Shown here: positions 1 through 64,000 of the stretch, one piece after another | Layout: the number at the start of each line of letters is the position of its first letter | Numbering within the stretch: the first letter of the stretch is position 1 | Made by a program: the position numbers and the translations under genes | The notes under the pieces: model-generated | Seen by the model: only the letters and a program-made list of their open reading frames with translations | Database searches by the model: none | What the model was told of the DNA's origin: nothing | DNA from: Chloroflexia bacterium SDU3-3 | Lineage (GTDB): Bacteria > Chloroflexota > Chloroflexia > Chloroflexales > Roseiflexaceae | Direction of reading: 5' to 3' | Assembly: GCA_009268125.1 (NCBI GenBank) | Contig: WBOU01000006.1 | Span: 257,807 to 321,806 of the forward strand | Length of the DNA: 64,000 nucleotides

Positions 1-360
1 CACGCAGGATCGTTCCACCACCACGCAGGATCGTTCCACCACCACGCAGGATCGTTCCACCACCACGCAGGATCGTTCCACCACCACGCAGGATCGTTCC
101 ACCACCACGCAGGATCGTTCCACCACCACGCAGGATCGTTCCACCACCGCGTGGGATCGTTCCACCACCGCGTGGGATCGTTCCACCACCGCGTGGGATC
201 GTTCCACCACCGCGTGGGATCGTTCCACCACCACGTGGGATCGTTCCACCACCACGTGGGATCGTTCCACCACCACGCAGGATCGTTCCACCACCACGCA
301 GGATCGTTCCACCACCGCGTGGGATCGTTCCACCACCGCGTGGGATCGTTCCACCACCAC
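1..360. repeat. 21-bp tandem repeat array (minisatellite), 17 complete units, open at the left edge
   Basis: Seventeen head-to-tail 21-bp units run from base 1 to 357 and share the core GGATCGTTCCACCAC. Only the first six bases of each unit vary. Units 1-7 begin CACGCA, units 8-11 CGCGTG, units 12-13 CACGTG, units 14-15 CACGCA and units 16-17 CGCGTG. The block-wise order of variants fits expansion by slippage or unequal crossing-over of neighbouring units. Because 21 is a multiple of three and no unit contains a stop, the array is open in several frames (for example a GSFHHRV heptapeptide on the plus strand), but no start or ribosome-binding site supports translation. The array continues beyond the left edge. 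Confidence 0.95.
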
Positions 361-390
361 TGCGATGAGCAAAAGCCGTACCAGGGCGCA

Positions 391-430
391 AAAACGCCCG
401 CCCAGCAGCGCCGGGCGGGCGTTTCAAAAA
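391..430. terminator. Bidirectional intrinsic terminator downstream of pflA
   Basis: AAACGCCCGCC pairs with GGCGGGCGTTT around a GC-rich loop. Read on the minus strand, the stem is followed by a run of five T, as expected for the end of the pflB-pflA transcript. A short A run on the other flank means it could also act on plus-strand transcripts leaving the repeat array. Confidence 0.8.
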
Positions 431-438
431 CCTAGCCG

Positions 439-1275
439 CTACACCGCCATCAGGCCGCGCTCGCGAAAGATCTGCTGGGCCTGCTGGGTGGCCTCGGCGC
501 TGGGAGGCTGGGTAGCATCCAGCGTGTAGCGCAAGCCCAGGCGCTGCCACTTCGAGCGGCCCATCTGGTGAAACGGCAGCACCTCAACCCGCTCGACATT
601 GCCGAGCGTGGCGGCGAAGTCGGCCAGGCCCTCGATATTGGCACGCTCGTCGGTGAGGCCGGGCACCAGCACGAAGCGCAGCCACATGGGGCGTCGGTGC
701 TCGGCCAGCCGCCGCGCGAAGCGCAGCACGTCGCCCACATCCTTGCCGGTGGCGCGCAGGTGGGTGGCCACATCCCACGACTTGATGTCGAGCAGGTAGA
801 GGTCGGCGGCATCCAGATCCTCGTCGCGCAGCACATCGCCCAGGTAGCCGTTGGTGTCGAGCGCGGTGTGGATGCCGCGCTGCTGGCAGCCGCGCAGGAT
901 GCGCAGCACGAAGGGGGCCTGCACCAGCGGCTCGCCGCCGCTGATCGTCACGCCGCCGCGCCCGGCCCGCATAAAGCCCTGGTAGCGCGCCACCTCGGCC
1001 AGCACCTCAGCAGCGGAGACGCGCGCGCCGTTTTTGAGGTGCCAGGTGTCGGGGTTGTGGCAGTACTGGCAGCGGAAGTGGCAGCCGGTGGTCCACAGCA
1101 CCGTGCGGATGCCCGGGCCATCCACCGCCGAGCCGGTGGTGTAGGAGTGCAGGTAGCCAAACTCGCCGACGGCGGCCTCGGCCTCGGCCTGCTCGTCGGT
1201 GGCGCTGCCGTGCAGGCGCAGCTCGAAGGGCGAGCCGCTGAGGCTCTTGATCGGGGGCGGGTTCTTCTGTTCCAT
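439..1275 (-). CDS. pflA: Pyruvate formate-lyase activating enzyme (radical SAM)
   Basis: A 278-residue protein with the radical SAM cluster motif CxxxCxxC at Cys65, Cys69 and Cys72, in the PflA context DGPGIRTVLWTTGC followed by YCHNPDTW. The GGEP segment that helps bind SAM is present. The family uses a 4Fe-4S cluster and SAM to abstract hydrogen from a glycine of pyruvate formate-lyase, making the catalytic glycyl radical under anoxic conditions. It lies 86 bp downstream of pflB on the same strand and is probably co-transcribed. The first ~40 residues precede the usual PflA start and look like a lineage-specific extension. No strong Shine-Dalgarno is visible, so the exact start is less certain than the identity. 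Confidence 0.95.
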   Translation of the reverse strand: MEQKNPPPIKSLSGSPFELRLHGSATDEQAEAEAAVGEFGYLHSYTTGSAVDGPGIRTVLWTTGCHFRCQYCHNPDTWHLKNGARVSAAEVLAEVARYQGFMRAGRGGVTISGGEPLVQAPFVLRILRGCQQRGIHTALDTNGYLGDVLRDEDLDAADLYLLDIKSWDVATHLRATGKDVGDVLRFARRLAEHRRPMWLRFVLVPGLTDERANIEGLADFAATLGNVERVEVLPFHQMGRSKWQRLGLRYTLDATQPPSAEATQQAQQIFRERGLMAV

Positions 1276-1291
1276 GGGTTTCCCAGAAATA

Positions 1292-1319
1292 CCACAGGGG
1301 CGGCGCGCCGCCCCTGTGG
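1292..1319. promoter_or_regulatory. 28-bp perfect palindrome between pflB and pflA
   Basis: CCACAGGGGCGGCG is followed directly by its exact reverse complement, so the RNA would form a 12-bp stem with a four-base loop. There is no clear T run after it on the minus strand, so it is a weak terminator at best. It could stabilise the pflB message or reduce read-through into pflA, which is needed in smaller amounts than PflB. Confidence 0.6.
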
Positions 1320-1361
1320 AGATTGCCTGTTCCAGTGGGCCTCAGCGGCCCGCGCCGCTGG

Positions 1362-3623
1362 CTAGATCACGCCGTGGAAGGTGCGGCCGATCACATCCAG
1401 CTGCTGCTCGCGCGTCAGCTTGATGAAGTTTACGGCGTAGCCCGACACGCGGATGGTCAGCTGCGGGTACTTCTCCGGGTGATCCATCGCGTCCACCAGG
1501 GTATCGCGGTTGAGCACGTTCACGTTCACGTGGAAGCCAGTCTCGCCGAAGTAGCCATCGAGCACGCCCGCCAGGTTCTCCACCTGCTCGTCGCGGGTCT
1601 TGCCCAGGCCCGAGGGCACGATCGAGGTTGTCCACGAGATGCCGTCCTGGGCGTGCTCGTAGGGGATCTTGGCCAGCGAGAGCGCGGCGGCGACCACACC
1701 GTGGGTGTCGCGACCGTGCATCGGGTTCGCGCCAGGGGCGAACGGCTCGCCCTTGCGGCGGCCATCGGGCGTGTTGCCTGTGGCCTTGCCGTACACCACG
1801 TTGGACGTGATGGTGAGCACCGACTGGGTGTGGGTGGCGTTGCGGTAGGTCGGGTGCTGGCGCAGCTTCTGCATAAACGTCTCGACCAGCCAGGTGGCCA
1901 TGCTATCCACGCGGTCGTCGTTGTTGCCGTAGGTCGGGAACTCGCCCTCGGTCGTGAAGTCCACGATCAGGCCGGTCTCGTCGCGCACAGGTGTGACCTT
2001 GGCGAACTTGATAGCGCTCAGGCTGTCGGCCACCACCGAGAGACCGGCGATGCCGAAGGCCATGGTTCGCAGCGGGCTGTAGTCGTGCAGCGCCATCTCG
2101 ATCCGCTCGTAGGCGTACTTGTCGTGCATGTAGTGGATGCAGTTCATGGCGTTGACGTAGACCTTGGCCAGCCAGTCCATCATCACGTCGAACTTCTGCA
2201 TCACCTCGTCGTAGCTCAGCACCTCGCCCTTGAACGGCTCGGCCTTGGGCGCGATCTGCTTGCCGCTGACCTCGTCGCGGCCACCGTTCAGCGCGTAGAG
2301 CAGGCACTTGGCCAGGTTCACGCGCGCGCCGAACAGCTGCATCTGCTTGCCCACGCGCATCGCCGACACGCAGCAGGCGATCGCGGTGTCGTCGCCCCAG
2401 CAGGGCCGCATCAGCTCGTCGCTCTCGTACTGGATGGCGCTGGTGTCGATCGAGACCTTGGCGCAGAACTGCTTGAAGCCCTCGGGCAGGCGCGGCGACC
2501 AGAACACCGTCAGGTTCGGCTCGGGCGCTGGCCCCAGGTTGTAGAGCGTCTGGAGGTAGCGGAAGCTGGTCTTCGTCACCAGCGAGCGGCCGTCCATGCC
2601 CATGCCGCCGATCGACTCGGTGACCCAGGTCGGGTCGCCCGAGAACAGCTCGTCGTACTCCTTGGTGCGCAGGAAGCGCACGATGCGCAGCTTGATCACG
2701 AAGTCGTCGATGATCTCCTGGGCGGCGGTCTCATCCAGCGTGCCCTCGCGCAGATCGCGCTCGAAGAACACATCCAGGAAGGTGGAGGTGCGGCCCAGCG
2801 ACATAGCCGCGCCGTTCTGCTCCTTCACGGCGGCCAGGTAGGCGAAGTACAGCCACTGCACAGCCTCGCGGGCGTTGCTGGCCGGGGCCGAGATGTCGAA
2901 GCCGTAGGCGGCGGCCATCTGCTTCAGCTCGTTCAGCGCGCGGATCTGCTCGGAAAGCTCCTCGCGGTCGCGGATGATGTCCTCGGAGGAGTGCATACCG
3001 TCGATGCTGGCCTTCTCCTGCTCCTTGGCCTCGATCAGGCGGTCCACGCCGTAGAGCGCCACGCGGCGGTAGTCGCCGATGATGCGGCCACGGCCATAGG
3101 CATCGGGCAGGCCGGTGACGATGTGCGAGCTGCGGGCCTTGCGGATCTCGGGGGTGTAGACATCAAACACGCCGTCGTTGTGGGTCTTGCGATACTTGGT
3201 GAAGATATCGCGCACCTGGGGGTCGACCTCGAAGCCGTAGCTCTCCAGGCTCGACTCGACCATGCGCCAGCCGCCGTTGGGGAAGATCGCGCGCTTGAGC
3301 GGGGCATCGGTCTGCAGGCCCACGATGATCTCGCGCTCGCGGTCGATATACCCGGGGGCGTGGGCGGTAATGCTGGTGGGGATCTGCGAGACATCCAGCA
3401 CCCCACGGGCGCGCTCCGCGACAAACAGATCGCTGAGCTTGGCCCACACGGCCTGCGTGCGCTCGGTGACGGGGGCCAGGAAGGTATCATTGCCCTCGAA
3501 GGGCGTGTAGTTGCGCTGGATGAAATCGCGCACGTCGATATGATCCTGCCACGCACCGCCGACGAACCCGCGCCAGCCTGGGATGACGTACTCAGCGGTC
3601 TGCTCTTCAATGAACGACGACAT
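1362..3623 (-). CDS. pflB: Formate C-acetyltransferase (pyruvate formate-lyase)
   Basis: This 753-residue glycyl-radical enzyme converts pyruvate and CoA to formate and acetyl-CoA during anaerobic growth. The adjacent catalytic cysteines are Cys417-Cys418 in ACCVSAM, and the radical glycine is Gly728 in the C-terminal RVSGYAV segment, close to the E. coli positions (Cys418-Cys419, Gly734). Length matches the family (about 760). The start chosen is MSSFIEEQ, preceded by a GAGGAGG ribosome-binding site; a longer in-frame start 21 codons upstream lacks one and runs through the promoter region. pflA follows on the same strand. Confidence 0.96.
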
Positions 3624-3942
3624 CGGAACCTCCTCGAGGGTCGATATATATTGTTCGGAAATGCACAATCGCACATACCAAAGCATTTACCATGGGTATA
3701 CTATACCGCGCCAGCTAAAAAAGAGAGTGGAAACGTCAACATCCAGCAGTAAAGGTTTGTTAACACGAATATTGTGCTTCTTTTCGCAAAATGGTGCGGC
3801 ATGAGCTATACTACCGGCAAGACAAACTCAGGACCGAAGAGCGAAGCGCGAAAATCGAAGACATATCGCATCCCCAACCCATGCTCGACCTTTCGTCTTC
3901 GGGAGCTTCGGCCTTCGTCCTCTCAAAGGAGCGAGGAACGCA
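3624..3942. promoter_or_regulatory. Divergent control region between pflB and the flavoprotein gene
   Basis: This 319-bp region separates two divergent genes. It contains the 13-bp palindrome GGTATA-C-TATACC at 3695-3707, which could be an operator or overlapping -10 elements. A TATACT hexamer at 3807-3812 is a possible -10 for the plus-strand gene, but I see no convincing -35 for either direction. I could not identify an FNR/Crp-type site with confidence. Confidence 0.4.
3830..3921 (+). promoter_or_regulatory. Long imperfect hairpin in the 5' leader of the flavoprotein gene
   Basis: The stretch 3830-3862 (starting AGGACCGAAGAGCGAAG) is largely complementary to 3895-3921 (GTCTTCGGGAGC through TTCGTCCT), separated by about 32 bases. 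The distal arm ends a few bases before the AAAGGA ribosome-binding site of the gene starting at 3943. There is no T run, so if it acts at all it would be on translation or mRNA stability. No known riboswitch class is recognisable. Confidence 0.45.
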
Positions 3943-4872
3943 ATGCATGACCTCATCATTATTGGCGGCGGGGCGTCGGGCCTCTCGGCGGCGCTGTACG
4001 CCCAGAGCAAGCAGCTGGATGTACGCGTGATCTACCAGGAGGTCGGCGGCAAGACCGGGCGGCAGCAGCACCTGCACCAGCAGGACAACGAGGAGTACCT
4101 GGCCGGAGCCGAGGCGGTGATGCAGTTCGAGCGCCGCGTGACGGCCCAGGCCAGCACCGTGCTGCGCGACCGCGTGCTGGGCATCACCCGCAGCCACGAG
4201 GATTTCATCGTCGAGACCCAGATCAACGGCAAGCTGGCCGCGCGCAGCGTGATCGTTGCCACCGGCGCGTCGCCGATCAAGCTGGATGTGCCGGGCGCGC
4301 GCCAGTTCGCCGACCACGGCATCGGCTACTCGGCCACCACCCACGCCCACCTGCTGGAGAACAAGACCGCCGCCGTGATCGGCGCGACGCCCCGCGCGGT
4401 GGCTGGCGTGATCGAGCTGGCTCGCACGGCGGCGCGGGTCTACCTCGTCACCGCAGGCAAGCACGACCTGATCGACCCGCTGGCGGCGACGCTGGCCCGC
4501 TACCCCAACGTGACGGTGCTGCGCAACTACAAGGTGCGCGAGGTGCAGGGCACCACCTCGGTGGAGCAGGTGGTGATCGAGCGCGACGAGGAGCTGTCGT
4601 ACCTGCGCGTGAATGCGATCTTCGCCGACCTGGGCCTGCTGCCCAACACCGGCGTCGTGCGCAACCTGGCCAAGCTCGATGAGGATGGCTTTATCGAGGT
4701 GGATGGGCGCAACCACACCAGCGTGTCCGGCCTGTTCGCCGCTGGCGACTGCACCACCCGCTTCGGCGAGCACAGCCTGATCGCCGTGGGCGAGGGCGTG
4801 CGCGCCGCCCAGAGCGCCTACACCTACCTGCTGAGCCACCCGCTCATCCTTGAGCCAGAGCCGGCGGACTAG
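3943..4872 (+). CDS. Thioredoxin-reductase-like FAD/NAD(P)-dependent oxidoreductase lacking the CxxC
   Basis: A 309-residue two-dinucleotide-binding-domain flavoprotein. The N-terminal FAD site GGGASG (residues 8-13), the ATGASP strand (107-111) and the C-terminal FAAGDC FAD motif are all present, and the overall order is that of low-molecular-weight thioredoxin reductase. At the position of the redox-active CATC, the sequence reads S130-A-T-T133, so the disulfide needed to reduce thioredoxin is absent. The NAD(P) fold (GATPRA) also departs from the usual GxGxxA/G. It may be a ferredoxin-NADP-reductase-like or other single-flavin reductase; the substrate is unknown. AAAGGA precedes the ATG. 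It is divergent from pflB and followed by a terminator. Confidence 0.8.
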   Translation: MHDLIIIGGGASGLSAALYAQSKQLDVRVIYQEVGGKTGRQQHLHQQDNEEYLAGAEAVMQFERRVTAQASTVLRDRVLGITRSHEDFIVETQINGKLAARSVIVATGASPIKLDVPGARQFADHGIGYSATTHAHLLENKTAAVIGATPRAVAGVIELARTAARVYLVTAGKHDLIDPLAATLARYPNVTVLRNYKVREVQGTTSVEQVVIERDEELSYLRVNAIFADLGLLPNTGVVRNLAKLDEDGFIEVDGRNHTSVSGLFAAGDCTTRFGEHSLIAVGEGVRAAQSAYTYLLSHPLILEPEPAD

Positions 4873-4900
4873 GCCCGCACCACAGCAAGCGCACCCGAAT

Positions 4901-4943
4901 GCGGCGCACCTCCTAGTAGCTAGGGGGTGCGCCGCGCTGTTTC
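4901..4943 (+). terminator. Intrinsic terminator after the flavoprotein gene
   Basis: GCGGCGCACCTCC pairs with GGGGGTGCGCCGC around a nine-base loop (one mismatch), followed by GCTGTTTCT. It sits 29 bases after the stop codon. Confidence 0.75.
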
Positions 4944-5467
4944 TGCGGCGTGCGCCCCTCACGTGGTGTCACTTTTAGGGTTGTTTTTGGGTCGGGTCGA
5001 CCGTAGGCAATGCTTGCAGCGTTGCACGGTCGGGGCGACCCAAGGTGCCATGCACGATAGCGGTTCCGCTTGTATGCTGGGTGAATGCCCTGCGCAGGCG
5101 GCGCACAGAGGCCTGCGCCTGTGAACCCCGCCAGGGGGCGTTGCCCCTTGGAACCCCAATTTAAGGCCTTCCTATGCCATTCCCTGACCGCTGGTGTTCG
5201 TGCATATGGCCAGTTTACACGAGCGGCACCTTCGCCGCATGGGCCAGGTGGGTGGGGGTGGCATCGTACCATTCTCCCTCGCGCCTTCGCACCCTTATGG
5301 GTATTCGTCTCCTTGGTGTCTTGGTGGTACATCGCCCTCCTACATCCAGCGGGCAGGCGCAGCCGTAGAATAGGGTGCAGAAGAGAGGAGAAGCCCAGGC
5401 CCAAGCAGGCATGCCGCCCACGTGCGCATGCCCGCCTGGGGTGGGTCCAGGCAAAGGAACCTAACTA
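4944..5467. other. Intergenic region with remnants of dispersed repeats; no gene seen
   Basis: No credible gene is present. 4990-5043 holds an inverted repeat (GGTCGACCGT with ACGGTCG-GGCGACC). 5123-5157 is a hairpin-forming GCCAGGGGGCGTTGCCCCTTGG block flanked by AACCCC, a type often dispersed in GC-rich genomes. 5296-5328 ends in CCTTGGTGTCTTGGTGGT, resembling one arm of the inverted repeat at 48913-48971. These look like decayed intergenic repeat elements. The msrA promoter must lie at the right end but is not obvious. Confidence 0.5.
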
Positions 5468-6010
5468 ATGACTGCAGGAACAGAGATCGCAACACTGGCG
5501 GGCGGGTGCTTCTGGTGCCTTGAGGCGATCTACGACGATATCATCGGTGTCACCGACGTGGTCTCGGGCTACGCCGGGGGCAGTGTGCCCAACCCCAGCT
5601 ACGAGCAGGTGTGCACCGGTGGCACCGGCCACGCCGAGGTGGTGCAGCTGCGCTTCGACCCGCAGCAGATCAGCTTCCGCGAGCTGCTGGGCGTGTTCTT
5701 CAGCATCCACGACCCCACCACGCTCAACCGCCAGGGCCACGACGTGGGCACGCAGTACCGCTCGGCGATCTTCTTCCACAGCCCCGAGCAGCAGCGCGTG
5801 GCCCAGGAGGTGATCGCCGAGCTGACTGAGCAGCGCGCCTTCGCGCAGCCGATTGTCACCCAGGTGGTGCCCTTCGAGCAGTTCTACGCCGCCGAGGGCT
5901 ACCACCAGGAGTACTTCGCGAACAACCCCAACCAGCCCTACTGCCGCGCCGTGGTGGCCCCCAAGGTCAGCAAGTTCCGCAAGAGCCACGCCGCGCGACT
6001 GAAGGTCTAG
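5468..6010 (+). CDS. msrA: Peptide-methionine (S)-S-oxide reductase MsrA
   Basis: A 180-residue protein with the MsrA active-site motif GGCFWCLEA; the nucleophile is Cys14. The downstream GYAGG, GHAEVVQ and YHQEYFANN segments that form the methionine-sulfoxide pocket are conserved. It repairs oxidised methionine in proteins, with the enzyme recycled by thioredoxin. Cys17 and a cysteine near residue 161 could serve as resolving residues, though their roles cannot be assigned from sequence alone. AAAGGA lies nine bases upstream of the ATG. It is monocistronic and convergent with the kinase gene, whose end is six bases away. Confidence 0.96.
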
Positions 6011-6016
6011 CGCACA

Positions 6017-8989
6017 TCACCCTGCCGCTGCGGCGCGCTCGCGGGCCAGCCGCAGCGGCAGGCGCACCGTGAAGGTGCTGCCATGGCCCTCGGCGCTGTC
6101 GATCAGCACCTCGCCCCCGTGCTGCTGCACGATCTCGCCCACCACATACAGCCCCACCCCCAGGCCCGATATCTTACGCCTGTCGATGTTCTCAGCGCGG
6201 TAGAATCGATCGAACAGGTGCGGCAGCGCATCGGCGGGTATGCCGATGCCGTGGTCGCGCACCGTGATCTGGGCGTAGTCGCCATCCTGATCCAGCCCCA
6301 CCGCGATATCGCCGCCGCTGGGGCTGTACTTTATCGCATTCTGCAGCAAGTTCTGCAGCACCTGCTCCAGCCGCAGCTCGTCGCCATCCACCACTAGCTC
6401 GGCGTCGTCGGCCACGTGCAGCTGCAGCACATACGGCCCCTGGATGAGCTGCAGCTCGCGCAGCACGCGGCGGGCCAGATCGGCCAGATCCACGGGCGCG
6501 CGCATGATCGCCAGCTGGCCCTCCTGGATGCGCGAGATATCGAGCATGGTCAGGATCATCTGGTGTAGCCGCCACGACTGATCCTGGATGACCTGCAGCG
6601 CCCAGCGGTCGCGCTCGCCCAGGTCGTCGCGGCGGGCCAAGCTGCGCTGCAGCAGCTGGGCCGTGCCCAGCAGCGAGGTGAGCGGGGTCTTCAGCTCGTG
6701 GGCAGCCACCGAAAGAAACTGGTCGCGCAGATCGACCGCAGCCTCGGCATCGAGGCGGGCCTGGCGCTCGGCGGCATCCAGGCGGGCGCGCTGCAGCGCC
6801 TGGGCGTAGTAGCGCGCCAGGGTGTAGAGCAGGGCGCGCTCGTCGGGGGCGACGCAGTCCACAGCCTTGAAGCGCAGGCACAGGCAGCCGATCGGCTGGC
6901 GGTTCACCACCAGCGGGATCGCCGCCAGGGTGCCGCTGGCGGGCTGGCCATCGGCGGCCAGGCTGGGCACGCCAGCGTTGGGCGGGTCGATCCACAGCGG
7001 CTCGGCCATGGCCACCGTGCGCGCCGCTGGCATGGTGGATGTGCGGTGGATGCGCCGCCAGCGCGCGATCGCCTGCGCCGAGTAGCCGTGGGCACGCTCC
7101 AGCTCAAGCCACTCGCCATCCTCGCTCAGCAGCATCACCCAGATCCCACGGATGGGGAATGCCTGATTGAGGTGCGCGATGATCACATCCGTCACCGCCG
7201 CAGGCGTGAGCGCCTGGGTCAGCGCGCCGGTCATCTGGGTCATCAGCGCGCCCATGGCCTCGGCGCGCTTGCGCTCGGTGATGTCCATCACCACCGCGCC
7301 CACGCCAGCCACCGCCCCGCTGGCCATGCGCACTGGGAAAAGCGAGAGCAGCCACGTGCCATCCGGGCGCGATGGGAAGAAGCCGTGCAGCTCCATATTC
7401 AGCAGTGGCTGGCCAGTGCCGAGCACGCGCTGGAAGGAGGCGGCGATGCTTGGGGAGAGCGCGGGGAACATCTCGTGCACCGTGTGGCCCAGGTGCTCCT
7501 CGACCGACAGCTCGTTCAGGGCCGCCAGCGCCGGGTTGATGTGCACATAGCGCAGATCCGAATCCCAGATCGCCAGACCCACCGGCACGGTGTGCACTAG
7601 GCTCTCAAGCCGCGCCCAGGCCGCATCGCTCTGCGAGATCGCCTCGTGGGCATCGCGGTGCAGCCGCACGCGCTCCAGCGCGTGGCAGCCCTGCTGCACC
7701 AGCATGTCGAGGTAGTCCATGTCGGCCTGGCCTGGCTCGCGGCCATAGGTGAAGGCTAGGCCCAGCACGGCCACCAGCTGGCCGCCCAGCAGCACTGGCG
7801 TGGCCAGCCACGAGCCGACATGGGCGCCGCAGCGCTCGTAGAGCGCGGGGAAATGCTCGGCCCACTCGCCCGGCGCATAGAAGTGCGGCTGCCGATCGTG
7901 CAGCGCCTCGATCAGCGGATGGGGCGCGGCGGGGGCCTGGTGGGTGAGCCATAGATCGGCAAAGCCACCCTGCGTGCGGTGCTCGGTGAGCGTCGGCGGC
8001 TCGCCCTGCGTCACAAACAGCGCGCCGGCATAGGCCCCCAGGCCGCTGTGGGCCACACCCAGCAGGGCATCCAGCACCTCGCCGGGCGAGTTGGCGGCGT
8101 CCAGGATCGTGAGGCTCTGGCGCAGTGCCGATAGCTGGCTATGTATGGCGTCTGAACGATTCTCATTCAGCTCGCTTAAGGCTGGGCGCTCCGCCGCCAT
8201 ACGTTTCTGCGCGGTCACATCCTCGGCGATCCGAATCAGCACATCTGCACTCACCGCCCGCCCCACCGCCCGATAGGCCCGGTCGTGAATCCAGCGCAGC
8301 TCGCCGCCGGGACGCACGATCCGATACTCCAGATCATACAGCCCGATCTCCAGGCCACGCGCATAGGCCTGGCGCACGCGCTCCCGATCATCGGCGTGCA
8401 CCGCCTGCAGCCAGTGGCCGGGGCTATGGTAGAGCGGGTGGTGCGAGCGGCCCCAGATCTTGTCGTAGGAGGGGCTGACATAGCGGATCTGGTGGCAGCG
8501 CGCGTCGATCAGCCAGAACACATCGCGCCCGGCCCCGTCGATCGGCGCGGCCAGCTCGGGCGGCGGGCTGTGGGGCGGCCTCGGCTCCTGCCCGCCCTGG
8601 CAGCGGCGGGCCGTCACCACCAGCAGGCCGCCATCCATGGGCTGCATGGCCACGTCGAACCACTGGCCCAGCCATGGGGCGTAGATCGCGCTGGTGAGTG
8701 GGTGGCGGTTGATCATGGCACGAAGGTGCAGATCATGCAGCCCCCCATCGGCATCGGGCAGAATATCCCATGCCAGCGCACCCAGCAGGCGCTCGCGGCC
8801 AGCGGCCAGAAAACGCTCGGCAGCACCGTTCCCGTAGATATAACGTCCATCGCGATCAAACACATAGCACGCATCGGGGAGCGCGCCAAGGATCGCAGCC
8901 AACTGCTGCGATGCGAGTCCCTGCGGCATCATATATATGCTAGGGTCACGCTCAAACATCTGATCTGCTGACATGTCTTGCGCTAACAC
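6017..8989 (-). CDS. Multi-sensor histidine kinase (PAS-PAS-GAF-PAS-GAF-HisKA-HATPase)
   Basis: A 990-residue protein without visible membrane segments, so probably a cytoplasmic sensor. It begins with a PAS domain (about 25-110), then a PAS with PAC tail (about 150-265), a GAF (about 300-440), a third PAS (about 455-575) and a second GAF (about 590-740). The kinase core has the phospho-acceptor His764 in AAHELKTP, the N box LQNLLQNAIKYSP, DHGIGIP and GLGVGLYVV. Multiple PAS/GAF inputs suggest light, redox or small-ligand sensing, but the ligand cannot be told. The likely start is GTG with AGGAAG upstream; an ATG five codons in lacks a site. No response regulator is adjacent. Confidence 0.9.
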   Translation of the reverse strand: MLAQDMSADQMFERDPSIYMMPQGLASQQLAAILGALPDACYVFDRDGRYIYGNGAAERFLAAGRERLLGALAWDILPDADGGLHDLHLRAMINRHPLTSAIYAPWLGQWFDVAMQPMDGGLLVVTARRCQGGQEPRPPHSPPPELAAPIDGAGRDVFWLIDARCHQIRYVSPSYDKIWGRSHHPLYHSPGHWLQAVHADDRERVRQAYARGLEIGLYDLEYRIVRPGGELRWIHDRAYRAVGRAVSADVLIRIAEDVTAQKRMAAERPALSELNENRSDAIHSQLSALRQSLTILDAANSPGEVLDALLGVAHSGLGAYAGALFVTQGEPPTLTEHRTQGGFADLWLTHQAPAAPHPLIEALHDRQPHFYAPGEWAEHFPALYERCGAHVGSWLATPVLLGGQLVAVLGLAFTYGREPGQADMDYLDMLVQQGCHALERVRLHRDAHEAISQSDAAWARLESLVHTVPVGLAIWDSDLRYVHINPALAALNELSVEEHLGHTVHEMFPALSPSIAASFQRVLGTGQPLLNMELHGFFPSRPDGTWLLSLFPVRMASGAVAGVGAVVMDITERKRAEAMGALMTQMTGALTQALTPAAVTDVIIAHLNQAFPIRGIWVMLLSEDGEWLELERAHGYSAQAIARWRRIHRTSTMPAARTVAMAEPLWIDPPNAGVPSLAADGQPASGTLAAIPLVVNRQPIGCLCLRFKAVDCVAPDERALLYTLARYYAQALQRARLDAAERQARLDAEAAVDLRDQFLSVAAHELKTPLTSLLGTAQLLQRSLARRDDLGERDRWALQVIQDQSWRLHQMILTMLDISRIQEGQLAIMRAPVDLADLARRVLRELQLIQGPYVLQLHVADDAELVVDGDELRLEQVLQNLLQNAIKYSPSGGDIAVGLDQDGDYAQITVRDHGIGIPADALPHLFDRFYRAENIDRRKISGLGVGLYVVGEIVQQHGGEVLIDSAEGHGSTFTVRLPLRLARERAAAAG

Positions 8990-9269
8990 TATAGAGATAC
9001 TTCCTGCACTTCCGATGCCCGAGTGGTAAGGCAGCTAGGCCGCCGCTCCGCATCAAAGCAACCCCTAACGTAACAAGGCATGCTTCGCATCCGCACAACG
9101 CTGTGATCTGCATGGGTAGTACATCGCCCCATGGCAGTGATAGCTTGTCGCTCAACCTCCGGTGTTGCCTGCCCAGTGTACCACTGCCTATCCAAGATCA
9201 CAATAGCAATACAAGCAGCTGTTAGTTCTCCGATCATAACTCTGGCAGCAAGCGCATCCCAATGCGGGC
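8990..9269. other. Intergenic region between the kinase gene and the pst terminator; no gene seen
   Basis: The stretch contains the unassigned kinase promoter and no credible coding or RNA gene. A short segment near 9016-9046 resembles the D-arm of a class II tRNA but no full cloverleaf can be folded. Confidence 0.4.
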
Positions 9270-9304
9270 GCAAAAAAAGCCGCATATGTGGGCACATATG
9301 CGGC
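9270..9304 (-). terminator. Intrinsic terminator of the pst operon
   Basis: GCCGCATATGTG and CACATATGCGGC form a 12-bp perfect stem with a two-base gap as written, so the loop will open by a pair. On the minus strand it is followed by seven T. It lies 24 bases after the last pstB stop codon. Confidence 0.9.
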
Positions 9305-9327
9305 CTAGCCAGCGATGTGAGGCACGC

Positions 9328-10194
9328 CTAACCAAAGCGACCGGAGATATACTCCTCGGTGCGCTTGTCTTTGGGGGTATTAAACAGCGTGGCGGTGGGC
9401 GCGATCTCCACCACCTGGCCCGCGCGGGTCTCGGGGTCCATCAGCATGAACACCGTCTCGTCGGAGACGCGGGCGGCCTGCTGCATGTTATGGGTCACGA
9501 TAATGATGGTGAAATCCTTGCGCAGGTCCACCATCAGCTCCTCGATCTTCAGCGTGGCGATCGGGTCGAGCGCCGAGCACGGCTCGTCCATCAGCACCAC
9601 CTCGGGGCGGGGCGCGATGGTGCGGGCGATGCACAGGCGCTGGGCCTGGCCACCCGAAAGCCCCAGCGCCGAGCTGCGCAGCCGGTCCTTCACATCATCC
9701 CACAGCGCCGCCGCCCGCAGCGACTCCTCCACCCGCTGCTCGATAGCCTTGCGGTCGCGCCAACCGCTGACGCGCAGGCCATAGGCCACGTTGTCGAAGA
9801 TCGACTTGGCGAAGGGGTTGGGGCGCTGGAAGACCATGCCGATCCGCCGCCGCAGCATCACCGGGTCGGCATCCTCGGCGTAGATGTTCTGGTCATCCAG
9901 CAGGATCTGGCCAGTGCCGCGCGCCCCCGGCGTCTCGTCGTGCATGCGGTTGATCGCGCGCAGCAGCGTGGTCTTGCCGCAGCCCGACGGCCCGATGAAG
10001 GCCGTGATGGCCCGCTCGCGCATGCTCAGATTGATATTGCGCAGCGCCTGGAACGCGCCATAGTAGAACTGGAAGTTGACCGCAGCGACCTTGGTCTTCT
10101 CGCTCAGCGGCAGCTCTGGCTCGGCGGCCCGCGTGAACACGCTCAGATCGGCCTTCTGCCGCACCATCGCCCCAGTAGAGAACGCATCGCTCAT
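9328..10194 (-). CDS. pstB: Phosphate ABC transporter ATP-binding protein PstB (second copy)
   Basis: A 288-residue ABC ATPase with Walker [10 protein letters not shown], signature LSGGQAQRL and Walker [14 protein letters not shown], the last being typical of PstB. It powers high-affinity phosphate import through PstA-PstC. Compared with its tandem neighbour it has a ~25-residue longer N-terminus and GGQAQRL instead of GGQQQRM in the signature. The ATG used here follows a TAGGAG site; a longer in-frame start would overlap the upstream gene. It is the last gene of the operon and is followed by a strong terminator. A second PstB next to the first is seen in other bacteria, but the division of labour is not evident. 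Confidence 0.93.
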
Positions 10195-10204
10195 GGTATC
10201 GCTC

Positions 10205-10996
10205 CTAGCCGATACGGCCACTAATATACGCCTCGGTGCGCGGGTCGCGCGGCGCAGAAAAGATCTGGCCGGTCTGGCCCTCTTCCACCAAAAAGCCGAT
10301 CGGCTTCTCGGCCTCGCGGTCGACCATGAACACGCAGGTGTGGTCGGCCACGCGGGCGGCCTGCTGCATGTTGTGGGTCACGATCACCACCGTGAAGCGC
10401 TTCTTCAGCTCGTGCAGCAGCTCCTCGATCTTGAAAGTGGCGATCGGGTCAAGCGCCGAGCACGGCTCATCCATCAGGATGATGTCTGGCTCCAGCGCCA
10501 CGGCGCGGGCGATGCACATGCGCTGCTGCTGGCCGCCCGAGAGCGCCAGGCCCGAGTGGTGCAGCTTGTCCTTCACCTCATCCCACAGCGCCGCCGCCTG
10601 CAGCGAGATCTCGACGCGCTCGTCGATCTCGCGCTTGGGCACGCCGTTGAGCCTCAGGCCCACCGCCACATTGTCGTAGATCGACATCATCTTGATCGGC
10701 ACCGGCTGCTGAAAGACCATACCGATCTTGCGGCGCACCGCCTGCGGCTCGACGCCCTGGGCGTAGATATCCTCGCCGCCCAGCAGGATCTTGCCCTCGA
10801 CCCGCGCCTTGGGCACCATCTCGTGCATGCGGTTGATGCAGCGCAGCACGGTGGTCTTGCCGCAGCCCGACGGCCCGATGAACGCCGTGACGCTGCGGGG
10901 CGCGATGGTGGTATCCACCGGCTTGAGCGCCTGCTTCGCGCCGTAGAAGGGCGTCAGGTTGCGCAGCTCTATCTGATTCGCACCAGTTGTGGTCAT
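10205..10996 (-). CDS. pstB: Phosphate ABC transporter ATP-binding protein PstB (first copy)
   Basis: A 263-residue ABC ATPase of normal PstB length. Walker [11 protein letters not shown]-loop region, signature LSGGQQQRM, Walker [14 protein letters not shown] and the switch histidine in [10 protein letters not shown] are all intact. It starts seven bases after pstA ends and is followed ten bases later by a second pstB, so the five pst genes form one transcription unit. Sequence similarity between the two copies is obvious through the catalytic core, pointing to an old tandem duplication. Confidence 0.95.
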
Positions 10997-11003
10997 AGCA
11001 TCC

Positions 11004-11879
11004 CTACTTCAGTCGGCTACGTGTGGCAAAGCGAACCAGCAGATTCGTAACCAGCACAATCGTGGTCAGCACCAGCGCCGTACCCCAGGCCAGGTCGTTC
11101 TCGGCTGGGTAGGGCGACTGCGTGTACTTATAGGTCAGCAGCGGCAGCGCCGCCATCGGGGCCGACATATTAAACGAGACGTTGTTGTTGCCCAGGATGG
11201 TCAGCAGCAGCGGGGCGGTCTCGCCCATGGCGCGGGCCACGGCCAGCAGCACGCCGGTGGCGATGCCGCCCGCCGCCGCCGGCAGCACTACGGTGAAGGT
11301 GGTCTGCCACTTGGGCGTGCCCAGGGCCATCGCGCCCTCGCGCACCGAGTAGGGCACCAGCCGCAGGATCTCCTCGGTGGTGCGGGTGATCAGCGGCACC
11401 ATCAGGATGGCCAGCGCGATGCTGCCCGCCCAGCCCGAGAACTGCTTGTAGCGCACCACGATCAGCGCGTAGGCCACCACGCCCACCACGATCGAGGGGG
11501 CCGCGCTCAGCACATCGGTGCAGAAGCGCACGACCGTGGAGAACAGGTTCGACTTGTACTCGGCCAGGTAGACGCCCGCCAGGATGCCCACCGGCAGCGC
11601 GATCAGCGTGGCCCACATCACGATCAGCAGCGAGCCAGCGATGCCGTTGAGCACGCCGCCCTGCGCCTGCACCGCACCGCTCAGGCTGAGGCCGGGGGCC
11701 TTGTAGGATTTGGTGAAGAAGTCGATATTCAGCGACGAGACGCCCTTGACCAGCACAAAGCCAAGGATGAGCACCAGCGGGATGAGCGCCAGCAGCGTGG
11801 CGACCACCGCGCAGCCGCGCATCGCCCGATCCACCGCCTTGCGTCGCCCGATGTTCGGCGCATTGACCACAATACTCAT
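11004..11879 (-). CDS. pstA: Phosphate ABC transporter permease PstA
   Basis: A 291-residue integral membrane protein with about six hydrophobic segments and a PstA/CysT-type EAA-like loop ([14 protein letters not shown]). It forms the phosphate channel with PstC. The ATG overlaps the stop codon of pstC in an ATGA, which indicates translational coupling, and GGGGAG lies upstream. A longer start 13 codons earlier is in frame but would lie within pstC. Confidence 0.95.
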
Positions 11880-12850
11880 GCCCGCGCACTCCCCACCGGC
11901 CCACGGCCAGCGCGCCACACGATAAAGCGCGCCAGACCATTGAGCAGCAGCGTAATTACAAACAGCACCAGGGCTATCAGAATAAGCGTCGACTCGTGCA
12001 GCTCATCGTTCGCGTTCGACAGCTCGCTGGCCACCAGCGAGGCCGAGGTGATGCTGGCCTGGAAGATCGACGGCTCGATCCGGTCCTTCAGGCTGCCGAT
12101 GATCATCAGCGCCGCCATCGTCTCGCCCAGGGCGCGGCCAAGGCCCAGCATCATGCCGCCGATGATGCCCGCCTGGGCATAGGGCAGCACCGCGTGGCGG
12201 ATGGTCTCCCACTGGGTTGCGCCCACGGCCAGCATGGCCTCGCGCTGGTTGGATGGCACCACCGCCAGCACATCGCGGGTGATCGAGGCGATGGTGGGCA
12301 GGATCATGATCGCCAGCACCACGCCCGCCGCCGCCAGGCTGCGCGCCGAGACCGGCCCGCCCAGGAAGGGCAGCCACTGGCCGATCGACCCGGCCACCGG
12401 GTTGGCCACCGAGGTCTGGAAGAACGGGATGAGCACGAACACGCCCCACATCCCATACACCACGCTGGGGATGGCCGCCAGCAGCTCGACCAGGAACGAG
12501 AGCGAGGTGCGCAGCCGCAGCGGGCATAGCTCGGAGAGGAACACGCCGATCATCACGCCCAGCGGCCCGGCGATCACCAGCGCGATCAGCGACGAGATCA
12601 GCGTGCCGTAGATCGCGGGCAGCGCGCCAAAGTGCCCGGTCACAGGGTTCCAGCCCTGCTGGAACAGGAACGAGATGCCGAATTTATCGCGGGCCTCGGT
12701 CGAGTTCACCCAGGTCACAACACCAATAACGCCGACCAGCGCCACCACCAGCAGCGCAAAGGCCAGCGTTATGAATGCAAAGAGCGAGTCGCCATGGCGC
12801 GTGCGCTGTTGCAAAGACGCCCAGGCGCTCAGGTTCTTTGCTTGGGCCAT
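11876..12850 (-). CDS. pstC: Phosphate ABC transporter permease PstC
   Basis: A 324-residue membrane permease with an N-terminal cytoplasmic stretch, a first transmembrane segment near residues 25-48 and five further segments. The EAA-type loop reads SNQREAMLAVGATQWET, as in PstC. AGGAAG precedes the ATG. It lies 151 bp downstream of pstS, separated by a hairpin that could reduce read-through from the highly needed binding protein to the permease genes. Confidence 0.95.
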   Translation of the reverse strand: MAQAKNLSAWASLQQRTRHGDSLFAFITLAFALLVVALVGVIGVVTWVNSTEARDKFGISFLFQQGWNPVTGHFGALPAIYGTLISSLIALVIAGPLGVMIGVFLSELCPLRLRTSLSFLVELLAAIPSVVYGMWGVFVLIPFFQTSVANPVAGSIGQWLPFLGGPVSARSLAAAGVVLAIMILPTIASITRDVLAVVPSNQREAMLAVGATQWETIRHAVLPYAQAGIIGGMMLGLGRALGETMAALMIIGSLKDRIEPSIFQASITSASLVASELSNANDELHESTLILIALVLFVITLLLNGLARFIVWRAGRGPVGSARA

Positions 12851-12953
12851 ACAGCTTCCTTTCTTGACCTTTTTCTTTGGTAGCTACAGCTCTACTATTG
12901 TATCACTCGTCGCGGAAACAGTTTATGGGAGAAAATATCACAGCTTTATGGCG

Positions 12954-12984
12954 GTGCCGCCCCGACACATGGTCGGGGCGGCAC
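12954..12984 (-). promoter_or_regulatory. Hairpin between pstS and pstC
   Basis: GTGCCGCCCCGAC pairs perfectly with GTCGGGGCGGCAC around five bases. No T run follows on the minus strand, so it fits a message-stabilising or partial-termination element that favours pstS over the downstream genes. Confidence 0.65.
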
Positions 12985-13001
12985 AAAGGGCTAGAGGCGA
13001 G

Positions 13002-14288
13002 CTACTTGGCCAGCTCGAAGGCGGCCTTGCCACCCACCTGAACCTGGGTCAGCTTCTCGATCGCCTTGGCCTGCACCGAGGCCGGCAGCGGGGCGAAGCC
13101 CAGATCCTTCGCGCCGGCAGCGCCGTCGGTCAGGCTCCAGTACAGGAAGTCGGTCAGGGCCTGGGCCTTGGCCTCGTCGGTCATCTCGGCGTTCACCAGC
13201 ACCCAGGTGTAGCCCGAGATCGGGTAGGCGGAGTCCGACTCCGGCGTGCCCGCGGGCGGGTTCACAATGTTCACGCGCAGGTCGTCCGGGGTCTCGGGCA
13301 GGAAGGCGGCGGCGGCAGCCGAGACGCTATCCAGGGTCGGCTCGATGTAGGTGCCGGCGGCGTTCTTGATCTTCGGGGCCGGGAGCTTGTTGCCCAGCGC
13401 GTAGATCAGCTCGACGTAGCCGATCGCGCCCTCGGTCTGCTGCACAGCCTGGGCCACGCCGGGGTTCTTCTCGCCGCCCACGCCCACCGGCCACTGCACG
13501 GTGTCGCCAGCGCCCACGGCGCTCTTCCAGTCGGCGCTCACGCTGCTCAGGTAGTTGGTGAAGATCGAGGTCGTGCCCGAGCCATCCGAGCGGTGCACCA
13601 CGGTGATGGCCGTCTCGGGCAGGGTCACGCCGGGGTTGTCGGCGGCGATGGCGGCGTCGTTCCACTTGGTGATCTTGCCAAGGAAGATGTTGGCCAGCGT
13701 CTCGCCCGAGAACTGCAGGCCCTCAACGCCGGGCAGGTTGTAAGGGGTCACGACCGCGCCCAGCACGGTGGGGATGCTCAGCACCGTCTTGCCGTACTTG
13801 GTCAGCTCGTCATCCGAGGCGAACTTGTCGGTGCCGCCGAAGTCGGTCACGGCGTTGAAGAAGTCCTTGCGGCCCTGGCCCGAGCCGACGCTCTGGTAGT
13901 TGATCGTCACGCTGGGGGCCACGGTCTTGTACTGCTCGATCCACTGCTGGTAGATCGGGTCGGGGAAGCTCGCGCCCGAGCCGGTCAGGGTCGCCGTCAC
14001 CGCGCGGGGCGTGATCGACGGGAAGCTGACGGCGGCGGCGGTGGCCGAAGCCTCAGCGGTGGCAGCTGCCGTGGCGGCCTCGGTGGCGGCGGGGGCCTCG
14101 GTGGCAGCCTCGGTAGCGGCGGGGGCCTCGGTGGCGGCGGGGGCCTCGGTGGCAGCCGGAGCGGCGGTCGCAGCCGCAGGAGCATTTGTGGGGGTCGTCG
14201 ACGCGGTGGTGCCGCAGGCGGCGATCACCGGGATGATCAGGGCCAGGCCAAGCGCGCGCTTCGCCGAGGTCGGGAGAATCGAGAACAT
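13002..14288 (-). CDS. pstS: Phosphate-binding lipoprotein PstS
   Basis: A 428-residue extracytoplasmic phosphate receptor. The signal peptide ends in a lipobox with Cys25 (PVIAAC), so it should be lipid-anchored. Residues about 30-85 are a low-complexity Ala/Thr/Glu/Pro linker with repeated AATEAP units, which probably lifts the receptor off the membrane. The mature domain (GSGASFPDPIYQQW onward) has the PstS features SVGSGQGRKDF and VHRSDGSGTTSIF that bind phosphate. The start is the ATG behind GAGGAGG rather than one eight codons upstream. It is the first gene of the operon and lies behind a PHO-box-like element. Confidence 0.96.
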   Translation of the reverse strand: MFSILPTSAKRALGLALIIPVIAACGTTASTTPTNAPAAATAAPAATEAPAATEAPAATEAATEAPAATEAATAAATAEASATAAAVSFPSITPRAVTATLTGSGASFPDPIYQQWIEQYKTVAPSVTINYQSVGSGQGRKDFFNAVTDFGGTDKFASDDELTKYGKTVLSIPTVLGAVVTPYNLPGVEGLQFSGETLANIFLGKITKWNDAAIAADNPGVTLPETAITVVHRSDGSGTTSIFTNYLSSVSADWKSAVGAGDTVQWPVGVGGEKNPGVAQAVQQTEGAIGYVELIYALGNKLPAPKIKNAAGTYIEPTLDSVSAAAAAFLPETPDDLRVNIVNPPAGTPESDSAYPISGYTWVLVNAEMTDEAKAQALTDFLYWSLTDGAAGAKDLGFAPLPASVQAKAIEKLTQVQVGGKAAFELAK

Positions 14289-14433
14289 GCGAACTATTCC
14301 TCCTCGTAGCATCCTATTCCAACCAGCGGCACGTAGGTAGAAATCCTCGCGCTTTTGCGCTGCGAGGTGTAGCTTCAGGGCTAGACTTGCTCCTAGCTAC
14401 GTACCTTTGGATGCTGGAAGAGTAGCACCCGTA

Positions 14434-14475
14434 GATTAACACGCAACAATGCTTGTGTTAAGTTTGCGTTAAGTC
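14434..14475 (-). promoter_or_regulatory. Putative PHO box upstream of pstS
   Basis: On the minus strand CTTAACGCAAA is followed immediately by CTTAACACAAG, an 11-bp direct repeat carrying the TTAACG/TTAACA core, and a TTAA-containing half-site follows about 20 bases later. This spacing and core resemble the TTAACA repeats bound by PhoP-type regulators under phosphate starvation. The site is about 170 bases upstream of the pstS start. No regulator gene for it is seen next to the operon. Confidence 0.6.
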
Positions 14476-14642
14476 TGCCCGATTATTGGCCTTACGCGCA
14501 TGGCATTGCAATGCGGAAATATGCGAGAGCCATATGGCCGGAAGCGCGGCGCGATCATCATCTCACTGCCACGGCATAGCCCTACCCCCATCCAGGGCCA
14601 GTGGTAAAATCGAGGCCTACGGATAGTACAGAGGAGAAACAT

Positions 14643-14930
14643 ATGCCCAAGCACGATCTGATCGCCGAGGCGGTGATGGAGGAGCTATCGCGGGCCATCG
14701 CCAAATTCCCAACCTGGCCGACCGACCCGCTCCACGCGCTGGCGGTGCTGGGCGAGGAGTTCGGCGAGCTGACCAAGGAGGTGCTGCAGCTGGCCTACGA
14801 GCCGCACAAGGCCAGCCGGGAGAACCTGCGCAAGGAGGCGCTGCAGACTGCCGCGATGGCGCTGCGGTTTGTGGCCAGCCTGGACACCTACGAGTACCGC
14901 CCCGGCCAGCAGCACCGGCAGGAGCTTTAG
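14643..14930 (+). CDS. MazG-like nucleotide pyrophosphohydrolase domain protein
   Basis: A 95-residue all-alpha protein. GEEFGELTKEV followed about 30 residues later by RKEALQTAAMALRF resembles the ExxE-(n)-E metal-binding helices of the MazG/dUTPase-like superfamily that hydrolyse non-canonical nucleoside triphosphates. Whether it is active cannot be told, because the final Asp of the classical motif is not obvious. The ATG follows GAGGAG; a longer in-frame start lacks a site. It is divergent from pstS and followed by a bidirectional terminator. Confidence 0.7.
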   Translation: MPKHDLIAEAVMEELSRAIAKFPTWPTDPLHALAVLGEEFGELTKEVLQLAYEPHKASRENLRKEALQTAAMALRFVASLDTYEYRPGQQHRQEL

Positions 14931-14954
14931 CCCCCAAGCGCGGCGCGCGCAGAA

Positions 14955-14989
14955 AAGCGGCTCAGGATCACGCAGATCCTGAGCCGCCA
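14955..14989. terminator. Bidirectional intrinsic terminator between the MazG-like and lamin-tail genes
   Basis: GCGGCTCAGGATC pairs with GATCCTGAGCCGC around a five-base loop. On the minus strand TTTTCT follows, which fits the end of the convergent lamin-tail gene; on the plus strand the T run is poor. Confidence 0.75.
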
Positions 14990-15015
14990 CAGATTGCTTG
15001 CCCCAGCCCTATGCG

Positions 15016-15606
15016 CTACCGATCGACCCAGTAGCTCACCAGCTGGCCCGCGTCGGTGTACAGCGCGCCGTCATCCTGATCAAGGTTGTTCCAGATGTTG
15101 TCGCCGGTGTGACCAAAGGTGCGCGAGGCCCCCGGCGCAAGCGTGCCGCCGATCGGGCTGTGCTCCTGGTTGCCAGTGATACTGCACATGTGCCAGCCAT
15201 CCAGCGTCACCGCGCTGGCGCTCACATTCATCAGCGTGACGGTCTCTGCAAACTTGTTGATCGCGGTGATCCGCACCGGGTAGCCGGGGGCCGCGCCGGA
15301 GCTGGGGTCTTGGCGGCAGCCGTTGAAGCTGGCGGGCGGCAGGGTGGGCGTGGCCGTCGGCTGCGTGGTCACCGTCGGCTGCGTGGTCACCGTCGCGGTC
15401 GGCGTGGTGGTTGCGGTGGGTGTGACGGTCGCGGTGGGCGTGGCCGTCGGCGCGGCAGTGGGCCAGGGCGTGGTGGTGGGCGCGGCCTTGACCACCAGCG
15501 GCAGGTAGACACCAAACTCGCCCGAGGCCGCGCCCAGCGGCAACGTGGTCAGAAGCAGCAGGCCGAGCGTCAGCGCGGCGGTGATCGCGATGGGGTTCCG
15601 GTGCAT
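15016..15606 (-). CDS. Secreted lamin-tail-domain protein
   Basis: A 196-residue exported protein. Residues 1-27 form a signal peptide, then a GVYLPLV motif (about 32-38) and a Thr/Pro-rich spacer (about 42-92) lead to a compact C-terminal domain (about 95-196) with lamin-tail character: ITAINKFAETVTLMNVSASAVTLDGWHM and the closing strands around DDGALYTDAGQLVSYW. Bacterial lamin-tail domains occur on secreted enzymes and surface proteins as binding modules, but here the domain stands alone. It is monocistronic, with its own terminator. The ligand is unknown. Confidence 0.75.
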   Translation of the reverse strand: MHRNPIAITAALTLGLLLLTTLPLGAASGEFGVYLPLVVKAAPTTTPWPTAAPTATPTATVTPTATTTPTATVTTQPTVTTQPTATPTLPPASFNGCRQDPSSGAAPGYPVRITAINKFAETVTLMNVSASAVTLDGWHMCSITGNQEHSPIGGTLAPGASRTFGHTGDNIWNNLDQDDGALYTDAGQLVSYWVDR

Positions 15607-15785
15607 GCGTGGTGCCTTTGGCTATGGAGAAGGGCAGCGATGTGCGGGGTGATGTGTGGGGCTATTCTACCATTGATCTTTCAAAATTGTGTCCCATCAT
15701 TGCTCCTATAAAAGTATTAGTGTCTGATGCTAGATATGAGGATGTTTGTAGGAAGCAAAAACATACAAAAAGCGTAAACTAAAAA

Positions 15786-15811
15786 GCCAGCACCCCGCAT
15801 GGAGTGCTGGC
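15786..15811 (-). terminator. Intrinsic terminator after the WQQ-repeat/DUF4352 protein gene
   Basis: GCCAGCACCCC and GGAGTGCTGGC form an 11-bp stem with one mismatch around a short loop; on the minus strand five T follow. The stem begins 13 bases after the stop codon. Confidence 0.85.
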
Positions 15812-15824
15812 AGGAGCAGATAAG

Positions 15825-16973
15825 CTACTGAATAGGTGCGACGCGCAGATCCAGGCGGATACTGTCATCGGGGCCATCAAACACGACGATGGCTGGGGCG
15901 GAGTTCTTCGGGATCTTGAAGACCAGCACACCGCTGGCCTTAGTACCGTTGTAGAAGTTACCACCGTCGAATCGATTATCGAGTGAGTAGAGTGCAGTCT
16001 CGACTGTATGAGTACCACCATCAAGGTCGATCAGATCGAAGGATGCTGGATTTGCAAAGAAGCTATCACGGTAACGGCTCTGCCAGCCGGTATTGGCCAC
16101 TTCGACTGCAAACACCACATACTTCTCATCTTTCGTCGCCTTGTAGCGGTTGATACTGTCCGTGTACTTAAATCCTGTGGCTGAAACCTGCACACCGTTA
16201 ACATTGACCTGCCAGAGGCCAGCAGGCATCTTCTTGCGGTAGCTGTCGAGCACCTCTTGGGGCTGGATGGGCGAGGGGGCCGCCGTGGGGGCTGCTGGTG
16301 CGGCGGTGGGCTGCGGCGCAGCAGCGGCCTCGCGGATCTCGTTGCCCAGCAGGCCCAACTGCACATTGTATGGCGCAGCGTTCTCCGGGTGCAGCTCGAA
16401 GCGGGCGCGCTCAAACCACTGCACCTGGCGCTGCTGGCCATCAGCCATGGTCTCGGTCATCAGATCCGAAAGGGGCAGCCCGAACAGGGCTAGGTTCTCG
16501 GCCTCGGTCTTGCCGCCCTTGCCATCCAGCTCGATACCGCTGGCGCGCCATGCCTTCAGAATATCGCCGCACACGTTCTGTTGGGTTTCGGCGAAGTAGC
16601 GGCAGCCAGCCTGGGATTCGCTGTTGGAGAAGGTAAACGGGTCGCGCCCCTGCTGGGCCAGACGGTCGGCCCCGAGCCGACCGAGCAGCACATCGTAGGG
16701 GCGGCCATTCTCAGGGTGGAGTTCTAGACGGTTGCGCTGGAACCACTGCACTTGGTAGGGCTTGCCCTCGATCTGCTCTTCGTGCTGATCCGTCACAGGG
16801 TAGCCAAACACGGGCAAACCGCCATTCTGCTGCCAGTATTCGCGAATACGACCACTGATGCAGAAGCCGGTCTCACTAAAGCATAACGATTCGCTCTGAG
16901 CATACGCGGTAAGCGGGATAAGGAAAGATATGACCGTCAGGAAGGTGATGATGGGGGTGCAGAGACGACGCAT
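15825..16973 (-). CDS. Secreted WQQ-repeat protein with C-terminal DUF4352-like domain
   Basis: A 382-residue exported protein. A signal peptide (1-26, ending AYAQ) is followed by two LGFP-like repeats (about 28-100 and 110-205). The first repeat reads WQQNGGLPVFGYPVT, then VQWFQRNRLELHPEN, then VLLGRLG, and the second has the same elements in diverged form. After a Pro/Ala linker the last ~125 residues (VNGVQVSATGFKYTDS to the end) form a beta-sandwich of the DUF4352 type found in bacterial surface lipoproteins. Such repeats are thought to bind the envelope. The start is the ATG behind GGAGT; two upstream in-frame ATGs would add a charged stretch before the signal. Function unknown. Confidence 0.75.
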   Translation of the reverse strand: MRRLCTPIITFLTVISFLIPLTAYAQSESLCFSETGFCISGRIREYWQQNGGLPVFGYPVTDQHEEQIEGKPYQVQWFQRNRLELHPENGRPYDVLLGRLGADRLAQQGRDPFTFSNSESQAGCRYFAETQQNVCGDILKAWRASGIELDGKGGKTEAENLALFGLPLSDLMTETMADGQQRQVQWFERARFELHPENAAPYNVQLGLLGNEIREAAAAPQPTAAPAAPTAAPSPIQPQEVLDSYRKKMPAGLWQVNVNGVQVSATGFKYTDSINRYKATKDEKYVVFAVEVANTGWQSRYRDSFFANPASFDLIDLDGGTHTVETALYSLDNRFDGGNFYNGTKASGVLVFKIPKNSAPAIVVFDGPDDSIRLDLRVAPIQ

Positions 16974-17275
16974 GGAATGGTACTCCATATGCCAACGATG
17001 CCGCCCAGGGAGCCGAACCGCACGGCTTTGTGGCATCGATCTTCCCAATAGTTAAATGCAGGTAAATGTTAGGATAAAACGCTAAAAACTATCGAAAAAT
17101 ACTCTACGATCAAATATCGAAAACATCCGTTCGGTACGATCTGGGAGAAAGAGGCTCCAATTGCATTATAGCAGACACGAATCGCTGGGTGAAGTGGGGT
17201 AATGGTAGATAACTGGTGAAGAAACGAGATATGCAGCACCAGCTACCAGCGCTGGTGTGCGGCTGCAAGCATGGC
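16974..17275. other. Intergenic region; promoter region of the WQQ-repeat gene
   Basis: No gene is evident. 17040-17130 is AT-rich compared with the neighbours and probably contains the minus-strand promoter, but I cannot pick a -35/-10 pair with confidence. Confidence 0.4.
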
Positions 17276-17306
17276 AAAGGCCCGAGGCAGGTGGCCTCGG
17301 GCCTTT
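17276..17306 (-). terminator. Terminator-like hairpin after the membrane coiled-coil gene
   Basis: AAAGGCCCGAGGC pairs with GCCTCGGGCCTTT around five bases; the U-rich end is built into the stem. It lies 15 bases after the stop codon and would end the 21028-to-17322 transcript. Confidence 0.75.
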
Positions 17307-17321
17307 GGCGCGGTGTGCGGG

Positions 17322-18065
17322 CTAGGGCGCGTGCGCCGTCTGGGTCAGCGCGGTGTCCAGCACCGACTGGAAGGCGTCCATATCGGCCTTCAGGTCGGTG
17401 AGGCGCTGGGCCACCTGGTTGGTGGCGGTGTCGGCGCTGACCGCGTCGGATGTGCGCAGCCGCACCGTCTCGGCCTGTACGTTCTCCAGGTTGGCAGCGA
17501 TGTTCTGCAGCTGGGCGTTGATCCGCTCGATGTAGGTCTCCAGGTCGCGGGCGTTGCTCTGGCGGTCGGTCAGGGCCTGGCGCGTCTCGCCCAGCTGGTC
17601 GCGGGTGTAGGGGTCCTGGGTCGAGCGCAGGCGGATGTCGAGCGCCTCGATCTGCTTCTGGATGGCGTTCTGGTTCACGCCCACCAGATACTGCTCGATC
17701 TCCTGGCCCTTGCCAGCCAGGGTGTAGGCCTCGCGCAGCAGCTCGCGGGCCTGGTCATCGATGCGGGCCAGCAGCGCGCGCAGCGACCCGGAGGACTGGC
17801 CGATGCTGCGCGAGATGGCCTGGGTGGTGCGCTCGATCGCCTCGATCTGGGCGCGGAAGGTTGGGCTGCTCAGCTGCGGGCGCGTCACCTTGGGCGGCGG
17901 GGCAAGCTGCAGCTGCGGGTCGCGGGCGGCCAGCGCCACCATGGCGGCGTAGGCCAGCAGCCCCAGCGGCAGCAGCCACCACGTCACCACCACGCCGCCG
18001 ACCAGCGCACACACCCCAACCACGATGGCAAGCGGCTGCAGCGCAGCGCGTCCGAATGCGTTCAT
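17322..18065 (-). CDS. Membrane protein with two N-terminal helices and a long coiled coil
   Basis: A 247-residue protein of unknown function. Residues about 9-48 contain two closely spaced hydrophobic segments (LAIVVGVCALVGGVVVTWW and PLGLLAYAAMVAL). The rest, from about 70 to 235, is rich in Gln, Glu, Arg and Ala with heptad patterns and should form a coiled coil on one side of the membrane. The layout recalls XpaC-like or phage-shock-type envelope proteins, but no family motif is recognised. It lies 84 bp after the substrate-binding/VWA gene on the same strand, behind GAGGAG, so it is probably part of that transcript. Confidence 0.6.
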   Translation of the reverse strand: MNAFGRAALQPLAIVVGVCALVGGVVVTWWLLPLGLLAYAAMVALAARDPQLQLAPPPKVTRPQLSSPTFRAQIEAIERTTQAISRSIGQSSGSLRALLARIDDQARELLREAYTLAGKGQEIEQYLVGVNQNAIQKQIEALDIRLRSTQDPYTRDQLGETRQALTDRQSNARDLETYIERINAQLQNIAANLENVQAETVRLRTSDAVSADTATNQVAQRLTDLKADMDAFQSVLDTALTQTAHAP

Positions 18066-18149
18066 AGGCTCCTCGAAGCTGTTGCAGGTGGAGAAAAGCG
18101 ATAGCGCGGGCGGCTTGCGAGGCCGTGGGCAAGCCGCCCGCCAGCGATC

Positions 18150-19796
18150 TTAGAAGTAGCGGCTCAGATTGTCAAAGATCTGGCCGATGTTGCCGGTGTC
18201 GCCCTCGACCAAGATGGTGTGCGAGAAGTCGACGATGTCCTGCAGCACCTGCTTGTCAGCATCCGCGCCGTAGGCCACCGGGAAGATGCTGATGCCGGTC
18301 TCCTCATAGCTGCCCTTGATCTGCTCGAAGCTGATCGAGCTGGCCGTATCGGCCCCATCCGAGAGCAGCACGATCGCCTGGATGCGGTCCTCGCTGGTCT
18401 TGGGCAGGCCATCGAGCACCTGCTTGGCCGAATCCAGGCCGTTGTAAATCGCCGTCTTGCCGGTGGCGCGCATCTGCTGGATGGCCTCGCTCAGCGCGAT
18501 GCGGTTCTCGGAGAGCGGCGCGGGCGGCACCGCCACCGTGGCCGTGGAGTCGAACGTCACCAGCGCGATGCGGTCCTCGGGCAGGATGCGGGCCAGGAAG
18601 GTCTCAAGCCCAGCCTTGACCTGCTCGATCTTGTCGCCCTCCATCGAGCCGGATGTATCCACCAGCAGCACGATGTCGGCGCGCTTGCGGTTCTGCTGCC
18701 ACACGTTCTTGGCCGCCACGATCACATCGGCAGATGGCACCGGCAGCACGTTCTGCACGCCCTGGGGCTGCACGCCGTAGCGCTCGCTCACCGGGTCGGC
18801 CAGGGGCACATTGGCGCTGGCAGGGCGGAAGCCGTAGCTCAGCGCGGCCTTCTGGCTCTCGTCGTTCATCAGGAAGGTGAAGAAGGTCTCGGCGGCCTGC
18901 TGCTGCTCGGCGCTGGCCTTCGACATCACGATAAACGGGTCGTCGTGCCAGAAGGTGCCCTCCTTGGGGTAGATCGCCACCAGCGGCACGGCGGGGGCCT
19001 TGTTCTTGTTGAAGTCGATCAGCGTGATCTCCTCCATCGGGAAGGCCGAAATATAGCTGGTGCCAAACTTCTGCATGTTGTCGCTGAACACCAGCGTGTT
19101 GTAGCCGTAGTGCTTGATGCCCTTGCCCAGATCGCGGATGAACTGCTGGCTCTCGGCCTTCTGCACGTCGGCCACGGTCAGGTCGCGCTGCTTGCCCACG
19201 GCAGCGTAGTACTCGGCCAGCAGCGTGGAGAGCGCGGTGGTGCTGATCTCGGGGTCGGTGTGGCCCCAGGTGAACTTGCCCCACTCGGGGTGGCCGTAGG
19301 CCCCCCAGCCCTGCGGGTCGTTGATCAGCGCCAGCATGTCGCTCCAGCCAATCGGTTTGTTCGGCCAGCCCAGCGCCTCAGCCATCGGCTTCCACATGGA
19401 GATAACCACCGGCGTGAGCACCAGCGGGCGGCTGGAGACGGCGATGTTGGCGTTGCCACTCTCCTGCTTCAGCACCTCAAGCCAGGTCGATGATGACGGG
19501 CTCCACACCGTTACATCAAGCTGTCCGTTTTTCAGCTCGGTGCGCGCCGCGCCGCTCGATTTATTCAAGCCCTCGACAAAAATCGGGCTACCGTTCAGCT
19601 TCGCACCACTGGCATTAAACGTCGCGATCCGCTCCTTCAGCCACTCTTCTTTCTCGGGGCTATAGGCGATGGTGATCTTCACCGCGTTCGACGGTGCCTC
19701 GCCAGGGGTCTGCGCGCCCCCGCCAGCCTGCTCGCCGCAGCCCACCAGCTGCGCGCCCACCAGCAGCGCGCAGAGCAGCCCAACCATTCGTCGCAT
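18150..19796 (-). CDS. Substrate-binding protein/VWA fusion lipoprotein
   Basis: A 548-residue lipoprotein (lipobox AQLVGC, Cys20). Residues about 38-350 form a periplasmic-binding-protein-type domain related to bacterial extracellular solute-binding proteins. Residues about 372-548 are a von Willebrand A domain with an intact metal site D380-T-S382-G-S384 and the later Thr and Asp ligands (TGKTAIYNG, LLSDGAD). The protein therefore pairs a ligand-binding lobe with a metal-dependent adhesion or assembly lobe outside the membrane. It is downstream of a paralogous stand-alone binding protein and upstream of a coiled-coil membrane protein. No ABC permease or ATPase is nearby, so transport is unlikely to be its main role. 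AAAGGAGTG precedes the ATG. Confidence 0.85.
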   Translation of the reverse strand: MRRMVGLLCALLVGAQLVGCGEQAGGGAQTPGEAPSNAVKITIAYSPEKEEWLKERIATFNASGAKLNGSPIFVEGLNKSSGAARTELKNGQLDVTVWSPSSSTWLEVLKQESGNANIAVSSRPLVLTPVVISMWKPMAEALGWPNKPIGWSDMLALINDPQGWGAYGHPEWGKFTWGHTDPEISTTALSTLLAEYYAAVGKQRDLTVADVQKAESQQFIRDLGKGIKHYGYNTLVFSDNMQKFGTSYISAFPMEEITLIDFNKNKAPAVPLVAIYPKEGTFWHDDPFIVMSKASAEQQQAAETFFTFLMNDESQKAALSYGFRPASANVPLADPVSERYGVQPQGVQNVLPVPSADVIVAAKNVWQQNRKRADIVLLVDTSGSMEGDKIEQVKAGLETFLARILPEDRIALVTFDSTATVAVPPAPLSENRIALSEAIQQMRATGKTAIYNGLDSAKQVLDGLPKTSEDRIQAIVLLSDGADTASSISFEQIKGSYEETGISIFPVAYGADADKQVLQDIVDFSHTILVEGDTGNIGQIFDNLSRYF

Positions 19797-19828
19797 CGGT
19801 CACTCCTTTATCTGGCTTGCAGCCTATG

Positions 19829-21028
19829 CTATCTGCCAAACTGCCGGGTCCACGCATCGACCAGCGCCTGCAGCACCTCGGCCTTGGGCAGCTCGGCCTG
19901 CGGGCCAAGGTCGATCTGCACGCCACTGTCCTTCGCACTCACAAAGGGGTTGTCGGCCCCACCCTGGCCGATCGACACGCTGGAGTTGGATGGGCGGAAG
20001 CCGCTGCGCAGCGCCAGCTGCTGCACCAGCTCGCTCAGCAGGTAGCTGCGCAGCGCCCGCGCCGCCTGCTGCTGCTCGGGGGCCACCCACGCCCCCGAGA
20101 GGATGGCGAAGGGGTGATCGCTCAGCAGCGTGGCGGGCAGGTACAAGATCTTCAGCGAGGAGCCGCGGCCCTTGGCCACCGCGCTTTGCTCCAGGGCCAC
20201 ATTCTCGTAGACGGTGGCCATGTCGTACTTGCCAGGGCCGAAGCGCACCATATCGGTCATAAACGCGCCCGTGCTCTCGGCAAAATCAGGCACCGTGCGC
20301 TCTAGGTCGCTCACCCAGGCCTGGCACTCGGCATCCTGCACGTCGGCCAAGGTCAGGCCGCTCACCTTGCCGTGGCAGCCGTAGGAGAGCAGCGCCAGGG
20401 TCTGCATGCCGCTGTTTGAGCTGGCGGGCGAGGTATGGCCAAACTTGATCAGGCCCCAGGCCTCCTTGCCGCCGTGGGCCTTCCAGCCCTTGTCATCGAG
20501 CAGGGCGTCGTGGAAGCCCTGCCAGAAGCCCTGCCTGGGCAGGCCGCTGGGCCAGAGCGCGCTGGCGCGGTCGGCCCAGGCCACCAGCACCAGCGGCGTC
20601 ACCACCAGCGGCTGGGGCGCATCCGCGCCGCCCAGCACCACATCGCCCGCCCTGGCGCGCAGCAGGTCGATCTGGGTCTGGCTGGCCGGGCTGATCGCCG
20701 CCGGGGCCGCGCCCGCGCCCCAGCTCTGCGCGGCCACCCGCTCCACGATCTCGTTCGAGCCGAGGCCCACCAGATTCACCTGGATGGGGCGGCCATCAAC
20801 CGTGGGCGCGGTGGCGGCGAACTGGGCGATAGCAGCCTGGAGCCACTGCTCTTTCTCGGTGCTATACCAGAGCGTCAGCACCACCGGCTCGCGCTTGGGC
20901 TCGATCGGCACACCCGCCAGCCCGCTGCCCAGCGGCGCACCCAGCAGCCGGGCCGCCGTCACCAGCACCGCCACCAGAAGAAATGCCGTACCGATCATTC
21001 GGGAAAGACGCAGCATCATCAACCTCAT
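19829..21028 (-). CDS. Membrane-anchored extracellular substrate-binding-like protein
   Basis: A 399-residue protein with one N-terminal hydrophobic segment (about 12-32) that acts as signal or anchor; it lacks a lipobox. The rest is a binding-protein fold paralogous to the N-terminal half of the next gene: compare VSGLTLADVQDAECQAWVSDLERTV here with LTVADVQKAESQQFIRDLGKGI there, and similar VVLTLWYSTEKEQWL / KITIAYSPEKEEWL starts. The gap to that gene is only 32 bp. No transporter components are adjacent. The first Met and the Mets at codons 4 and 5 are all possible starts; the AGG of codon 2 would serve as ribosome-binding site for the later ones. Confidence 0.75.
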   Translation of the reverse strand: MRLMMLRLSRMIGTAFLLVAVLVTAARLLGAPLGSGLAGVPIEPKREPVVLTLWYSTEKEQWLQAAIAQFAATAPTVDGRPIQVNLVGLGSNEIVERVAAQSWGAGAAPAAISPASQTQIDLLRARAGDVVLGGADAPQPLVVTPLVLVAWADRASALWPSGLPRQGFWQGFHDALLDDKGWKAHGGKEAWGLIKFGHTSPASSNSGMQTLALLSYGCHGKVSGLTLADVQDAECQAWVSDLERTVPDFAESTGAFMTDMVRFGPGKYDMATVYENVALEQSAVAKGRGSSLKILYLPATLLSDHPFAILSGAWVAPEQQQAARALRSYLLSELVQQLALRSGFRPSNSSVSIGQGGADNPFVSAKDSGVQIDLGPQAELPKAEVLQALVDAWTRQFGR

Positions 21029-21124
21029 AGGCTAGGGCGCACCAGTGGCAGCGCCTATCGGGCACAGTAGCTCGGCTCAGAGCCGCCCACTGTAGTGTAC
21101 GAATCGGGGCGGGCCTTCGTTGCA

Positions 21125-21162
21125 AGAAGAAAAGGCCGAAGAGCGTCCCGCACCCTTCGGCC
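21125..21162 (-). terminator. Intrinsic terminator after the TIG-like envelope protein gene
   Basis: GGCCGAAG pairs with CTTCGGCC around a 13-base loop, and TTTTCTTCTT follows on the minus strand, about 30 bases after the stop codon. Confidence 0.75.
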
Positions 21163-21190
21163 AGCCCACCAGAGCAGTATGCGCCAGCGC

Positions 21191-22771
21191 CTATGGCGTG
21201 CCATTGAAGGTCATATACAGATCCACCCGGTTGCCGCTGGAGAGGCCACGATAGTGGTAGCCATAGACACCCAGCGCGTTCTGAAGGGTAAACTTCACCG
21301 TGTAGGCGATCCGCCCGCTCTTATTGGCCTGCACATTGCCCATCAGGTAGTACGATCCGTCGGGGGTCGTCACCCACAGCTCGGCCTGCTCGCTGGCGCG
21401 GAACCCGCTGCCGCCCAGGTTGAACTGGGTGCTCTGGCCGCCCTCGGCGGGGCTGACGCTGCCGTTGCGGTTGGCCGGGCGCGGCGTGCCGATCGGCGCG
21501 TAGAAATCGCTGGTCAGCTTAAACAGCGCTGTCACCGCGCGCTTGGTGTTCTTGCCCTGGGCCGTGGCCAGCCACACGCCCTGCAGGTTGGCCTGCGGCT
21601 TCACCACCACGCGCATGCCGCCGCCGCCGTCGCGCTGCACCGCCCCATCGCTCACCGACTCCAGGCCAGCGCCGTTGGGCTTGGTGAGCCACACGCCCAC
21701 CTCCTCGTTGGGGTCGAACCCGGCGGCGCTAAACACAAAGGCGCTGCCCGGCACCGCCGCCAGCGGCGCGATCGAGCCGCGGCCCATGGGCTGCAGCGTG
21801 GTATGCAGCATCTCGCCCAGCTTGTTGGGGTCGCCCACCGCACCGATCACGGTGAAGTAGCCGATGGCAACCCGCCCGCTCTTCTCGCCCCGCGCCGAGA
21901 TCGCCCAGCGCCCGTTGCTAAAGTCGCCGCTGGTGAAGCTCACCTGCGACCCAGTGATCGAGCCTGCGCCGCTGGCGGTGGGCTTGCGCTTGATCGAGCG
22001 CACCTTCATATCCGGCGATGTCAGCCACAGCGTCACCGGCTCGCCCGCCTGGAAGCCCTCGCCCTGGATGGTGAAGACCTGGCCAGGAGCGCCGCTTGCG
22101 GGCACCACCCGCGCGGCGGCGGATGTGCTGCCGTAGCTGTCGCTGCCCGCCCCAGTGGGTAGCGGCACGCCATCCTCATCCAGCGGAGCGCCCGGCTGGG
22201 TGTCGGCGGGCCAGGCCGCCAGCAGCTGCGGCGGCGCGAGCAGGCGGCCCAGCAGCGACAGGCGCACCTCGCTGCCCCACAGCTCGAACTTAGCGCGCTC
22301 GGTCCACTGCACGGTGTGGGTGCGCCCATCGGACTGCACCTCGCCGTACTCGTTGGTGAGCGGCACGCCGAAGATGGCGGTGCCGCCGTACCTCTGCCAG
22401 TAGGCCTTGAACGCGCCGCCCATCGCGCCCGAGGGCTGCTGGATGCCCGTCACCTCTGCGCCAAGGCGGCCAAGATCCACAAAGCCCTGGTTGTTCTGCA
22501 CACGCAGCTCAAAGCGGGCGCGCTCAAAATACTGCACCAGCTTGCCGTCGGCGCGGCGGATATACTCCTCGGTGATCGGCAGACCAAAGATCGCCACACC
22601 GCCCTTGCTCTCCCAGTAGGTGCGAAACACGCCCTTGAGGTAGTGCCCCGTCTGCGAGAAGTAGCGCGCCGGGGTCTGCGCCTGCGCCCGTGTCGGCAGC
22701 GCGCCTATCAAGATGGCAAGGATCAGCACCACCATCGGCGCACGCCGCAAAAGACTATGGCGTCGGTCCAT
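21191..22771 (-). CDS. Secreted protein with two WQQ-type repeats and beta-sandwich domains
   Basis: A 526-residue exported protein. A signal peptide (about 1-32, ending AQAQ) is followed by two LGFP-like repeats (about 35-105 and 110-185), with the signatures YWESKGGVAIFGLPIT / YWQRYGGTAIFGVPLT and VQYFERARFEL / VQWTERAKFEL. After a linker there are about three beta-sandwich modules of ~100 residues, each containing a FxxxGEP/ASEQ-x-WxTxPDG-like core (GEGFQAGEPVTLWLTSPD, AAGFDPNEEVGVWLTKPN, GSGFRASEQAELWVTTPD). The whole looks like an envelope-bound structural or adhesive protein. It shares its N-terminal repeats with the protein encoded at 15825-16973. TAGGAG precedes the ATG; a good promoter lies upstream. 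Confidence 0.75.
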   Translation of the reverse strand: MDRRHSLLRRAPMVVLILAILIGALPTRAQAQTPARYFSQTGHYLKGVFRTYWESKGGVAIFGLPITEEYIRRADGKLVQYFERARFELRVQNNQGFVDLGRLGAEVTGIQQPSGAMGGAFKAYWQRYGGTAIFGVPLTNEYGEVQSDGRTHTVQWTERAKFELWGSEVRLSLLGRLLAPPQLLAAWPADTQPGAPLDEDGVPLPTGAGSDSYGSTSAAARVVPASGAPGQVFTIQGEGFQAGEPVTLWLTSPDMKVRSIKRKPTASGAGSITGSQVSFTSGDFSNGRWAISARGEKSGRVAIGYFTVIGAVGDPNKLGEMLHTTLQPMGRGSIAPLAAVPGSAFVFSAAGFDPNEEVGVWLTKPNGAGLESVSDGAVQRDGGGGMRVVVKPQANLQGVWLATAQGKNTKRAVTALFKLTSDFYAPIGTPRPANRNGSVSPAEGGQSTQFNLGGSGFRASEQAELWVTTPDGSYYLMGNVQANKSGRIAYTVKFTLQNALGVYGYHYRGLSSGNRVDLYMTFNGTP

Positions 22772-22829
22772 CCTAGCTCCTATTCATCATGTCAAAGCGT
22801 TATGTATCCGTGTGAAAGATCTGCTGTAT

Positions 22830-22857
22830 CTTATAATTTTCTTTTTGCGCTTGTCAA
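22830..22857 (-). promoter_or_regulatory. Sigma-70-type promoter of the envelope protein gene
   Basis: On the minus strand TTGACA (22857-22852) and TATAAG (22835-22830) are separated by 16 bases, about 60 bases upstream of the start codon. The surrounding DNA is AT-rich. Confidence 0.7.
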
Positions 22858-22944
22858 CAGGTATACCACCAGGATCTATCAAAATAAACGATAGGGGTGC
22901 GATCTTTTCTATGCGTAGGGGGAAGAAAGTCTGACACAAAAAAA

Positions 22945-22968
22945 GCGCGGGGCCACACTGCCCCGCGC
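22945..22968 (-). terminator. Intrinsic terminator downstream of the thiolase/small protein genes
   Basis: GCGCGGGGC pairs with GCCCCGCGC around six bases, with seven T following on the minus strand. It ends the transcript that contains the 55-residue protein gene. Confidence 0.88.
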
Positions 22969-23067
22969 CTCTACGCCTAATCGCCAATGATTAGGGATAA
23001 GCCAACCAGAGAATTCCTACCATGGCACCTTGCTCAAAGGGTGGCTTCCAACCATTGGCGGCCCCGG

Positions 23068-23235
23068 CTAGTTCCGCCGGGCATCATCGTCAACTGCCAG
23101 CGCCACGTCCTCAAAATCCGTCTCCGACGCCTCGGTGCCCAGCAGATCTGCGGCAATAAAAGCAGCCAGATGCGGCGAGAGCCGACCATTCTTCACGCCT
23201 TCTTCGAGCGTTTCGAGTAGGTCTTGCTGTGTCAT
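23068..23235 (-). CDS. Small acidic hypothetical protein
   Basis: A 55-residue protein starting MTQQDLLETLEEGVKNG, preceded by a very good AAGGAGG ribosome-binding site eight bases away. It is mostly helical in appearance and its C-terminal half is acidic (SETDFEDVALAVDDD). It lies 65 bp downstream of the thiolase gene on the same strand and before a strong terminator, so it is probably co-transcribed. I do not recognise the family. Longer in-frame starts run into the thiolase gene and are less likely. Confidence 0.6.
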   Translation of the reverse strand: MTQQDLLETLEEGVKNGRLSPHLAAFIAADLLGTEASETDFEDVALAVDDDARRN

Positions 23236-23300
23236 GGCCAGAACCTCCTTGTATGGTATGTGCAACATCGACAAAACAATATGTATAGCACCAGGTGCTG

Positions 23301-24488
23301 CTACATCAGCTCCACTGCCAGCGCCACGGCCTCGCCGCCGCCGATACACAGCGAGGCGATGCCACGCTGGCCGCCCCGCTGTCGCAGGGCATAGATCAGC
23401 GTCACCAGCACGCGCGCGCCCGACGCGCCAATCGGGTGGCCCAGCGCGATCGCGCCGCCGTGCACATTCAGGCGATCGACATCCAGGTTCAGGGCGCGGG
23501 CGTTGGCCACCGACTGGGCGGCAAACGCCTCGTTCAGCTCGAACAGGTCGTAGTCATCAACCGTCGTACCGGTCTTCTCCAGCAGGCGGCGGACGGCGAA
23601 CGGCGGCGCGGTGAAGATCTCCAGCGGCTTCACGCCCGCCTGGGCCGTGCCCATGACCCTGGCCAGCGGCTGCAGGCCCAGATCGCGGGCCTTCGCGCCG
23701 CTCATCAGCACCAGCGCCGCCGCGCCGTCGGTGATGCCGGGGGCATTGCCCGCCGTCACCGTGCCATCGCTGGTAAACGAGGGCCGCAGCTTGGCCAGCG
23801 CCTCCATACTGGTGTCGCGACGGGGCGGCTCGTCGGCGCTCACCGTGGCGGTCTTGCCACGGCCCAGCGCGATCTCCACCGGCGCGATCTCGTCGTTGAA
23901 CAGGCCCGCATCCTGCGCGGCGATCGCGCGGCGGTGCGACTCGAAGGCGTAGGCATCCTGGGCTTCGCGGCTCACATCCTGGGCGCTGGCGATCCACTCG
24001 GCAGAGAGGCCCATGTGGTGGTTCTCGAACGAGCACCACAGGCCATCGTGCACCGTCGCATCCAGGATCTCGCCGTGGCCAAGGCGGTAGCCGCTGCGGC
24101 CCTGGGGCAGCAGGTACGGCCCGCGCGACATGTTCTCCATGCCGCCCGCCACTGCCACCTGGGCATCGCCCGCGCGGATCAGCGCGGTGGCCAGCATCAC
24201 GGCCTTCAGGCCGCTGCCGCAGACCTTGCTCACGCCCATGGTGCTGACGCTATCGGGCAGGCCACCGGCCAGCGCGGCCTGGCGGGCGGGGGCCTGGCCC
24301 AGGCCGGCGCTCACCACATTACCCATGATGCACTCATCCACCAGCGCGGCATCGACCCCTGCCCGCGCCACCGCGGCGCGCACCGCGTGGCCGCCAAGGG
24401 CGGTCGCCGACATATCCTTATATGCGCCCTGGAACTTGCCAATGGGCGTTCGTGCTGCGCTCACAATCACAACATCCTGATCGTGCAT
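23301..24488 (-). CDS. Acetyl-CoA C-acetyltransferase (thiolase)
   Basis: A 395-residue biosynthetic-type thiolase that condenses two acetyl-CoA to acetoacetyl-CoA or catalyses the reverse. The acyl-enzyme cysteine is Cys90 in VCGSGLKA; His351 in [10 protein letters not shown] and Cys381 in CIGGGEA complete the site. Length and motifs match AtoB/PhaA. The neighbours do not include other butyrate, PHA or beta-oxidation genes, so the pathway cannot be assigned. GGAG precedes the ATG. A promoter and a terminator-like hairpin in the leader suggest attenuation. Confidence 0.94.
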
Positions 24489-24519
24489 GATGCGCTCCTG
24501 TATCTTTGAGATCTGCTAG

Positions 24520-24553
24520 AAAAAAAACCCCTTCGGCGCACAAACCGCAGGGG
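24520..24553 (-). terminator. Terminator-like hairpin in the thiolase leader (possible attenuator)
   Basis: On the minus strand CCCCTGCGG pairs with CCGAAGGGG (one mismatch) and is followed by eight T. It lies between the predicted promoter at 24595-24623 and the thiolase ATG at 24488, so transcripts from that promoter have to pass it. The segment GGTGTG just upstream could pair with the CACTCC that overlaps the start of the stem and act as an antiterminator. Confidence 0.65.
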
Positions 24554-24594
24554 AGTGCTCGACACCACACCGTGTACGATCCATTTCAGGCAAT

Positions 24595-24623
24595 ATGATA
24601 GCAGAAATCTGCGGGTCTATCAA
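24595..24623 (-). promoter_or_regulatory. Sigma-70-type promoter of the thiolase gene
   Basis: On the minus strand TTGATA (24623-24618) and TATCAT (24600-24595) are separated by 17 bases. The start point would lie near 24588, giving a leader of about 100 bases. Confidence 0.7.
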
Positions 24624-24650
24624 CCAGCAATTTACGGCTTCCCAATGGCA

Positions 24651-24697
24651 AAAAAACCGAGGGGCGGTCCTACATCATGTGATGTTAGGATCGCCCC
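24651..24697 (-). terminator. Intrinsic terminator after the LPxTG-like surface protein gene
   Basis: GGGGCGGTCCTACATCA pairs with TGATGTTAGGATCGCCCC (two imperfections) around a two-base gap. On the minus strand it is followed, after TCGG, by seven T. The stem begins about 25 bases after the stop codon. Confidence 0.85.
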
Positions 24698-24721
24698 CGC
24701 TTCCGTGCTTTTCAGGATGTG

Positions 24722-25612
24722 CTACTTCAGCAGATCATCCAAAAATGCCCGATCTTCCTCGTCAGTCTTTGCACTCTTCGCGCCGATCAGGCGGCTGAGC
24801 AGGCGCTCATCGGCAGCCTTGTTGGTGTGGCTGGCCCCAAACATGGGCACCAGCGCCAGCCGAACCGGGGGGATCGCTAGCAGGCCGCCCATCAGCACCA
24901 GCACCACCGCCACCCACATCACCATCATCGGCAGCGAGTCGCCCTCGCCGGTGGTCGGCAGCCGCTCCGGCGACTCTTTGGCCGTCAGAGTCGGGGCCTT
25001 AGCCGGGGCCTCGGCCACCGGGGCCTCGACGACCACAGGGGCAACCGCCGTATCGGGGGCCACCACCGGGGCGATCTCGGCAGGCGCAGCCACCGCAGGC
25101 GCAGCCGATCGGAAGCTCAGGTGCTCCACGGTGGTCGTGTCGGCCTTAATCGTCACCTTCGAGGAGGCGTGCACCGGGGTACCCTGCCCACCCGTAAGCG
25201 AAAGCACCACATCGTAGGTGCCGGTGGGCACCCACAGATCATAGTTGCCGCTCACATCGGTCATCAGCGTGTAGCTGCCTACCATCACCTTCACATAGCT
25301 CACCGGAGCGCCGGTGCGCTCATCGATGACCGTGCCAGTGATGTGGCCATAGCGCACCACCTCTTCCTTGCTATTGTTCTTCGATGTCGAAGTGGCGTGG
25401 GGCTTGGCGGTGGCCACCGTGGTGGCAACTGCCGTAGCCGCTGTGGTGGCTGTCGGGCGGGCCGTGGATGTGGGGATCAGCGTGGGGCGCGGCGAGGGCT
25501 GCAGCAGCGGGGCGCTCGCCGGAGCGCCGTTCGCCGCCGGGATGCCCAGGCTAAAGGCCAGGGCCAGCATCCCCCCAGCCAGGCCAAGAGTCGCAAATGT
25601 TTTTATCCGCAT
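24722..25612 (-). CDS. Secreted carboxypeptidase-regulatory-like protein with an internal LPxTG-like anchor
   Basis: A 296-residue protein with a signal peptide (1-31), a Thr/Pro/Ala spacer (to about 80) and a carboxypeptidase-regulatory-like beta-sandwich (about 86-168: GHITGTVIDERTGAPVSYVKVMVGSY, then TDVSGNYDLWVPTGTYDVVLSLTG). After an Ala/Pro/Val-rich stretch comes LPTTG at 218-222, then a membrane segment (about 228-247). Unlike a classic sorting signal, ~50 further residues follow, ending in a charged EEDRAFLDDLLK tail. It is thus either a sortase substrate with an unusual tail or a single-pass membrane protein. The start behind AAGGAG was preferred to one 12 codons upstream. Confidence 0.75.
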   Translation of the reverse strand: MRIKTFATLGLAGGMLALAFSLGIPAANGAPASAPLLQPSPRPTLIPTSTARPTATTAATAVATTVATAKPHATSTSKNNSKEEVVRYGHITGTVIDERTGAPVSYVKVMVGSYTLMTDVSGNYDLWVPTGTYDVVLSLTGGQGTPVHASSKVTIKADTTTVEHLSFRSAAPAVAAPAEIAPVVAPDTAVAPVVVEAPVAEAPAKAPTLTAKESPERLPTTGEGDSLPMMVMWVAVVLVLMGGLLAIPPVRLALVPMFGASHTNKAADERLLSRLIGAKSAKTDEEDRAFLDDLLK

Positions 25613-25690
25613 AGTGTCGATCTCCTTGCTTAGGATGTTGTAGTACATTCTGTGGCGATGCGAGGCAAGCCTCGCATCGCCGATGCTGCT

Positions 25691-28600
25691 CTACTGCTTC
25701 GGGTGCAGCGGTCGCTGCGGCAGCGATGTCGTGTCAGCGCTCTTCAGTCGCAGACCGCTCGCGCTCACGCTGATCCCCGAGATATCCGCTCGGTTATTCG
25801 ACTCGTTGCTCTCAACGACAGCGCCTGTTTCCACACGCGTGCCATTCGTATCATCGCGGTTCCAGCTGTCGGCATACAGGTACGCGGTGGTGGTGCCTGC
25901 GGCCAAGGTGCCAATCCAGTTGCTATTCTGGGCAAAGTAGCTGCCCTCGTTCGAGGTGAGCGTGATGCTCGCCCCAGGCGCCAGGCCCTCCACATACCAG
26001 GCGAGGCCGTAGCACGGCTGCAGCAGCCCGCAGGTCTCGTTCCAGGGCAGGTTGGCCGCCGTCGGTGCAGCCGTCGGGTTCAGGTACAGGTCCACCCAGA
26101 AGCCGCCCGTCGTGGTCTGCCCATTGTTCGAGACCACCGCGCTAACCGCCACCGGATCACCAGCCTTTAGCGACATGGGCGTGATGGTGAACGCGGTCAC
26201 CACCAGATCGGCCGGATCGGTCGCGCGGGCCAGCAGCGGCAGGTACAGCAGGTGGATCGGCGTGCCCACGCCCTTGCAGGTGAGGGTGTAGGATACCTCG
26301 GGCTGGGCCGGGTCGTTGGTGGTCAGGGTCAGCGTCGCCGTCAGATCACCCTCGGCCTGCGGGCCGCATGACACCACCAAGGTCGATCCAGCAGCGCCAT
26401 CGGCGACAGTCAGCGGGAATGCCCCAGCGACGCTGAAGCTGCTAGCCTGCGCACCCGTCAGGGCGGTGGCAACCGATCCGCCCTTCAGGCCTACGATCAG
26501 ATCTGCCGTACCCACCTCGCTGATCATCAGGTCGCTTGTCGCCGTGGTATTGGCGGCCACATCGCCGAAGGCGATCGTGCCACCCACAGCAGGCGACGAG
26601 GCAAAGCCTGCCGTGGGCGTAGCGGTGCCATTGCAGGTGATATTGTAGGACACCGAGGGCAGCGTGGGGTCGTTGGTCGTGTAGGTCAGCACCTGGCTGT
26701 AGGGGCCAGCGGCGGTCGGCGAACATGTCACCGCCACCTGCGCGCTCGCGCCTGCCGCCACCGTGTAGGCCGAGGCGGGCGTGACGCCAAAGGGTGCAGC
26801 CACCGTCTCGGCAGGGGCGCTCACATTCAGCGTTGCGCTGCCGGTGTTGTTGACCGTGATCACCACGGTGTTGGAGGAGCCGATCACGCTTGAGATCGTC
26901 AGCGCACCAGCGGCGGGCGAGGAGCCGTACTTCGGGGCAACGCCCACGCCGGTCAGCTGGATGAGGTCGGGCGAGCTGGCCGCGTTGGTCTCAACCGAGA
27001 TCACACCCGTGCCCGCGCCCCCAACCGACGGCGTAAAGATCACGGTGATCGTGCACGATGCCCCAGCGGCCAGGGTGGCCGAACAGTCGCTGCTGACAGC
27101 GAAATCGGCATTGCTGGGCGGCACTAGGCCGGTGATCGAAAGCGTAGCATTGCCGCTATTGGTCAGAGTCACCGTCTTGGGCGGGCTGGCCACGCCGTAG
27201 GCCACCGAGCCGAAATCCAGCGAGGTCGGATTCAGCGTGACCGCCGGTGCCACCACAACGCCCTTGCCGGTGAGCGCTACGCCCACTGGCCGCGCGCTGG
27301 CGTTGCTATAGATCAGCGCCGAAAGATTAAAGTCGCCCGCCGAGGTCGGCGCGAATGTCACGGTGAAGGTGCAGCTCGATCCGGGGTTCAGCGTGAACGA
27401 GGTGCCGGTGCAGGTACCCGGTGTACCCTGGTAGGGGGCAGGGAAGGTCACATTCGTGACATTCAGCGGCGCGCCGCCGCTGCTGGTGATGGTAAATGTC
27501 TGGCTAGCGCTCACCGTATTCACGATCTGATCGCCAAAGGCCAGCGTTGTAGGGCTCAGCACAATCGCAGCATTCACACCAACACCAGCAAGATCCACGG
27601 TGTGGGGCGAGCCGCTCGCATCATCTGCGATGCTCAGTGTCGCGCTGCGTGCGCCCACCGCAGTGGGTTTGAAGGTGACATTGATCGTGCATGTCCCATG
27701 GGCTGCCACTGTCGCGCAGGTATTGGTCTGCGCGAAATCGCCAGGGTTGGTGCCAACAATCGTCACCGACGAGATGACCAGCGAGACATCGCTATCATTC
27801 GTCACGGTCACGCTCTGGGCGGTGGTAGTCTGGTTCAGGGTCTGCGTGCCGAAATCCAGCGAGTTTGTGCTCAGCAGCACGGCAGGGGCCGCGCCGGTGC
27901 CATCCAGAGTCACGGGCACCGAGGGGGTGTTGCTCGCATTGCTGACAATGGTGAGCGTACCCTGGGTGCGCGCACCAGTGCCGGTCGGGCGGAACGATAC
28001 GCTGATCGTACACGACGCCCCCGCAGCAAGCGTGGCGCCACATGTCTTCGTCGAAGTAAACTCGGGGTTGCCGGTGATATTGGTCGAGGTGAAGGTCAGC
28101 ACCGCATCGCCCGTGTTGGTGATGGTAACGACCTGGGCAGCGCTGGTCGTGTTCACCTTCTGGACACCAAACGTCAGAGCCGTAGGCGTCACCGAGATCG
28201 CCGGAGCGGTGCCCGTGCCGGTCAGGCTGATCTGCAGCGGGCTGGATGGCGCATCGCTCGGGACCGACAGCGTCGAGTTGATAGTACCTGTGGCCGGCGG
28301 GGTGAATGTGATACTTATTGTGCAGGTAGCGTTTACCGCCAGCGTCGCCCCATTACAGGTAGTGGAGGAAACCGCATAGCCAGCCGCGGAGAACGACCAA
28401 GACGAGGATGCCGACAGTACCACAGGCTGGGCACCGGTGTTCTTGAGGGTGACGGTTTTCGCCGCCGACGTGGTGCCCACGCGCTGGTTGCCGAAAGCAA
28501 GTGATGTGGGGGTGGCGGTCAGCTGTGGCGCCTGGATGGTGGTCACATCGGTCGCGGTGTTGGTGCCGCTCCCTGTCGTCACATCCACCTGCGATGTCAG

Positions 28601-28984
28601 CACCGTGCCATTATTGAGGCTCGGATCAATCTTGACCGTCACATAGAAGCGCGCCGTAGCGCCCGCAGCGATTGGCTGGGTGGTCCAGGTCAGATCTGCT
28701 GCGGTTGAGGCATCGGGCGCAGGCAGGGCACTTTGGAAGGTGATATTGGCCGGAAAAGTAAAAACAATAGAGGGTGTAACCGTGGGGCCTGAATTAACAA
28801 TTTTGATCGTATACGTAATTTCCTGATTCGACACCGCAGTGGCGGTGTTATCAGAAAGGGTAACATCCAAGTTTGGGTCGGGGGCGGCCCAGGCAGAGTG
28901 GCTCAGGAAAAATGTGCTTAATAGCGCAATAATCGCGGCCCAGCGCCAGCGTGCTGAAAGCATTCCACGGAAGGGTGTGTTCAT
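25691..28984 (-). CDS. Giant secreted ASH/choice-of-anchor-D repeat protein with DUF11 and CARDB-like ends
   Basis: A 1097-residue exported protein. After the signal peptide (about 15-34, ending SAWA) comes a DUF11-like domain (about 38-145). Then follow five clear ASH-type beta-sandwich repeats of about 100 residues, each with the signature SLxFGxQxVxTTSAxxxVTLTNTG and a CxATLAAGASCTIxVxFxPT element, plus two diverged ones. The C-terminal ~165 residues resemble a CARDB adhesion domain (DLVVTAFTITPMSLKAGDPVAVSAVVSNNG). A YLPLL motif precedes that domain. No membrane anchor is visible, so it is probably secreted or bound non-covalently. GGAGGAAG precedes the chosen ATG. It follows the signal of a surface filament or adhesin but its ligand is unknown. 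Confidence 0.8.
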   Translation of the reverse strand: MNTPFRGMLSARWRWAAIIALLSTFFLSHSAWAAPDPNLDVTLSDNTATAVSNQEITYTIKIVNSGPTVTPSIVFTFPANITFQSALPAPDASTAADLTWTTQPIAAGATARFYVTVKIDPSLNNGTVLTSQVDVTTGSGTNTATDVTTIQAPQLTATPTSLAFGNQRVGTTSAAKTVTLKNTGAQPVVLSASSSWSFSAAGYAVSSTTCNGATLAVNATCTISITFTPPATGTINSTLSVPSDAPSSPLQISLTGTGTAPAISVTPTALTFGVQKVNTTSAAQVVTITNTGDAVLTFTSTNITGNPEFTSTKTCGATLAAGASCTISVSFRPTGTGARTQGTLTIVSNASNTPSVPVTLDGTGAAPAVLLSTNSLDFGTQTLNQTTTAQSVTVTNDSDVSLVISSVTIVGTNPGDFAQTNTCATVAAHGTCTINVTFKPTAVGARSATLSIADDASGSPHTVDLAGVGVNAAIVLSPTTLAFGDQIVNTVSASQTFTITSSGGAPLNVTNVTFPAPYQGTPGTCTGTSFTLNPGSSCTFTVTFAPTSAGDFNLSALIYSNASARPVGVALTGKGVVVAPAVTLNPTSLDFGSVAYGVASPPKTVTLTNSGNATLSITGLVPPSNADFAVSSDCSATLAAGASCTITVIFTPSVGGAGTGVISVETNAASSPDLIQLTGVGVAPKYGSSPAAGALTISSVIGSSNTVVITVNNTGSATLNVSAPAETVAAPFGVTPASAYTVAAGASAQVAVTCSPTAAGPYSQVLTYTTNDPTLPSVSYNITCNGTATPTAGFASSPAVGGTIAFGDVAANTTATSDLMISEVGTADLIVGLKGGSVATALTGAQASSFSVAGAFPLTVADGAAGSTLVVSCGPQAEGDLTATLTLTTNDPAQPEVSYTLTCKGVGTPIHLLYLPLLARATDPADLVVTAFTITPMSLKAGDPVAVSAVVSNNGQTTTGGFWVDLYLNPTAAPTAANLPWNETCGLLQPCYGLAWYVEGLAPGASITLTSNEGSYFAQNSNWIGTLAAGTTTAYLYADSWNRDDTNGTRVETGAVVESNESNNRADISGISVSASGLRLKSADTTSLPQRPLHPKQ

Positions 28985-29398
28985 AGATGTGTCTTCCTCC
29001 AAGACAACATGTGACAGACGTGAGACCAGGACGGGGATGAAACGGCGAATGTCAGATCAAGGTATGGCCATTATGAATAGCCATCAAAACACATATGGGT
29101 TCCCCTAGTGCAGCAGGCTGTGACCGATACAGAGCCTCTATCTATTATTGTGCCATAACGTTACGGTATTACTAGTAGCAAGTTTAGCACAAATTGTAAT
29201 CATTCCGACATATGCTCATTTTCCCATCTACCATTTTAACGTCTTATTTACTATTATGCGCCACCAAACCGACAGATCCCGCATACAGCCACCGGACCAA
29301 TGTCTTATTGTTCCATAAAAACGCGGTTGTTACAATACAAAACGTTAGAAATACGGCACTACCGTATCTCAAACAGTCGCATCATAAGGATCATTGCC
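28985..29398. other. AT-richer divergent promoter region between the ASH-repeat protein and signal peptidase genes
   Basis: No gene is evident. The region is clearly less GC-rich than its neighbours. It contains a near-perfect palindrome CCATAACGTTACGG at 29153-29166 (12 of 14 bases symmetrical), a possible operator. Promoters for both divergent genes should be here, but I cannot assign them with confidence. Confidence 0.4.
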
Positions 29399-29995
29399 GT
29401 GTCGCACCTACCATCTCACACCACGCCGCGCAAGGTCATTCGTCCCTTCATACAGACCTGTATCCAATCCACACTGCTCTTTCTGCTGCTCACAACCTTC
29501 CTAGGGCGCTTTGTCATCCGCCAGACCAGCATGGAGCCAAACTTCCACGAAGGCCAGCGCGTGGTGGTAAGCAGGGTCGGCAGCCTCTGGAACGACATCT
29601 TCGTCGGCACAGCCCACGCAGCAGGCCAGCCCAGCCCCGACATCACCCTCTTTCAGCATGGGCAGATAGCGGTATTCTATGACACCCCTAGCCTCACTGG
29701 AGACCCGCTGATCAAACGAGTGATTGGCCTTCCGGGCGATACCATCAGCATCCAGGATGGGGCAATCTACCTTAATGGCCACAAACAAGCGGAGCCATAT
29801 CTTCACGGCGTAACCACCAGCTGCATCACCTCGTGTGGGCCATGGGTGCTTGGCGACGACGAGTATTTTATGCTCGGCGACAACCGGAGTGTCAGCCGCG
29901 ACTCGCGCAGCTTTGGGCCAGTGCCTGGGGGGCAAATCGTCGGGCGGGTTGTGTTAAAATACTGGCCACTCGAAAATGTTCAGTTCTTTCCCTAG
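29399..29995 (+). CDS. lepB: Signal peptidase I
   Basis: A 198-residue S26A family peptidase that cleaves Sec/Tat signal peptides outside the membrane. One N-terminal membrane segment (about 22-38) precedes the catalytic serine Ser44 in RQTSMEPNF and the general-base lysine Lys106 in PLIKRVIGLPGDTI. Box E GDNRSVSRDSRSFGPV is also present. The start chosen is GTG, nine bases after AAGGA; a longer in-frame ATG 33 codons upstream lies in AT-rich leader and lacks a site. The single membrane segment fits the short Gram-positive-like form. It stands alone. Confidence 0.93.
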   Translation: MSHLPSHTTPRKVIRPFIQTCIQSTLLFLLLTTFLGRFVIRQTSMEPNFHEGQRVVVSRVGSLWNDIFVGTAHAAGQPSPDITLFQHGQIAVFYDTPSLTGDPLIKRVIGLPGDTISIQDGAIYLNGHKQAEPYLHGVTTSCITSCGPWVLGDDEYFMLGDNRSVSRDSRSFGPVPGGQIVGRVVLKYWPLENVQFFP

Positions 29996-30097
29996 ACCAT
30001 AGCAAAACCGATCGTACCATACCCACACCGCAAAAGTGTAAACCAACCTATGTTCTCGCCATTACTAGATTGTGACGCAACCGGCATCGGCAGATTG

Positions 30098-30126
30098 TTG
30101 CCGAGCAGCCTTAATAGCCCTATAAT
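30098..30126 (+). promoter_or_regulatory. Sigma-70-type promoter of the kinase/phosphatase operon
   Basis: TTGCCG (30098-30103) and a consensus TATAAT (30121-30126) are separated by 17 bases. The start point would be near 30133, about 70 bases upstream of the kinase ATG. Confidence 0.75.
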
Positions 30127-30200
30127 AGCGGCTATGTGGCCGAAGTTCCCCGTGCGCACTCTAGTACTGCGACGAACTCGGCATTCCGCCGGAGGACCGC

Positions 30201-32165
30201 ATGCCGCTTATTAAGAAATCAGGAACCACCAAGAGCATTGGCGCAGCTGCACCGCCAGCCGAGCCAGCACCTGGTACCGCCGCCATCCCTGCCGCGCCCA
30301 GCGCGCCAGCCGCACCCACCATGCAGCCAGGGGTCATCCTCCAGGGGCGCTACCAGATCGAGAGCACGATCGGCATCGGCGGTATGAGCGTGGTCTACAA
30401 AGGCCGCGATCTCCGCTTCAAGGATGTGGTGCGCTCGTGCGCGATCAAAGAGATGTACCAGAGCGCGCCCGACTCCAACACGCGCCTGTTCAACCTGAAG
30501 AACTTCGAGCGCGAGGCCGGCCTGCTCGCCACCATCCAGCACCCTGCCACCCCCAAGGTCTACGATTTCTTTGAAGAGAATGGCCGCGTCTACCTGATCA
30601 TGGAGCTGGTGGCAGGCAAAGACCTTGAGAGTGTGCTCGATGAGGCCCACGGCCCCCTCCCCGAGGCCCGCGTGATCAGCTGGGCTATTCAGATCTGCGA
30701 TGTGCTGAGCTACCTGCATAGCCACGAGCCAGATCCGATCGTCTTCCGCGATCTCAAGCCATCAAATGCGATTGTCACCGCCGAAGACCGCATCGTGCTG
30801 ATCGACTTCGGCATCGCGCGCACGCTTGAGCGCACCGACCGCAAAGGCACCATGATCGGCACCGAGGGCTACTCGCCGCCCGAGCAGTACCGCGGCATGG
30901 CCGAGCCACGTGGCGACATCTATGCCCTTGGGGCCACCCTGCACCACCTGCTCACCAATACCGACCCGCGCCTGCAGACACCGTTCACCTTCCATGAGCG
31001 GCCGATTAACAAGTTCAACCCCGAGATCAACCCCAACCTTGAGGCGATCATCGAGCGGGCGCTGGCCTACGAGGCCGATCAGCGCTGGTCGTCGGCCAGC
31101 GAGATGAAGCAGGCGCTGCTTAGCCTGGGCGGCACGGTTGCGATGCCCAGCAGCAGTGCCCCCGCCGCCACAAAGGTGGCAGCAGCCACACGCAGCAGCG
31201 CCACCAAAGCCGAGGTGATCTGGGCATTCAAGGCAGAAGATGAGATCCGATCCTCGCCCTGTGTGGGCAATGGGATGGTCTTTATCGGCTGCTATGATAC
31301 CAACCTCTACGCGCTCGACGCCCTGCGCGGCGAGTTCCGCTGGAAGCACGCCACCGAAGGCGGGATCGCATCATCACCGGCTATCTGGCAAGATATCGTG
31401 ATCTTTGGATCGGAAGATGGTGGGGTCTACGCCCTTGAGCAGCGGCGCGGCAGCCATCGCTGGGCCTACCGCACCGGCAAGCCGGTGCGCTCCTCGCCCC
31501 GCGTCGAAGACCGCGTGATCTTTGTCGGCTCGGATGACCAGCATATGCACGCGATCGATGGCCTGCGTGGCACCGGGATCTGGAAATATCGCACCTGGAT
31601 GCCCATCCGCTCGTCGGCACGTGTGGCCAATGGCATGGTGTTCTTCGGCGGCAACGATGGCCATGTCTACAGCGTCGACATCCGCAACGGCGCGCTGAAG
31701 TGGAAACAGAAGACCCAACAGCCGATCATCTCATCGCCAGCCTTTGTCGATGGCCTCGTGATCGTCGGCTCGATGGATCAGAACATCTACGCGCTCGACT
31801 CCGAGGGCGGCTGGCCAGCCTGGAAGGTGCGCACCAATCACTATGTCAACTCCTCGCCCTTTGTGGCTGGCAACCGGGTCTATATCGGTGGGGTCGATGG
31901 CCTGATGTACGCGCTCGAAGTGAAGAATGGCCGCGCCGCCTGGAAGTTTGACACCGGCAGCCAGATCACATCCTCGCCCTATGTCGATGGTGGCCGGGTC
32001 TACTTCGGGGCGGTGGATGGCTATGTCTACTGCTTGGACGCCGCAACTGGCGACGTGATCTGGAAGCATACCACCGGCGGCCCTGTGGTCTCGTCACCTA
32101 CCGTGAACGAGGGCATTGTCTACGTCGGCTCAATGGATCATCACCTCTACGCACTGAAGGCGTGA
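30201..32165 (+). CDS. Serine/threonine protein kinase with C-terminal PQQ-like beta-propeller
   Basis: A 654-residue protein. After a Pro/Ala-rich N-terminus the kinase domain (about 50-315) has a Gly-rich loop GIGGMSVVY, Lys83 in CAIKEM, DFG at 202-204 and PPEQYRG. The catalytic loop reads F182-R-D184-LKPSN, with Phe replacing the usual His of HRD; the catalytic Asp and metal-binding Asn are kept, so activity is likely. Residues about 340-654 hold about eight PQQ-type blades (repeats of VxxGSxDxxxYALDxxxGxxxWK), a propeller likely to bind ligand or partner proteins. No membrane segment is visible. GGAGG precedes the ATG. It opens an operon with a PP2C phosphatase, VWA and FHA proteins. Confidence 0.92.
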   Translation: MPLIKKSGTTKSIGAAAPPAEPAPGTAAIPAAPSAPAAPTMQPGVILQGRYQIESTIGIGGMSVVYKGRDLRFKDVVRSCAIKEMYQSAPDSNTRLFNLKNFEREAGLLATIQHPATPKVYDFFEENGRVYLIMELVAGKDLESVLDEAHGPLPEARVISWAIQICDVLSYLHSHEPDPIVFRDLKPSNAIVTAEDRIVLIDFGIARTLERTDRKGTMIGTEGYSPPEQYRGMAEPRGDIYALGATLHHLLTNTDPRLQTPFTFHERPINKFNPEINPNLEAIIERALAYEADQRWSSASEMKQALLSLGGTVAMPSSSAPAATKVAAATRSSATKAEVIWAFKAEDEIRSSPCVGNGMVFIGCYDTNLYALDALRGEFRWKHATEGGIASSPAIWQDIVIFGSEDGGVYALEQRRGSHRWAYRTGKPVRSSPRVEDRVIFVGSDDQHMHAIDGLRGTGIWKYRTWMPIRSSARVANGMVFFGGNDGHVYSVDIRNGALKWKQKTQQPIISSPAFVDGLVIVGSMDQNIYALDSEGGWPAWKVRTNHYVNSSPFVAGNRVYIGGVDGLMYALEVKNGRAAWKFDTGSQITSSPYVDGGRVYFGAVDGYVYCLDAATGDVIWKHTTGGPVVSSPTVNEGIVYVGSMDHHLYALKA

Positions 32166-32179
32166 GGCAGACAAGCAGC

Positions 32180-32200
32180 GACCCCTAGCATATAGGGGTC
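32180..32200 (+). other. Short hairpin between the kinase and phosphatase genes
   Basis: GACCCCT pairs with AGGGGTC around seven bases. No T run follows, and the ribosome-binding site of the next gene is just downstream, so it is not a strong terminator. Confidence 0.5.
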
Positions 32201-32218
32201 ATGTGCGAGTAGGTGATA

Positions 32219-33337
32219 ATGCAGCACCCTGTTTTCAGCACAGACGAAACGGGCGCAGGGGGAGGCAACCCTGTGCCCCAGCCCGACGAGGCGCAGCCCC
32301 CAGCGGTTGAGGCTGCCGAGGCGCCACACCCCACAGCTGAGGCCGAAACCTCGTCGGTCGAGGCTGTCACGGCAACCTCGGCAGACGCACCCGATGACAC
32401 ATGGTGGCTAGAGAACCCTACAGCGGGCGAGCCACCGCCCACAGGCGACAGCCCCTACGCATCAGCAAGCAGCGACGAGAGCGCCATCACCACCCCGCTG
32501 CCCACGACTGCGCAGCCTGCCGATCTACCACCTGCCGCCGCACCCGCCGCGCCCTTCGAGCCGAGCGCCCACGGCCTAGCCTTTTCAGCCCAGCGTGATA
32601 TTGGGCAGATCCGCTCGATCAACCAAGATAGCGTGTTTGGCATGATCGCCACCGTGCCACGGGCCAGCGGCGATGTACCGATCGGCATCTTCATCGTGGC
32701 CGACGGGATGGGCGGGCACGACGGCGGCGAAATAGCCAGCAGGATGGCGATCAGCACCGCAGCCAACTCGCTCATAGCCGATCTGATCATCCCCGCGCTC
32801 GACGAGGCGATGACCGATTCTATCCAGAGCATGCTCACCAAAGCCCTGCAGGAGGCCAACCGTGCGATCTGGAATGCCGCCCAGACCAATGGCACCGACA
32901 TGGGCACCACCTGCACCGCCGCCCTGCTGATCGGCCACACCGTCTACATCGGCCATATCGGCGACTCGCGCGCCTACCTCGTGACGCCCGACCGCATGAA
33001 GCAGCTGACCAGCGACCACTCGGCGGTTGGGCGGCTGATCGAGCTTGGCCAGCTCAGCCCCGAGGACTCGCGCGAGCACCCCATGCGCTCGCACCTCTAC
33101 CGCACGGTGGGCCAGTCGCCCGAGGTCGCGGTCGACTATGACTACTTCCAGACAGGCGAGGCCAGCCACCTGCTGCTCTGCAGCGATGGGCTATGGAGCA
33201 TGCTCGATGACCCCGAGCTGCACCGCCTGATCAGCAGCACGATCTGGCCAGCCGACGCATGCCGGGCGCTGATTGCCCACGCCAACGCCGCCGGGGGCGA
33301 GGACAACATCTCCGCGATCGTGGTCTCGCTGGGCTAG
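32219..33337 (+). CDS. PP2C-family protein serine/threonine phosphatase
   Basis: A 372-residue protein. The first ~115 residues are a disordered Ala/Pro/Glu-rich extension. The rest is a PP2C domain with the metal ligands in RSINQDSVF, VADGMGGHDGGE, CSDGLWSML and GGEDNISAIVV, plus the TTCTAALLIGHTVYIGHIGDSRAYL core. It should reverse Ser/Thr phosphorylation made by the kinase encoded immediately upstream. The ATG was chosen because GAGTAGG is correctly spaced; a GTG two codons earlier is possible. The next gene follows after 15 bp. Confidence 0.94.
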   Translation: MQHPVFSTDETGAGGGNPVPQPDEAQPPAVEAAEAPHPTAEAETSSVEAVTATSADAPDDTWWLENPTAGEPPPTGDSPYASASSDESAITTPLPTTAQPADLPPAAAPAAPFEPSAHGLAFSAQRDIGQIRSINQDSVFGMIATVPRASGDVPIGIFIVADGMGGHDGGEIASRMAISTAANSLIADLIIPALDEAMTDSIQSMLTKALQEANRAIWNAAQTNGTDMGTTCTAALLIGHTVYIGHIGDSRAYLVTPDRMKQLTSDHSAVGRLIELGQLSPEDSREHPMRSHLYRTVGQSPEVAVDYDYFQTGEASHLLLCSDGLWSMLDDPELHRLISSTIWPADACRALIAHANAAGGEDNISAIVVSLG

Positions 33338-33352
33338 GGGAAGGGCAGCACC

Positions 33353-33877
33353 GTGAACATCGGCATTGTGTTCGCAGCCTTGCGCGCCCGCTGGTGGCTA
33401 CGCCACGCCGAGCTTGGTGGGGCGCGCATCCGTGTGTGGGGGCACCCGGTTGTCAAAAACCGCGGGCGGCTGCTGATCGCCAACCGCGTGCGCATCGAGT
33501 CGCGCATCACCCCTGTGGAGCTGGCGGTCGGCCCAGGCGGCACGCTTGAGATCGGCGAGAGCAGCTTTATCAACTATGGCTGCTCGATCGCCGCCACCGA
33601 GCGGATCAGCATTGGGCCACGGTGCAATATCGGCACCTACACCATCATCATGGACAACGACTTTCACCGGCTCGAGCCAGAGCGGCGCGAGGAGCGCCCA
33701 CCATCGGCACCGATCACGATAGGCGAAAATGTCTGGCTCGGTGCGCGGGTGACAATCCTACGCGGGGTGACGATCGGCGCAGGCAGCGTGATCGGCGCAG
33801 GCAGCGTGGTGTCGCGCGATATCCCGCCGCGCTCGCTCGCAGTTGGCATGCCAGCGCGGGTCATCCGCGAGCTCTAG
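33353..33877 (+). CDS. Left-handed beta-helix (hexapeptide) acyltransferase
   Basis: A 174-residue protein with hexapeptide repeats from about residue 60 to the end (ISIGPRCNIGTYT, then IGENVWLGARVTILRGVTIGAGSVIGAGSVVSRDIPPRS), in the MaaA/WbbJ/CysE superfamily. The family transfers acetyl or other acyl groups to sugars or amino groups using acyl-CoA. The AVGMPARVI end is typical of sugar O-acetyltransferases. It starts with GTG behind GGGGAAGGG, 15 bp after the phosphatase gene. Why an acyltransferase sits in a kinase/phosphatase operon is not obvious; it may modify an envelope glycan. Confidence 0.82.
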   Translation: MNIGIVFAALRARWWLRHAELGGARIRVWGHPVVKNRGRLLIANRVRIESRITPVELAVGPGGTLEIGESSFINYGCSIAATERISIGPRCNIGTYTIIMDNDFHRLEPERREERPPSAPITIGENVWLGARVTILRGVTIGAGSVIGAGSVVSRDIPPRSLAVGMPARVIREL

Positions 33878-34018
33878 CCGCCAGCTCATCCCGAATTGTC
33901 GTAATCATAGGGTATCACAATACCTTATCTCGTAGTATTATTCTTGTGAAGAAGGGCACAGCCCACAGGCATCCAACCGCTCGTTCTGGGCACTTGGTAG
34001 AATGTAGGATGTAGGTAT

Positions 34019-35293
34019 ATGGCTCCTGGAATCCGCCTTCAACGCACTCTCAGCCGTACCACCCTAGCTGCCAGCACCGAGCAGCAGCTGCTCTATGTGC
34101 TTGTTGAAGCGACGCCAGAGGGAATCCCCACCCAGGCACCCAAACTGCCGCTGAATCTGTGCCTGCTGATCGACCGCAGCTCATCGATGCGCGGCGAGCG
34201 GCTTCAGCAGGTAAAAGACGCCGCCAACAAAATTGTTGATCAGCTTGCGCAGGATGATTTCTTCTCGCTCGTCACCTTCAACGACCGTGCCGAAGTGGTG
34301 GTCTCCTGCCAGCGCGCCTCGCAGAAAGCCGAGCTGAAGCGCGCGATCAACAGCATCGAGGCCTCGGGCGGCACCGAGATGGCCACGGGTATGGCGGTGG
34401 CACTCCAAGAGATCCAGCGTGCGATGATGTCACGCGGTATCAGCCGCATCATGCTGCTGACCGATGGCCGAACCTATGGCGATGAAGCGCGCTGCGTCGA
34501 GATCGCGCGCCGCGCCCAAGATCGCAGCATCGGCATCACCGCGCTGGGCATCGGGGTCGAGTGGAACGAAGATCTGCTGGAGACCATGACCGCCCGCGAG
34601 AATAGCCGCGCCCAGTACATCCTCTCAGCCAGCGATATCAGCCAGGTATTCAGCGAAGAGCTACATCGGCTGCACTCGATCTTCGCGCAGCGCGTGACGA
34701 TGAGCGCGGCCCTACGCCCAGGCGGCATGCTGCGCGCCGCCGACCGGGTGCGCCCCTTCATCGCGCCGATCACGATCAGCGAGGAAAGCGAGCGCCGCTG
34801 GACCGGCAGCCTGGGCGACTGGCCCGGCTCGGATGCACACAGCATCCTGCTGGAGGTGGTGGTGCCGCCGCTGGAGGTGGGCGACCACGCGCTGCTCAAG
34901 CTGGGCCTACGCTACGACCTGCCCGCCGCCAACGCCCGCGACCAAGTGAGCGAGGATGTGGTGCGCATCAGCATACGCCCCGAGGCCGAGGTGGCCACCG
35001 AGGTTGACCCGCTGGTAAAACACTGGCTGGAGCGCCTGGTAGCCTATCGGCTGCAGTCAAGCGCATGGACCGATCTAGAGGCGGGGCGGATTGAGGAGGC
35101 AACCAAGCGGCTGCAGATGGCAGGCACGCGCCTGTTTGAGGCCGGTGAGCGCGAGCTGGCACGCACCATTCAAGAAGAGGCCACCCGCCTGCTGCGCAGC
35201 GGGGCCGCCAGCGACGAGGGACGAAAACGCATTCGCTTTGGCACTCGCGGCCTGATCGGCAGCCCAACGGAAGAGCAACCCCTAGAACACTGA
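34019..35293 (+). CDS. VWA domain protein of the kinase/phosphatase operon
   Basis: A 424-residue soluble protein without signal peptide. The von Willebrand A domain (about 45-225) has the metal site D52-R-S54-S-S56 and the later TDGRTYGD element. The region after it (about 240-335) forms a beta-rich domain as in other cytoplasmic VWA proteins, and the C-terminal ~80 residues are helical with tetratricopeptide-like spacing. VWA proteins of this layout are often partners of Ser/Thr kinases and FHA proteins. It is 141 bp downstream of the acyltransferase and followed after 27 bp by the FHA gene. Confidence 0.85.
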   Translation: MAPGIRLQRTLSRTTLAASTEQQLLYVLVEATPEGIPTQAPKLPLNLCLLIDRSSSMRGERLQQVKDAANKIVDQLAQDDFFSLVTFNDRAEVVVSCQRASQKAELKRAINSIEASGGTEMATGMAVALQEIQRAMMSRGISRIMLLTDGRTYGDEARCVEIARRAQDRSIGITALGIGVEWNEDLLETMTARENSRAQYILSASDISQVFSEELHRLHSIFAQRVTMSAALRPGGMLRAADRVRPFIAPITISEESERRWTGSLGDWPGSDAHSILLEVVVPPLEVGDHALLKLGLRYDLPAANARDQVSEDVVRISIRPEAEVATEVDPLVKHWLERLVAYRLQSSAWTDLEAGRIEEATKRLQMAGTRLFEAGERELARTIQEEATRLLRSGAASDEGRKRIRFGTRGLIGSPTEEQPLEH

Positions 35294-35320
35294 CCCTCAC
35301 GCGATGAGAGAACTGGTGCT

Positions 35321-35830
35321 ATGCAACGCTGCCCAAACTGTCAGGCCCAACAACTCGATGGTACTATCTTCTGCGCCGAATGCGGAGCATTGCTGTTTAG
35401 CGCCCCGCAGCACCATTCGACAAGCCTGATCGAGCCAAAAAAGATCGCCCTGCCCAAGCCCGCCCACGCGCCAGAGACAGCCCCCACGGTGGCCCCAGCC
35501 GAGATCCGCCTGTCGATATACATCCTCAGCACCAACCGCCAGGTGCGCCTGCCCCACCAGCAGCAGTTCCTGATCGGGCGGCGCGATGATGCGCGCGGTA
35601 TCCACCCCGAGATCGACCTGAACGAGGATGGCGGCTATGACGCTGGGGTCTCGCGCCGCCACGCCCTGATCATCTGGAAAGATGACCACTATGAGGTAGA
35701 AGATCTGTCGAGCGCAAACGGAACCTTTGTCAACGACCGACGTGTGGCCGCCCAGGCGCGGCAGCCCCTGCACAACGGGGATGAGCTACGCTGTGGCATG
35801 CTCGGCCTACGCATTGAGATCAGCCCCTAA
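35321..35830 (+). CDS. Zinc-ribbon FHA domain protein
   Basis: A 169-residue protein. Cys4, Cys7, Cys18 and Cys21 (CPNC...CAEC) form an N-terminal zinc ribbon. After a linker, an FHA domain (about 65-165) binds phosphothreonine: FLIGRRDD, VSRRHALIIW and DLSSANGTFVNDRRV carry the conserved Gly-Arg, Ser-Arg-His and Asn residues. It is the likely reader of marks set by the kinase at the head of the operon. It starts 27 bp after the VWA gene. Confidence 0.92.
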   Translation: MQRCPNCQAQQLDGTIFCAECGALLFSAPQHHSTSLIEPKKIALPKPAHAPETAPTVAPAEIRLSIYILSTNRQVRLPHQQQFLIGRRDDARGIHPEIDLNEDGGYDAGVSRRHALIIWKDDHYEVEDLSSANGTFVNDRRVAAQARQPLHNGDELRCGMLGLRIEISP

Positions 35831-35885
35831 CCCGCAGCAAACAGCCTTGGTATGGTGCACACATCATTTTTGAAAGGGAACATAT

Positions 35886-36131
35886 ATGGCGAAGACGGTT
35901 ATCTTGCATATTGCGGGTGAAGATCCCATCTTGGCGGACATGGATCAAGATCCGGTGCCCAGCGATAACTTCATCCGGGTCACCAACCTGCGCAAGCGCG
36001 ACGGGAAGGATGTGAGCTACCTGACCGCAGGCGTGCAGAGCGTCATCTACCCCTGGCACCGCATCACCTTTATCGAGCTGATGCCCAGCGAGGAAGAGCG
36101 GAGCTCGGTGATCGACTTCTTCCGCACCTAG
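35886..36131 (+). CDS. Small hypothetical protein at the end of the phosphorylation operon
   Basis: An 81-residue protein (MAKTVILHIAGEDPILADMD...) that looks like a small beta-rich fold, with two segments (NFIRVTNLRKRDGKDVSYL and VIYPWHRITFIELMP) likely to form strands. AAAGGGAA precedes the ATG. It is 55 bp downstream of the FHA gene. I do not recognise the family; the clean coding frame and position suggest a real gene. Confidence 0.65.
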   Translation: MAKTVILHIAGEDPILADMDQDPVPSDNFIRVTNLRKRDGKDVSYLTAGVQSVIYPWHRITFIELMPSEEERSSVIDFFRT

Positions 36132-36154
36132 GCGAGCACCACCGGCAGCATGCG

Positions 36155-36184
36155 CGACGGCGGGGCCTGTGCCCCGCCGTCGCG
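36155..36184. terminator. Hairpin between convergent FHA-operon and STAS genes
   Basis: GCGACGGCGGGGC pairs perfectly with GCCCCGCCGTCGC around a four-base loop. No T run follows on either strand, but its position between two convergent genes supports a termination role. Confidence 0.6.
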
Positions 36185-36195
36185 GCGTCTTGCAG

Positions 36196-37440
36196 CTAGA
36201 GCTGCAGCACGGTGCGCAGATCGCGCGCCGTGTGTAGCGTGGGGAGATCTACCCCCAGCATCACAATCGCCTGCGCCACCTCAGGGCGCACGCCGATCAG
36301 GATGATATCGGCCCCCAGCACCCGCCCGGCCCGGATGATCTGGATGATCCCCTGCCCCACCTGCGTGTCGATCAGCGGTATGCCGGTGATATCGATCAGC
36401 AGCTTGGTGGCGCGGTGCTCTTGGATGGCCCGCAGGGCCTGGCGCTGCATAGTGGTCATACGCTCGGCATCGATCGCGCCCACCAGCGGCATCACCAGGA
36501 TCGACTCGCTGACCGGCAGCACTGGCACGCTCATCTCGCGGATCACCGCACGCTGCTCTTCCACTACCAGCATCTGCGCCGAGAGATCGTGCTGGGCCTG
36601 CTCGGCGCGCCTGCGGGCCTGCTCGGCCAGATCGATCTGGGCGCGCAGATCACTCTGCTGGGTATCGATGACATGGGCCATGTGGTTGAAGCTGCGCTGG
36701 AGATCGCCTATCTCGGTCTTGCTGGTGACGACGATCGGCTCGGCGCGCTGCCGATCGGTAAACAGCCGCAGCGCCTGGGTGAGCGCAACAAGCGGGTGGA
36801 CAATCGCCCGCCGAAGCAGTAGATAGGCCCCAATCGCCGTTGCCAAAAGCAGCAGCAGGCTGACCACAACGCTCACCAGCACCTCTAGAACCATCTGCTT
36901 GGCAAGCTCGCAGGCCATATCTTGCTCGTAGGTCAGGGTCGCGTCGCTCTGCTCCTCCACCTCGCCCAGCAGATCCTCGCTCTGCTCGACAAGCTCGAAC
37001 ATCTCGTCGGACTGGCCCATTTCCACCTGCGCATCGGCTTTCACCGACACAGCCATCTGCTGCAGCAGCATAAGCAGGCTCTGGCGCTGCACATCCAAAT
37101 CCTCGTAGCGTTGGGCTAGTGCGGCATCGCCAAAATCGGGCAGGCGCATCGCGCCGAGCGTATCCGAGGCCTGCCGAGCGTTGGCCAACGCCGCATCGAT
37201 CTCTTCAAATTCGCTCTCCCTCGGGCTGAGCATGATCGATTGGGCCTCGATGATCACGCGATGGGCGCTGACATTAAAGTCATCGACAATTCGCGTGTGG
37301 AGCATAGTCCCATCGGTCAGCTGGAGCATGGTCTCGCGCAGGACAAGCGTGCGGTGGATGGTAAAAAGCGATGTAGCGAGCAGCACCAACAATACACCCA
37401 ACGATCCCAGAAACACCAGTCGGGTTAGCCGTTTGGACAT
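36196..37440 (-). CDS. Membrane sensor with HAMP-like region and C-terminal STAS domain
   Basis: A 414-residue protein. A first membrane segment (about 8-26) and a second (about 193-215) enclose an extracytoplasmic helical sensor domain. A HAMP-like linker and coiled coil (about 215-305) lead to a STAS domain (about 312-414) with the RsbR-type phosphorylation region DITGIPLIDTQVGQG. Such proteins scaffold stressosome-like or anti-sigma signalling complexes; here the sensor is transmembrane, which differs from cytoplasmic RsbR. It lies 197 bp downstream of the receiver-kinase gene. The ATG behind AGGAGG was chosen; upstream in-frame Mets lack a site. Confidence 0.8.
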   Translation of the reverse strand: MSKRLTRLVFLGSLGVLLVLLATSLFTIHRTLVLRETMLQLTDGTMLHTRIVDDFNVSAHRVIIEAQSIMLSPRESEFEEIDAALANARQASDTLGAMRLPDFGDAALAQRYEDLDVQRQSLLMLLQQMAVSVKADAQVEMGQSDEMFELVEQSEDLLGEVEEQSDATLTYEQDMACELAKQMVLEVLVSVVVSLLLLLATAIGAYLLLRRAIVHPLVALTQALRLFTDRQRAEPIVVTSKTEIGDLQRSFNHMAHVIDTQQSDLRAQIDLAEQARRRAEQAQHDLSAQMLVVEEQRAVIREMSVPVLPVSESILVMPLVGAIDAERMTTMQRQALRAIQEHRATKLLIDITGIPLIDTQVGQGIIQIIRAGRVLGADIILIGVRPEVAQAIVMLGVDLPTLHTARDLRTVLQL

Positions 37441-37637
37441 AGACAAACCTCCTGCCATACTCGGGGGGAGATTTCTCAGTACATGTGCAGCCGAGGGATA
37501 CAGATTGCGGATGTGATCGGGCCGGGTTTCGCGCCGACGCCCGCATGCCTTGGTTAGGGACAACACCTGCAAACACCAGATCGCTTGTGCGGGATGCTCC
37601 CCACCACTATGCATCACCACCCAACGACCACACATCC

Positions 37638-38903
37638 CTAGCTGCTTACTTCTACCTCGCGCTCCTGGCGCTCGTCAGATCGGTAGGGCAGGTAGATATG
37701 AAAGGTGCTGCCGCGCATCGCCTGGCTCTCGACCTCGATGGTGCCGCCATGCAGCTCGACCAGCTGGCGCACGATCGCCAGGCCGAGGCCATTGCCCTGC
37801 TCGCCAGCAGTGCCGCAGCGATGCACGCGCTTGAACTTCTCGAACAAGTGCGGCAGCTCTTCGTCAGGGATACCCATCCCCGTGTCGGAGATCTGGATGG
37901 ACACGCCGCTGATCGATGAGGCGACATCCACGCACACCGCACCTCCCGATGGCGTAAACTTGATCGCATTGCTCAGCAAATTGGTGAAGATCTGGGAGAG
38001 CTTGGTCCAATCGGCCAAGAGCATAATCTCGCCGGGCTGCACGTGCAGCGAGCAGGAGATCTGCTTGGAGCGCGCGGTCACGGTCAGGCCCTCGATCGAC
38101 TGCGACGCCACATCGCTCACCCGCAGCATCATCAGATCCAGCTCGACCTTCCCCGCCTCCAGGCGTGAGAGATCGAGCAGCTTTCGCACCATATCGCTCA
38201 GGCGCTGCGCCGACGAGTAGATATTCTGAATCAGGCGGCGCGACTCGCCTGAGATCGAGTCATCATCCAGCAGGAAATCGGCGGTGGTCTGGATGGCCCC
38301 GAGCGGCGAGCGCAGATCGTGCGAGGCGATGGCCAGCAAGTTATCCTTGAAGGCATTCAGCTCGCTCAGGCGCACATTGGCCTCGGCCAGCTCGGCGGTG
38401 CGCTCGGCGACCCGGCGCTCCAGGCCCGCGTTCACCATCTCCAGCTCATCCACCTTCTGCAGCAGCTTATTCAGCAGCAGGCTCTGGTGCTCTTGCTCGA
38501 ACGAGTCCTCTTGGGGCGGCGGCTGGTAGGCCTGCGGCTCGCCGAGCACGAGCTGCACCATCTGTAGGATGGCCTGCGGCTCGGCGGGCTTGGCCAGCAG
38601 ATGCACCACGCCGCAGGCCTCGGCCAGCGAGCGCGCCTCGGACTCGAGGTAGGTGGCGGTGTAGAAGACCACCCGCGTGCTGGCGATCTGGGGGTCGTTG
38701 CGCAGGCGGCGGACAAATTCGAAACCATCGATAGCGGGCATCAAGACATCGGCGATCACCAGATCTGGCTGAGCGGCACGCGCGAGCGCCAGCGCCTCTT
38801 CGGCATGCTCGGCCTCGATTAGGGTGTGCCCAACATAGCTCAGCAGCGTGACCAGAAACTCGCGGTTCGCCGCTCGATCGTCTAGGATGAGGATCGTCGC
38901 CAT
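37638..38903 (-). CDS. Receiver-histidine kinase hybrid
   Basis: A 421-residue cytoplasmic protein. The N-terminal receiver (about 3-120) has the phospho-acceptor Asp52 in VIADVLMP. A coiled coil (about 135-185) leads to a HisKA domain with His195 in ASHDLRSP, then an ATPase domain with FTNLLSNAIKFTP, DTGMGIP and GNGLGLAIV. A receiver in front of a kinase is typical of proteins that take phosphoryl groups from another kinase and relay or modulate them. The ATG behind GGGAG is the start. It may be co-transcribed with the STAS protein gene downstream. Confidence 0.9.
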   Translation of the reverse strand: MATILILDDRAANREFLVTLLSYVGHTLIEAEHAEEALALARAAQPDLVIADVLMPAIDGFEFVRRLRNDPQIASTRVVFYTATYLESEARSLAEACGVVHLLAKPAEPQAILQMVQLVLGEPQAYQPPPQEDSFEQEHQSLLLNKLLQKVDELEMVNAGLERRVAERTAELAEANVRLSELNAFKDNLLAIASHDLRSPLGAIQTTADFLLDDDSISGESRRLIQNIYSSAQRLSDMVRKLLDLSRLEAGKVELDLMMLRVSDVASQSIEGLTVTARSKQISCSLHVQPGEIMLLADWTKLSQIFTNLLSNAIKFTPSGGAVCVDVASSISGVSIQISDTGMGIPDEELPHLFEKFKRVHRCGTAGEQGNGLGLAIVRQLVELHGGTIEVESQAMRGSTFHIYLPYRSDERQEREVEVSS

Positions 38904-39416
38904 ACTATCGCTCCCATTCGCTGCGAAGGCATATCGATCTCTTCGAGCAAAATATGCAGTCGATCGGGCGAAAAGACGTGGGGGTGCGCCCAAACCAAGC
39001 ACCACATGGCGTTCTATCGCTCAACGGATTGTGGCTGAGTGGATAATAATACAGATCTTCGGCAGCAGTGCGTCACGTTTATGTACCGAGATGGGATCAA
39101 AACCGCCACAGCAGCGCATTTACAGGCTGGGGCTATAGGGGTAATGGCTCAATGGGAGCCGATGCCATACCGCTGGTATGTGCTGCAAGCGAACCGCATG
39201 CGGTATTTCTGCTCGAAATGTGTAAAAAGCGTGGCTGGCGAGCCATCTTGGCCAAGCGCACAAACAAGATCGAGCAGCCATACACAGGTCGGGCAGCGCC
39301 AGAGCACACAAAGGTGCCAGCTAGAGCATGGATGATGTTCATGATAACAAACGCGGGGCGCTGCGGCTTTGGTGGAAAAGCGGGGTGGTTGACCTGAGGC
39401 GGAAGCGGGGCCTGTG
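38904..39416. other. Long intergenic region; no gene seen
   Basis: This 513-bp stretch separates the receiver-kinase gene from the cyclase-like gene. Short frames of up to ~110 codons exist but show no recognisable family, no ribosome-binding site and no codon bias like the neighbours. It probably contains the promoter of the kinase gene and the 3' end of the upstream transcript. Confidence 0.5.
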
Positions 39417-40325
39417 CTAGCGAGCGGGCATGCCGTAGACAATCTGCGGGTGGCCATCGCGCGACTGGATGCGGAACTCGGTGGGCTGCCAGGGGTGCTG
39501 GGCGTGCCGCCGCAGGGCGTAGTAGGCGCTCATATCGCAGAGCATGCCATAGCTGGATGAGGACAGGGCGATGCGCTCGATCTGCACCGCCTGCTCGACG
39601 GGGTCGCCGATAGCGCAGTAGCCCAGGCCAGGCAGCGATGTGATCGCCACCACCCCGCTGGTGATGCTGAGCGCCAGCGGCGAGCCGCGCCACGAGGCGC
39701 GCAGCGAGTCGGCGGCGGACACGGCGGCCAGCAGCGAGACCTCGGGGGTGAGGTCGGTGAAGGCCCCAAAGACCAGCATGATCGCGTCGCCGCAGGGCTG
39801 CAGCAGCGCGCCGTACTGCTGGGCGGTGGCCTGGGCCGAGTCGGCCAGGGCCTGCCAGGCCGAGACAGGTGGGTGCAGCGGGCTGCGGCGCACCGTGGGG
39901 CCAAGGCAGCTGACCATCAGCACCGCCGCCGTGCGCTGGCTGCCGCCGCCGGGCAGCGAGCCATCGAACAGGGCGCGCACCCCGGCCTCGGGCAGGGCTG
40001 CGGCCCCGCTAGCGCGCAGCTTCTCCTGCAGGCGCTGCTCCTGCACCATGGTGTTGATCGCGCGGCACAGCTCGCCCCAGGCCCCGCGCGGCACCTCTAG
40101 CTTCTCAAGCGGGTGGCCGAGCACCAGCCGCTGGGCCAGGTGCCGAACCCGGGCGTTGCGCTGCTCGATGTCGAGCAGCAGCGCGCCCACGATCACCACC
40201 AGCGCCGCCGCGATCGGCTGGCCAATAGCGGCGAAGAGCGCGGCGGCGGCGATGCCGCTGGCGCACACCAGCGCCCATCGCGATTCACGACGGCGGACCC
40301 AGCCCGCCAGCTTTGAGACCTTCAT
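39417..40325 (-). CDS. Membrane protein with a degenerate nucleotidyl-cyclase-like domain
   Basis: A 302-residue protein. Two hydrophobic segments (about 19-50) anchor a cytoplasmic part. Residues about 130-265 resemble a class III adenylate/guanylate cyclase: AAVLMVSCLGPTVRRS stands where VVLFADIRGFT occurs, then LLQPCGDAIMLVFGAF (for GDGIMAVFG) and YCAIGDPVEQAVQIE (for YTAIGDTVNLAARLE). The first metal-binding Asp is replaced by Ser and the Asn of the last motif is lost, so catalytic activity is doubtful. It might bind nucleotide without turning it over. It lies 191 bp downstream of the OmpR-type regulator on the same strand. Confidence 0.65.
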   Translation of the reverse strand: MKVSKLAGWVRRRESRWALVCASGIAAAALFAAIGQPIAAALVVIVGALLLDIEQRNARVRHLAQRLVLGHPLEKLEVPRGAWGELCRAINTMVQEQRLQEKLRASGAAALPEAGVRALFDGSLPGGGSQRTAAVLMVSCLGPTVRRSPLHPPVSAWQALADSAQATAQQYGALLQPCGDAIMLVFGAFTDLTPEVSLLAAVSAADSLRASWRGSPLALSITSGVVAITSLPGLGYCAIGDPVEQAVQIERIALSSSSYGMLCDMSAYYALRRHAQHPWQPTEFRIQSRDGHPQIVYGMPAR

Positions 40326-40516
40326 TTGGTATCCCCAACCCTATCCCTGATGGAGATTGAGGATACCATATACGAGGGCATGCTAACGAGGTAAGAAGAT
40401 TACGGGTCTGTGACACCCCGCAGGAGATGGGGCGGGGCGGGCAAGGGGATGCAGCTGCCTGCAAGGAGCGCGACACAGCCGAGCGTGCGCGACGCACACC
40501 CGGCTGCGACAGACCG

Positions 40517-41197
40517 CTACGAGTCCTCGCGCAAGATATAGCCGACGCCGCGCACCGTGTGGATCAGGCGCGGCTCGCCTGCGGCCTCCAGCTTCTGCCG
40601 CAGGTAGCGCACATATACCTCGATGATATTGCTCTCGCCGCCGAAGTCGTAGCCCCACACCCGATCGTAGATCACCTCGCGGGTGAGCACCTGCTGCGGG
40701 TGGCGCATGAACAGATCGAGCAGCTCGTACTCTTTGGCGGTCAGCTCGACACGGCGGCTGTCGATGCGCACATCGTGGGCGGCGGTATCCATCTCGATCG
40801 GGCCGTAGCGCAGCACGGCGGGCTGGCTCTCGCGGGTGCGGCGGCGCAGCTGCACGCGGATGCGGGCGATCAGCTCCTCGAAGGCGAAGGGCTTGACCAA
40901 GTAGTCGTCGGCCCCGGCCTCAAGGCCGGTAACACGGTCGGCCACATCGGCGCGGGCGGTGAGCATGAGAATGGGCACATCGGATGCGGCGCGCAGGCGG
41001 CGGGCGACCTCCAGGCCGTCGATGCCGGGCAGCATCAGGTCGAGCACCACCAGATCCGGCGGGCGCTCGCGGGCGGCGGCGAGGCCCGCCAGGCCGTTGG
41101 CTGCGACCTCGACCGTGAAGCCCTCGAAGGCTAGGCCGCGCCGCAGGTAGTTGCTGATCTCAGGCTCGTCCTCTATCACTAATATATGTTCTGGCAT
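40517..41197 (-). CDS. OmpR/PhoB-family response regulator
   Basis: A 226-residue regulator. The receiver has the acidic pair E9-D10, phospho-acceptor Asp53 in VVLDLMLPG, and Lys near 103 in LVKPF. The C-terminal winged helix (about 128-226) reads [23 protein letters not shown]...[13 protein letters not shown]...[11 protein letters not shown], typical of transcription factors that bind direct repeats. No cognate kinase is immediately adjacent; the receiver-kinase at 37638-38903 is a possible but not proven partner. Confidence 0.93.
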
Positions 41198-41338
41198 GCT
41201 GTTTCTTTTTACCTATCAGCGATCTAGAGGTTTATTGTACCAGCGCAATAGGCGGGCTGCAAGACGCGGTGCATCCCTCTTTCGTAGGTGTTAGGCGTAG
41301 TCAAATTATATGATCTAGGCCTATTGGCTGCGCCACAG

Positions 41339-41887
41339 CTAGGATCGGATGTGGTAGGCGAGCACCAGCAGGTTGTGGCGCTGGCCCTGGCGATCCAGCG
41401 CGTGCTCGCTCAGCACGCCCTCGACACGGAAGCCAAGCCGCTCGAAGATCGCCTTACCGCCCACCTGGGTCTCCAGCATCTCCACGATCACCTTGTCCAC
41501 GCCCAGGTCGCGAGCAGCGTCGAAGATCGCGTCGGCCATGGCGGTGCCTAGGCCGCGCCGCCGCCAGTCGGGGCGGGTGAGCAGGCGGATGTCGCCCACG
41601 TGCTTCGACCAGCCGGGCAGGCGGCGCACCGCGCTGTAGCCGATGATCTGGCCATCGGCCAGAGCCACGATCTGCCGCCAGTTCTCGGCGAACGATGCGT
41701 TGACGAGCCGAGTGATGATCTCGGGGCTATGGTAGTCATCTTCAAAGTAGATCACGTCGTCGGTGGGGAGCGCGGCGCCAAACTGCAGCATGGCATCTCG
41801 ATCTTGCTCGCCTAGCGCGCGGATGGTCACTTCTGTCCCTTGGCGGAGGATGGTGAGCGGCGGCACAACGGCGTGTGGCTCGGTCAT
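41339..41887 (-). CDS. GNAT-family N-acetyltransferase
   Basis: A 182-residue GNAT protein. The acetyl-CoA site is RRRGLGTAMADAIFDAAR, followed by the beta-bulge and VEMLETQVGGKAIFERLGFRVEG. The family acetylates amines on small molecules or proteins; the substrate is unknown. AGGAG precedes the ATG. It is divergent from the MFS gene; the two share a 78-bp promoter region with overlapping -10 elements. Confidence 0.85.
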   Translation of the reverse strand: MTEPHAVVPPLTILRQGTEVTIRALGEQDRDAMLQFGAALPTDDVIYFEDDYHSPEIITRLVNASFAENWRQIVALADGQIIGYSAVRRLPGWSKHVGDIRLLTRPDWRRRGLGTAMADAIFDAARDLGVDKVIVEMLETQVGGKAIFERLGFRVEGVLSEHALDRQGQRHNLLVLAYHIRS

Positions 41888-41913
41888 AACGCTGACTCCT
41901 ATGGTGTGACTTT

Positions 41914-41942
41914 TTGCACAATCACGATAGTAGACTATTATA
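41914..41942. promoter_or_regulatory. Overlapping divergent promoters for the GNAT and MFS genes
   Basis: On the plus strand TTGCAC (41914-41919), 16 bases, then TATTAT (41936-41941) point to the MFS gene. On the minus strand TATAAT (41942-41937) overlaps that -10 and points to the GNAT gene, although its -35 is weak. The overlap implies that the two promoters exclude each other. Confidence 0.65.
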
Positions 41943-41965
41943 CCATTATCATATCGCTTTTAAGA

Positions 41966-43252
41966 ATGTTAACACAGCCCATGTCTGCACCGCTCGCTCG
42001 CTTTTCCCGCCACTGGCGCGCCATCGGCGGGGCCGCCCGCCTCTACCTCGCGCATATCGCGCTGCTCACAGCTGGGCAAGCGGTCATCGAGCTGTTTTTC
42101 AACCTGGCCATCCGCCAGTTTGGCTACAGCCTGGCCGACCTGGGGCAGATCGCCACGGCGGCGGTGGCGGCCTCGGCGGCGCTGAGCCTGCCGCTGTGGT
42201 GGCTGGCCAGCCGTATGGGGCTGCGCAGCGCGCTGCTGCTGAACGGCGCGCTGCAGGCCTGCGCCACGGCGGCCTACGCGCTCGCGCCATCGCTGGGCTG
42301 GCTGCTGGCGGCATCGGCGCTGTCGGGGGGCAGCGCGGTGCTGCTGCAGGTGAGCGCCGCCCCGCTGATGATGCGCCACTCGGATGCGGCGACCCGCGAC
42401 ACGCTGTTCAGCGCCAACAGCGCGATCGGTATCGGCGTGGCGGGGCTGGCCAGCCTGCTGGCGGGGCCGCTGCCAGGGCTGCTAGGGGCAGGGGCCAGCG
42501 GCTACCGCGCGGCGTTCCTGGTCGCGGCGGCGGGCACGCTGGTGGCCTGCGTGCCGCTGCTGCCCTGGTGGCCAGCCTGGCGCGAGGCCGCACCCAGAAC
42601 CCCTGATCTGCCCAGCGCGGGCGAGGCCGCGCCCAGCGCGCCCGACCAGCCTGGGCCGCTGGCGCTGCTGGTGGCGCTCTGGCGCGATGCGCCCGCCATC
42701 CTGGCGCTCGCGATCTCGCCCGCGCTGATCTCGGTGGGCGCGGCGCTGCTGGTGCCCTACTTCAACCTGTTCTTCCGCAGCACCTTTGGCGCGTCGGATG
42801 CGGCGCTGGGCCTGATCTTCGCGCTGATGAATGTGGCGACGGGCGCGGCGGTGCTGGCCGGGCCGCTCTTCAGCAGGCGCTACGGCAAGGTGGCCACGAT
42901 CGTACTAGGCCAGGCGCTCTCGCTGCCGTTCCTGCTGCTCATGGGCTTCGCGCCCAGCCTGGGCGTAGCGGTAGGCGCGGCGATGCTGCGCGGGGGCCTA
43001 ATCAACATGGCGCAGCCGCTCTACCACGCCTTCGCCATGGAGCGCACGCGCGAGGCGCTGCGACCGACGGTGATCGGCATCATCGGCGGGGCCTCGACGG
43101 TGGGCTACCTGTTCGCGCCCAGCGTGAGCACCTGGGTGCAGGCCAGCTACGGCTTCGGGCCGCTGTTTCTAGCCACCGGTGGCTGCTACCTGCTGGCCAC
43201 GCTGGCCACGGCGGCGCTGTTCCTGCGGCGCGGGCGGGCGGTGGTACAATAG
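41966..43252 (+). CDS. Major facilitator superfamily transporter
   Basis: A 428-residue integral membrane protein with about twelve hydrophobic segments in two halves joined by a polar loop near residues 210-235. Gly/Ala-rich helices (LLTAGQAVIELFFNLAIRQ, GLGYRAAFLVAAAGTLVA and similar) fit the MFS fold; the substrate cannot be told. The ATG at the start of MLTQPMSAP lies about 18 bases after the predicted transcription start; no strong ribosome-binding site is seen, so the second ATG five codons on is also possible. The next gene follows after 30 bp. Confidence 0.82.
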   Translation: MLTQPMSAPLARFSRHWRAIGGAARLYLAHIALLTAGQAVIELFFNLAIRQFGYSLADLGQIATAAVAASAALSLPLWWLASRMGLRSALLLNGALQACATAAYALAPSLGWLLAASALSGGSAVLLQVSAAPLMMRHSDAATRDTLFSANSAIGIGVAGLASLLAGPLPGLLGAGASGYRAAFLVAAAGTLVACVPLLPWWPAWREAAPRTPDLPSAGEAAPSAPDQPGPLALLVALWRDAPAILALAISPALISVGAALLVPYFNLFFRSTFGASDAALGLIFALMNVATGAAVLAGPLFSRRYGKVATIVLGQALSLPFLLLMGFAPSLGVAVGAAMLRGGLINMAQPLYHAFAMERTREALRPTVIGIIGGASTVGYLFAPSVSTWVQASYGFGPLFLATGGCYLLATLATAALFLRRGRAVVQ

Positions 43253-43282
43253 GCCGGTTCGCACAGGGAAAGAAAGCGATCT

Positions 43283-45259
43283 GTGATCCAACCTATTCGG
43301 CAAACTGTTCTGCGCCGCAGCCCGCTTGCTGCCGCGCTCGTCGCAGTGCTCGCGCTGGCCATCGGCCTTGGTATGACCTGGGCGCTGACCGCGCCGCCGT
43401 GGAGTATGCGCGCCACCGTGGGCGGCGAGGACTCGGCGCTGCTGGGGGCGGGCTACTATACCAAAGAGGTGACGGGCGAGGGCGTGGCCTTCCGCTGGAC
43501 TAACGGCCCCGCCGGGTTCCACATCCCCTACCTGCGCTCGCAGTACATCGTCTCGTTTCGCGCCGACACCGGCACCGGCCAGCCCTACACGCTGAAGCTG
43601 CTGGATGGCCAGCGCCGCTGGGCCACGTTTGGCATCCAGCCGGGCTTCCGCACCTACCACGTGCTGTGGCCTGCGCCGGTGGCCGAGTTCGCCCCCGCCG
43701 GGCTGGGCGCGCACGAGTTCACGCTGCTGGCCGAGGCCCGCCCGCTGCGCGAGGGCGACGACCGGATCTATGGCATGGCAATGAGCCAGATCGGCGCGCG
43801 CGACCTAGCGGTTGGGAGCGCGCCCATCGCGCCCATGCTGCTGGTGGGCCTGGCGCTGCTGGCGCTGCTGGCGCTGCTGGTGCCGCTCACGCGCTGGCGG
43901 GCAGGCGCGCTGCTGGGCGCGGCGGCGGGGCTGCCGCTGCTGTTCTGGCTGCTGGCCTGGAACCCGCCCACCGCGTCGTACACCTGGCTGCCAGCGGTGT
44001 GGCTGCCGGGGGCCACCGCGCTGGCGCTGGTGGGGCTGGCGCTGGCGCGGGCGGCGGGCGGGGCGCGCTGGGCCGCGCTGGCGGCCTGCGCGGCGGTGCT
44101 GGCGCTCTTCGCCGCGCTGCTGGTGAGCCTGGGCAGCTTCTGGGCGCTCACCGGCCCCGACTACGGCTGGCACCTGAACCACGGCGGATCGTGGGATCGG
44201 GTGTTCCGCGCCCACGGCTTCTACCCGTTTGGCTTCCCACTGCTGCTCTACCTGGGCCAACTGGCGGGCGGGCAGGATGTGCTCTTTGGCCGTGCGGCGG
44301 GCGGGCTGGCCACCATCGCCACCATGGCCGCGACCATGGGGCTGGCCTGGCGCATATGCGGGCGGGCCTACGGCTGGCTGGGTGGCGCGCTGCTGCTGGG
44401 CGCGCCCATGGTGGTGGCCTATGGCACCCTGGCCAGCACCGACGCGCCGCTGGCGGGCTGGGTGGCCCTGGCGCTGCTGGCGCTCTGCTGGGATGAGCGG
44501 CCCACCTGGCGCGGCGCGGCCCTGGGCGGGCTGGCGCTGGGCCTAGGCTACCTGTTCCGCTACCAGGCCATGGTGCTGCTGGCCCCCGCGCTGCTCTGGC
44601 TGCTGCTGCAGCCCGCCCCCGAGCAGCTGCCCCAGCGGCTGGCCTGGCTGCGCCGCGCCGGGCGGCTGGCGCTGCCGCTGGTGTGCGGCGCGGCCTTCGT
44701 GCTGGCCACCGCGCCCCAGTGGCTGCTCGACATCCGCGACTTCGGGCGGCCCTTCTACACCACGCAGTTCACCAACATCTGGGTGTTCGCGTTCGGCGGC
44801 CAGAGCGGCCCGCCCGGCGACACCAGCATGCAGCAGATGCTGAACACGCTCACCTTCGACCCCTCGCTGCTGTGGCGGCACTGGATGGACAACATCCAGC
44901 TGGCCGGGCAGCAGACCCTGCACGAGGCGCTGGTGTGGCCGTTTGGCGTGCTAGCCCTGATGGGCGTGGCGCTGGGGCTGCTGGGCCTGCGCGACCGGCG
45001 CTACCTGCTGCTGGCGCTGTGGGTGGGCGTCTACACCGCCGCCGTCACACTGACGTATAATAAGGAGCGCTTTTTCCTGCCTGTCATGCCAGCGCTGGTG
45101 CTGTTCGCCGTCGCCACGGTGCGCCAGCTGGCCGAGCGGGCGGGCGCACACCGCTGGCAGCGCGTGGCCTACGCCGCCGCCAGCGCGGCGCTCTGGTGCT
45201 GGGCTATGCTGCACCTGATGGATGCCCAGCGCGAGCTTATCGTCTACCTGTCATTTTGA
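43283..45259 (+). CDS. Multi-pass membrane glycosyltransferase-like protein (GT39/PMT type)
   Basis: A 658-residue membrane protein. One N-terminal membrane segment (about 14-36) precedes an extracytoplasmic beta-rich domain (about 45-180), then about ten further segments. DYGWHLNHGGSWDRVFRAHGFYPFGFPLLLY and the TDAPLAGW element fit GT-C-fold polyprenyl-phosphate-sugar transferases, where an early loop carries the acidic catalytic residues. The extra N-terminal domain is unusual for the family. The start is GTG. It lies between the MFS and SEC-C genes with short gaps, so the three may share a transcript. Confidence 0.7.
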   Translation: MIQPIRQTVLRRSPLAAALVAVLALAIGLGMTWALTAPPWSMRATVGGEDSALLGAGYYTKEVTGEGVAFRWTNGPAGFHIPYLRSQYIVSFRADTGTGQPYTLKLLDGQRRWATFGIQPGFRTYHVLWPAPVAEFAPAGLGAHEFTLLAEARPLREGDDRIYGMAMSQIGARDLAVGSAPIAPMLLVGLALLALLALLVPLTRWRAGALLGAAAGLPLLFWLLAWNPPTASYTWLPAVWLPGATALALVGLALARAAGGARWAALAACAAVLALFAALLVSLGSFWALTGPDYGWHLNHGGSWDRVFRAHGFYPFGFPLLLYLGQLAGGQDVLFGRAAGGLATIATMAATMGLAWRICGRAYGWLGGALLLGAPMVVAYGTLASTDAPLAGWVALALLALCWDERPTWRGAALGGLALGLGYLFRYQAMVLLAPALLWLLLQPAPEQLPQRLAWLRRAGRLALPLVCGAAFVLATAPQWLLDIRDFGRPFYTTQFTNIWVFAFGGQSGPPGDTSMQQMLNTLTFDPSLLWRHWMDNIQLAGQQTLHEALVWPFGVLALMGVALGLLGLRDRRYLLLALWVGVYTAAVTLTYNKERFFLPVMPALVLFAVATVRQLAERAGAHRWQRVAYAAASAALWCWAMLHLMDAQRELIVYLSF

Positions 45260-45271
45260 AGGAGTCTTTCT

Positions 45272-46120
45272 GTGAGCAAAATTGGACGCAACGAACCATG
45301 CTGGTGTGGCAGCGGCAAGAAATATAAGCACTGCCACCTCGCTATCGACGAGGCAGCCGCAGCCGATCAGCGCAAGCTGAAGCAGGCGGGCGACGCGCTG
45401 CTGCCGCGCATCGTCGAGCGCGCCCAGATGCATACCGCCGCCATCCCGGCGGCCTTCACCCAGTACTGGAACGGCAAGTATACCTCCGACCAGATGGCCA
45501 ACCTAGATGACATCGAGGATCGCGGGGCCGAGCGCTTCCTCACATGGTTCGCCTTCGACCACCCGCTGGAGGATGGCCAGACCCTGGTGGAGCAGCTGGC
45601 CAGCGGTGCCGCCGAGGACTTCCCGCTGAGCGAGGACGAGGCCAAGGTGCTGGGCCAGTGGAAGGCCGTGCGGCTCCAGCCCTATGTGATCGACCGGATC
45701 ATCAAGGGCAAAGAGATCATCGTGCGCGAGCTGCTGGGCGAGACCGAGTACCCGATCGAGGACCACGCCGCCTCGCGCCACGTGGAGGTCGGCGAGGTGC
45801 TGATCGTCCACCTGCTGCCGCTGGGCAGCCGCTTCTACATTGGCGGCGCGGCTGCCCACCTGACGCCGGACACCGCCGACAAGCTGCGCGAGTTCGCCGA
45901 CCTGCACGTGCAGGCCCTGCGCCGCGAGCAGCCCGAGGCGGGCTACGCCGACCTGCTGCGCACCCAGTCGCATGTGCTCAACCACTTCGTGATGGAGCTG
46001 CCGGTGGAGGAGCCAGACCCCACAGTGTTCGACCGCATCCTGCTGCAGACCCGCACGGCCCTGGCCCTGGCGGGCGAGTCGGTGGGCCTGGGGCGGCCTA
46101 GCGAGAAGCGCGAAGACTAA
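45272..46120 (+). CDS. SEC-C motif protein
   Basis: A 282-residue cytoplasmic protein. The N-terminus carries a SEC-C zinc motif ([18 protein letters not shown], residues 5-22) as found at the C-terminus of SecA and on many small proteins. The remaining ~255 residues are acidic and mainly helical with no recognised domain. It starts with GTG behind AAGGAG and 12 bp after the glycosyltransferase gene. The role is unknown; zinc-ribbon SEC-C modules often mediate binding to SecB, ribosomes or nucleic acid. Confidence 0.75.
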
Positions 46121-46143
46121 GCAGCTTCGCCAAACGTCAGCGG

Positions 46144-46190
46144 GCACAGGTGGCATTCTACCCTAATAAATGCCGCCTGTGCTTTTTTTT
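46144..46190 (+). terminator. Strong intrinsic terminator after the SEC-C gene
   Basis: GCACAGGTGGCAT pairs with ATGCCGCCTGTGC (one mismatch) around 13 bases and is followed by eight T, 23 bases after the stop codon. Confidence 0.93.
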
Positions 46191-46200
46191 GCGCAGCGTT

Positions 46201-46241
46201 CCACAGCATATTGGGACAAAATGCCACAGCATAATGAGACA
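46201..46241. repeat. Pair of 18-bp direct repeats, resembling one end of an IS21-type element
   Basis: CCACAGCATATTGGGACA (46201-46218) and CCACAGCATAATGAGACA (46224-46241) match at 16 of 18 positions and are 23 bp apart. Read on the minus strand the units start TGT and end GCTGTGG. Multiple short direct repeats at an end are a trait of IS21-family elements, but no transposase gene is here, so this may be a relic end or a regulatory repeat. Confidence 0.45.
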
Positions 46242-46441
46242 GTCCCATCTGCTTTTCACGCCTGCCTCTCCATGCAAGGCATCAGAATGAGAAACGGCCC
46301 CAGCATGACAGATAATGAGCAAATGGTGAGCAGAAAGCAATAGACTTGACATGTAAAAATATGGTAAAAATAGCCTCAAGAACCCCGCAGTCGCACTAGC
46401 GTTATTCGAGCAAGCGGGGCCGTAGTGGAGAGCAACGCACT
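46242..46441 (+). other. Promoter region of the atypical response regulator gene
   Basis: The rest of the intergenic region contains TTGACA at 46346-46351 with only a weak AATAGC-like -10 17 bases further on. No gene is visible. Confidence 0.4.
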
Positions 46442-47125
46442 ATGCCACACATCCTTGTTGCCGACAACGACAGCTCAAGCCTACAGACCAACGCCGGGCT
46501 GCTTGAGCAGGCCCGCTACCATGTGACCCGCGCCAGCAGCAGCCGGGAGATCATGCGCGTTGTTGCACAGCAGATGCCCGATCTGGTGCTGATGGAGGCG
46601 GTGCTACCCGACCAAGAGGGCTTCGAGGTCTGCCGCCGCATCCGCCGCGTCTCCGACGTGCCGGTGGTATTCCTGAGCAGCCGCGCCCGCGCCGAGGACA
46701 AGGTCGAGGGCCTGCGCCTAGGGGCCGACGACTACCTGGCCAAGCCCTGCCAGCCCGCCGAGCTGCTGGCCCGCATCAACGCCGTGCTGCGCCGCGCCGA
46801 AAGCTCGCGGCAGCCGCCCAAGACCACGCTGGCCGTGGGCGAGTGGGAGCTAGACCCCATCCGGCAGACGTGCATGATCGACCAGAAGCGCTCGGTCGAG
46901 CTGACCCCGCGCGAGGTGCACCTGCTCTCGTTCCTGATGAAGCGCTGCGGCCAGGTCTGCACCAACAACCAGATCGTGCGCCACGTATGGGGCTTCACCG
47001 GCCAGCAGGCGCGCAGTATTGTGGCCACCTCGATCTGGCGGCTGCGGGCCAAGCTGGAGAAAGACCCGCAGGAGCCAGCGCACCTGCTCACCATCCGCAA
47101 CATCGGCTACAAATTCATGGAATAG
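46442..47125 (+). CDS. OmpR-family response regulator with Glu in place of the phospho-acceptor Asp
   Basis: A 227-residue protein with receiver and winged-helix domains. The acidic pocket is partly kept (D8, D10 in VADND), and Lys near residue 101 (LAKPC) is present, but the phosphorylated Asp is replaced by Glu52 in LVLMEAVLPDQEG. Glu at this site often mimics the phosphorylated state. The DNA-binding domain (ELTPREVHLLSFLMKRCGQVCTNNQIVRHVWG to RNIGYKF) is intact. It is monocistronic without a partner kinase, which fits phosphorylation-independent action. Confidence 0.88.
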   Translation: MPHILVADNDSSSLQTNAGLLEQARYHVTRASSSREIMRVVAQQMPDLVLMEAVLPDQEGFEVCRRIRRVSDVPVVFLSSRARAEDKVEGLRLGADDYLAKPCQPAELLARINAVLRRAESSRQPPKTTLAVGEWELDPIRQTCMIDQKRSVELTPREVHLLSFLMKRCGQVCTNNQIVRHVWGFTGQQARSIVATSIWRLRAKLEKDPQEPAHLLTIRNIGYKFME

Positions 47126-47148
47126 CCACCGCTCTTGTTCTGTTGTTC

Positions 47149-47192
47149 CGGCGGGCGCGAGGCCTTTTGTTCCCCTCACGCCCGCTTTTTAT
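47149..47192 (+). terminator. Intrinsic terminator after the atypical response regulator
   Basis: GCGGGCGCGAG pairs with CTCACGCCCGC (one mismatch) around 17 bases and is followed by five T. Confidence 0.75.
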
Positions 47193-47220
47193 GTCTTGCA
47201 GCCGCCCAGTACCCCACACA

Positions 47221-47263
47221 AAAACGCCGCCTAGCCCTTTGCAAAGGGCGGGCGGCGTTTTTG
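47221..47263. terminator. Bidirectional terminator after hflX
   Basis: AAAAACGCCGCC and GGCGGCGTTTTT form the outer stem, and GCCCTTTGCAAAGGGC the inner one. T runs are present on both strands, so it can end hflX (minus) and back up the regulator terminator (plus). Confidence 0.92.
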
Positions 47264-47278
47264 ACCAGTGTGAGAAAC

Positions 47279-48694
47279 CTACTCGGGGATGGAGGCCACG
47301 CGGTACGCCGCCACCTGCGCCACCAGGGCGTGGGGCAGCCGCCCTTCGACATAGGTGCCCTCGGCCTCGAAGCGCTCGGAGTCGACCAGGCCGCGCTGGT
47401 GCCACATGGCCACCAGATCGTTGCGGCGGTAGGGGATGAATGCCGAGAGCGTGTCCATCCGCTGTGCAAGGGTCTGCTCGATCCGCGCCAGCAGATCGGG
47501 GATGCCCCAGCCCTTGTAGGATGACACCGCGATATGGTCGTCGGGCAGGCCAAGCTCCTTGGCCAGCTGCGCCACCTCGCGCTCATCCACGCCCTCCAGC
47601 AGGTCGACCTTGTTCAACACGGTGAGCACGGGCTTCTCGCCCACGCCCAGCTCGGCCAGGGTGTCCAGCACGGTCTGGGTCTGCTGGGCCGCATTCTGGT
47701 GGGTGATGTCGAGCACGTGCAGCAGCAGGTCGGCCTCCTTGATCTCCTCCAGGGTGGCGCGGAAGGCCGCAACCAGCTCGGTGGGCAGCTTCTGGATGAA
47801 GCCGACGGTGTCGGTGAGCAGCATCTGCTGGCCACCCGGCAGATCCACCTGGCGCGTGGTGGGGTCGAGCGTGGCAAACAGCCGATCCTCGGCGCGCACG
47901 CCCGCGCCCGACACGGCGTTCAGCAGGGTGGATTTACCCGCGTTGGTGTAGCCCACCAGCGCCACGATCGGCGTGCCGCTCTCGCGGCGGCGCGCGCGGT
48001 ACAGCTCGCGCTGGCGGTGCACATCGGCGATCTGCCGCTCCAGCAGGGCGATGCGGTGGCCGATCATGCGGCGGTCCAGCTCCAGCTGGGTCTCGCCGGG
48101 GCCGCGCAGGCCCACCACGCCGCCAGCGCCGCCCGACCCGCCAGCGCCGCCGCCGCCGCCCGCCTGGCGCTCAAGGTGGGTCCAGGCGCGGCGCAGCCGG
48201 GGCAGCAGGTACTTGTACTGGGCCAGCTCCACCTGGATGCGGCCCTCGTGGGTGCGGGCGTGCCCGGCGAAGATATCGAGGATGAGGCCGGTGCGGTCGA
48301 TCACGCGCGCGCCCAGGGCGGCCTCGATATTGCGCGACTGGCTAGGGGTCAGCTCGTCGTCGAAGACCACCACGTCGTAGCGCAGCTCGGCGCGCAGCTC
48401 GGCCACCTCCTGGATCTTGCCAGGGCCGACGTAGTGCTTGGGGTAGGGCTGCTTGATGCGCTGGGCGGCGCTGCCCACCACCTCCAGCCCCGCCGTGTCG
48501 GACAGCAGCGCCAGCTCCTGCAGCGAGTCCTCGGCGGACCACTGGCTGCGCCCGCCGGTCAGCTCGGTGCCGATCAAAAATGCGCGCTCGCGGGGGGCCT
48601 TCGTCTCGTGAAGGCCGCGCACAGCAGGCTGCTGGGAAAGCGTTTGCTCGGAAATAGCCGTTGCTCCTTGCTTTGCCGCATTGGGGTGCGGCAT
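47279..48694 (-). CDS. hflX: GTPase HflX
   Basis: A 471-residue ribosome-associated GTPase. The HflX N-terminal domain (about 55-215) has YVGPGKIQEVAEL and the ELTPSQSRNIE and DRTGLILDIF segments. The G domain has P-loop GYTNAGKSTLLNAV, switch region ATLDPTTR, DTVGF and NKVD. A Gly-rich insertion (about 187-203, GGGGGAGGSGGAGG) sits just before the GPGETQLELDRR helix. HflX splits stalled ribosomes under stress. It stands alone between terminators; the first ~35 residues are a weakly conserved extension. Confidence 0.95.
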   Translation of the reverse strand: MPHPNAAKQGATAISEQTLSQQPAVRGLHETKAPRERAFLIGTELTGGRSQWSAEDSLQELALLSDTAGLEVVGSAAQRIKQPYPKHYVGPGKIQEVAELRAELRYDVVVFDDELTPSQSRNIEAALGARVIDRTGLILDIFAGHARTHEGRIQVELAQYKYLLPRLRRAWTHLERQAGGGGGAGGSGGAGGVVGLRGPGETQLELDRRMIGHRIALLERQIADVHRQRELYRARRRESGTPIVALVGYTNAGKSTLLNAVSGAGVRAEDRLFATLDPTTRQVDLPGGQQMLLTDTVGFIQKLPTELVAAFRATLEEIKEADLLLHVLDITHQNAAQQTQTVLDTLAELGVGEKPVLTVLNKVDLLEGVDEREVAQLAKELGLPDDHIAVSSYKGWGIPDLLARIEQTLAQRMDTLSAFIPYRRNDLVAMWHQRGLVDSERFEAEGTYVEGRLPHALVAQVAAYRVASIPE

Positions 48695-48912
48695 AGTCTC
48701 TAAGACAAAAGCGCCCCGACCTGTGGCCGAGGCGCTGCATATCTACTGTTGTCTTCGAATGCGATTATGTCCACCACAGGAAATGTTTTGTTTCCAACAT
48801 TGTACCATGCGGCCAACACATCCCACAACCGCCAGCGCTTGGGTCTATGCGTTCTCATTCGGCAGAATATTTTACCACCAAGACTCCAAGACCCCAAAAA
48901 AAGGATTCAATG
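48695..48912. other. Intergenic region upstream of hflX
   Basis: No gene is evident. The hflX promoter should lie here. 48879-48896 (ACCAAGACTCCAAGACC) resembles a degenerate arm of the neighbouring inverted repeat. Confidence 0.4.
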
Positions 48913-48971
48913 ACCACGAAGACGCGAAGGAAAAAGGAAGGGAAACCTTCGTGCCTTCGCGTCTTCGTGGT
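48913..48971. repeat. Intergenic inverted repeat with 18-bp perfect arms
   Basis: ACCACGAAGACGCGAAGG (48913-48930) and CCTTCGCGTCTTCGTGGT (48954-48971) are exact reverse complements around 23 bases. This sequence type occurs as a dispersed intergenic repeat in many bacteria, and a degraded arm is present near 5311-5328. It may also serve as terminator for the convergently read GT2 gene. Confidence 0.75.
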
Positions 48972-49010
48972 AACAAATCTTTGGTGAATCAAGAGCGCAT
49001 CGGCCCTGGC

Positions 49011-50042
49011 TTAGCGCTGGCGGATCTTGCCGCGCTCGCTGTCCTCGCCGAAGCCCAGCGCGGTGTCGACGATATAGAGCGGGCGGCGCTTTACCTCGTC
49101 GTAGATGCGGCCAAGGTACTCGCCGATGATGCCCAGGAAGATCAGCTGCACGCCGCCGAAGAACAGCACCGCCACCAGCGTGGATGCCTGGCCGTAGAAG
49201 GCCTGGTCGCCCGCGACGCCCGTCCAGTTGAACAGGCGCAGCACCACCACCACGATCAGGAACAGCAGGCACAGCGCGGCCACGAAAAAGCCAAAGTAGG
49301 TGGCCAGCTGCAGCGGCAGGTACGAGAAGGTGGTGATACCATCCATGGCGAGGCGCACCATCTTCTTCATGGAGAACTTGGTCTCGCCCGCCTTGCGCGG
49401 GTCGCGGTCGTAGCGGATGCCGGTCTGCTTGAAGCCGACCCACACCGAGAGGCCGCGCATAAAGCGGTTGTACTCGCGCATGGAGATCAGGGCGTCCACC
49501 ACCTTGCGGTCCATCAGGCGGAACTCGCCGGTGTCCACCGGGATCTCCACGCTGGTGATGCGGGTGATCAGGCGGTAGAAGGTGGAGGCGGTGAACTTCT
49601 TGAACCAGGTCTCGCCCGCCCGCTCGGCGCGCTGGGCGTAGATCAGGTCGTAGCCCTCGCGCCACTTCTCGATCAGGCGCGGCAGCACATCCGGCGGGTC
49701 TTGCAGGTCGGTGTCCATCACGATGATGGCCTGGCCGCTGGTGTAGTCTAGCCCGGCGGTGAGCGCGGCCTGCAGGCCGAAGTTGCGCGAGAAGTTCACG
49801 ACCTTGACGCGCGGGTCGCGCTCGTGGATCTCGCGGATGATGCCGGGGGAGCGGTCGCGCGAGCCGTCGTTCACCAGGACGATCTCGAATGGCTCGCCGT
49901 GCTGCTCAAGCACCTCGGCCACGCGGGCGCAGAACTCGGCGATCAGCGCCTCTTCGTTGAACACTGGGCCGACCACCGAGATGACCGGACGTTCCTGCGC
50001 GTCGGCTTTGCGCTTGTCGGGTGTAGTGTATGTGTCGATCAT
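49011..50042 (-). CDS. GT2-family glycosyltransferase with C-terminal membrane helices
   Basis: A 343-residue protein. The GT2 catalytic domain (about 20-235) has VVGPVFNEEALI, the DTDLQDPPDVL metal-binding DxD region and DTGEFRLMDRKVV. Two membrane segments (about 240-265 and 275-300) follow. This layout is that of GtrB/DPM1-like enzymes that transfer a sugar from a nucleotide donor to polyprenyl phosphate. The product could feed a GT-C enzyme such as the one at 43283-45259. The ATG behind AGGAAG was chosen over one nine codons upstream. It is 62 bp downstream of polA on the same strand. Confidence 0.88.
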   Translation of the reverse strand: MIDTYTTPDKRKADAQERPVISVVGPVFNEEALIAEFCARVAEVLEQHGEPFEIVLVNDGSRDRSPGIIREIHERDPRVKVVNFSRNFGLQAALTAGLDYTSGQAIIVMDTDLQDPPDVLPRLIEKWREGYDLIYAQRAERAGETWFKKFTASTFYRLITRITSVEIPVDTGEFRLMDRKVVDALISMREYNRFMRGLSVWVGFKQTGIRYDRDPRKAGETKFSMKKMVRLAMDGITTFSYLPLQLATYFGFFVAALCLLFLIVVVVLRLFNWTGVAGDQAFYGQASTLVAVLFFGGVQLIFLGIIGEYLGRIYDEVKRRPLYIVDTALGFGEDSERGKIRQR

Positions 50043-50104
50043 GTTTCTGTGCTTCCTGGCGCGGCTCACATCGGCGCGCTCCTGGCAGCTATTGTACCAT
50101 AGCC

Positions 50105-53023
50105 CTAGCCCGCCACCTCGCGCATCTCCAGCCAGTTCGGCCCCGCCTCTACATCCACACGTAGGTTCACATTCTCCAGCTCGACCGCGCCCTCCATCTG
50201 GTCGCGCACCAGCGCTATCGCCTGCTCTAGCTCGGCCTCGGGCACCTCCAGGATCAGCTCGTCGTGCACCTGCAGCAGGATGCGGGTGGCCATGCCGCGC
50301 TCGCGGATGGCGCTGTCGACCATGATCATGGCGCGCTTCATGATATCGGCGGCGGTGGCCTGGATAGGCGCGTTGATCGCCTCGCGCTCGGCGGCCTGGC
50401 GGCGCGGGCCACTCACCTTCAGCTCGGGCATCGAGCGGCGGCGGCCATACAGCGACTGCACGAAGCCGTCGCGGCGGCCCGCATCCAGCGTCATGTCGAT
50501 ATACTGGCGGATGCCGGGGAACTGCTTGAACATCTGGTCGATCAGGGCCTGGGCCTCGCTGCGGCTCGTGCCGATGCGCGGCGCGAGGCCAAACGAGCTG
50601 ATACCGTAGATGATGCCAAACACCGTGGTCTTGGCCACGCGGCGCTGGTTGCTGGTCACCTCGGCGGCGGGCACGGCAAACAGCTGAGCGGCGGTGGCGG
50701 CGTGGATGTCCTGGCCCTCGTTGAAGGCGGCCACCATGTTCTCATCCTGCGTGATCGAGGCCAGCACGCGCAGCTCGATCTGCGAGTAGTCGGCGGCGAC
50801 GAACTGGCAGCCCGGGGCGGCCACAAAGCCGCGCCGGATCTCGCGGCCCTCATCGCTGCGGGTGGGGATGTTCTGCAGGTTGGGGTCGTTCGACGACAGG
50901 CGGCCCGTGGCCGCGCCGAGCTGGCTGTAGGTGGTGTGGATGCGGCCATCCTCGCTATTCACCAGCTCGGGCAGGGCGTCGACGTAGGTCGACTTGAGCT
51001 TGGAGAGCTGGCGGTGCTGGAGGATGAGCGTGATGATGTGGTAGCTGGCGTCGTCGGCGTGGCGGTCGCGCAGCGACTCCATGGCCTGGGCGGTCAGCGA
51101 GAACTGGCCGGTCTTGGTCTTCTCCAGCCCTGTGGTGTCCAGCCCCAGCTTGCTGAACAGCACATCGGAGAGCTGCGCGCCCGAGTTGATGTTGAAGGGC
51201 ATATTGCCGTTGTAGGCGTAGATCTCCTGCTCCAGCGCGGCCATGCGCTCGCCCAGGGTCTTGCCCAGGTTGCGCATGTAGTCGGCGTTGATGCCGATGC
51301 CAGCGGCCTCCATGCGCACCAGCACGGGGATGAGCGGCATCTCCAGCTGGTCGAAGATCCAGGCCACCTTGGGCAGCGCGTCGAGCTGCGGGCGCAGCGC
51401 CTGGAACAGCCGCAGCGTCATGTCGGCGTCGGCGGCGGCGTAGGGCGTGGCGCGGTCGAGCGGCACCTGGGCGAAGGTGATCTGGCTTTTGCCCTTGCCG
51501 ATCAGCAGATCGATGTCGGTCATCGGCTCGGGCAGGCGCAGCTCGCTGAAGGCCAGCTCCTTCAGGCCCTTGCGCTTGTCGAGCAGCGCGGCGGCCAGCA
51601 TGGTGTCGAATGTCACGCCTTCGACCGCCACGCCCGCGTGCAGCAGCAGCTCCACGTCGAACTTGGCGTTGTGGGCATACTTGGGCCTGCTGGCGTCGGC
51701 GAAGAAGGGCCGCAGCGCGTCGAGCACCACATCCTTGGGCAGCTGCGGCTCGCCGGTGGTGTGGCCCACCGGGATGTAGGCGCTGGCCCCCGGCTGCGTG
51801 GCGATCGAGATGCCCACCAGCGCGCTCTCGAACGGGCGCAGGCCATCCGACTCGGTGTCGAAGGCGAAGCCGGGCGCGGCGGCCAGCTCGGCCAGCAGCG
51901 CATCCAGCTGGGGCTGGGTGGTGACGGCGTAGTAGCGCCCGAACATGGCGGGCATGGGGCCAGCGGCCAGCGGCGCGGCCACGCCGCCCACGGCCTCGCC
52001 GCTATCGAACATGGCCAGCTGCTGCGGGCCGCTGGGCGTGGGGACGGCGGGGGCGGGCGCGTCGAACATGCTGATCTGGCCATCGGCGCGCGGCGCGGGC
52101 GCGGCGGGCAGGTCGCGCACCTCGATGCCAGCGGTGCCGCTGGGCGGCAGGCGCTTGATCAGGCTGGTGCCCATCTCTAGCTCCTGGAACAGGCCCAGCA
52201 CCGCCGCGCGGTCGTAGCTGCCGATCTCGGTGGCGGCCAGATCTAGCTGCACCGGCGCGTCGCACACGATGGTGGCCAGCTTTTTGGAGAACAGCGCGGC
52301 ATCCAGCTGGCCCGCCAGCGGCTTGCGATAGCGGTTGGGCACCTCGTCCATGCGCTCGTAGATCTGCTCGACGGTGCCGAACTGGTTCAGCAGCGCGATC
52401 GCGCCCGCCTCGCCGATGCCCTTGACACCGGGGATGTTGTCGGAGGTGTCGCCCTTGAGGCCGCGCAGGTCGGCCAGCTGCGTCGGGCGCAGGCCCTTGT
52501 AGCGCTCGACCACCGCCGCCTCGTCGTAGATGGTGGTGGTCTTGTTGCCGCGCGCGTAGGGGTTGGCCAGCAGCACCCGCACGTGGTCGTTCACCAGCTG
52601 CAGGGTGTCGGTGTCGCCGGTGAGGATGAGCGAGCCGACGTCGGCCTGGGCGGCCTGCACCGAGAGCGTGCCGATCACGTCGTCGGCCTCGAAGCCCTCG
52701 GCGGTGTAGATCGGGATGTTCAGCGCCTGCACCGCCTGCTTGATGCGGTCGAGCTGGGGGTGGAACTCCTCGGGGGTCTCGGCGCGGCCCGCCTTGTAGG
52801 CGTCGTACATATCGTCGCGGAAGGTGCGCCCGATGTCGAAGGAGACCGCCAGATAGCGCGGGCGGTGCTCCTCGACCGCGCCCAGCATGATCGAGAGGAA
52901 GCCGTAAACCGCGTAGGTCGGCTCGCCGGTGGATGCGCGCATGCCTGCCTCGCGCAGGGCGTGGAAGGCGCGGAAGGCCAGGGCGTGGCCATCGATCAGC
53001 AGCAGGGTCGGGCGCTCGGTCAT
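50105..53023 (-). CDS. polA: DNA polymerase I
   Basis: A 972-residue protein with all three activities. The 5'-nuclease domain (about 1-290) has IDGHALAFRAFHAL, TGDTDTLQLV and DNIPGVKGIGE. The 3'-5' exonuclease (about 360-560) keeps the metal ligands in FDTESDGL, HNAKFDVEL and YAAADADMTL, so it should proofread, unlike Taq polymerase. The polymerase domain has motif A DYSQIELRVL (from 745), motif B RRVAKTTVFGIIYG (from about 795) and motif C QVHDELILEV (from 918). A Pro/Ala-rich linker (about 300-355) makes it longer than the E. coli enzyme (928). GAGGAT precedes the ATG weakly. It functions in repair and Okazaki fragment processing. Confidence 0.97.
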   Translation of the reverse strand: MTERPTLLLIDGHALAFRAFHALREAGMRASTGEPTYAVYGFLSIMLGAVEEHRPRYLAVSFDIGRTFRDDMYDAYKAGRAETPEEFHPQLDRIKQAVQALNIPIYTAEGFEADDVIGTLSVQAAQADVGSLILTGDTDTLQLVNDHVRVLLANPYARGNKTTTIYDEAAVVERYKGLRPTQLADLRGLKGDTSDNIPGVKGIGEAGAIALLNQFGTVEQIYERMDEVPNRYRKPLAGQLDAALFSKKLATIVCDAPVQLDLAATEIGSYDRAAVLGLFQELEMGTSLIKRLPPSGTAGIEVRDLPAAPAPRADGQISMFDAPAPAVPTPSGPQQLAMFDSGEAVGGVAAPLAAGPMPAMFGRYYAVTTQPQLDALLAELAAAPGFAFDTESDGLRPFESALVGISIATQPGASAYIPVGHTTGEPQLPKDVVLDALRPFFADASRPKYAHNAKFDVELLLHAGVAVEGVTFDTMLAAALLDKRKGLKELAFSELRLPEPMTDIDLLIGKGKSQITFAQVPLDRATPYAAADADMTLRLFQALRPQLDALPKVAWIFDQLEMPLIPVLVRMEAAGIGINADYMRNLGKTLGERMAALEQEIYAYNGNMPFNINSGAQLSDVLFSKLGLDTTGLEKTKTGQFSLTAQAMESLRDRHADDASYHIITLILQHRQLSKLKSTYVDALPELVNSEDGRIHTTYSQLGAATGRLSSNDPNLQNIPTRSDEGREIRRGFVAAPGCQFVAADYSQIELRVLASITQDENMVAAFNEGQDIHAATAAQLFAVPAAEVTSNQRRVAKTTVFGIIYGISSFGLAPRIGTSRSEAQALIDQMFKQFPGIRQYIDMTLDAGRRDGFVQSLYGRRRSMPELKVSGPRRQAAEREAINAPIQATAADIMKRAMIMVDSAIRERGMATRILLQVHDELILEVPEAELEQAIALVRDQMEGAVELENVNLRVDVEAGPNWLEMREVAG

Positions 53024-53431
53024 CCTCGTCTCTCCTTCTTGTGCGACATCGGCTTGATATTATACGCCGATCCGAACATATGAGCAACAATTCTGGCGGG
53101 TAGATCCGTTTGGTACCGCCGCCTAAGAACCTAGCGAAAATCCAGCCTTCACCTCCCACAATCAATCATTTAATACGATTCACATCTCATATATCGCTCA
53201 TTGTGCAAATATCTTAACCTCAAACAAACATAAAAATTAACATATACCTTTCTATTTACTATAAGTCAAATATATGTAAATAAATAAGCTGTTGACAAAT
53301 TAATTCCGCCCTATATACTCATTTTACACACTAACAAAACAATAATCAGCGCATCAAGCACCCTTAACCGATCTATAACATGCAATACGGCATGTTTAGA
53401 TATCGTATTCTTTTCCACACAAGGAGTTCGT
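53024..53431. other. AT-rich intergenic region upstream of the CBM-like secreted protein
   Basis: From about 53090 to 53430 base composition drops sharply to AT-rich, with runs such as AACATATACC and AAATATATG, unlike anything nearby. It contains the strong plus-strand promoter noted below and possibly the weak polA promoter on the other side. No gene is seen. Confidence 0.6.
53292..53319 (+). promoter_or_regulatory. Strong sigma-70-type promoter of the secreted protein gene
   Basis: Consensus TTGACA (53292-53297) and TATACT (53314-53319) are separated by 16 bases. The start point near 53326 gives a leader of about 105 bases. Confidence 0.8.
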
Positions 53432-54370
53432 ATGAAGTTCAGTTGGAAATCGCTCGGCATGGCTGTCGGCGGCCTTGCTATCGTTCTCAGCTCAACCATG
53501 ACCGCAGCCCCCGCCGTTGCCGCGCCAAGCTATACACCACCGGGCACAGGTACCTACGACGCGCAGCCACCCTCGCAGGCAGGATATGTAACCTACAACA
53601 CTGCTGACCCAAGCAACCCTGGCTGGGGCACGCTGCTCAACGAGCCGCTGGCAGCGTGGAACACGATTGTGTACGCGACAACACCAGGGAATAGCGTTTC
53701 GTTCCAGTTCGCTCCAGAGAGCACATCAATCGGGTTCATGTACTCCATGGCGGCAAACCGAGGTTCTTTTCGGGTTGAGCTTGATGGTCAGACGATTGAT
53801 CAGATCAATGCCTATGCACCCGAAACCCGACGCCAAGTCATCAAGACATGGCCGGTATCAACTCATAACAGCAACCATGTCATCACTATCTATCTCCTTC
53901 CTGGCGCGCCCAATGGCATCATCGATTTTGATGCCTTTATCGTCAACCAAGATGCCGCGCCGGGGTTGACCACAATTGATGACTCGGACACATTGATGCG
54001 CACCATTGGCACATGGACTCGTGACACGGCAGCAACTGGCGCAATCAATAACACGCAGACATTCTCACAGACGCCAGGTCAGGTGATCCGGCTCAACTTT
54101 ACTGGCCCCGAGGTACTCGTATACTTTACCCGCGCCTATAATCGCGGTATTGCCGCAGTGACTATCGATGGGGTAAACTTGGGATATATGGATCAGTATG
54201 GGGGTGGTGTAACACGGCAGCAATATCAGCATTTCTCTGTGCCTGCTAATTCCAACACCTACATCCACACGATTACCATTACGGTCAAAGGCACAACAAG
54301 CTGCCCTGCCACAAGCGCAACCTGCGGCACCTTTATCGATGTCGATGCCATCCAGGTGCTCCCATACTAG
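53432..54370 (+). CDS. Secreted protein with two tandem carbohydrate-binding-like domains
   Basis: A 312-residue exported protein. A signal peptide (1-31, ending AVAA) is followed by two beta-sandwich modules (about 48-172 and 184-312) with matching elements, such as SIGFMYSMAANRGSFRVELDGQTIDQ in the first and EVLVYFTRAYNRGIAAVTIDGVNLGY in the second, each ending in an FDAFIV or VDAIQV strand. The fold resembles galactose-binding/CBM domains of glycosidases and S-layer-associated proteins. No enzymatic domain is present. AAGGAG precedes the ATG and the promoter is near consensus, so it may be abundant. Codon use is less GC-rich than in neighbouring genes. Function unknown. Confidence 0.7.
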   Translation: MKFSWKSLGMAVGGLAIVLSSTMTAAPAVAAPSYTPPGTGTYDAQPPSQAGYVTYNTADPSNPGWGTLLNEPLAAWNTIVYATTPGNSVSFQFAPESTSIGFMYSMAANRGSFRVELDGQTIDQINAYAPETRRQVIKTWPVSTHNSNHVITIYLLPGAPNGIIDFDAFIVNQDAAPGLTTIDDSDTLMRTIGTWTRDTAATGAINNTQTFSQTPGQVIRLNFTGPEVLVYFTRAYNRGIAAVTIDGVNLGYMDQYGGGVTRQQYQHFSVPANSNTYIHTITITVKGTTSCPATSATCGTFIDVDAIQVLPY

Positions 54371-54521
54371 TAGGCCAATTGTCTGATGTTATGCAATTCC
54401 CACCCATGATGGAATGGTGGGCACACCCACAGTTGCTAAGCCATCAGATGATCTACATACAGCGCCCAACCGTACTATGCCTGAGCTAGGCAGGTGCCCC
54501 ACCCCGCCCCGCCCCGCCAAC
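54371..54521. other. Intergenic region between the secreted protein and tRNA-Glu; no gene seen
   Basis: No coding feature is evident. 54496-54517 is a run of short C/G repeats (CCCC-A/G type), and CCCCGCC with GGCGGGG at 54512-54534 can form a hairpin that may end the upstream transcript and overlaps the tRNA -35 region. Confidence 0.4.
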
Positions 54522-54550
54522 TTGCGCGGCGGGGCAACCTCTGCTATAAT
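54522..54550 (+). promoter_or_regulatory. Promoter of the tRNA-Glu gene
   Basis: TTGCGC (54522-54527) and consensus TATAAT (54545-54550) are 17 bases apart; the tRNA begins 15 bases after the -10. Confidence 0.8.
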
Positions 54551-54564
54551 CCCATGCGTTGTGC

Positions 54565-54641
54565 GCCCTCATAGTCTAGCGGCCTAGGACGTCACCCTTT
54601 CAAGGTGAAGATCGCGGGTTCGAATCCCGCTGGGGGTACCA
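54565..54641 (+). tRNA. tRNA-Glu (anticodon UUC), CCA encoded
   Basis: A full cloverleaf can be drawn: acceptor GCCCTCA with TGGGGGT (two G-U pairs), D arm around TAGTCTAGCGGCCTAGGACG, anticodon stem CACC/GGTG with loop CTTTCAA giving anticodon TTC, and T arm CGCGGGTTCGAATCCCGC. The 3' end reads ACCA, so the discriminator and CCA are encoded. Confidence 0.96.
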
Positions 54642-54644
54642 GGC

Positions 54645-54684
54645 GCAGGCGGCCCACCGGACATCCGGTGGGCCGCCTGCTTTT
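54645..54684 (+). terminator. Intrinsic terminator of the tRNA-Glu gene
   Basis: GCAGGCGGCCCACCGG pairs perfectly with CCGGTGGGCCGCCTGC around four bases, followed by TTTTG. It begins four bases after the tRNA. Confidence 0.93.
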
Positions 54685-54830
54685 GTGTGCCGCATTGCTA
54701 CGCTTATCAAAACATCCCGCCCCGATCGAGCCGCACCCCTCGTTTATTTGCTCAGACCCACCTTTCAACCACATAGCCTGTACCGATGTCGGCCTGTACC
54801 TATTGACCAGATCAAGACAGGAGGCACCCC

Positions 54831-56069
54831 ATGCGACTCCCCGCATCTGGACACAGCATCACCAATGTGCTGCTCGTGGCCATCCTCGGCGTGCTGCTCA
54901 CCAGCACGGCCTCGGCCCATCCCGACGCCATCGGCGCGCAGGCGCTGGCGGGCAGCGGATTCACCTACCAGGGCCAGCTGAAGAACGCCAGCGGCCCCGT
55001 GACCGCCGCCTGCGACTTCCAGTTCAGCCTGTGGGATGCGGCTAGCTCCGGCGCGCAGCTGGGCGCGACGCAGAACGTGGCCGCCGTGGCCGTGGCCAGC
55101 GGCCTGTTCACCGTGCAGCTGAACCAGAGCGGGCAGTTCGGCGGCAGCGCGTTCGACGGGCAGGGCCGCTGGCTGCAGGTGGCGGTCAAGTGCGCTGGCG
55201 ACGCGGCCTACGCCACGCTCAGCCCGCGCCAGTCGCTCACCCCCGCACCCTACGCGCTGGCGCTGGTGGGGCTGCGCACCGAGCAGAACGAGACCAGCCC
55301 CAACATCATCGGCGGCGCGGCGGGCAACGCGGTGGCAGCGGGCGCGGTGGGCGCGACGGTGGCGGGCGGCGGCGAGAGCGGCCAGACCCAGTCTGTGACC
55401 GACGACTACGGCACGGTGGGCGGCGGGCGCGGCAACACCGCCGGGAACAGCGGCGGCACCACATCCGACGCGGTGGGGGCCACCGTGGGTGGCGGCGAGG
55501 GCAACCGCGCCACGGGGGCCTACGCCACAGTGCCAGGGGGCCTGAGCAACAGCGCGGGCGCGTTCAGCATGGCGGCGGGGCGGCGGGCCAAGGCGCTGAA
55601 CACCGGCTCGTTCGTGTGGGCCGACAGCACCAACGCCGACTTTTCATCCACGGCGGACAACCAGTTCGCCATCCGCGCCGCCAACGGCATGTTCATCGCC
55701 AACGACGCGGGGGGCAGCAAGGTGGTGCCGGTGGGCACGCGCTACCGCGACAACGCCATCGTCGCGTGGGCGCGCGTGAGCGCCGCTGGCGGGCTGGACA
55801 CCAACTTCAACATCGCGTCGGTGACGCGCATCTCGACGGGGTACTACACCATCGTGCTGGGCAGCTCGCTGAGCAGCGGCTTCAGCCTAGTGCCGGTGGT
55901 GACGGTGGAGAGCGACCCGGTGGGCGGGCTGCCGCCGACCGGCACGGCCAATGTGCGCATGGTGGCCACCAACCAGGTGGCGGCGGGCAATACCTTCGAC
56001 GTGTACATCTACAACGGCAGCGGCGCGCTGGTGGACAACGACTTCCAAGTGCTCGTGACGGGGCGATAG
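54831..56069 (+). CDS. Secreted protein with a YadA-head-like Gly-rich repeat region
   Basis: A 412-residue exported protein. A signal peptide (about 1-35) leads to a beta-sandwich (FTYQGQLKNASGPVTAACDFQFSLWDAA to about 140), often seen at the start of phage-tail or trimeric-adhesin-like surface proteins. Residues about 160-260 are Gly/Ala-rich with short repeats (GATVAGGGES, GTVGGGRGNTAG, GATVGGGEGNRATG, YATVPGGLSNSAG, FSMAAGRRAKA) like the head of trimeric adhesins. The C-terminal ~130 residues form another beta domain. It is likely an exported adhesin- or fibre-like protein. CAGGAGG precedes the ATG; the next gene starts two bases after it. Confidence 0.72.
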   Translation: MRLPASGHSITNVLLVAILGVLLTSTASAHPDAIGAQALAGSGFTYQGQLKNASGPVTAACDFQFSLWDAASSGAQLGATQNVAAVAVASGLFTVQLNQSGQFGGSAFDGQGRWLQVAVKCAGDAAYATLSPRQSLTPAPYALALVGLRTEQNETSPNIIGGAAGNAVAAGAVGATVAGGGESGQTQSVTDDYGTVGGGRGNTAGNSGGTTSDAVGATVGGGEGNRATGAYATVPGGLSNSAGAFSMAAGRRAKALNTGSFVWADSTNADFSSTADNQFAIRAANGMFIANDAGGSKVVPVGTRYRDNAIVAWARVSAAGGLDTNFNIASVTRISTGYYTIVLGSSLSSGFSLVPVVTVESDPVGGLPPTGTANVRMVATNQVAAGNTFDVYIYNGSGALVDNDFQVLVTGR

Positions 56070-56071
56070 CC

Positions 56072-56413
56072 ATGAAGCGATCACACACGCATATACTGCT
56101 GGCGCTGCTGCTGGCCGCGCTGCTGGGCTTGGGCGCATCGCTGGCCCTGGCCGAGGGCGGCTACACGCTCACGTGGCTGACGGTGGATGGCGGGGGCGGG
56201 GCCAGCGCTGGGGGCGGCTACGTGCTGGCGGGCACCGCCGGGCAGGCCGACGCCGCCGCGCTGGGCGACGGGGGCTACGCGCTCTCCGGCGGGTTCTGGG
56301 GCGGCGCGGCGACAGCGCCCACACCGACAGCCACGCCCACGAGCACGCCCGCCACGCCTACCAGCACGCCCGAACCGGGGCGCACCGTCTACCTGCCGCT
56401 GGTGGCGCGCTAG
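56072..56413 (+). CDS. Short secreted protein with a C-terminal YLPLV tail
   Basis: A 113-residue exported protein starting MKRSHTHILLALLLAALLG. A signal peptide (1-27) is followed by a Gly-rich core with GGYTLTWLTVDGGGGASAGGGYVLAGTAGQ and GGYALSGGFWGG, a Thr/Pro spacer and the C-terminal TVYLPLVAR. Small proteins of this layout are frequent in Chloroflexota and their role is unknown. It begins two bases after the stop of the previous gene, so the two are co-translated. No other domain is present. Confidence 0.75.
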   Translation: MKRSHTHILLALLLAALLGLGASLALAEGGYTLTWLTVDGGGGASAGGGYVLAGTAGQADAAALGDGGYALSGGFWGGAATAPTPTATPTSTPATPTSTPEPGRTVYLPLVAR

Positions 56414-56437
56414 CGCACGCGGCGCACACGAAGCGCG

Positions 56438-56646
56438 CAATGTGGGCGGGCATGAAGCCCGCCCCTACATCATCGTTTTTCATCGTCCCCCGATGGGCGC
56501 GATGCCCCGCCACGGTGTAGGGGCGGGTCTCGTGCCCGCCCGCGCCGTGGCCATCGCATCCATCGACACCATCCCCGATGCATGCAATGTGGGCGGGCAT
56601 AAAGCCCGCCCCTACATCATCGTTTTTCATCATCCCCCGATGGGCG
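56438..56646. repeat. Pair of 62-bp direct repeats with an inverted partial copy between them
   Basis: 56438-56499 and 56585-56646 are the same 62-bp sequence with two differences (start CAATGTGGGCGGGCAT, end CCCCCGATGGGCG). Each contains the small hairpin GGGCGGGC / GCCCGCCC. Between them 56517-56545 holds a related copy in the opposite direction (GTAGGGGCGGG with GCCCGCC). This is a dispersed intergenic repeat type. The remaining stretch to 56724 holds nothing else visible. Confidence 0.8.
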
Positions 56647-56724
56647 TAATTCACAATCAGGGCCACGTACTCCTCAGCCAGGGCGCGGGTGCGGCCAAGC
56701 TCCTGCTCGCTCATGGGCCTGATC

Positions 56725-57189
56725 CTAGTGGCGGTGCGGCTCCTCCAGCTGGGCCAGCACCGCCTCGGCGATCGCGCCCAGCGCCGCGACCTGATCGGCG
56801 CTGAGCACATCCATCACATACTGGCGCACGGCCTGCTCGTAGTGGCGCTGGGCCTGGGCGGCCAGGGCGCGGCCCTGCGGGGTGATGCGGATGAGCGTGC
56901 TGCGGCTGTCCTCGGCGCACTGCTCGCGGGTGAGCAGGCCGCGCTGCTCCATACGCTGGAGCTGGTGCGAGAGGCGGCTCTTCTCCCACGCTAGCCCGCA
57001 GCGCAGCGCCAGCGAGCGCATCGACTCGTCGGGCGAGGCGATCAGCACCGTCAGGATCTCGTAGTCGGCCTCGGAGAGGCCGGTGGCGCTGGCGAGATCG
57101 CGGCCAAGCCGCCCAGTGAGGCGGGCGCGCATGCGCTGGTAGCTGGCCCAGGCGGCGGCCTGCTGGGGGGTAAGCGGGTGCTTGTTCAT
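56725..57189 (-). CDS. MarR-family transcriptional regulator
   Basis: A 154-residue regulator with the MarR winged helix: SEADYEILTVLIASPDESMRSLALRCGLAWEKSRLSHQLQRMEQRGLLTREQCAEDSRSTLIRITPQG, including the wing Asp-Ser-Arg. MarR proteins are usually dimeric repressors released by small phenolic or antibiotic-like ligands. The two palindromes in the divergent region (57202-57215, 57232-57247) are its probable operators, so it should control both itself and the luciferase-like operon. The ATG is followed directly from a TATACT -10 (57201-57196), so its message may be leaderless; a GTG two codons upstream is less likely. Confidence 0.93.
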   Translation of the reverse strand: MNKHPLTPQQAAAWASYQRMRARLTGRLGRDLASATGLSEADYEILTVLIASPDESMRSLALRCGLAWEKSRLSHQLQRMEQRGLLTREQCAEDSRSTLIRITPQGRALAAQAQRHYEQAVRQYVMDVLSADQVAALGAIAEAVLAQLEEPHRH

Positions 57190-57201
57190 GCCCACAGTAT
57201 A

Positions 57202-57247
57202 GTTGATATGTCAACCGCATGCTGCTATACTGGTTGATATATCAACC
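57202..57247. promoter_or_regulatory. MarR operators overlapping the divergent promoter
   Basis: GTTGATATGTCAAC (57202-57215, one mismatch) and GGTTGATATATCAACC (57232-57247, perfect) are two copies of the same palindrome with centres about 31 bp, or three helical turns, apart. The plus-strand promoter TTGATA (57203-57208), 17 bases, TATACT (57226-57231) has its -35 inside the first operator and its -10 just before the second. Confidence 0.88.
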
Positions 57248-57266
57248 TAAGCAAGGGCACACCGTG

Positions 57267-59534
57267 ATGAACTACGGACATACGCTCGCCTTCGGCACCT
57301 TTATCACCCCGCGCAGCGACGCGCCCGAACGCGTGGTGGCGCTGGCCCAGCGCAGCGAGGCGCTGGGCTACAGCCTAGTGAGCTTTCAGGATCACCCCTA
57401 CCAGCCTGCGCTGCTGGACGCCTGGACGCTGCTGGCCTGGGTCGCCGGGAAGACCGAGCGCATCCAGATCGCGCCGAACGTGCTGAGCATGCCGCTGCGC
57501 CAGCCAGCGGTGCTGGCCCGCGCCGCCGCCAGCCTGGACCGCCTGAGCGGCGGGCGGCTGGCGCTGGGGCTGGGCGCGGGCGCGTTCTGGGATGGCATCA
57601 AGGCCATGGGTGGCTGGCGGCTGGCCCCCGGCGAGGCCGTGGGCGCGCTGGGCGAGGAGATCGACATCGTGCGCGGCATGCTCGACACCGGCGAGCGCGG
57701 GCCGCTGCAGCTGGATGGCGACTACTACGCGGTGGCCGGGGCCGAGCGCGGCCCCGCGCCCGCCCACGACATCCCGATCTGGGTGGGGGCCTACAAACCG
57801 CGCATGCTGCGGCTGCTAGCGCAGAAGGCCGACGGCTGGCTGCCCTCGCTGGGCTACATCCAGCCACACGAGATCGCCGCCGCCAACGCCACCATCGACC
57901 ACGCCGCCCGCGAGGCCGGCCGCGACCCGCGCGAGATCCGGCGGCTGCTGAACATCTCGGGCCAGTTCACCGCGCAGCGCGGCGGCTTCCTGAAGGGCAC
58001 GAGCCAGCAGTGGGTGGAAGACCTGCTGCCGCTGGTGGTGGAGCACGGCATCAGCACGCTCATCCTGATGGCCGACGACGTCGAGGTGATGGAGCAGTTT
58101 ATGGCCGAGGTGGCCCCGCCGCTGCGCGAGGCCGCGCTAGCCGCAGCGCCCCAGGGCGCGGCGGGGCCGGTGCGGCGGGCGGCGGCGCTGGCCAAGCGGC
58201 GGCAGGGCATCGACTACGACCGCATCCCCGCCGCGCTGCGCGAGGCCGCCGTGGAGCCGGGCGACATCGCCTTCGCCCGCGTGCGATCTACCTACATGCG
58301 GCGCGGTGCGCCGGGGCTGGTGCTGCGGCCCAGCACGCCCGACCAGGTGGCGCAGGCGCTGGCCTTCGCCCGCACGCAGCAGGGCGTGCCGCTAGGCATC
58401 CGCAGCGGCGGCCACGGCATCAGCGGGCGCTCCACCAACGACGGCGGGATTATCATCAGCCTCGACCAGATGAACAGCATCGAGGTGATCGACCGCGCCG
58501 CGCGGCGGGTGCGGCTCGGCCCGGCGGCGCGCTGGATGGATGTGGCCGCCGCGCTGGAGCCGTACGGCTGGGCGATCAGCTCGGGCGACTATGGCGGGGT
58601 GGGCGTGGGCGGGCTGGCCACGGCGGGCGGCATCGGCTGGATGGCGCGCAAGCACGGCCTGACCATCGACCACGTGCGCGCCGTGGATGTGGTGCTGGCC
58701 GACGGCAGCCAGGTGCGGGCCAGCCAGCGCGAGAACCCCGACCTATTCTGGGCCATGCGCGGCGCGGGCGCGAACTTCGGCATCGCCACCGCCTTCGAGC
58801 TAGAGGCCGACGCGGTGGGGCGGGTGGGCTGGGCGCAGCTGGTGATGGACGCCAGCGACACGGCGGGTCTGCTGCAGCGCTGGGGCGCGGCGGTGGAGGC
58901 CGCCCCGCGCGACCTGACCAGCGCGATCATCCTCGGCCCGCCCCGGCGCGGCCAGCCGCCGATCGCTCAGGTGATGGCCATGGTCGACTCGGACGACCCC
59001 GACACGATCATCCGCCAGCTCCAGCCGCTGGCCGACATCGCCCCGATGTACGACCAGAGCGTGGTGCTCACATCGTACGCCAGCGTGATGGCCAACGCCG
59101 ACCCCGCCGACCACGACGGCCAGGGCGAGCCGCTGGGGCGGGCCGGGCTGCTGGGCCAGATCACGCCCGCGTTCGCCGCCGACGCCGCGCGGCTGCTGCA
59201 GAGCGGCGTGGTCTACTTCTTCCACATCCGCGCGCTGGGCGGCGCGGTGGCCGACGTGCCCGCCGAGGCCACGGCCTACGCCCACCGCCAGGCCAACTTC
59301 TCGGTAAACGCGTTTGGCACCAGCAGGCTGCGGCTGGATGCGCTGTGGGATGGCATGGCGAGGCACTTTCAGGGGCTGTACCTCAACTTTGAGACCGACC
59401 TGCGGCCCGAACGCGTGGCCGAGGCCTTCCCGCCCGCCACGCTGGCCCGGCTGCGCGACCTGAAGCGCCGCTACGACCCCGAGAACGTGTTCCGCGACAA
59501 CTTCAACATTGCACCGCAGCAGGAAGGGGCGTGA
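57267..59534 (+). CDS. Luciferase-like monooxygenase fused to a BBE-type FAD-linked oxidase
   Basis: A 755-residue two-domain enzyme. Residues 1-305 are a luciferase-like (LLM) flavin or F420 domain: LAFGTFITPRSDAP, LVSFQDHPYQ, GRLALGLGAGAFWDG and DIPIWVGAYKPRM. Residues about 335-755 are a berberine-bridge-type FAD oxidase: RSGGHGISGRST with the probable covalent His383, GVGVGGLATAGGIGW, and the C-terminal YDPENVFRDNFNI. In bicovalent members a Cys stands in GxCxxVG; here it reads GDYGGVG (Tyr442), so FAD is likely held by one bond. The fusion joins two flavin chemistries in one chain. The next gene is an LLM paralogue. ATG was preferred to a GTG just upstream. Confidence 0.85.
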   Translation: MNYGHTLAFGTFITPRSDAPERVVALAQRSEALGYSLVSFQDHPYQPALLDAWTLLAWVAGKTERIQIAPNVLSMPLRQPAVLARAAASLDRLSGGRLALGLGAGAFWDGIKAMGGWRLAPGEAVGALGEEIDIVRGMLDTGERGPLQLDGDYYAVAGAERGPAPAHDIPIWVGAYKPRMLRLLAQKADGWLPSLGYIQPHEIAAANATIDHAAREAGRDPREIRRLLNISGQFTAQRGGFLKGTSQQWVEDLLPLVVEHGISTLILMADDVEVMEQFMAEVAPPLREAALAAAPQGAAGPVRRAAALAKRRQGIDYDRIPAALREAAVEPGDIAFARVRSTYMRRGAPGLVLRPSTPDQVAQALAFARTQQGVPLGIRSGGHGISGRSTNDGGIIISLDQMNSIEVIDRAARRVRLGPAARWMDVAAALEPYGWAISSGDYGGVGVGGLATAGGIGWMARKHGLTIDHVRAVDVVLADGSQVRASQRENPDLFWAMRGAGANFGIATAFELEADAVGRVGWAQLVMDASDTAGLLQRWGAAVEAAPRDLTSAIILGPPRRGQPPIAQVMAMVDSDDPDTIIRQLQPLADIAPMYDQSVVLTSYASVMANADPADHDGQGEPLGRAGLLGQITPAFAADAARLLQSGVVYFFHIRALGGAVADVPAEATAYAHRQANFSVNAFGTSRLRLDALWDGMARHFQGLYLNFETDLRPERVAEAFPPATLARLRDLKRRYDPENVFRDNFNIAPQQEGA

Positions 59535-59538
59535 CGCC

Positions 59539-60438
59539 ATGGGCGACTATGGGCACGAGCTGCAGTTTGGCAGCTTTATCACACCGGCGGCGCAGCCCGC
59601 CAGCCGCGCCGTCGAGCTAGCGATCGCATCCGAGCAGGCCGGGCTGGATCTGGTCACGTTCCAAGACCACCCCTACCAGGGCAAGTTCTACGACACATGG
59701 ACGCTGCTGGCCTACGTGGCCTCGCGCACCAGCCGCATCCGCGTGGCGGGCAACGTGCTGAACCTGCCGCTGCGCCAGCCCGCCGTGCTGGCCCGCGCCG
59801 CCGCCAGCCTCGACCTGCTGAGCGGTGGGCGCTTCGAGATGGGTCTGGGCGCGGGCGCGTTCTGGGATGGCATCGCAGCCATGGGCGGCGACCGCCTGAC
59901 GGCTGGCGAGTCGATCGCGGCGCTGGAGGAGGCGATGGCGATCATGCGGCAGATCTGGGATGTGGGCCAGCCAGGCGGCGTGCGCGTGGATGGCGGGCGC
60001 TACCACGTGGTCGGGGCCAAGCGCGGGCCTGCGCCCGCCCACCCGATCGGCATCTGGCTGGGGGCCTACAAGCCGCGCATCCTGCGGCTCACGGGCCGCG
60101 CCGCCGACGGCTGGCTGCCCTCGCTGGCCTACCTGCCCGGCGGCCTGCCCGACCTGGAGGCCATGAACGGGCATATCGACGCGGGCGCGGCGGCGGCGGG
60201 GCGCGACCCGCGCGGCATCCGGCGTATGCTGAACATCGCGGGGCAGTTCAGCCGCGAGCCGCGCGGGCTGCTGGCCGGGCCGCCCGACATGTGGGCCAGC
60301 CAGCTGGCCGACGCCGCGCTGACCTACGGCATCAGCACCTTCATCCTGGCGGTGGGCGACGAGGCGACCATCGAGCTGTTCGCCAGCGAGGTGGCACCGG
60401 CCACGCGAGCGCTGGTGCGGGCCGCTCGCGCCTCCTAG
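59539..60438 (+). CDS. Luciferase-like (LLM-class) flavin/F420-dependent oxidoreductase
   Basis: A 299-residue stand-alone LLM enzyme, close to the N-terminal half of the preceding gene: LQFGSFITPAAQPA, LVTFQDHPYQGKFYDTWTLLAYVA, RFEMGLGAGAFWDG and GIWLGAYKPRILRL all have direct counterparts there. The two arose by tandem duplication, one then gaining the oxidase domain or the other losing it. Members use FMN, FAD or coenzyme F420 to oxidise small molecules; the substrate is unknown. It starts four bases after the stop of the fusion gene, so the two are co-translated. Confidence 0.88.
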   Translation: MGDYGHELQFGSFITPAAQPASRAVELAIASEQAGLDLVTFQDHPYQGKFYDTWTLLAYVASRTSRIRVAGNVLNLPLRQPAVLARAAASLDLLSGGRFEMGLGAGAFWDGIAAMGGDRLTAGESIAALEEAMAIMRQIWDVGQPGGVRVDGGRYHVVGAKRGPAPAHPIGIWLGAYKPRILRLTGRAADGWLPSLAYLPGGLPDLEAMNGHIDAGAAAAGRDPRGIRRMLNIAGQFSREPRGLLAGPPDMWASQLADAALTYGISTFILAVGDEATIELFASEVAPATRALVRAARAS

Positions 60439-60468
60439 GGCGGCAGAATAGCCACCACCACGCCCAGC

Positions 60469-60505
60469 GCGGCGGCACGCCAAGCACGTGCCGCCGCACT
60501 TTTTT
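60469..60505 (+). terminator. Intrinsic terminator after the LLM operon
   Basis: GCGGCGGCACG pairs with CGTGCCGCCGC around seven bases and is followed by six T, 31 bases after the stop codon. Confidence 0.9.
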
Positions 60506-60520
60506 CTCAAAAAATACTGC

Positions 60521-60549
60521 TTGACAAAAACAAAAGGGTACTCTATATT
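60521..60549 (+). promoter_or_regulatory. Sigma-70-type promoter of the ROK gene
   Basis: Consensus TTGACA (60521-60526) and TATATT (60544-60549) are 17 bases apart. The start point lies inside the adjacent palindrome. Confidence 0.85.
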
Positions 60550-60574
60550 TATTTCATTCAGTGAATGAAATAAA
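60548..60574. promoter_or_regulatory. 27-bp perfect palindromic operator of the ROK regulator
   Basis: TTTATTTCATTCA and its exact reverse complement flank a single G. The site overlaps the -10 and the start point. Its TTATTT...AAATAA ends match the outer half-sites known for the ROK repressors Mlc and NagC. A GTG within the palindrome could be read as a start, but the ATG at 60588 is more likely. Confidence 0.88.
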
Positions 60575-60587
60575 GAAAAGCGCGACG

Positions 60588-61832
60588 ATGAGCTACACCC
60601 AGAAAACCGACCGCCTGCTGATGAAGCAATCCAACCAGCGCATGGTGCTGCAGATCATCCAGGGCAGCGGGCCGATCTCGCGGCGCGACATCGCGCAGCA
60701 GTCGGGGCTCAGCCCGGCGGCGGTGTCCGGCATCACCGCCGGCCTGATCGAGAGCGGCCTGGTGCAGGAGGTGGGCGAGACCGAGGAGAGCGGGCGGGCC
60801 GGGCGCAGGGCCATCCTGCTGCGGCTGAACCCGCAGGCGGGCTTCGTGGTGGGCGTCAAGCTCGCCATGCACTCGATCGACTGCGTGGTGACCGACCTCG
60901 ACGCCACGGTGCTGCACAGCACCAGCGCGCCGCTGGCCTTCAGCGCCGCCCCCGACGACATCCGCGCCCGCTACGCGCCCGACGAGATGATCCGCATGAC
61001 CATCGCGGCAGTCGAGCAGATCCTGGCGGCGGCGGCCATCCCGCCCGAGCAGATCCTGGGCATCGGCATCGGGGTGAACGGGATCGTGGATGCGGCGTTG
61101 GGCGTCTGCCGCTCGGCCCCGCACTTCGGCTGGCGCGAGGTGGCCCTGGCCGCGCCAATCGCCGCGCGCTTCGGCATCCCCGTCTCGCTGGAGAACGACT
61201 CGCGCACGCTGGCGATCGCCGAGCAGTGGTTTGGCGCTGGGCGCGGCGTCGATCACTTCGTGGGCATCTCGGTGGGCTACGGCATCGGCTCGGGCATCGT
61301 GAGCAACGGGCGGGTCTACCGGGGCGCGCACGGCGGCGCTGGCGAGTTCGGCCACATGGCGCTGCTGCCGGGCGGGCCGCTGTGCACCTGCGGCAAACGC
61401 GGCTGCCTTGAGGCGCTGGCGGGCGAGCGCGGCATCCTGGCCGCTGTGGCCGAGGCGCTGGCCCAGGGCGAGCCGAGCGCGCTGGCCCAGGCCCAGCCGC
61501 CCACGCTGGACGCGGTGGCCGCCGCCGCCGACGCGGGCGACGCCCTAGCCCGCCGCGTGCTGGCCGAGGCCGGGCGCTGGCTGGGCGTGGGCATCGCCAA
61601 CCTGATCAATATGCTGAACCCGCAGCGCCTGGTGATCAACGGCGAGGTGGTGCGCTGCGGCGACTGGTACTTCGGCCCCATGCGCCAGTCCATCCTAGCC
61701 AGCGCCTTCGACGGGCTGGCCGACGACCTCGACATCCAGATCGCGCCCAGCGGCGACATCGTGTGGGCGCGCGGCGCAGCCTGCGTGGTGCTCAGCGAGC
61801 TATTCACCGCGCCGATACCACGAGACAACTAG
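60588..61832 (+). CDS. ROK-family transcriptional regulator
   Basis: A 414-residue regulator. An N-terminal winged helix (about 12-75: NQRMVLQIIQGSGPISRRDIAQQSGLSPAAVSGITAGLIESGLV) precedes a ROK domain. The ROK signature GGAGEFGHMALLPGGPLCTCGKRGCLEAL with its CxCGxxGC zinc ligands is intact. The DxGGT-type phosphate-binding loop of ROK kinases is replaced (GVKLAMHSID), so it is a sugar-responsive repressor rather than a kinase. Its likely operator overlaps its own promoter, and the sugar transporter genes that follow are the probable targets. Confidence 0.93.
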   Translation: MSYTQKTDRLLMKQSNQRMVLQIIQGSGPISRRDIAQQSGLSPAAVSGITAGLIESGLVQEVGETEESGRAGRRAILLRLNPQAGFVVGVKLAMHSIDCVVTDLDATVLHSTSAPLAFSAAPDDIRARYAPDEMIRMTIAAVEQILAAAAIPPEQILGIGIGVNGIVDAALGVCRSAPHFGWREVALAAPIAARFGIPVSLENDSRTLAIAEQWFGAGRGVDHFVGISVGYGIGSGIVSNGRVYRGAHGGAGEFGHMALLPGGPLCTCGKRGCLEALAGERGILAAVAEALAQGEPSALAQAQPPTLDAVAAAADAGDALARRVLAEAGRWLGVGIANLINMLNPQRLVINGEVVRCGDWYFGPMRQSILASAFDGLADDLDIQIAPSGDIVWARGAACVVLSELFTAPIPRDN

Positions 61833-62033
61833 CCAACACAGCACACACTCAGCGCGGAGTTCTGCCTATGCACCACCCCACCTAACCTCAGCCACACCCA
61901 GCCGCCACCGGCCACGCAGCACCGCACCTACGCCACCCGGCGCTGGGCCGCCGCCGCATACCTTTCGCCAGCAAAAACAGAGCGCATCGCTGCGCACATA
62001 GCCGATTTCAACGACACGAAAAGGAGACCCACG
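61833..62033. other. Gap between the ROK gene and the sugar-binding protein gene
   Basis: About 200 bp without a gene. AAGGAGA close to 62020 is the ribosome-binding site of the next gene. I see no terminator or convincing promoter, so read-through from the ROK gene is possible. Confidence 0.4.
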
Positions 62034-63398
62034 ATGGATCACAACCACAGCTCGCGGCGCGCATTCCTGAAGACCATGGGCGGCATGGGCGGCGCATCGC
62101 TGCTGCTCGCGGCCTGCGGCGGCGGCCAGAGCGCCACCACCGCCACCGTAGCCCCCGCCGAGGGCGGCGCAGCGACCAGCGCGCCCAGCGCTGGCGGCCA
62201 GGTCAAGCTGCACTTCCTGAGCGCTCAGGTGGAGAACGCGGGCTACACCGGCGTGATCGGCGCGCTCAGCAAAGAGTTCCAGCAGCAGAACCCCAGCGCG
62301 GTGTACGAGTACGAGCAGTCGCCGCAGACCGATGTGGAGCAGAAGATCCAGCTGCTGGTGGCCAGCAACAGCCTGCCGCTGCTGTTCGTCTCGCCCGCCA
62401 CCGGCACCATGAACGAGATCGCCAAAAAGGGCCTCTCGGTCAACGTCGAGCAGACCTTCAAAGAGCTGGGCATCTTCGACACGATCAAGCCGGTGGCGGC
62501 GGATCTGGTGCGCAAGATCGGCGGCGGCAGCATGAATGTGCTGCCCACCGAGCTGAACATCGAGGGTATCTGGTACAACAAGCAGATCTTCGCCGAGAAC
62601 GGCCTGAGCGTGCCCGCCACCTGGGACGACATGGCCAAGGCCGCCGAGGCGCTGAGCGCCAAGGGCATCCAGCCCTTCGCAGCCTCGGGCGAGCAGGGCT
62701 GGCCGCTGACGCGCCTGATCGGCGGCTACGCGGTGCGCAAGTACGGCGCGGATGTGATGGAGCGCGTGGCCAAGGGCGAGCTGAAGCTGACCGACGCCGG
62801 TTTTGTGGAGGCCGCCAAGGCCGTGCAGGATCTGGGCACCAAGGGCTACTTCGGCGAGGGCGTCAGCACAGTGGACTACGACACCGCCACCGACCTGTTC
62901 CTGCAGGGCAAGGCCGCCATGTTCTACATGGGCAGCTGGGTGGTGGGCGACTTCAACAACGCCGAGCGCAACCAGATCGGCGCGGAGAACATCGGCTTCT
63001 TCAACACCCCCACGGTGGCGGGCGGCGCGGGCAGCGCCGACGACTGGTCGATGAACACCGGCCTACCTATCGCCATCGGCCAGGCCGAGTACAGCAAGAA
63101 CCCCGAGCTGGTGGGCAAGTGGCTCACCTACGTGTTCAAGGCGTTTGGCGAGCGCGCCCTGAAGGATCAGGGCCTGATCACAGGCTTCACCGTGGCCAGC
63201 ATGCCCAGCGACGTGCCCGCGCTCACCAACCTGGTGCAGCAGACCATCGACAGCGCGAAAAACGCCTTCCTCTACTTCGAGGGCTACTTCGCGGGCGAGG
63301 CCCAGACCACATCGTACAAGAACGTGCAGCTGCTGGTGACGGGCGACATGAGCGCCGAGGACTTTGTGGCCAGCATCCAGCAGGCGCTGGAGAAGTAG
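62034..63398 (+). CDS. Sugar ABC transporter substrate-binding lipoprotein (Tat signal)
   Basis: A 454-residue extracellular solute-binding protein of family 1. The N-terminus has a twin-arginine motif SRRAFLK and a lipobox LLLAAC (Cys28), so it is probably exported folded by Tat and lipid-anchored. A short Ala/Thr/Pro-rich linker leads to the binding domain, with features such as LNIEGIWYNKQIFAENGLSVPATWDDM and GKAAMFYMGSWVV common to oligosaccharide-binding proteins. It feeds the permease encoded next. AAGGAGA precedes the ATG. The sugar cannot be told. Confidence 0.93.
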   Translation: MDHNHSSRRAFLKTMGGMGGASLLLAACGGGQSATTATVAPAEGGAATSAPSAGGQVKLHFLSAQVENAGYTGVIGALSKEFQQQNPSAVYEYEQSPQTDVEQKIQLLVASNSLPLLFVSPATGTMNEIAKKGLSVNVEQTFKELGIFDTIKPVAADLVRKIGGGSMNVLPTELNIEGIWYNKQIFAENGLSVPATWDDMAKAAEALSAKGIQPFAASGEQGWPLTRLIGGYAVRKYGADVMERVAKGELKLTDAGFVEAAKAVQDLGTKGYFGEGVSTVDYDTATDLFLQGKAAMFYMGSWVVGDFNNAERNQIGAENIGFFNTPTVAGGAGSADDWSMNTGLPIAIGQAEYSKNPELVGKWLTYVFKAFGERALKDQGLITGFTVASMPSDVPALTNLVQQTIDSAKNAFLYFEGYFAGEAQTTSYKNVQLLVTGDMSAEDFVASIQQALEK

Positions 63399-63460
63399 CG
63401 GCGCGGCCAGGCCGGGCGGGTGCCACGCTGCGCCCGCCCCTAGCGACAGGAGCTTCCCCT

Positions 63461-64000
63461 ATGGACCGCGTGCTACGCGACCGCCGCGCCATCCTGGTGT
63501 TTATCGGGCCAGCGCTGCTGCTCTACACCCTGGTGCTGCTCATCCCGATCGTGTGGTCGGTCGGCTACACCTTCTTTGAAGGCTCGCCCGTGAGCGGGTT
63601 CCGCTTCAACGGTATCACAAATTATGTCGAGCTTGTCGGCGACGCCAAGTTCTGGCAGGCGCTGTGGTTCAGCACGCAGTACGCGGCGGTGGTCACCAGC
63701 GGCCAGGTGGTGCTGGGCCTGCTGCTGGCGCTGCTGTTCCACTTCTACCTCAAGCGCGGCTCGTCCATCGTGCGCACGCTGGTGTTCTTCCCCGTGGTGC
63801 TGCCCACCGTGGCGGTGGCGGCGATCTTCAGCAAGCTGTTCGCGATCGCCCCGCAGTACGGCCTGGTGAACGCGCTGATCGACCTGTTCATGGGCAAAGA
63901 GGCGGTGGTCTCGTGGCTGGGGCGCGGCGGCTCGGCCTTCTGGGTGATCGCGATCATGGACATCTGGCGGGCCATGGGCTTCTACGCCGTCATCCTCTAC
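63461..64000 (+). CDS. Sugar ABC transporter permease, N-terminal part (cut by the window edge)
   Basis: The frame is open to the last base, giving 180 residues without a stop. It begins MDRVLRDRRAILVFIGPAL with a first membrane segment (about 10-33), then further segments near 65-90, 100-125 and 150-180. TYFFEGSPVSGFRFNGITNYVELVGD-like periplasmic loop sequence after the first segment is typical of MalF/UgpA-type permeases. CAGGAG precedes the ATG, 62 bp after the binding-protein gene. The EAA loop is beyond the edge. Confidence 0.9.
   Translation, partial: MDRVLRDRRAILVFIGPALLLYTLVLLIPIVWSVGYTFFEGSPVSGFRFNGITNYVELVGDAKFWQALWFSTQYAAVVTSGQVVLGLLLALLFHFYLKRGSSIVRTLVFFPVVLPTVAVAAIFSKLFAIAPQYGLVNALIDLFMGKEAVVSWLGRGGSAFWVIAIMDIWRAMGFYAVILY

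Follow-up and report, generated by a model that had tools for sequence, protein, structure and literature searches.

Two paralogous binding proteins and a membrane protein

What do two proteins of the substrate-binding protein (SBP) fold do at the cell surface when one of them carries a von Willebrand factor A (VWA) domain and both are encoded next to a small membrane protein: do they serve uptake or sensing? This question is raised by a locus of Chloroflexia bacterium SDU3-3 that lies in a 64,000-nucleotide stretch of contig WBOU01000006.1, the whole of which was analyzed and is called the window hereafter. Three open reading frames follow each other there on the minus strand, as the initial annotation had reported, and the gaps between them (~32 and ~84 bp) are compatible with a single transcription unit. 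They encode A, a membrane-anchored SBP-fold protein (399 aa; 19829-21028), B, a putative lipoprotein that combines an SBP domain with a VWA domain (548 aa; 18150-19796), and C, a protein with two transmembrane segments and a helical/coiled-coil region (247 aa; 17322-18065). Two promoter-like sites and one terminator-like site are weak and no weight was placed on them; the latter, a minus-strand hairpin at 21134-21162 between A and the upstream gene, is the one found where shuffled sequences predict 2.0.

Domain searches, structure models and family alignments bear out the architecture claimed for B, namely a binding domain paralogous to that of A, followed by a VWA domain with an intact metal site. 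In A, an N-terminal hydrophobic anchor precedes the SBP domain (residues ~50-399; PF13531, E = 2.2e-15). The SBP domain of B spans residues ~37-372 (PF13416, E = 9.7e-18; PF13531, E = 1.2e-12) and its VWA domain residues ~370-548 (PF00092, E = 1.4e-18). A two-lobed SBP domain is detected by profile in each protein, the two domains are paralogous (hhalign probability of 100), and the near-invariant residues common to both fall at strand ends and helix starts, which are typical SBP cleft positions. The AlphaFold model of B (pLDDT of 89.6) also reveals a type II SBP fold, with sulfate, thiamin, hexose-phosphate and other SBPs matched at Z scores of 25-27. Residues D380, S382, S384, T448 and D480 of the VWA domain, which we take to form a MIDAS (motif D-x-S-x-S, T, D), are invariant in all 12 aligned relatives. 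A lipobox-like LVGC20 was recognized by eye at the N-terminus of B; its cysteine is conserved in 10 of the 12 alignment rows and is missing from L049 and L052.

C had been described as a two-helix coiled-coil membrane protein. Its model (pLDDT of 82.6) corrects this to two predicted membrane helices (residues ~11-26 and ~32-48) together with a helical domain of ~180 residues. No Pfam family scores above its cut-off for C, NCBIfam likewise yielded none above cut-off, and no curated family was found either for C or for E, a remote homologue of C detected by hhalign in Acidobacteria/Verrucomicrobia-type loci. The best structure matches of C (VIA), which are BAR-like, F-BAR and designed bundles with a best Z of 11.5, lie in a range common for helical bundles, and Foldseek with the C model returned no match below E = 0.17. 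Membership of C in the PspA/IM30 (ESCRT-III-like) family was rejected given the lack of a PF04012 match and hhalign values of only 1.6 and 0.35 against PspA. Likewise set aside were VirB3 for the membrane part, a weak match in 3 of 13 members (best E of 2e-4) with the window protein below cut-off, and matches in PADLOC and PHROGs, which amount to coiled-coil or VWA noise. When 13 C and 7 E proteins were searched against Pfam, neither TelA nor XpaC, the families of the Ter/TelA-XpaC membrane stress systems, was among the matches.

Conservation of the trio

The trio is probably an inherited unit. A, B and C occur together in 32 of 79 named loci and A, B and E in 8, arrangements within a single lineage not being independent of one another. 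The conditions under which the initial annotation would have failed, missing partners or consistent ABC linkage, were checked and did not refute it: in all 38 named loci that contain C, this gene lies on the same strand as A or B and no more than 1.5 kb away. Across 400 Chloroflexota genomes, C is present in 41, beside A or B in 36 of these (comparison by hand) and directly adjoining a PspA gene in the remaining five. In a hand-made table of the same 400 genomes, B is matched in 64, and 40 of the 41 C genomes belong to these (Fisher p = 5e-37). Loci that carry the labels Acidobacteria, Verrucomicrobia, Actinobacteria and Planctomycetota have the module too. A survey of 80 Acidobacteriota genomes gave a B match at E ≤ 1e-60 in the centre genome alone, and linkage therefore cannot be counted there.

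Partial arrangements exist as well. A-C pairs without an intervening B were observed, and 19 of the 79 loci have B but neither A nor C, some of them being truncated by contig ends. The window genome itself carries a second A-B pair, devoid of C, on another contig, and C is single-copy in this genome at E ≤ 1e-3. Second, weak C-like genes were seen in G304 (L189) and G152 (L190), with no PspA or SBP neighbour in the 10 kb surveyed.

Transport genes near the trio

The initial annotation had stated that ABC permease and ATPase genes are missing from the vicinity, which is literally wrong: a PstSCAB-type cluster, with its own binding protein, lies 3-8 kb downstream of the trio on the same strand. 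It consists of PstS (13002-14312), assigned by Pfam, and of PstC (11876-12850), PstA (11004-11918) and two PstB ORFs (10205-10996 and 9328-10221), named by reading their sequences. Relatives show no consistent link to ABC genes. In a census of neighbours at 50 loci, covering up to two flanking genes per side and excluding proteins >900 aa, no conserved linkage of A and B to ABC permease or ATPase genes was encountered; the permease domain PF00528 occurs in 4 of 93 proteins upstream of the loci and is outside the 25 commonest families downstream. On the basis of this census, uptake through an ABC importer was rejected as the main reading of the locus.

PspA and kinase neighbours

PspA is an ESCRT-III-like protein of envelope stress, and its link to the module is the strongest functional clue, one that the initial annotation missed. 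PspA is a same-strand neighbour in 6 of the 79 named loci (Pfam was run on four of the six). It is also a neighbour, above the Pfam cut-off, in four further Chloroflexota genomes (G361, G184, G103 and G163), where the stretches were chosen because C or B is there and which represent cases, not a frequency. A candidate in G081 (24.7 versus a Pfam cut-off of 33.9) was left out of the count. Four of the five PspA genes that adjoin a detached C are confirmed over the Pfam cut-off and the fifth by a profile of our own alone. The C proteins linked to PspA share homology with those of the window family (hhalign of 98.3, E = 1.2e-14). Other neighbours include an SPFH/Band-7 gene upstream of A, with zinc ribbons in L105 and without them in L120, and an AAA ATPase gene after E in L096, L104 and L106.

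PspA is not adjacent to the trio in most Chloroflexota loci, nor in the window genome, where it is encoded on another contig. A PspA match at E ≤ 1e-3 is absent from 4 of 20 module genomes, the Anaerolineae of L099, L103, L113 and L117; these four carry the trio with no detectable PspA, and PspA therefore cannot be an obligatory partner. Counted by hand in the 400 genomes, PspA is found in 60 of the 64 B genomes versus 146 of the 336 others, a difference confounded by phylogeny.

Kinases form another set of associated genes. In Thermogemmatispora and its kin, A forms one protein with a Ser/Thr kinase (L130 and L050 by Pfam; L184, L185 and L186 by HMM), and histidine kinases lie downstream of the trio in Chloroflexaceae-type loci. 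HATPase_c, HisKA and Response_reg domains were found 7, 6 and 5 times, respectively, among 97 downstream neighbours; the two nearest genes on each side of the window trio include no kinase gene. Together with the scarcity of permease domains upstream, these fusions and histidine kinases support sensing over uptake, one side of the earlier suggestion of sensing or assembly. The links to kinases and to PspA were seen in separate lineages and could stand for distinct uses.

A probable sensing and relay module of the envelope

We consider it probable that A, B and C constitute an envelope module that senses a ligand outside the cytoplasm and relays the signal, one akin in its context to PspA-type envelope stress systems and not serving uptake. 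This reading builds on gene content, domains, linkage, the PspA neighbourhoods of C and of A/B, the kinase-A fusion and the residues at cleft positions, all computed here; from these we infer ligand binding, complex formation, the topology of C, the direction of signalling and an action on PspA. The SBP domains of A, held by one N-terminal helix, and of B, presumably lipid-anchored, would bind in their conserved clefts a small ligand that is probably anionic or polar in some other way, and the metal-site VWA domain of B would bind a partner or close the complex. The state of the A-B complex would be relayed to C, whose two membrane helices would bear a mostly cytoplasmic helical domain, and C, or its counterpart E, would act on an effector in the cytoplasm, which would be PspA in those genomes that have it. 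Kinases may provide an alternative output in lineages with the A-Ser/Thr kinase fusion or with a histidine kinase following. We propose more tentatively, as a possibility about which we are rather doubtful, that C and E represent one new membrane-adaptor family joining the SBP/VWA receptor outside to PspA-type ESCRT-III-like machinery inside, giving ligand-controlled membrane remodelling, with C itself as the effector in the PspA-less Anaerolineae.

The features that point to sensing could also describe an orphan nutrient sensor, in which A and B would recognize a single nutrient, pass the signal to kinases and play no genuine part in envelope stress, the PspA neighbourhood being incidental or lineage-specific. 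SBP folds with conserved clefts, the A-kinase fusion, the histidine-kinase neighbours and the 4 of 20 module genomes without PspA are all compatible with this scenario, and binding proteins that govern kinases are known: in the GlnH-GlnX-PknG system of Actinobacteria, as described in the available sections of PMC9769921 and PMC6069109, an external binding protein, a membrane-spanning protein and an internal Ser/Thr kinase form a signalling chain without transport. The trio differs from the chain described there in that the kinase is joined directly to A, and this in a subset of genomes only, and in having a second, VWA-fused SBP. We nevertheless judge a nutrient sensor unlikely, as the PspA neighbourhood recurs in varied arrangements in several phyla and C detached from A and B is itself a PspA neighbour.

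VWA domains that have a metal site often bind other proteins and many module hosts are filamentous Chloroflexia, observations which, with the A-C linkage in the absence of transporters, would suit a role in surface assembly or adhesion. B VWA and the SBP folds would then scaffold an extracellular structure (sheath, filament or gliding) with C as membrane platform. The presence of the module in the Acidobacteria-, Verrucomicrobia-, Actinobacteria- and Planctomycetota-labelled loci makes this quite improbable, and such a role leaves the conserved SBP cleft residues and the kinase fusions unexplained. Ordinary uptake, with A and B supplying solute to an ABC importer whose genes lie elsewhere, is the most improbable of these readings: the SBP folds, the proximity of the PstSCAB-type genes in the window and the sugar-type permeases read upstream of A in L042 and L043 speak for it, but the census of permease domains, the A-kinase fusions and the VWA domain on B speak against it, and the nearby transporters have, on reading their sequences, an SBP of their own.

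Relation to known systems and significance

The sensing and relay module that we favour can be compared with several known systems. Histidine-kinase signalling with an SBP-fold sensor is the role of AioSR. The likeness is one of fold, 6lkg_A, titled a two-component system protein, matching B at a Z score of 25.2; the fold alone is in common, a histidine kinase accompanying the trio in Chloroflexaceae-type loci only and none lying beside the window trio. AioX-AioSR is presented as a binding-protein triggered two-component system in the accessible part of PMC7533571.

PspA/IM30 stress systems have AAA+, Band-7 and membrane partners, and proteins combining PspA/Snf7 with a transmembrane segment occur with AAA+ in operons that also hold ABC genes and a PBPB-OmpA solute-/peptidoglycan-binding protein, according to the portions available of a recent survey (Ravi et al. 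2024, PMC11237479). Trio loci with PspA neighbours, some with Band-7 and AAA+, resemble the systems described in these portions. They differ in that the trio combines two SBP-fold proteins, one of them VWA-fused, with the C/E family in a unit without ABC genes; the main text of that survey contains none of the terms “vWA”, “von Willebrand” and “substrate-binding”. In Bacillus subtilis, an SPFH protein links PspA to the membrane, and the sections available of that report mention no SBP or VWA component (PMC8581546). The SPFH/Band-7 gene that adjoins the trio in L105 and L120 recalls this link.

Searches of a collection of open-licence papers turned up no description of an SBP-VWA fusion with C. 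In our judgement, little is settled about how PspA-type systems sense envelope stress beyond Proteobacteria, Firmicutes and Actinobacteria, and the trio represents a testable receptor candidate. Its hosts include genera with cultivated strains, such as Chloroflexus, Herpetosiphon, Thermogemmatispora and Granulicella, and a functional hypothesis is now offered for C and E.

The substrate-binding and VWA genes of the window

Three minus-strand open reading frames occupy the coordinates proposed in the initial annotation. A (19829-21028, 399 aa) has a binding-protein fold with a hydrophobic anchor at the N-terminus, B (18150-19796, 548 aa) carries a lipobox-like N-terminus followed by a substrate-binding protein (SBP) domain and a VWA domain, and C (17322-18065, 247 aa) combines two predicted membrane helices with about 180 residues of helix. 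The VWA metal site of B was rightly described as intact, its residues being kept in 12 of 12 aligned relatives, and the binding domains of A and B are indeed paralogues. When 59 A sequences were aligned together with 102 B sequences, the residues conserved in both (e.g. E48/K49, S81, P100, S185, T234, E256 and Y276, B numbering) proved to lie at strand ends and helix starts lining the cleft of the SBP fold, as placed by secondary structure rather than coordinates. SBPs of the sulfate, thiamin, hexose-phosphate, ferric and polyamine types all resemble the B model (pLDDT 89.6) with comparable scores, so no ligand class can be named; the VWA part of the model resembles known VWA domains (4fx5, 8s05). 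Structural searches with the C model (pLDDT 82.6) returned no confident match, and the charges that follow the second helix of C suggest that its helical domain is cytoplasmic. A second A-B pair lies elsewhere in the genome without C (L040), and C is single-copy there at E<=1e-3. The window has one more ORF with a VWA domain (34001-35290, plus strand), and the genome encodes several other VWA proteins. The two minus-strand neighbours of the trio resemble each other in their N-terminal, repeat-like modules; the upstream one (21191-22771) has no Pfam family over cut-off, and the other (15825-17048) contains DUF4352 and matches LGFP weakly.

The claim that no ABC genes are nearby was inaccurate: 3-8 kb downstream of the trio, the minus strand carries a PstSCAB-type cluster (9328-14312; PstS by Pfam; PstC, PstA and two successive PstB ORFs by sequence reading). 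This cluster has its own binding protein, and no equivalent was seen beside relatives. ABC permease domains occur in 4 of 93 upstream neighbours; by sequence reading, these belong to the two Chloroflexus-type loci L042 and L043, where they are divergently transcribed with their own SBP.

Conservation of the gene neighbourhood

Among 400 Chloroflexota genomes, 64 have a B match (E<=1e-25) and 41 a C match (E<=1e-8), 40 of the latter falling within the former (hand count; Fisher p 5e-37). A and/or B adjoins C in 36 of the 41, 34 by match coordinates (G011 at 1.8 kb) and two by profile (G094, G375). In several genomes (L156-L163), A sits next to C while B is encoded elsewhere or goes undetected, which makes A and C the tighter pair.

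A scan of named genomes retained 79 loci with a B relative, from Chloroflexota (Chloroflexia, Anaerolineae, Thermogemmatispora) and from genomes labelled as Actinobacteria (Svornostia, Patulibacter, Solirubrobacteraceae), Acidobacteria (Granulicella), Verrucomicrobia, Planctomycetota and others, although MAG labels may be wrong. Six-frame profile searches found A, B and C in 32 loci (one also with PspA, an ESCRT-III-like envelope-stress protein), A, B and E, a remote homologue of C (hhalign 92.5, E 5e-7), in 8 (four with PspA), A and B only in 13, B and C in 6, B and PspA in 1, and B only in 19, some truncated at contig ends. Wherever profiles detected C (38/38 loci), it lies <1.5 kb from A or B on the same strand. 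In L042 (8114-13245), two adjacent SBP-VWA genes surround C, and their near-identical VWA halves suggest recent duplication or gene conversion. In L041, from the window's family, a Uma2-family gene (PF05685; 10417-11355) separates C from a further SBP-VWA gene.

Links to PspA and to kinases

In the remaining 5 of the 41 genomes, a PspA gene directly adjoins C: G152 (L182), G240 (L179), G283 (L183), G304 (L181) and G325 (L188). PF04012 exceeds the Pfam cut-off in all four PspA proteins scanned from these loci, and hhalign relates the adjacent C proteins to the C family of Chloroflexia (probability 98.3, E 1.2e-14). Gene order is PspA-A-B-C in G361 and G184 and B-B-PspA in G103 and G163, with PspA over the Pfam cut-off in all four. 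Among the 79 named loci, six have a same-strand PspA neighbour (L096, L098, L102, L104, L106, L110), confirmed by Pfam in L096, L098, L102 and L110. By our own arithmetic, for a genome that has several thousand genes and one or two copies of PspA, the chance that PspA falls no more than two genes from a particular locus is ~0.1%, so about 0.1 of the 79 loci would be expected to have such a neighbour, an estimate weakened by the relatedness of the loci. Acidobacteria/Verrucomicrobia-type loci are ordered B-A-(PspA)-E. Neither C nor E matches PspA in hhalign, which doubles as a coiled-coil control. In L105 and L120, A is preceded by an SPFH/Band-7 gene, and in L096, L104 and L106 an AAA ATPase lies downstream of E; a published PSP survey ties partners of both types to PspA (PMC11237479).

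Against a general PspA link, PspA is not adjacent to the trio in the window genome, and of 20 genomes with the module, 14 have PspA over cut-off and 4 lack any match at E<=1e-3. PspA was detected in 206 of the 400 Chloroflexota genomes and in 60 of the 64 bearing B (hand count), a comparison confounded by phylogeny.

A further point against is that kinases and PspA are linked in different lineages. A of Thermogemmatispora and related genomes unites a zinc ribbon, a Ser/Thr kinase and an SBP domain in one protein, and B follows it (Pfam for L130 and L050; HMM for L184-L186); a histidine kinase lies downstream of C in Chloroflexus- and Oscillochloris-type loci. Downstream neighbours (97 proteins, 50 loci) include HATPase_c (7), HisKA (6) and Response_reg (5) domains. 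In Herpetosiphon-type loci (L044, L046, L054), B is the only member of the trio, and its neighbours are a HAMP-PAS-STAS protein and a convergently transcribed Ser/Thr kinase (Pfam in L044).

A limited search of the open-licence literature found no description of an A-B-C unit. The linkage of A, B and C is conserved and their domain content is clear; a ligand, a complex, a topology and an output are what we infer for them. On the most economical interpretation, the trio would act as a sensing complex outside the cytoplasm, with transmembrane coupling to kinases, to membrane maintenance of the PspA type, or to both.

Follow-up and report, generated by a model that had tools for sequence, protein, structure and literature searches.

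Does a single gene in Chloroflexia bacterium SDU3-3 encode two redox enzymes in one chain, and if so, what would such an enzyme do and why is it followed by a second copy of one of its halves? We addressed this question in a window of 64,000 nucleotides, which is the whole stretch of DNA that was analysed and to which all coordinates refer. One open frame (57267-59534) encodes a 755-residue chain in which a luciferase-like (LLM) domain is joined to an FAD oxidase domain of the EncM/6-hydroxy-D-nicotine oxidase type. The locus contains the following features:

56725..57189, minus strand: MarR-family gene P0003 (154 aa), divergent from the fusion, with MarR_2 and MarR above the Pfam cut-off
57202..57215, no strand: predicted operator 1, GTTGATATGTCAAC, a palindrome over the -35 hexamer; in the genome the pattern is confined to this site and operator 2, and it is kept in ten other MarR loci
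57203..57231, plus strand: sigma-70-like promoter, TTGATA-17-TATACT, the -10 being preceded by TG (10/12 matches to the hexamers)
57233..57246, no strand: predicted operator 2, GTTGATATATCAAC, a perfect palindrome immediately 3' of the -10 that covers the predicted start of transcription
57267..58169, plus strand: fused N-terminal LLM domain, residues 1-301 (PF00296, 2.7e-46), with Asp42-His43 kept
58170..58271, plus strand: inter-domain linker, residues about 302-335, whose conserved columns hardly vary across the 86 fusions
58272..59534, plus strand: C-terminal FAD oxidase domain, stop codon included, with FAD_binding_4, BBE, His383, Tyr442 and Val445
59539..60438, plus strand: standalone LLM paralog P0002, 299 aa (PF00296, 3.9e-45), with the DH motif kept
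60469..60497, plus strand: intrinsic terminator 3' of the standalone LLM gene, an 11-pair GC-rich stem followed by ACTTTTTTCT

The standalone LLM gene begins 4 nt past the fusion stop codon. Together with the promoter and the terminator that enclose the pair, this spacing defines a bounded two-gene operon. The original prediction had described a fused chain, an LLM-only gene directly behind it, joint expression of the two and a divergent MarR gene, and all four elements are supported. Pfam places Bac_luciferase at residues 9-229, FAD_binding_4 at 350-485 and BBE at 705-748 of the fusion, the last two both above their cut-offs. The fusion probably starts at the ATG at 57267, giving 755 aa. An upstream ATG at 57219 would extend it, but homologues and the paralog begin at the position of the 57267 ATG (MNYGH versus MGDYGH).

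A stop codon or frameshift between residues 305 and 335 had been named as the finding that would undo the fusion. The frame is open there, and the linker is conserved in relatives at I315, Y317, P321, P331, G332 and D333. Because full-length copies also occur at at least 85 other loci, we rule out a sequencing or frameshift artefact. When 84,980 species genomes were scanned for chains of this kind, at least 80 loci with near full-length matches were found, and a sample of 400 genomes from the host phylum added 5 fusion loci. The full-length fusion is thus found at at least 86 loci in Actinomycetota and Chloroflexota, and its carriers, which number dozens of soil bacteria, include Agromyces, Microbacterium, Agreia, Cellulomonas, Promicromonospora, Micromonospora, Microbispora, Nocardiopsis and Chloroflexota. 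It was not found in the 8 members of the host family within the 400-genome sample, which makes for a scattered occurrence among close relatives of the host. The original prediction would have been refuted had the fusion been both common and already characterised. It is common, but no description of an LLM-BBE fusion was found in the literature searched, which took in few subscription journals and no preprints. Each half comes from a well-studied family; it is the joined form that the searched papers do not describe.

With few exceptions, the oxidase halves of the fusions group in a single clade (support 98), and the oxidase tree points to a single old origin of the fusion. Two oxidases that lack a fused LLM (L094 and L095) are nested within this clade. 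Their position indicates that they are secondary forms in which the LLM domain was dropped or replaced. On a Streptomyces plasmid (L133), an LLM and an FAD oxidase are encoded as separate genes with a 4-nt overlap; an HxlR regulator gene lies divergent to them and a Flavodoxin_2/FMN_red gene adjoins them. The product of this last gene could itself be a source of reduced FMN.

The nearest relative of the C-terminal half is EncM of Streptomyces (PDB 3w8w, 6fyd and others) by both sequence (4e-59) and fold (Z 42, rmsd 2.9 over 427 residues, 31% identity), and the two share a His-linked FAD site. McrA (mitomycin radical oxidase) and 6-hydroxy-D-nicotine oxidase follow. These are FAD oxidases with a common fold (Z 40 and 36, respectively), but identity is 28% and they have no LLM domain. 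With FAD_binding_4, BBE, the linking His383 and an EncM-like fold, the half belongs to the BBE-like FAD oxidases of the VAO/PCMH superfamily. Among the matches listed, His383 is present in 86/86 fusions. Position 442, located via the GVGG motif, is Tyr in 70, Ser in 6, Phe in 5 and His in 5 of the same 86. The second linking Cys of the bicovalent BBE subgroup therefore occurs in 0/86, and the half falls outside that subgroup. These residues agree with the earlier proposal that Tyr stands in place of the second flavin-linking Cys and that the site is of the monocovalent type, with FAD presumably attached covalently to His383.

EncM is a single-domain FAD-dependent oxygenase of antibiotic biosynthesis that works through a flavin-N5-oxide. 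Residues V135, V136 and T139 of EncM align with D441, Y442 and V445 of the fusion, and V445 is present in 86/86 fusions. The EncM T139V variant has oxidase activity (PMC7662398). Since Thr139 is replaced by an invariant Val, we expect the C-terminal half to be a plain oxidase, and N5-oxide chemistry of the EncM type is not expected. FAD oxidases of this family pass a hydride from the substrate to FAD, triggering rearrangements (PMC11375781).

Among NCBIfam models, the C-terminal half matches the BagK/FevA1 FAD oxygenase family best (NF041226; 2.6e-54). The BagK/FevA1 pathway includes a MarR regulator too, BagL/FevM, to which P0003 shows a weak match. With a score of 184 against a cut-off of 800, the C-terminal half lies outside NF041226, and the NF041226 model has no LLM domain.

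Which cofactor does the LLM half use? Both LLM copies are clear members of PF00296 (158.8 and 155 bits against a cut-off of 27.9). A fold search with the whole fusion (Foldseek, VIA) listed the oxidase half alone, and the LLM half was modelled and searched separately (pLDDT 94.5). Its closest folds are the F420 hydride transferases Mer, Fgd (Fgd1) and Adf (Z about 33 to 31), its best PDB match by sequence is F420-dependent Mer, and Asp42-His43 aligns with the Asp-His of Mer. F420 enzymes fill the first eight places of the structural ranking, but the nearest FMN enzymes follow within about two Z units, so the ranking by fold is not decisive for the cofactor by itself. The fused LLM differs from these hydride transferases in being joined to an oxidase and in scoring below every specific NCBIfam cut-off for F420-type LLMs (118.5 against 231.4 bits for TIGR03560; 117.3 against 166.9 for TIGR03619).

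We also asked how often F420 biosynthesis genes occur with the fusion. Among 49 genomes with the fusion or the split form, CofD was above its curated cut-off in 44, and the F420 ligase CofE was found in the other 5. In Microbacteriaceae, CofD is encoded by 17/18 fusion genomes compared to 88/200 of the family (one-sided Fisher, 2e-5, with kinship ignored and some reduced genomes in the background). The excess of CofD in fusion genomes is not significant in Chloroflexota, where the background is 253/400. In the host, cofE, cofD and cofC are clustered together (L122). CofG/CofH (FO synthase) was not recognised in the host genome. The notion that F420 is impossible in a host lacking CofH was dropped once CofD, CofE and CofC were found together. 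The presence of CofD or CofE in all 49 genomes, the enrichment in Microbacteriaceae and the ranking by sequence and fold make it more likely that the LLM half depends on F420 than on FMN.

An alternative is that the LLM parts are FMNH2-dependent monooxygenases served by a flavin reductase of the host, with the FAD domain oxidising the hydroxylated product, so that two oxidations follow one another, as the original prediction had proposed. The LLM superfamily holds many FMN monooxygenases, SfnG and the luciferases score near the F420 enzymes, a flavin-reductase-type gene adjoins the Streptomyces split operon, and CofD was not recognised in five of the genomes that carry the fusion. However, the universal presence of F420 genes, the raised CofD frequency in one family and the F420 enzymes at the head of both rankings all speak against this alternative, as does the window operon itself, which has no flavin reductase gene. 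We consider it unlikely, though it deserves serious weight. The evidence for F420 implies that the LLM half transfers a hydride rather than acting as a monooxygenase, and an oxidation combined with an F420-linked step therefore fits better than two oxygenations. That the two sites are coupled is suggested by the conservation of the fusion and by the occurrence of an LLM and an FAD oxidase as overlapping separate genes elsewhere. An intermediate may be channelled between the sites, as the original prediction held.

If an oxidase is joined to a probable F420 hydride transferase, a natural logic would be a redox-neutral converter. The oxidase would dehydrogenate the substrate and the F420H2-linked LLM would re-reduce it elsewhere or with inverted stereochemistry, making the fusion an epimerase or isomerase. 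A plant P450/reductase fusion that inverts reticuline offers a precedent. Hydride transfer to FAD with ensuing rearrangement, as described above for this oxidase family, would suit such a converter, but no dedicated F420 reductase was recognised among the conserved neighbours. This reading is rather improbable.

We next consider the standalone LLM. Of the 86 fusion loci among the matches listed, 23 have a standalone LLM gene and 63 lack one. As most relatives of the fusion lack it, the fusion does not depend on this second LLM gene. In the tree, the standalone LLM belongs to a separate 15-row clade of partner LLMs. The original prediction called the second LLM a paralog. It is indeed a member of the LLM family, but the two separate old clades rule out a recent tandem duplicate of the fused half.

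The Asp42-His43 motif is present in 63/63 single-gene fusions and in 23/23 standalone partners. In contrast, 13/23 fused LLMs accompanied by a partner have lost His43, compared to 0/63 without a partner and 0/23 among the partners themselves. Three changes explain this loss, one in a Micromonospora group, one in a Cellulomonas group and one in a pair of loci (L091/L092), on a tree built with the motif columns left out. Fused LLMs of the Cellulomonas type lie on a long branch. The fused LLM in the His43-less two-gene loci appears to have lost its active site. The loss is confined to the fused copy, and it thus seems that having a standalone partner relieves the fused LLM of its catalytic duty. 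By analogy with bacterial luciferase, this suggests a division of labour between a catalytic and a structural LLM. As in LuxA/LuxB, two paralogous LLM subunits are encoded together, and the active site of one can be lost. The present case differs in that one of the LLMs is part of an FAD oxidase chain, and a heterodimer of the two LLMs is a candidate suggested by the one-sided loss of His43. In the window, the fused and standalone LLMs both keep the DH motif, and both still look active. That the fused LLM is mainly structural everywhere, a dimerisation or docking module that leaves the fusion with one active centre, is very doubtful: the 13 losses, the long Cellulomonas-type branch and L094 and L095, which kept the oxidase while the LLM domain was dropped or replaced, would fit, but the window and all 63 single-gene fusions retain both the motif and the remaining conserved positions, which is unlikely without selection on activity.

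How is the operon controlled? Two promoter sites were found in the region against 0.2 expected. The promoter, on the plus strand, lies partly on and partly between two perfect GTTGAYNNRTCAAC palindromes that straddle it. In the whole 6.76-Mb genome, this pattern has 2 matches, both at this promoter, which is far above chance, and a reversed control of the pattern has 0 matches. With no further perfect operator in the genome, we rejected a larger MarR regulon. Similar motifs with small deviations lie 5' of the fusion at 10 other loci where a MarR homologue is encoded; these belong to Chloroflexota, Thermomicrobiota and Micromonospora. Since the motif is kept at these loci although their MarR proteins share just 38-68% identity with that of the window, this footprint is strong evidence that P0003 is a dedicated repressor of the fusion operon. 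Palindromic operators and control by a dedicated MarR had both been predicted, and the recurrence of the motif upholds them at the level of DNA pattern. Cys91, near the wing, and most of a WEKSRLxHQ segment are common to all 11 MarR homologues. The nearest solved structures to P0003 are the MarR proteins 3zmd and 3zpl, both of which have the equivalent Cys. Redox sensing via Cys91 is possible.

The regulators are the sole widely conserved neighbours of the fusion. Mapping of the divergent regulators at fusion loci gave the window-type MarR at 11 (window counted), HxlR at 9, another MarR type at 7 and AraC at 1. An HxlR gene also precedes the fusion in L127, and DoxX genes adjoin it in L129 and L130. 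No other widely conserved neighbour was found in the neighbourhoods of fusion loci, and we rejected a wider biosynthetic or catabolic cluster on these grounds. HxlR and MarR regulators, DoxX and reductases of the Flavodoxin_2 kind commonly feature in modules that respond to quinone and electrophile stress. Together, these genes hint weakly at an aromatic or antibiotic-like substrate. The most likely role, itself weakly supported, would be to detoxify or break down a small compound, perhaps an aromatic or quinone-like one.

Taken together, the explanation that we favour is a self-contained, inducible operon for processing a small molecule, in which MarR controls a fusion of an F420-type LLM and a covalent-FAD oxidase. 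We place about half of our belief in this explanation as a whole. A MarR dimer would bind the two palindromes, over the -35 and the transcription start, and block transcription until it is released by a ligand or by Cys91 modification. The C-terminal domain, holding FAD through a single His link, would take a hydride from an organic substrate and pass the electrons to O2. The N-terminal luciferase-like barrel would act as a hydride transferase, most likely with F420, and the product of one site would be handed to the other. The second gene would supply a further LLM subunit, and the fused LLM may serve in part as the docking half of a LuxA/LuxB-like pair.

More tentatively, and short of what we would call probable, the fusion may represent a widespread and undescribed double flavoenzyme, in which an F420 centre and a covalent-FAD oxidase carry out a coupled oxidation and reduction on one molecule. 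In the two-gene branch, it may be evolving toward a LuxA/LuxB-like pair as the fused LLM turns into a pseudoenzyme.

To our knowledge, there is no earlier case of deazaflavin chemistry fused to a covalent-FAD oxidase. If the LLM half uses F420, this would be the first known fusion of its kind and a clean test case for the hand-over of a substrate between redox centres. The local pair of repressor and operators offers a direct route to the inducer, and hence to the substrate. The repeated, one-sided loss of His43 provides a natural record of an enzyme domain becoming a partner subunit.

Altered relatives of the fusion were found at other loci:

L130 5624-6715, fusion remnant consisting of the LLM (luciferase-like) domain and linker
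L123 5379-7780, oxidase beside a different LLM gene

In the remnant at L130, the LLM domain is 69% identical to that of the window and the linker is kept, while the oxidase domain is absent. A DoxX gene adjoins this remnant, and an HxlR-like protein is encoded close by. The L123 oxidase exhibits 68% identity to the window's oxidase and is placed within the fusions. The LLM gene adjoining it is of a different type, with only 40% identity; at L123, the LLM half has been replaced. Beyond the window's two LLM genes, the host genome encodes about 14 more LLM-type matches (27-42% identity), several of them on contig C11.

The intergenic region between marR and the gene before it contains a repeat:

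56429-56499, 71-nt repeat
56576-56646, second copy, the two being 93% identical

Both copies are rich in GGGCGGGC/GCCCGCCC palindromes, and a partial, inverted copy lies at 56516-56541. The repeat looks like a REP-type element. Downstream of the operon are two putative genes, named by eye:

60521-61832, ROK-like repressor with its promoter
62034-63398, sugar-binding ABC transporter-like protein

A strong promoter (TTGACA-17-TATATT) precedes the putative repressor gene. Neither gene is related to the LLM/oxidase operon.

Genes of the F420 pathway are clustered elsewhere in the host genome:

L122 about 4591-9021 (host contig C7:182591-187021), cofE-nitroreductase-cofD-cofC-LLM cluster

CofD is present in 8/8 sampled members of the host's family, f1. 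However, CofH had no match in the host or in 23 relatives from f1, and CofG was likewise not found in the host genome. Family f3 of the same order exhibits the reverse pattern. Genomes G034, G043, G070, G078 and G102 carry CofH-like matches that fall below threshold (about 320 bits; cut-off, 374 bits), and CofD was not found in them. These matches may represent different radical-SAM enzymes, for example MqnC or MqnE. The presence of F420 tailoring genes in the host, where no FO synthase was recognised, suggests that it relies on FO salvage or on an unknown enzyme.
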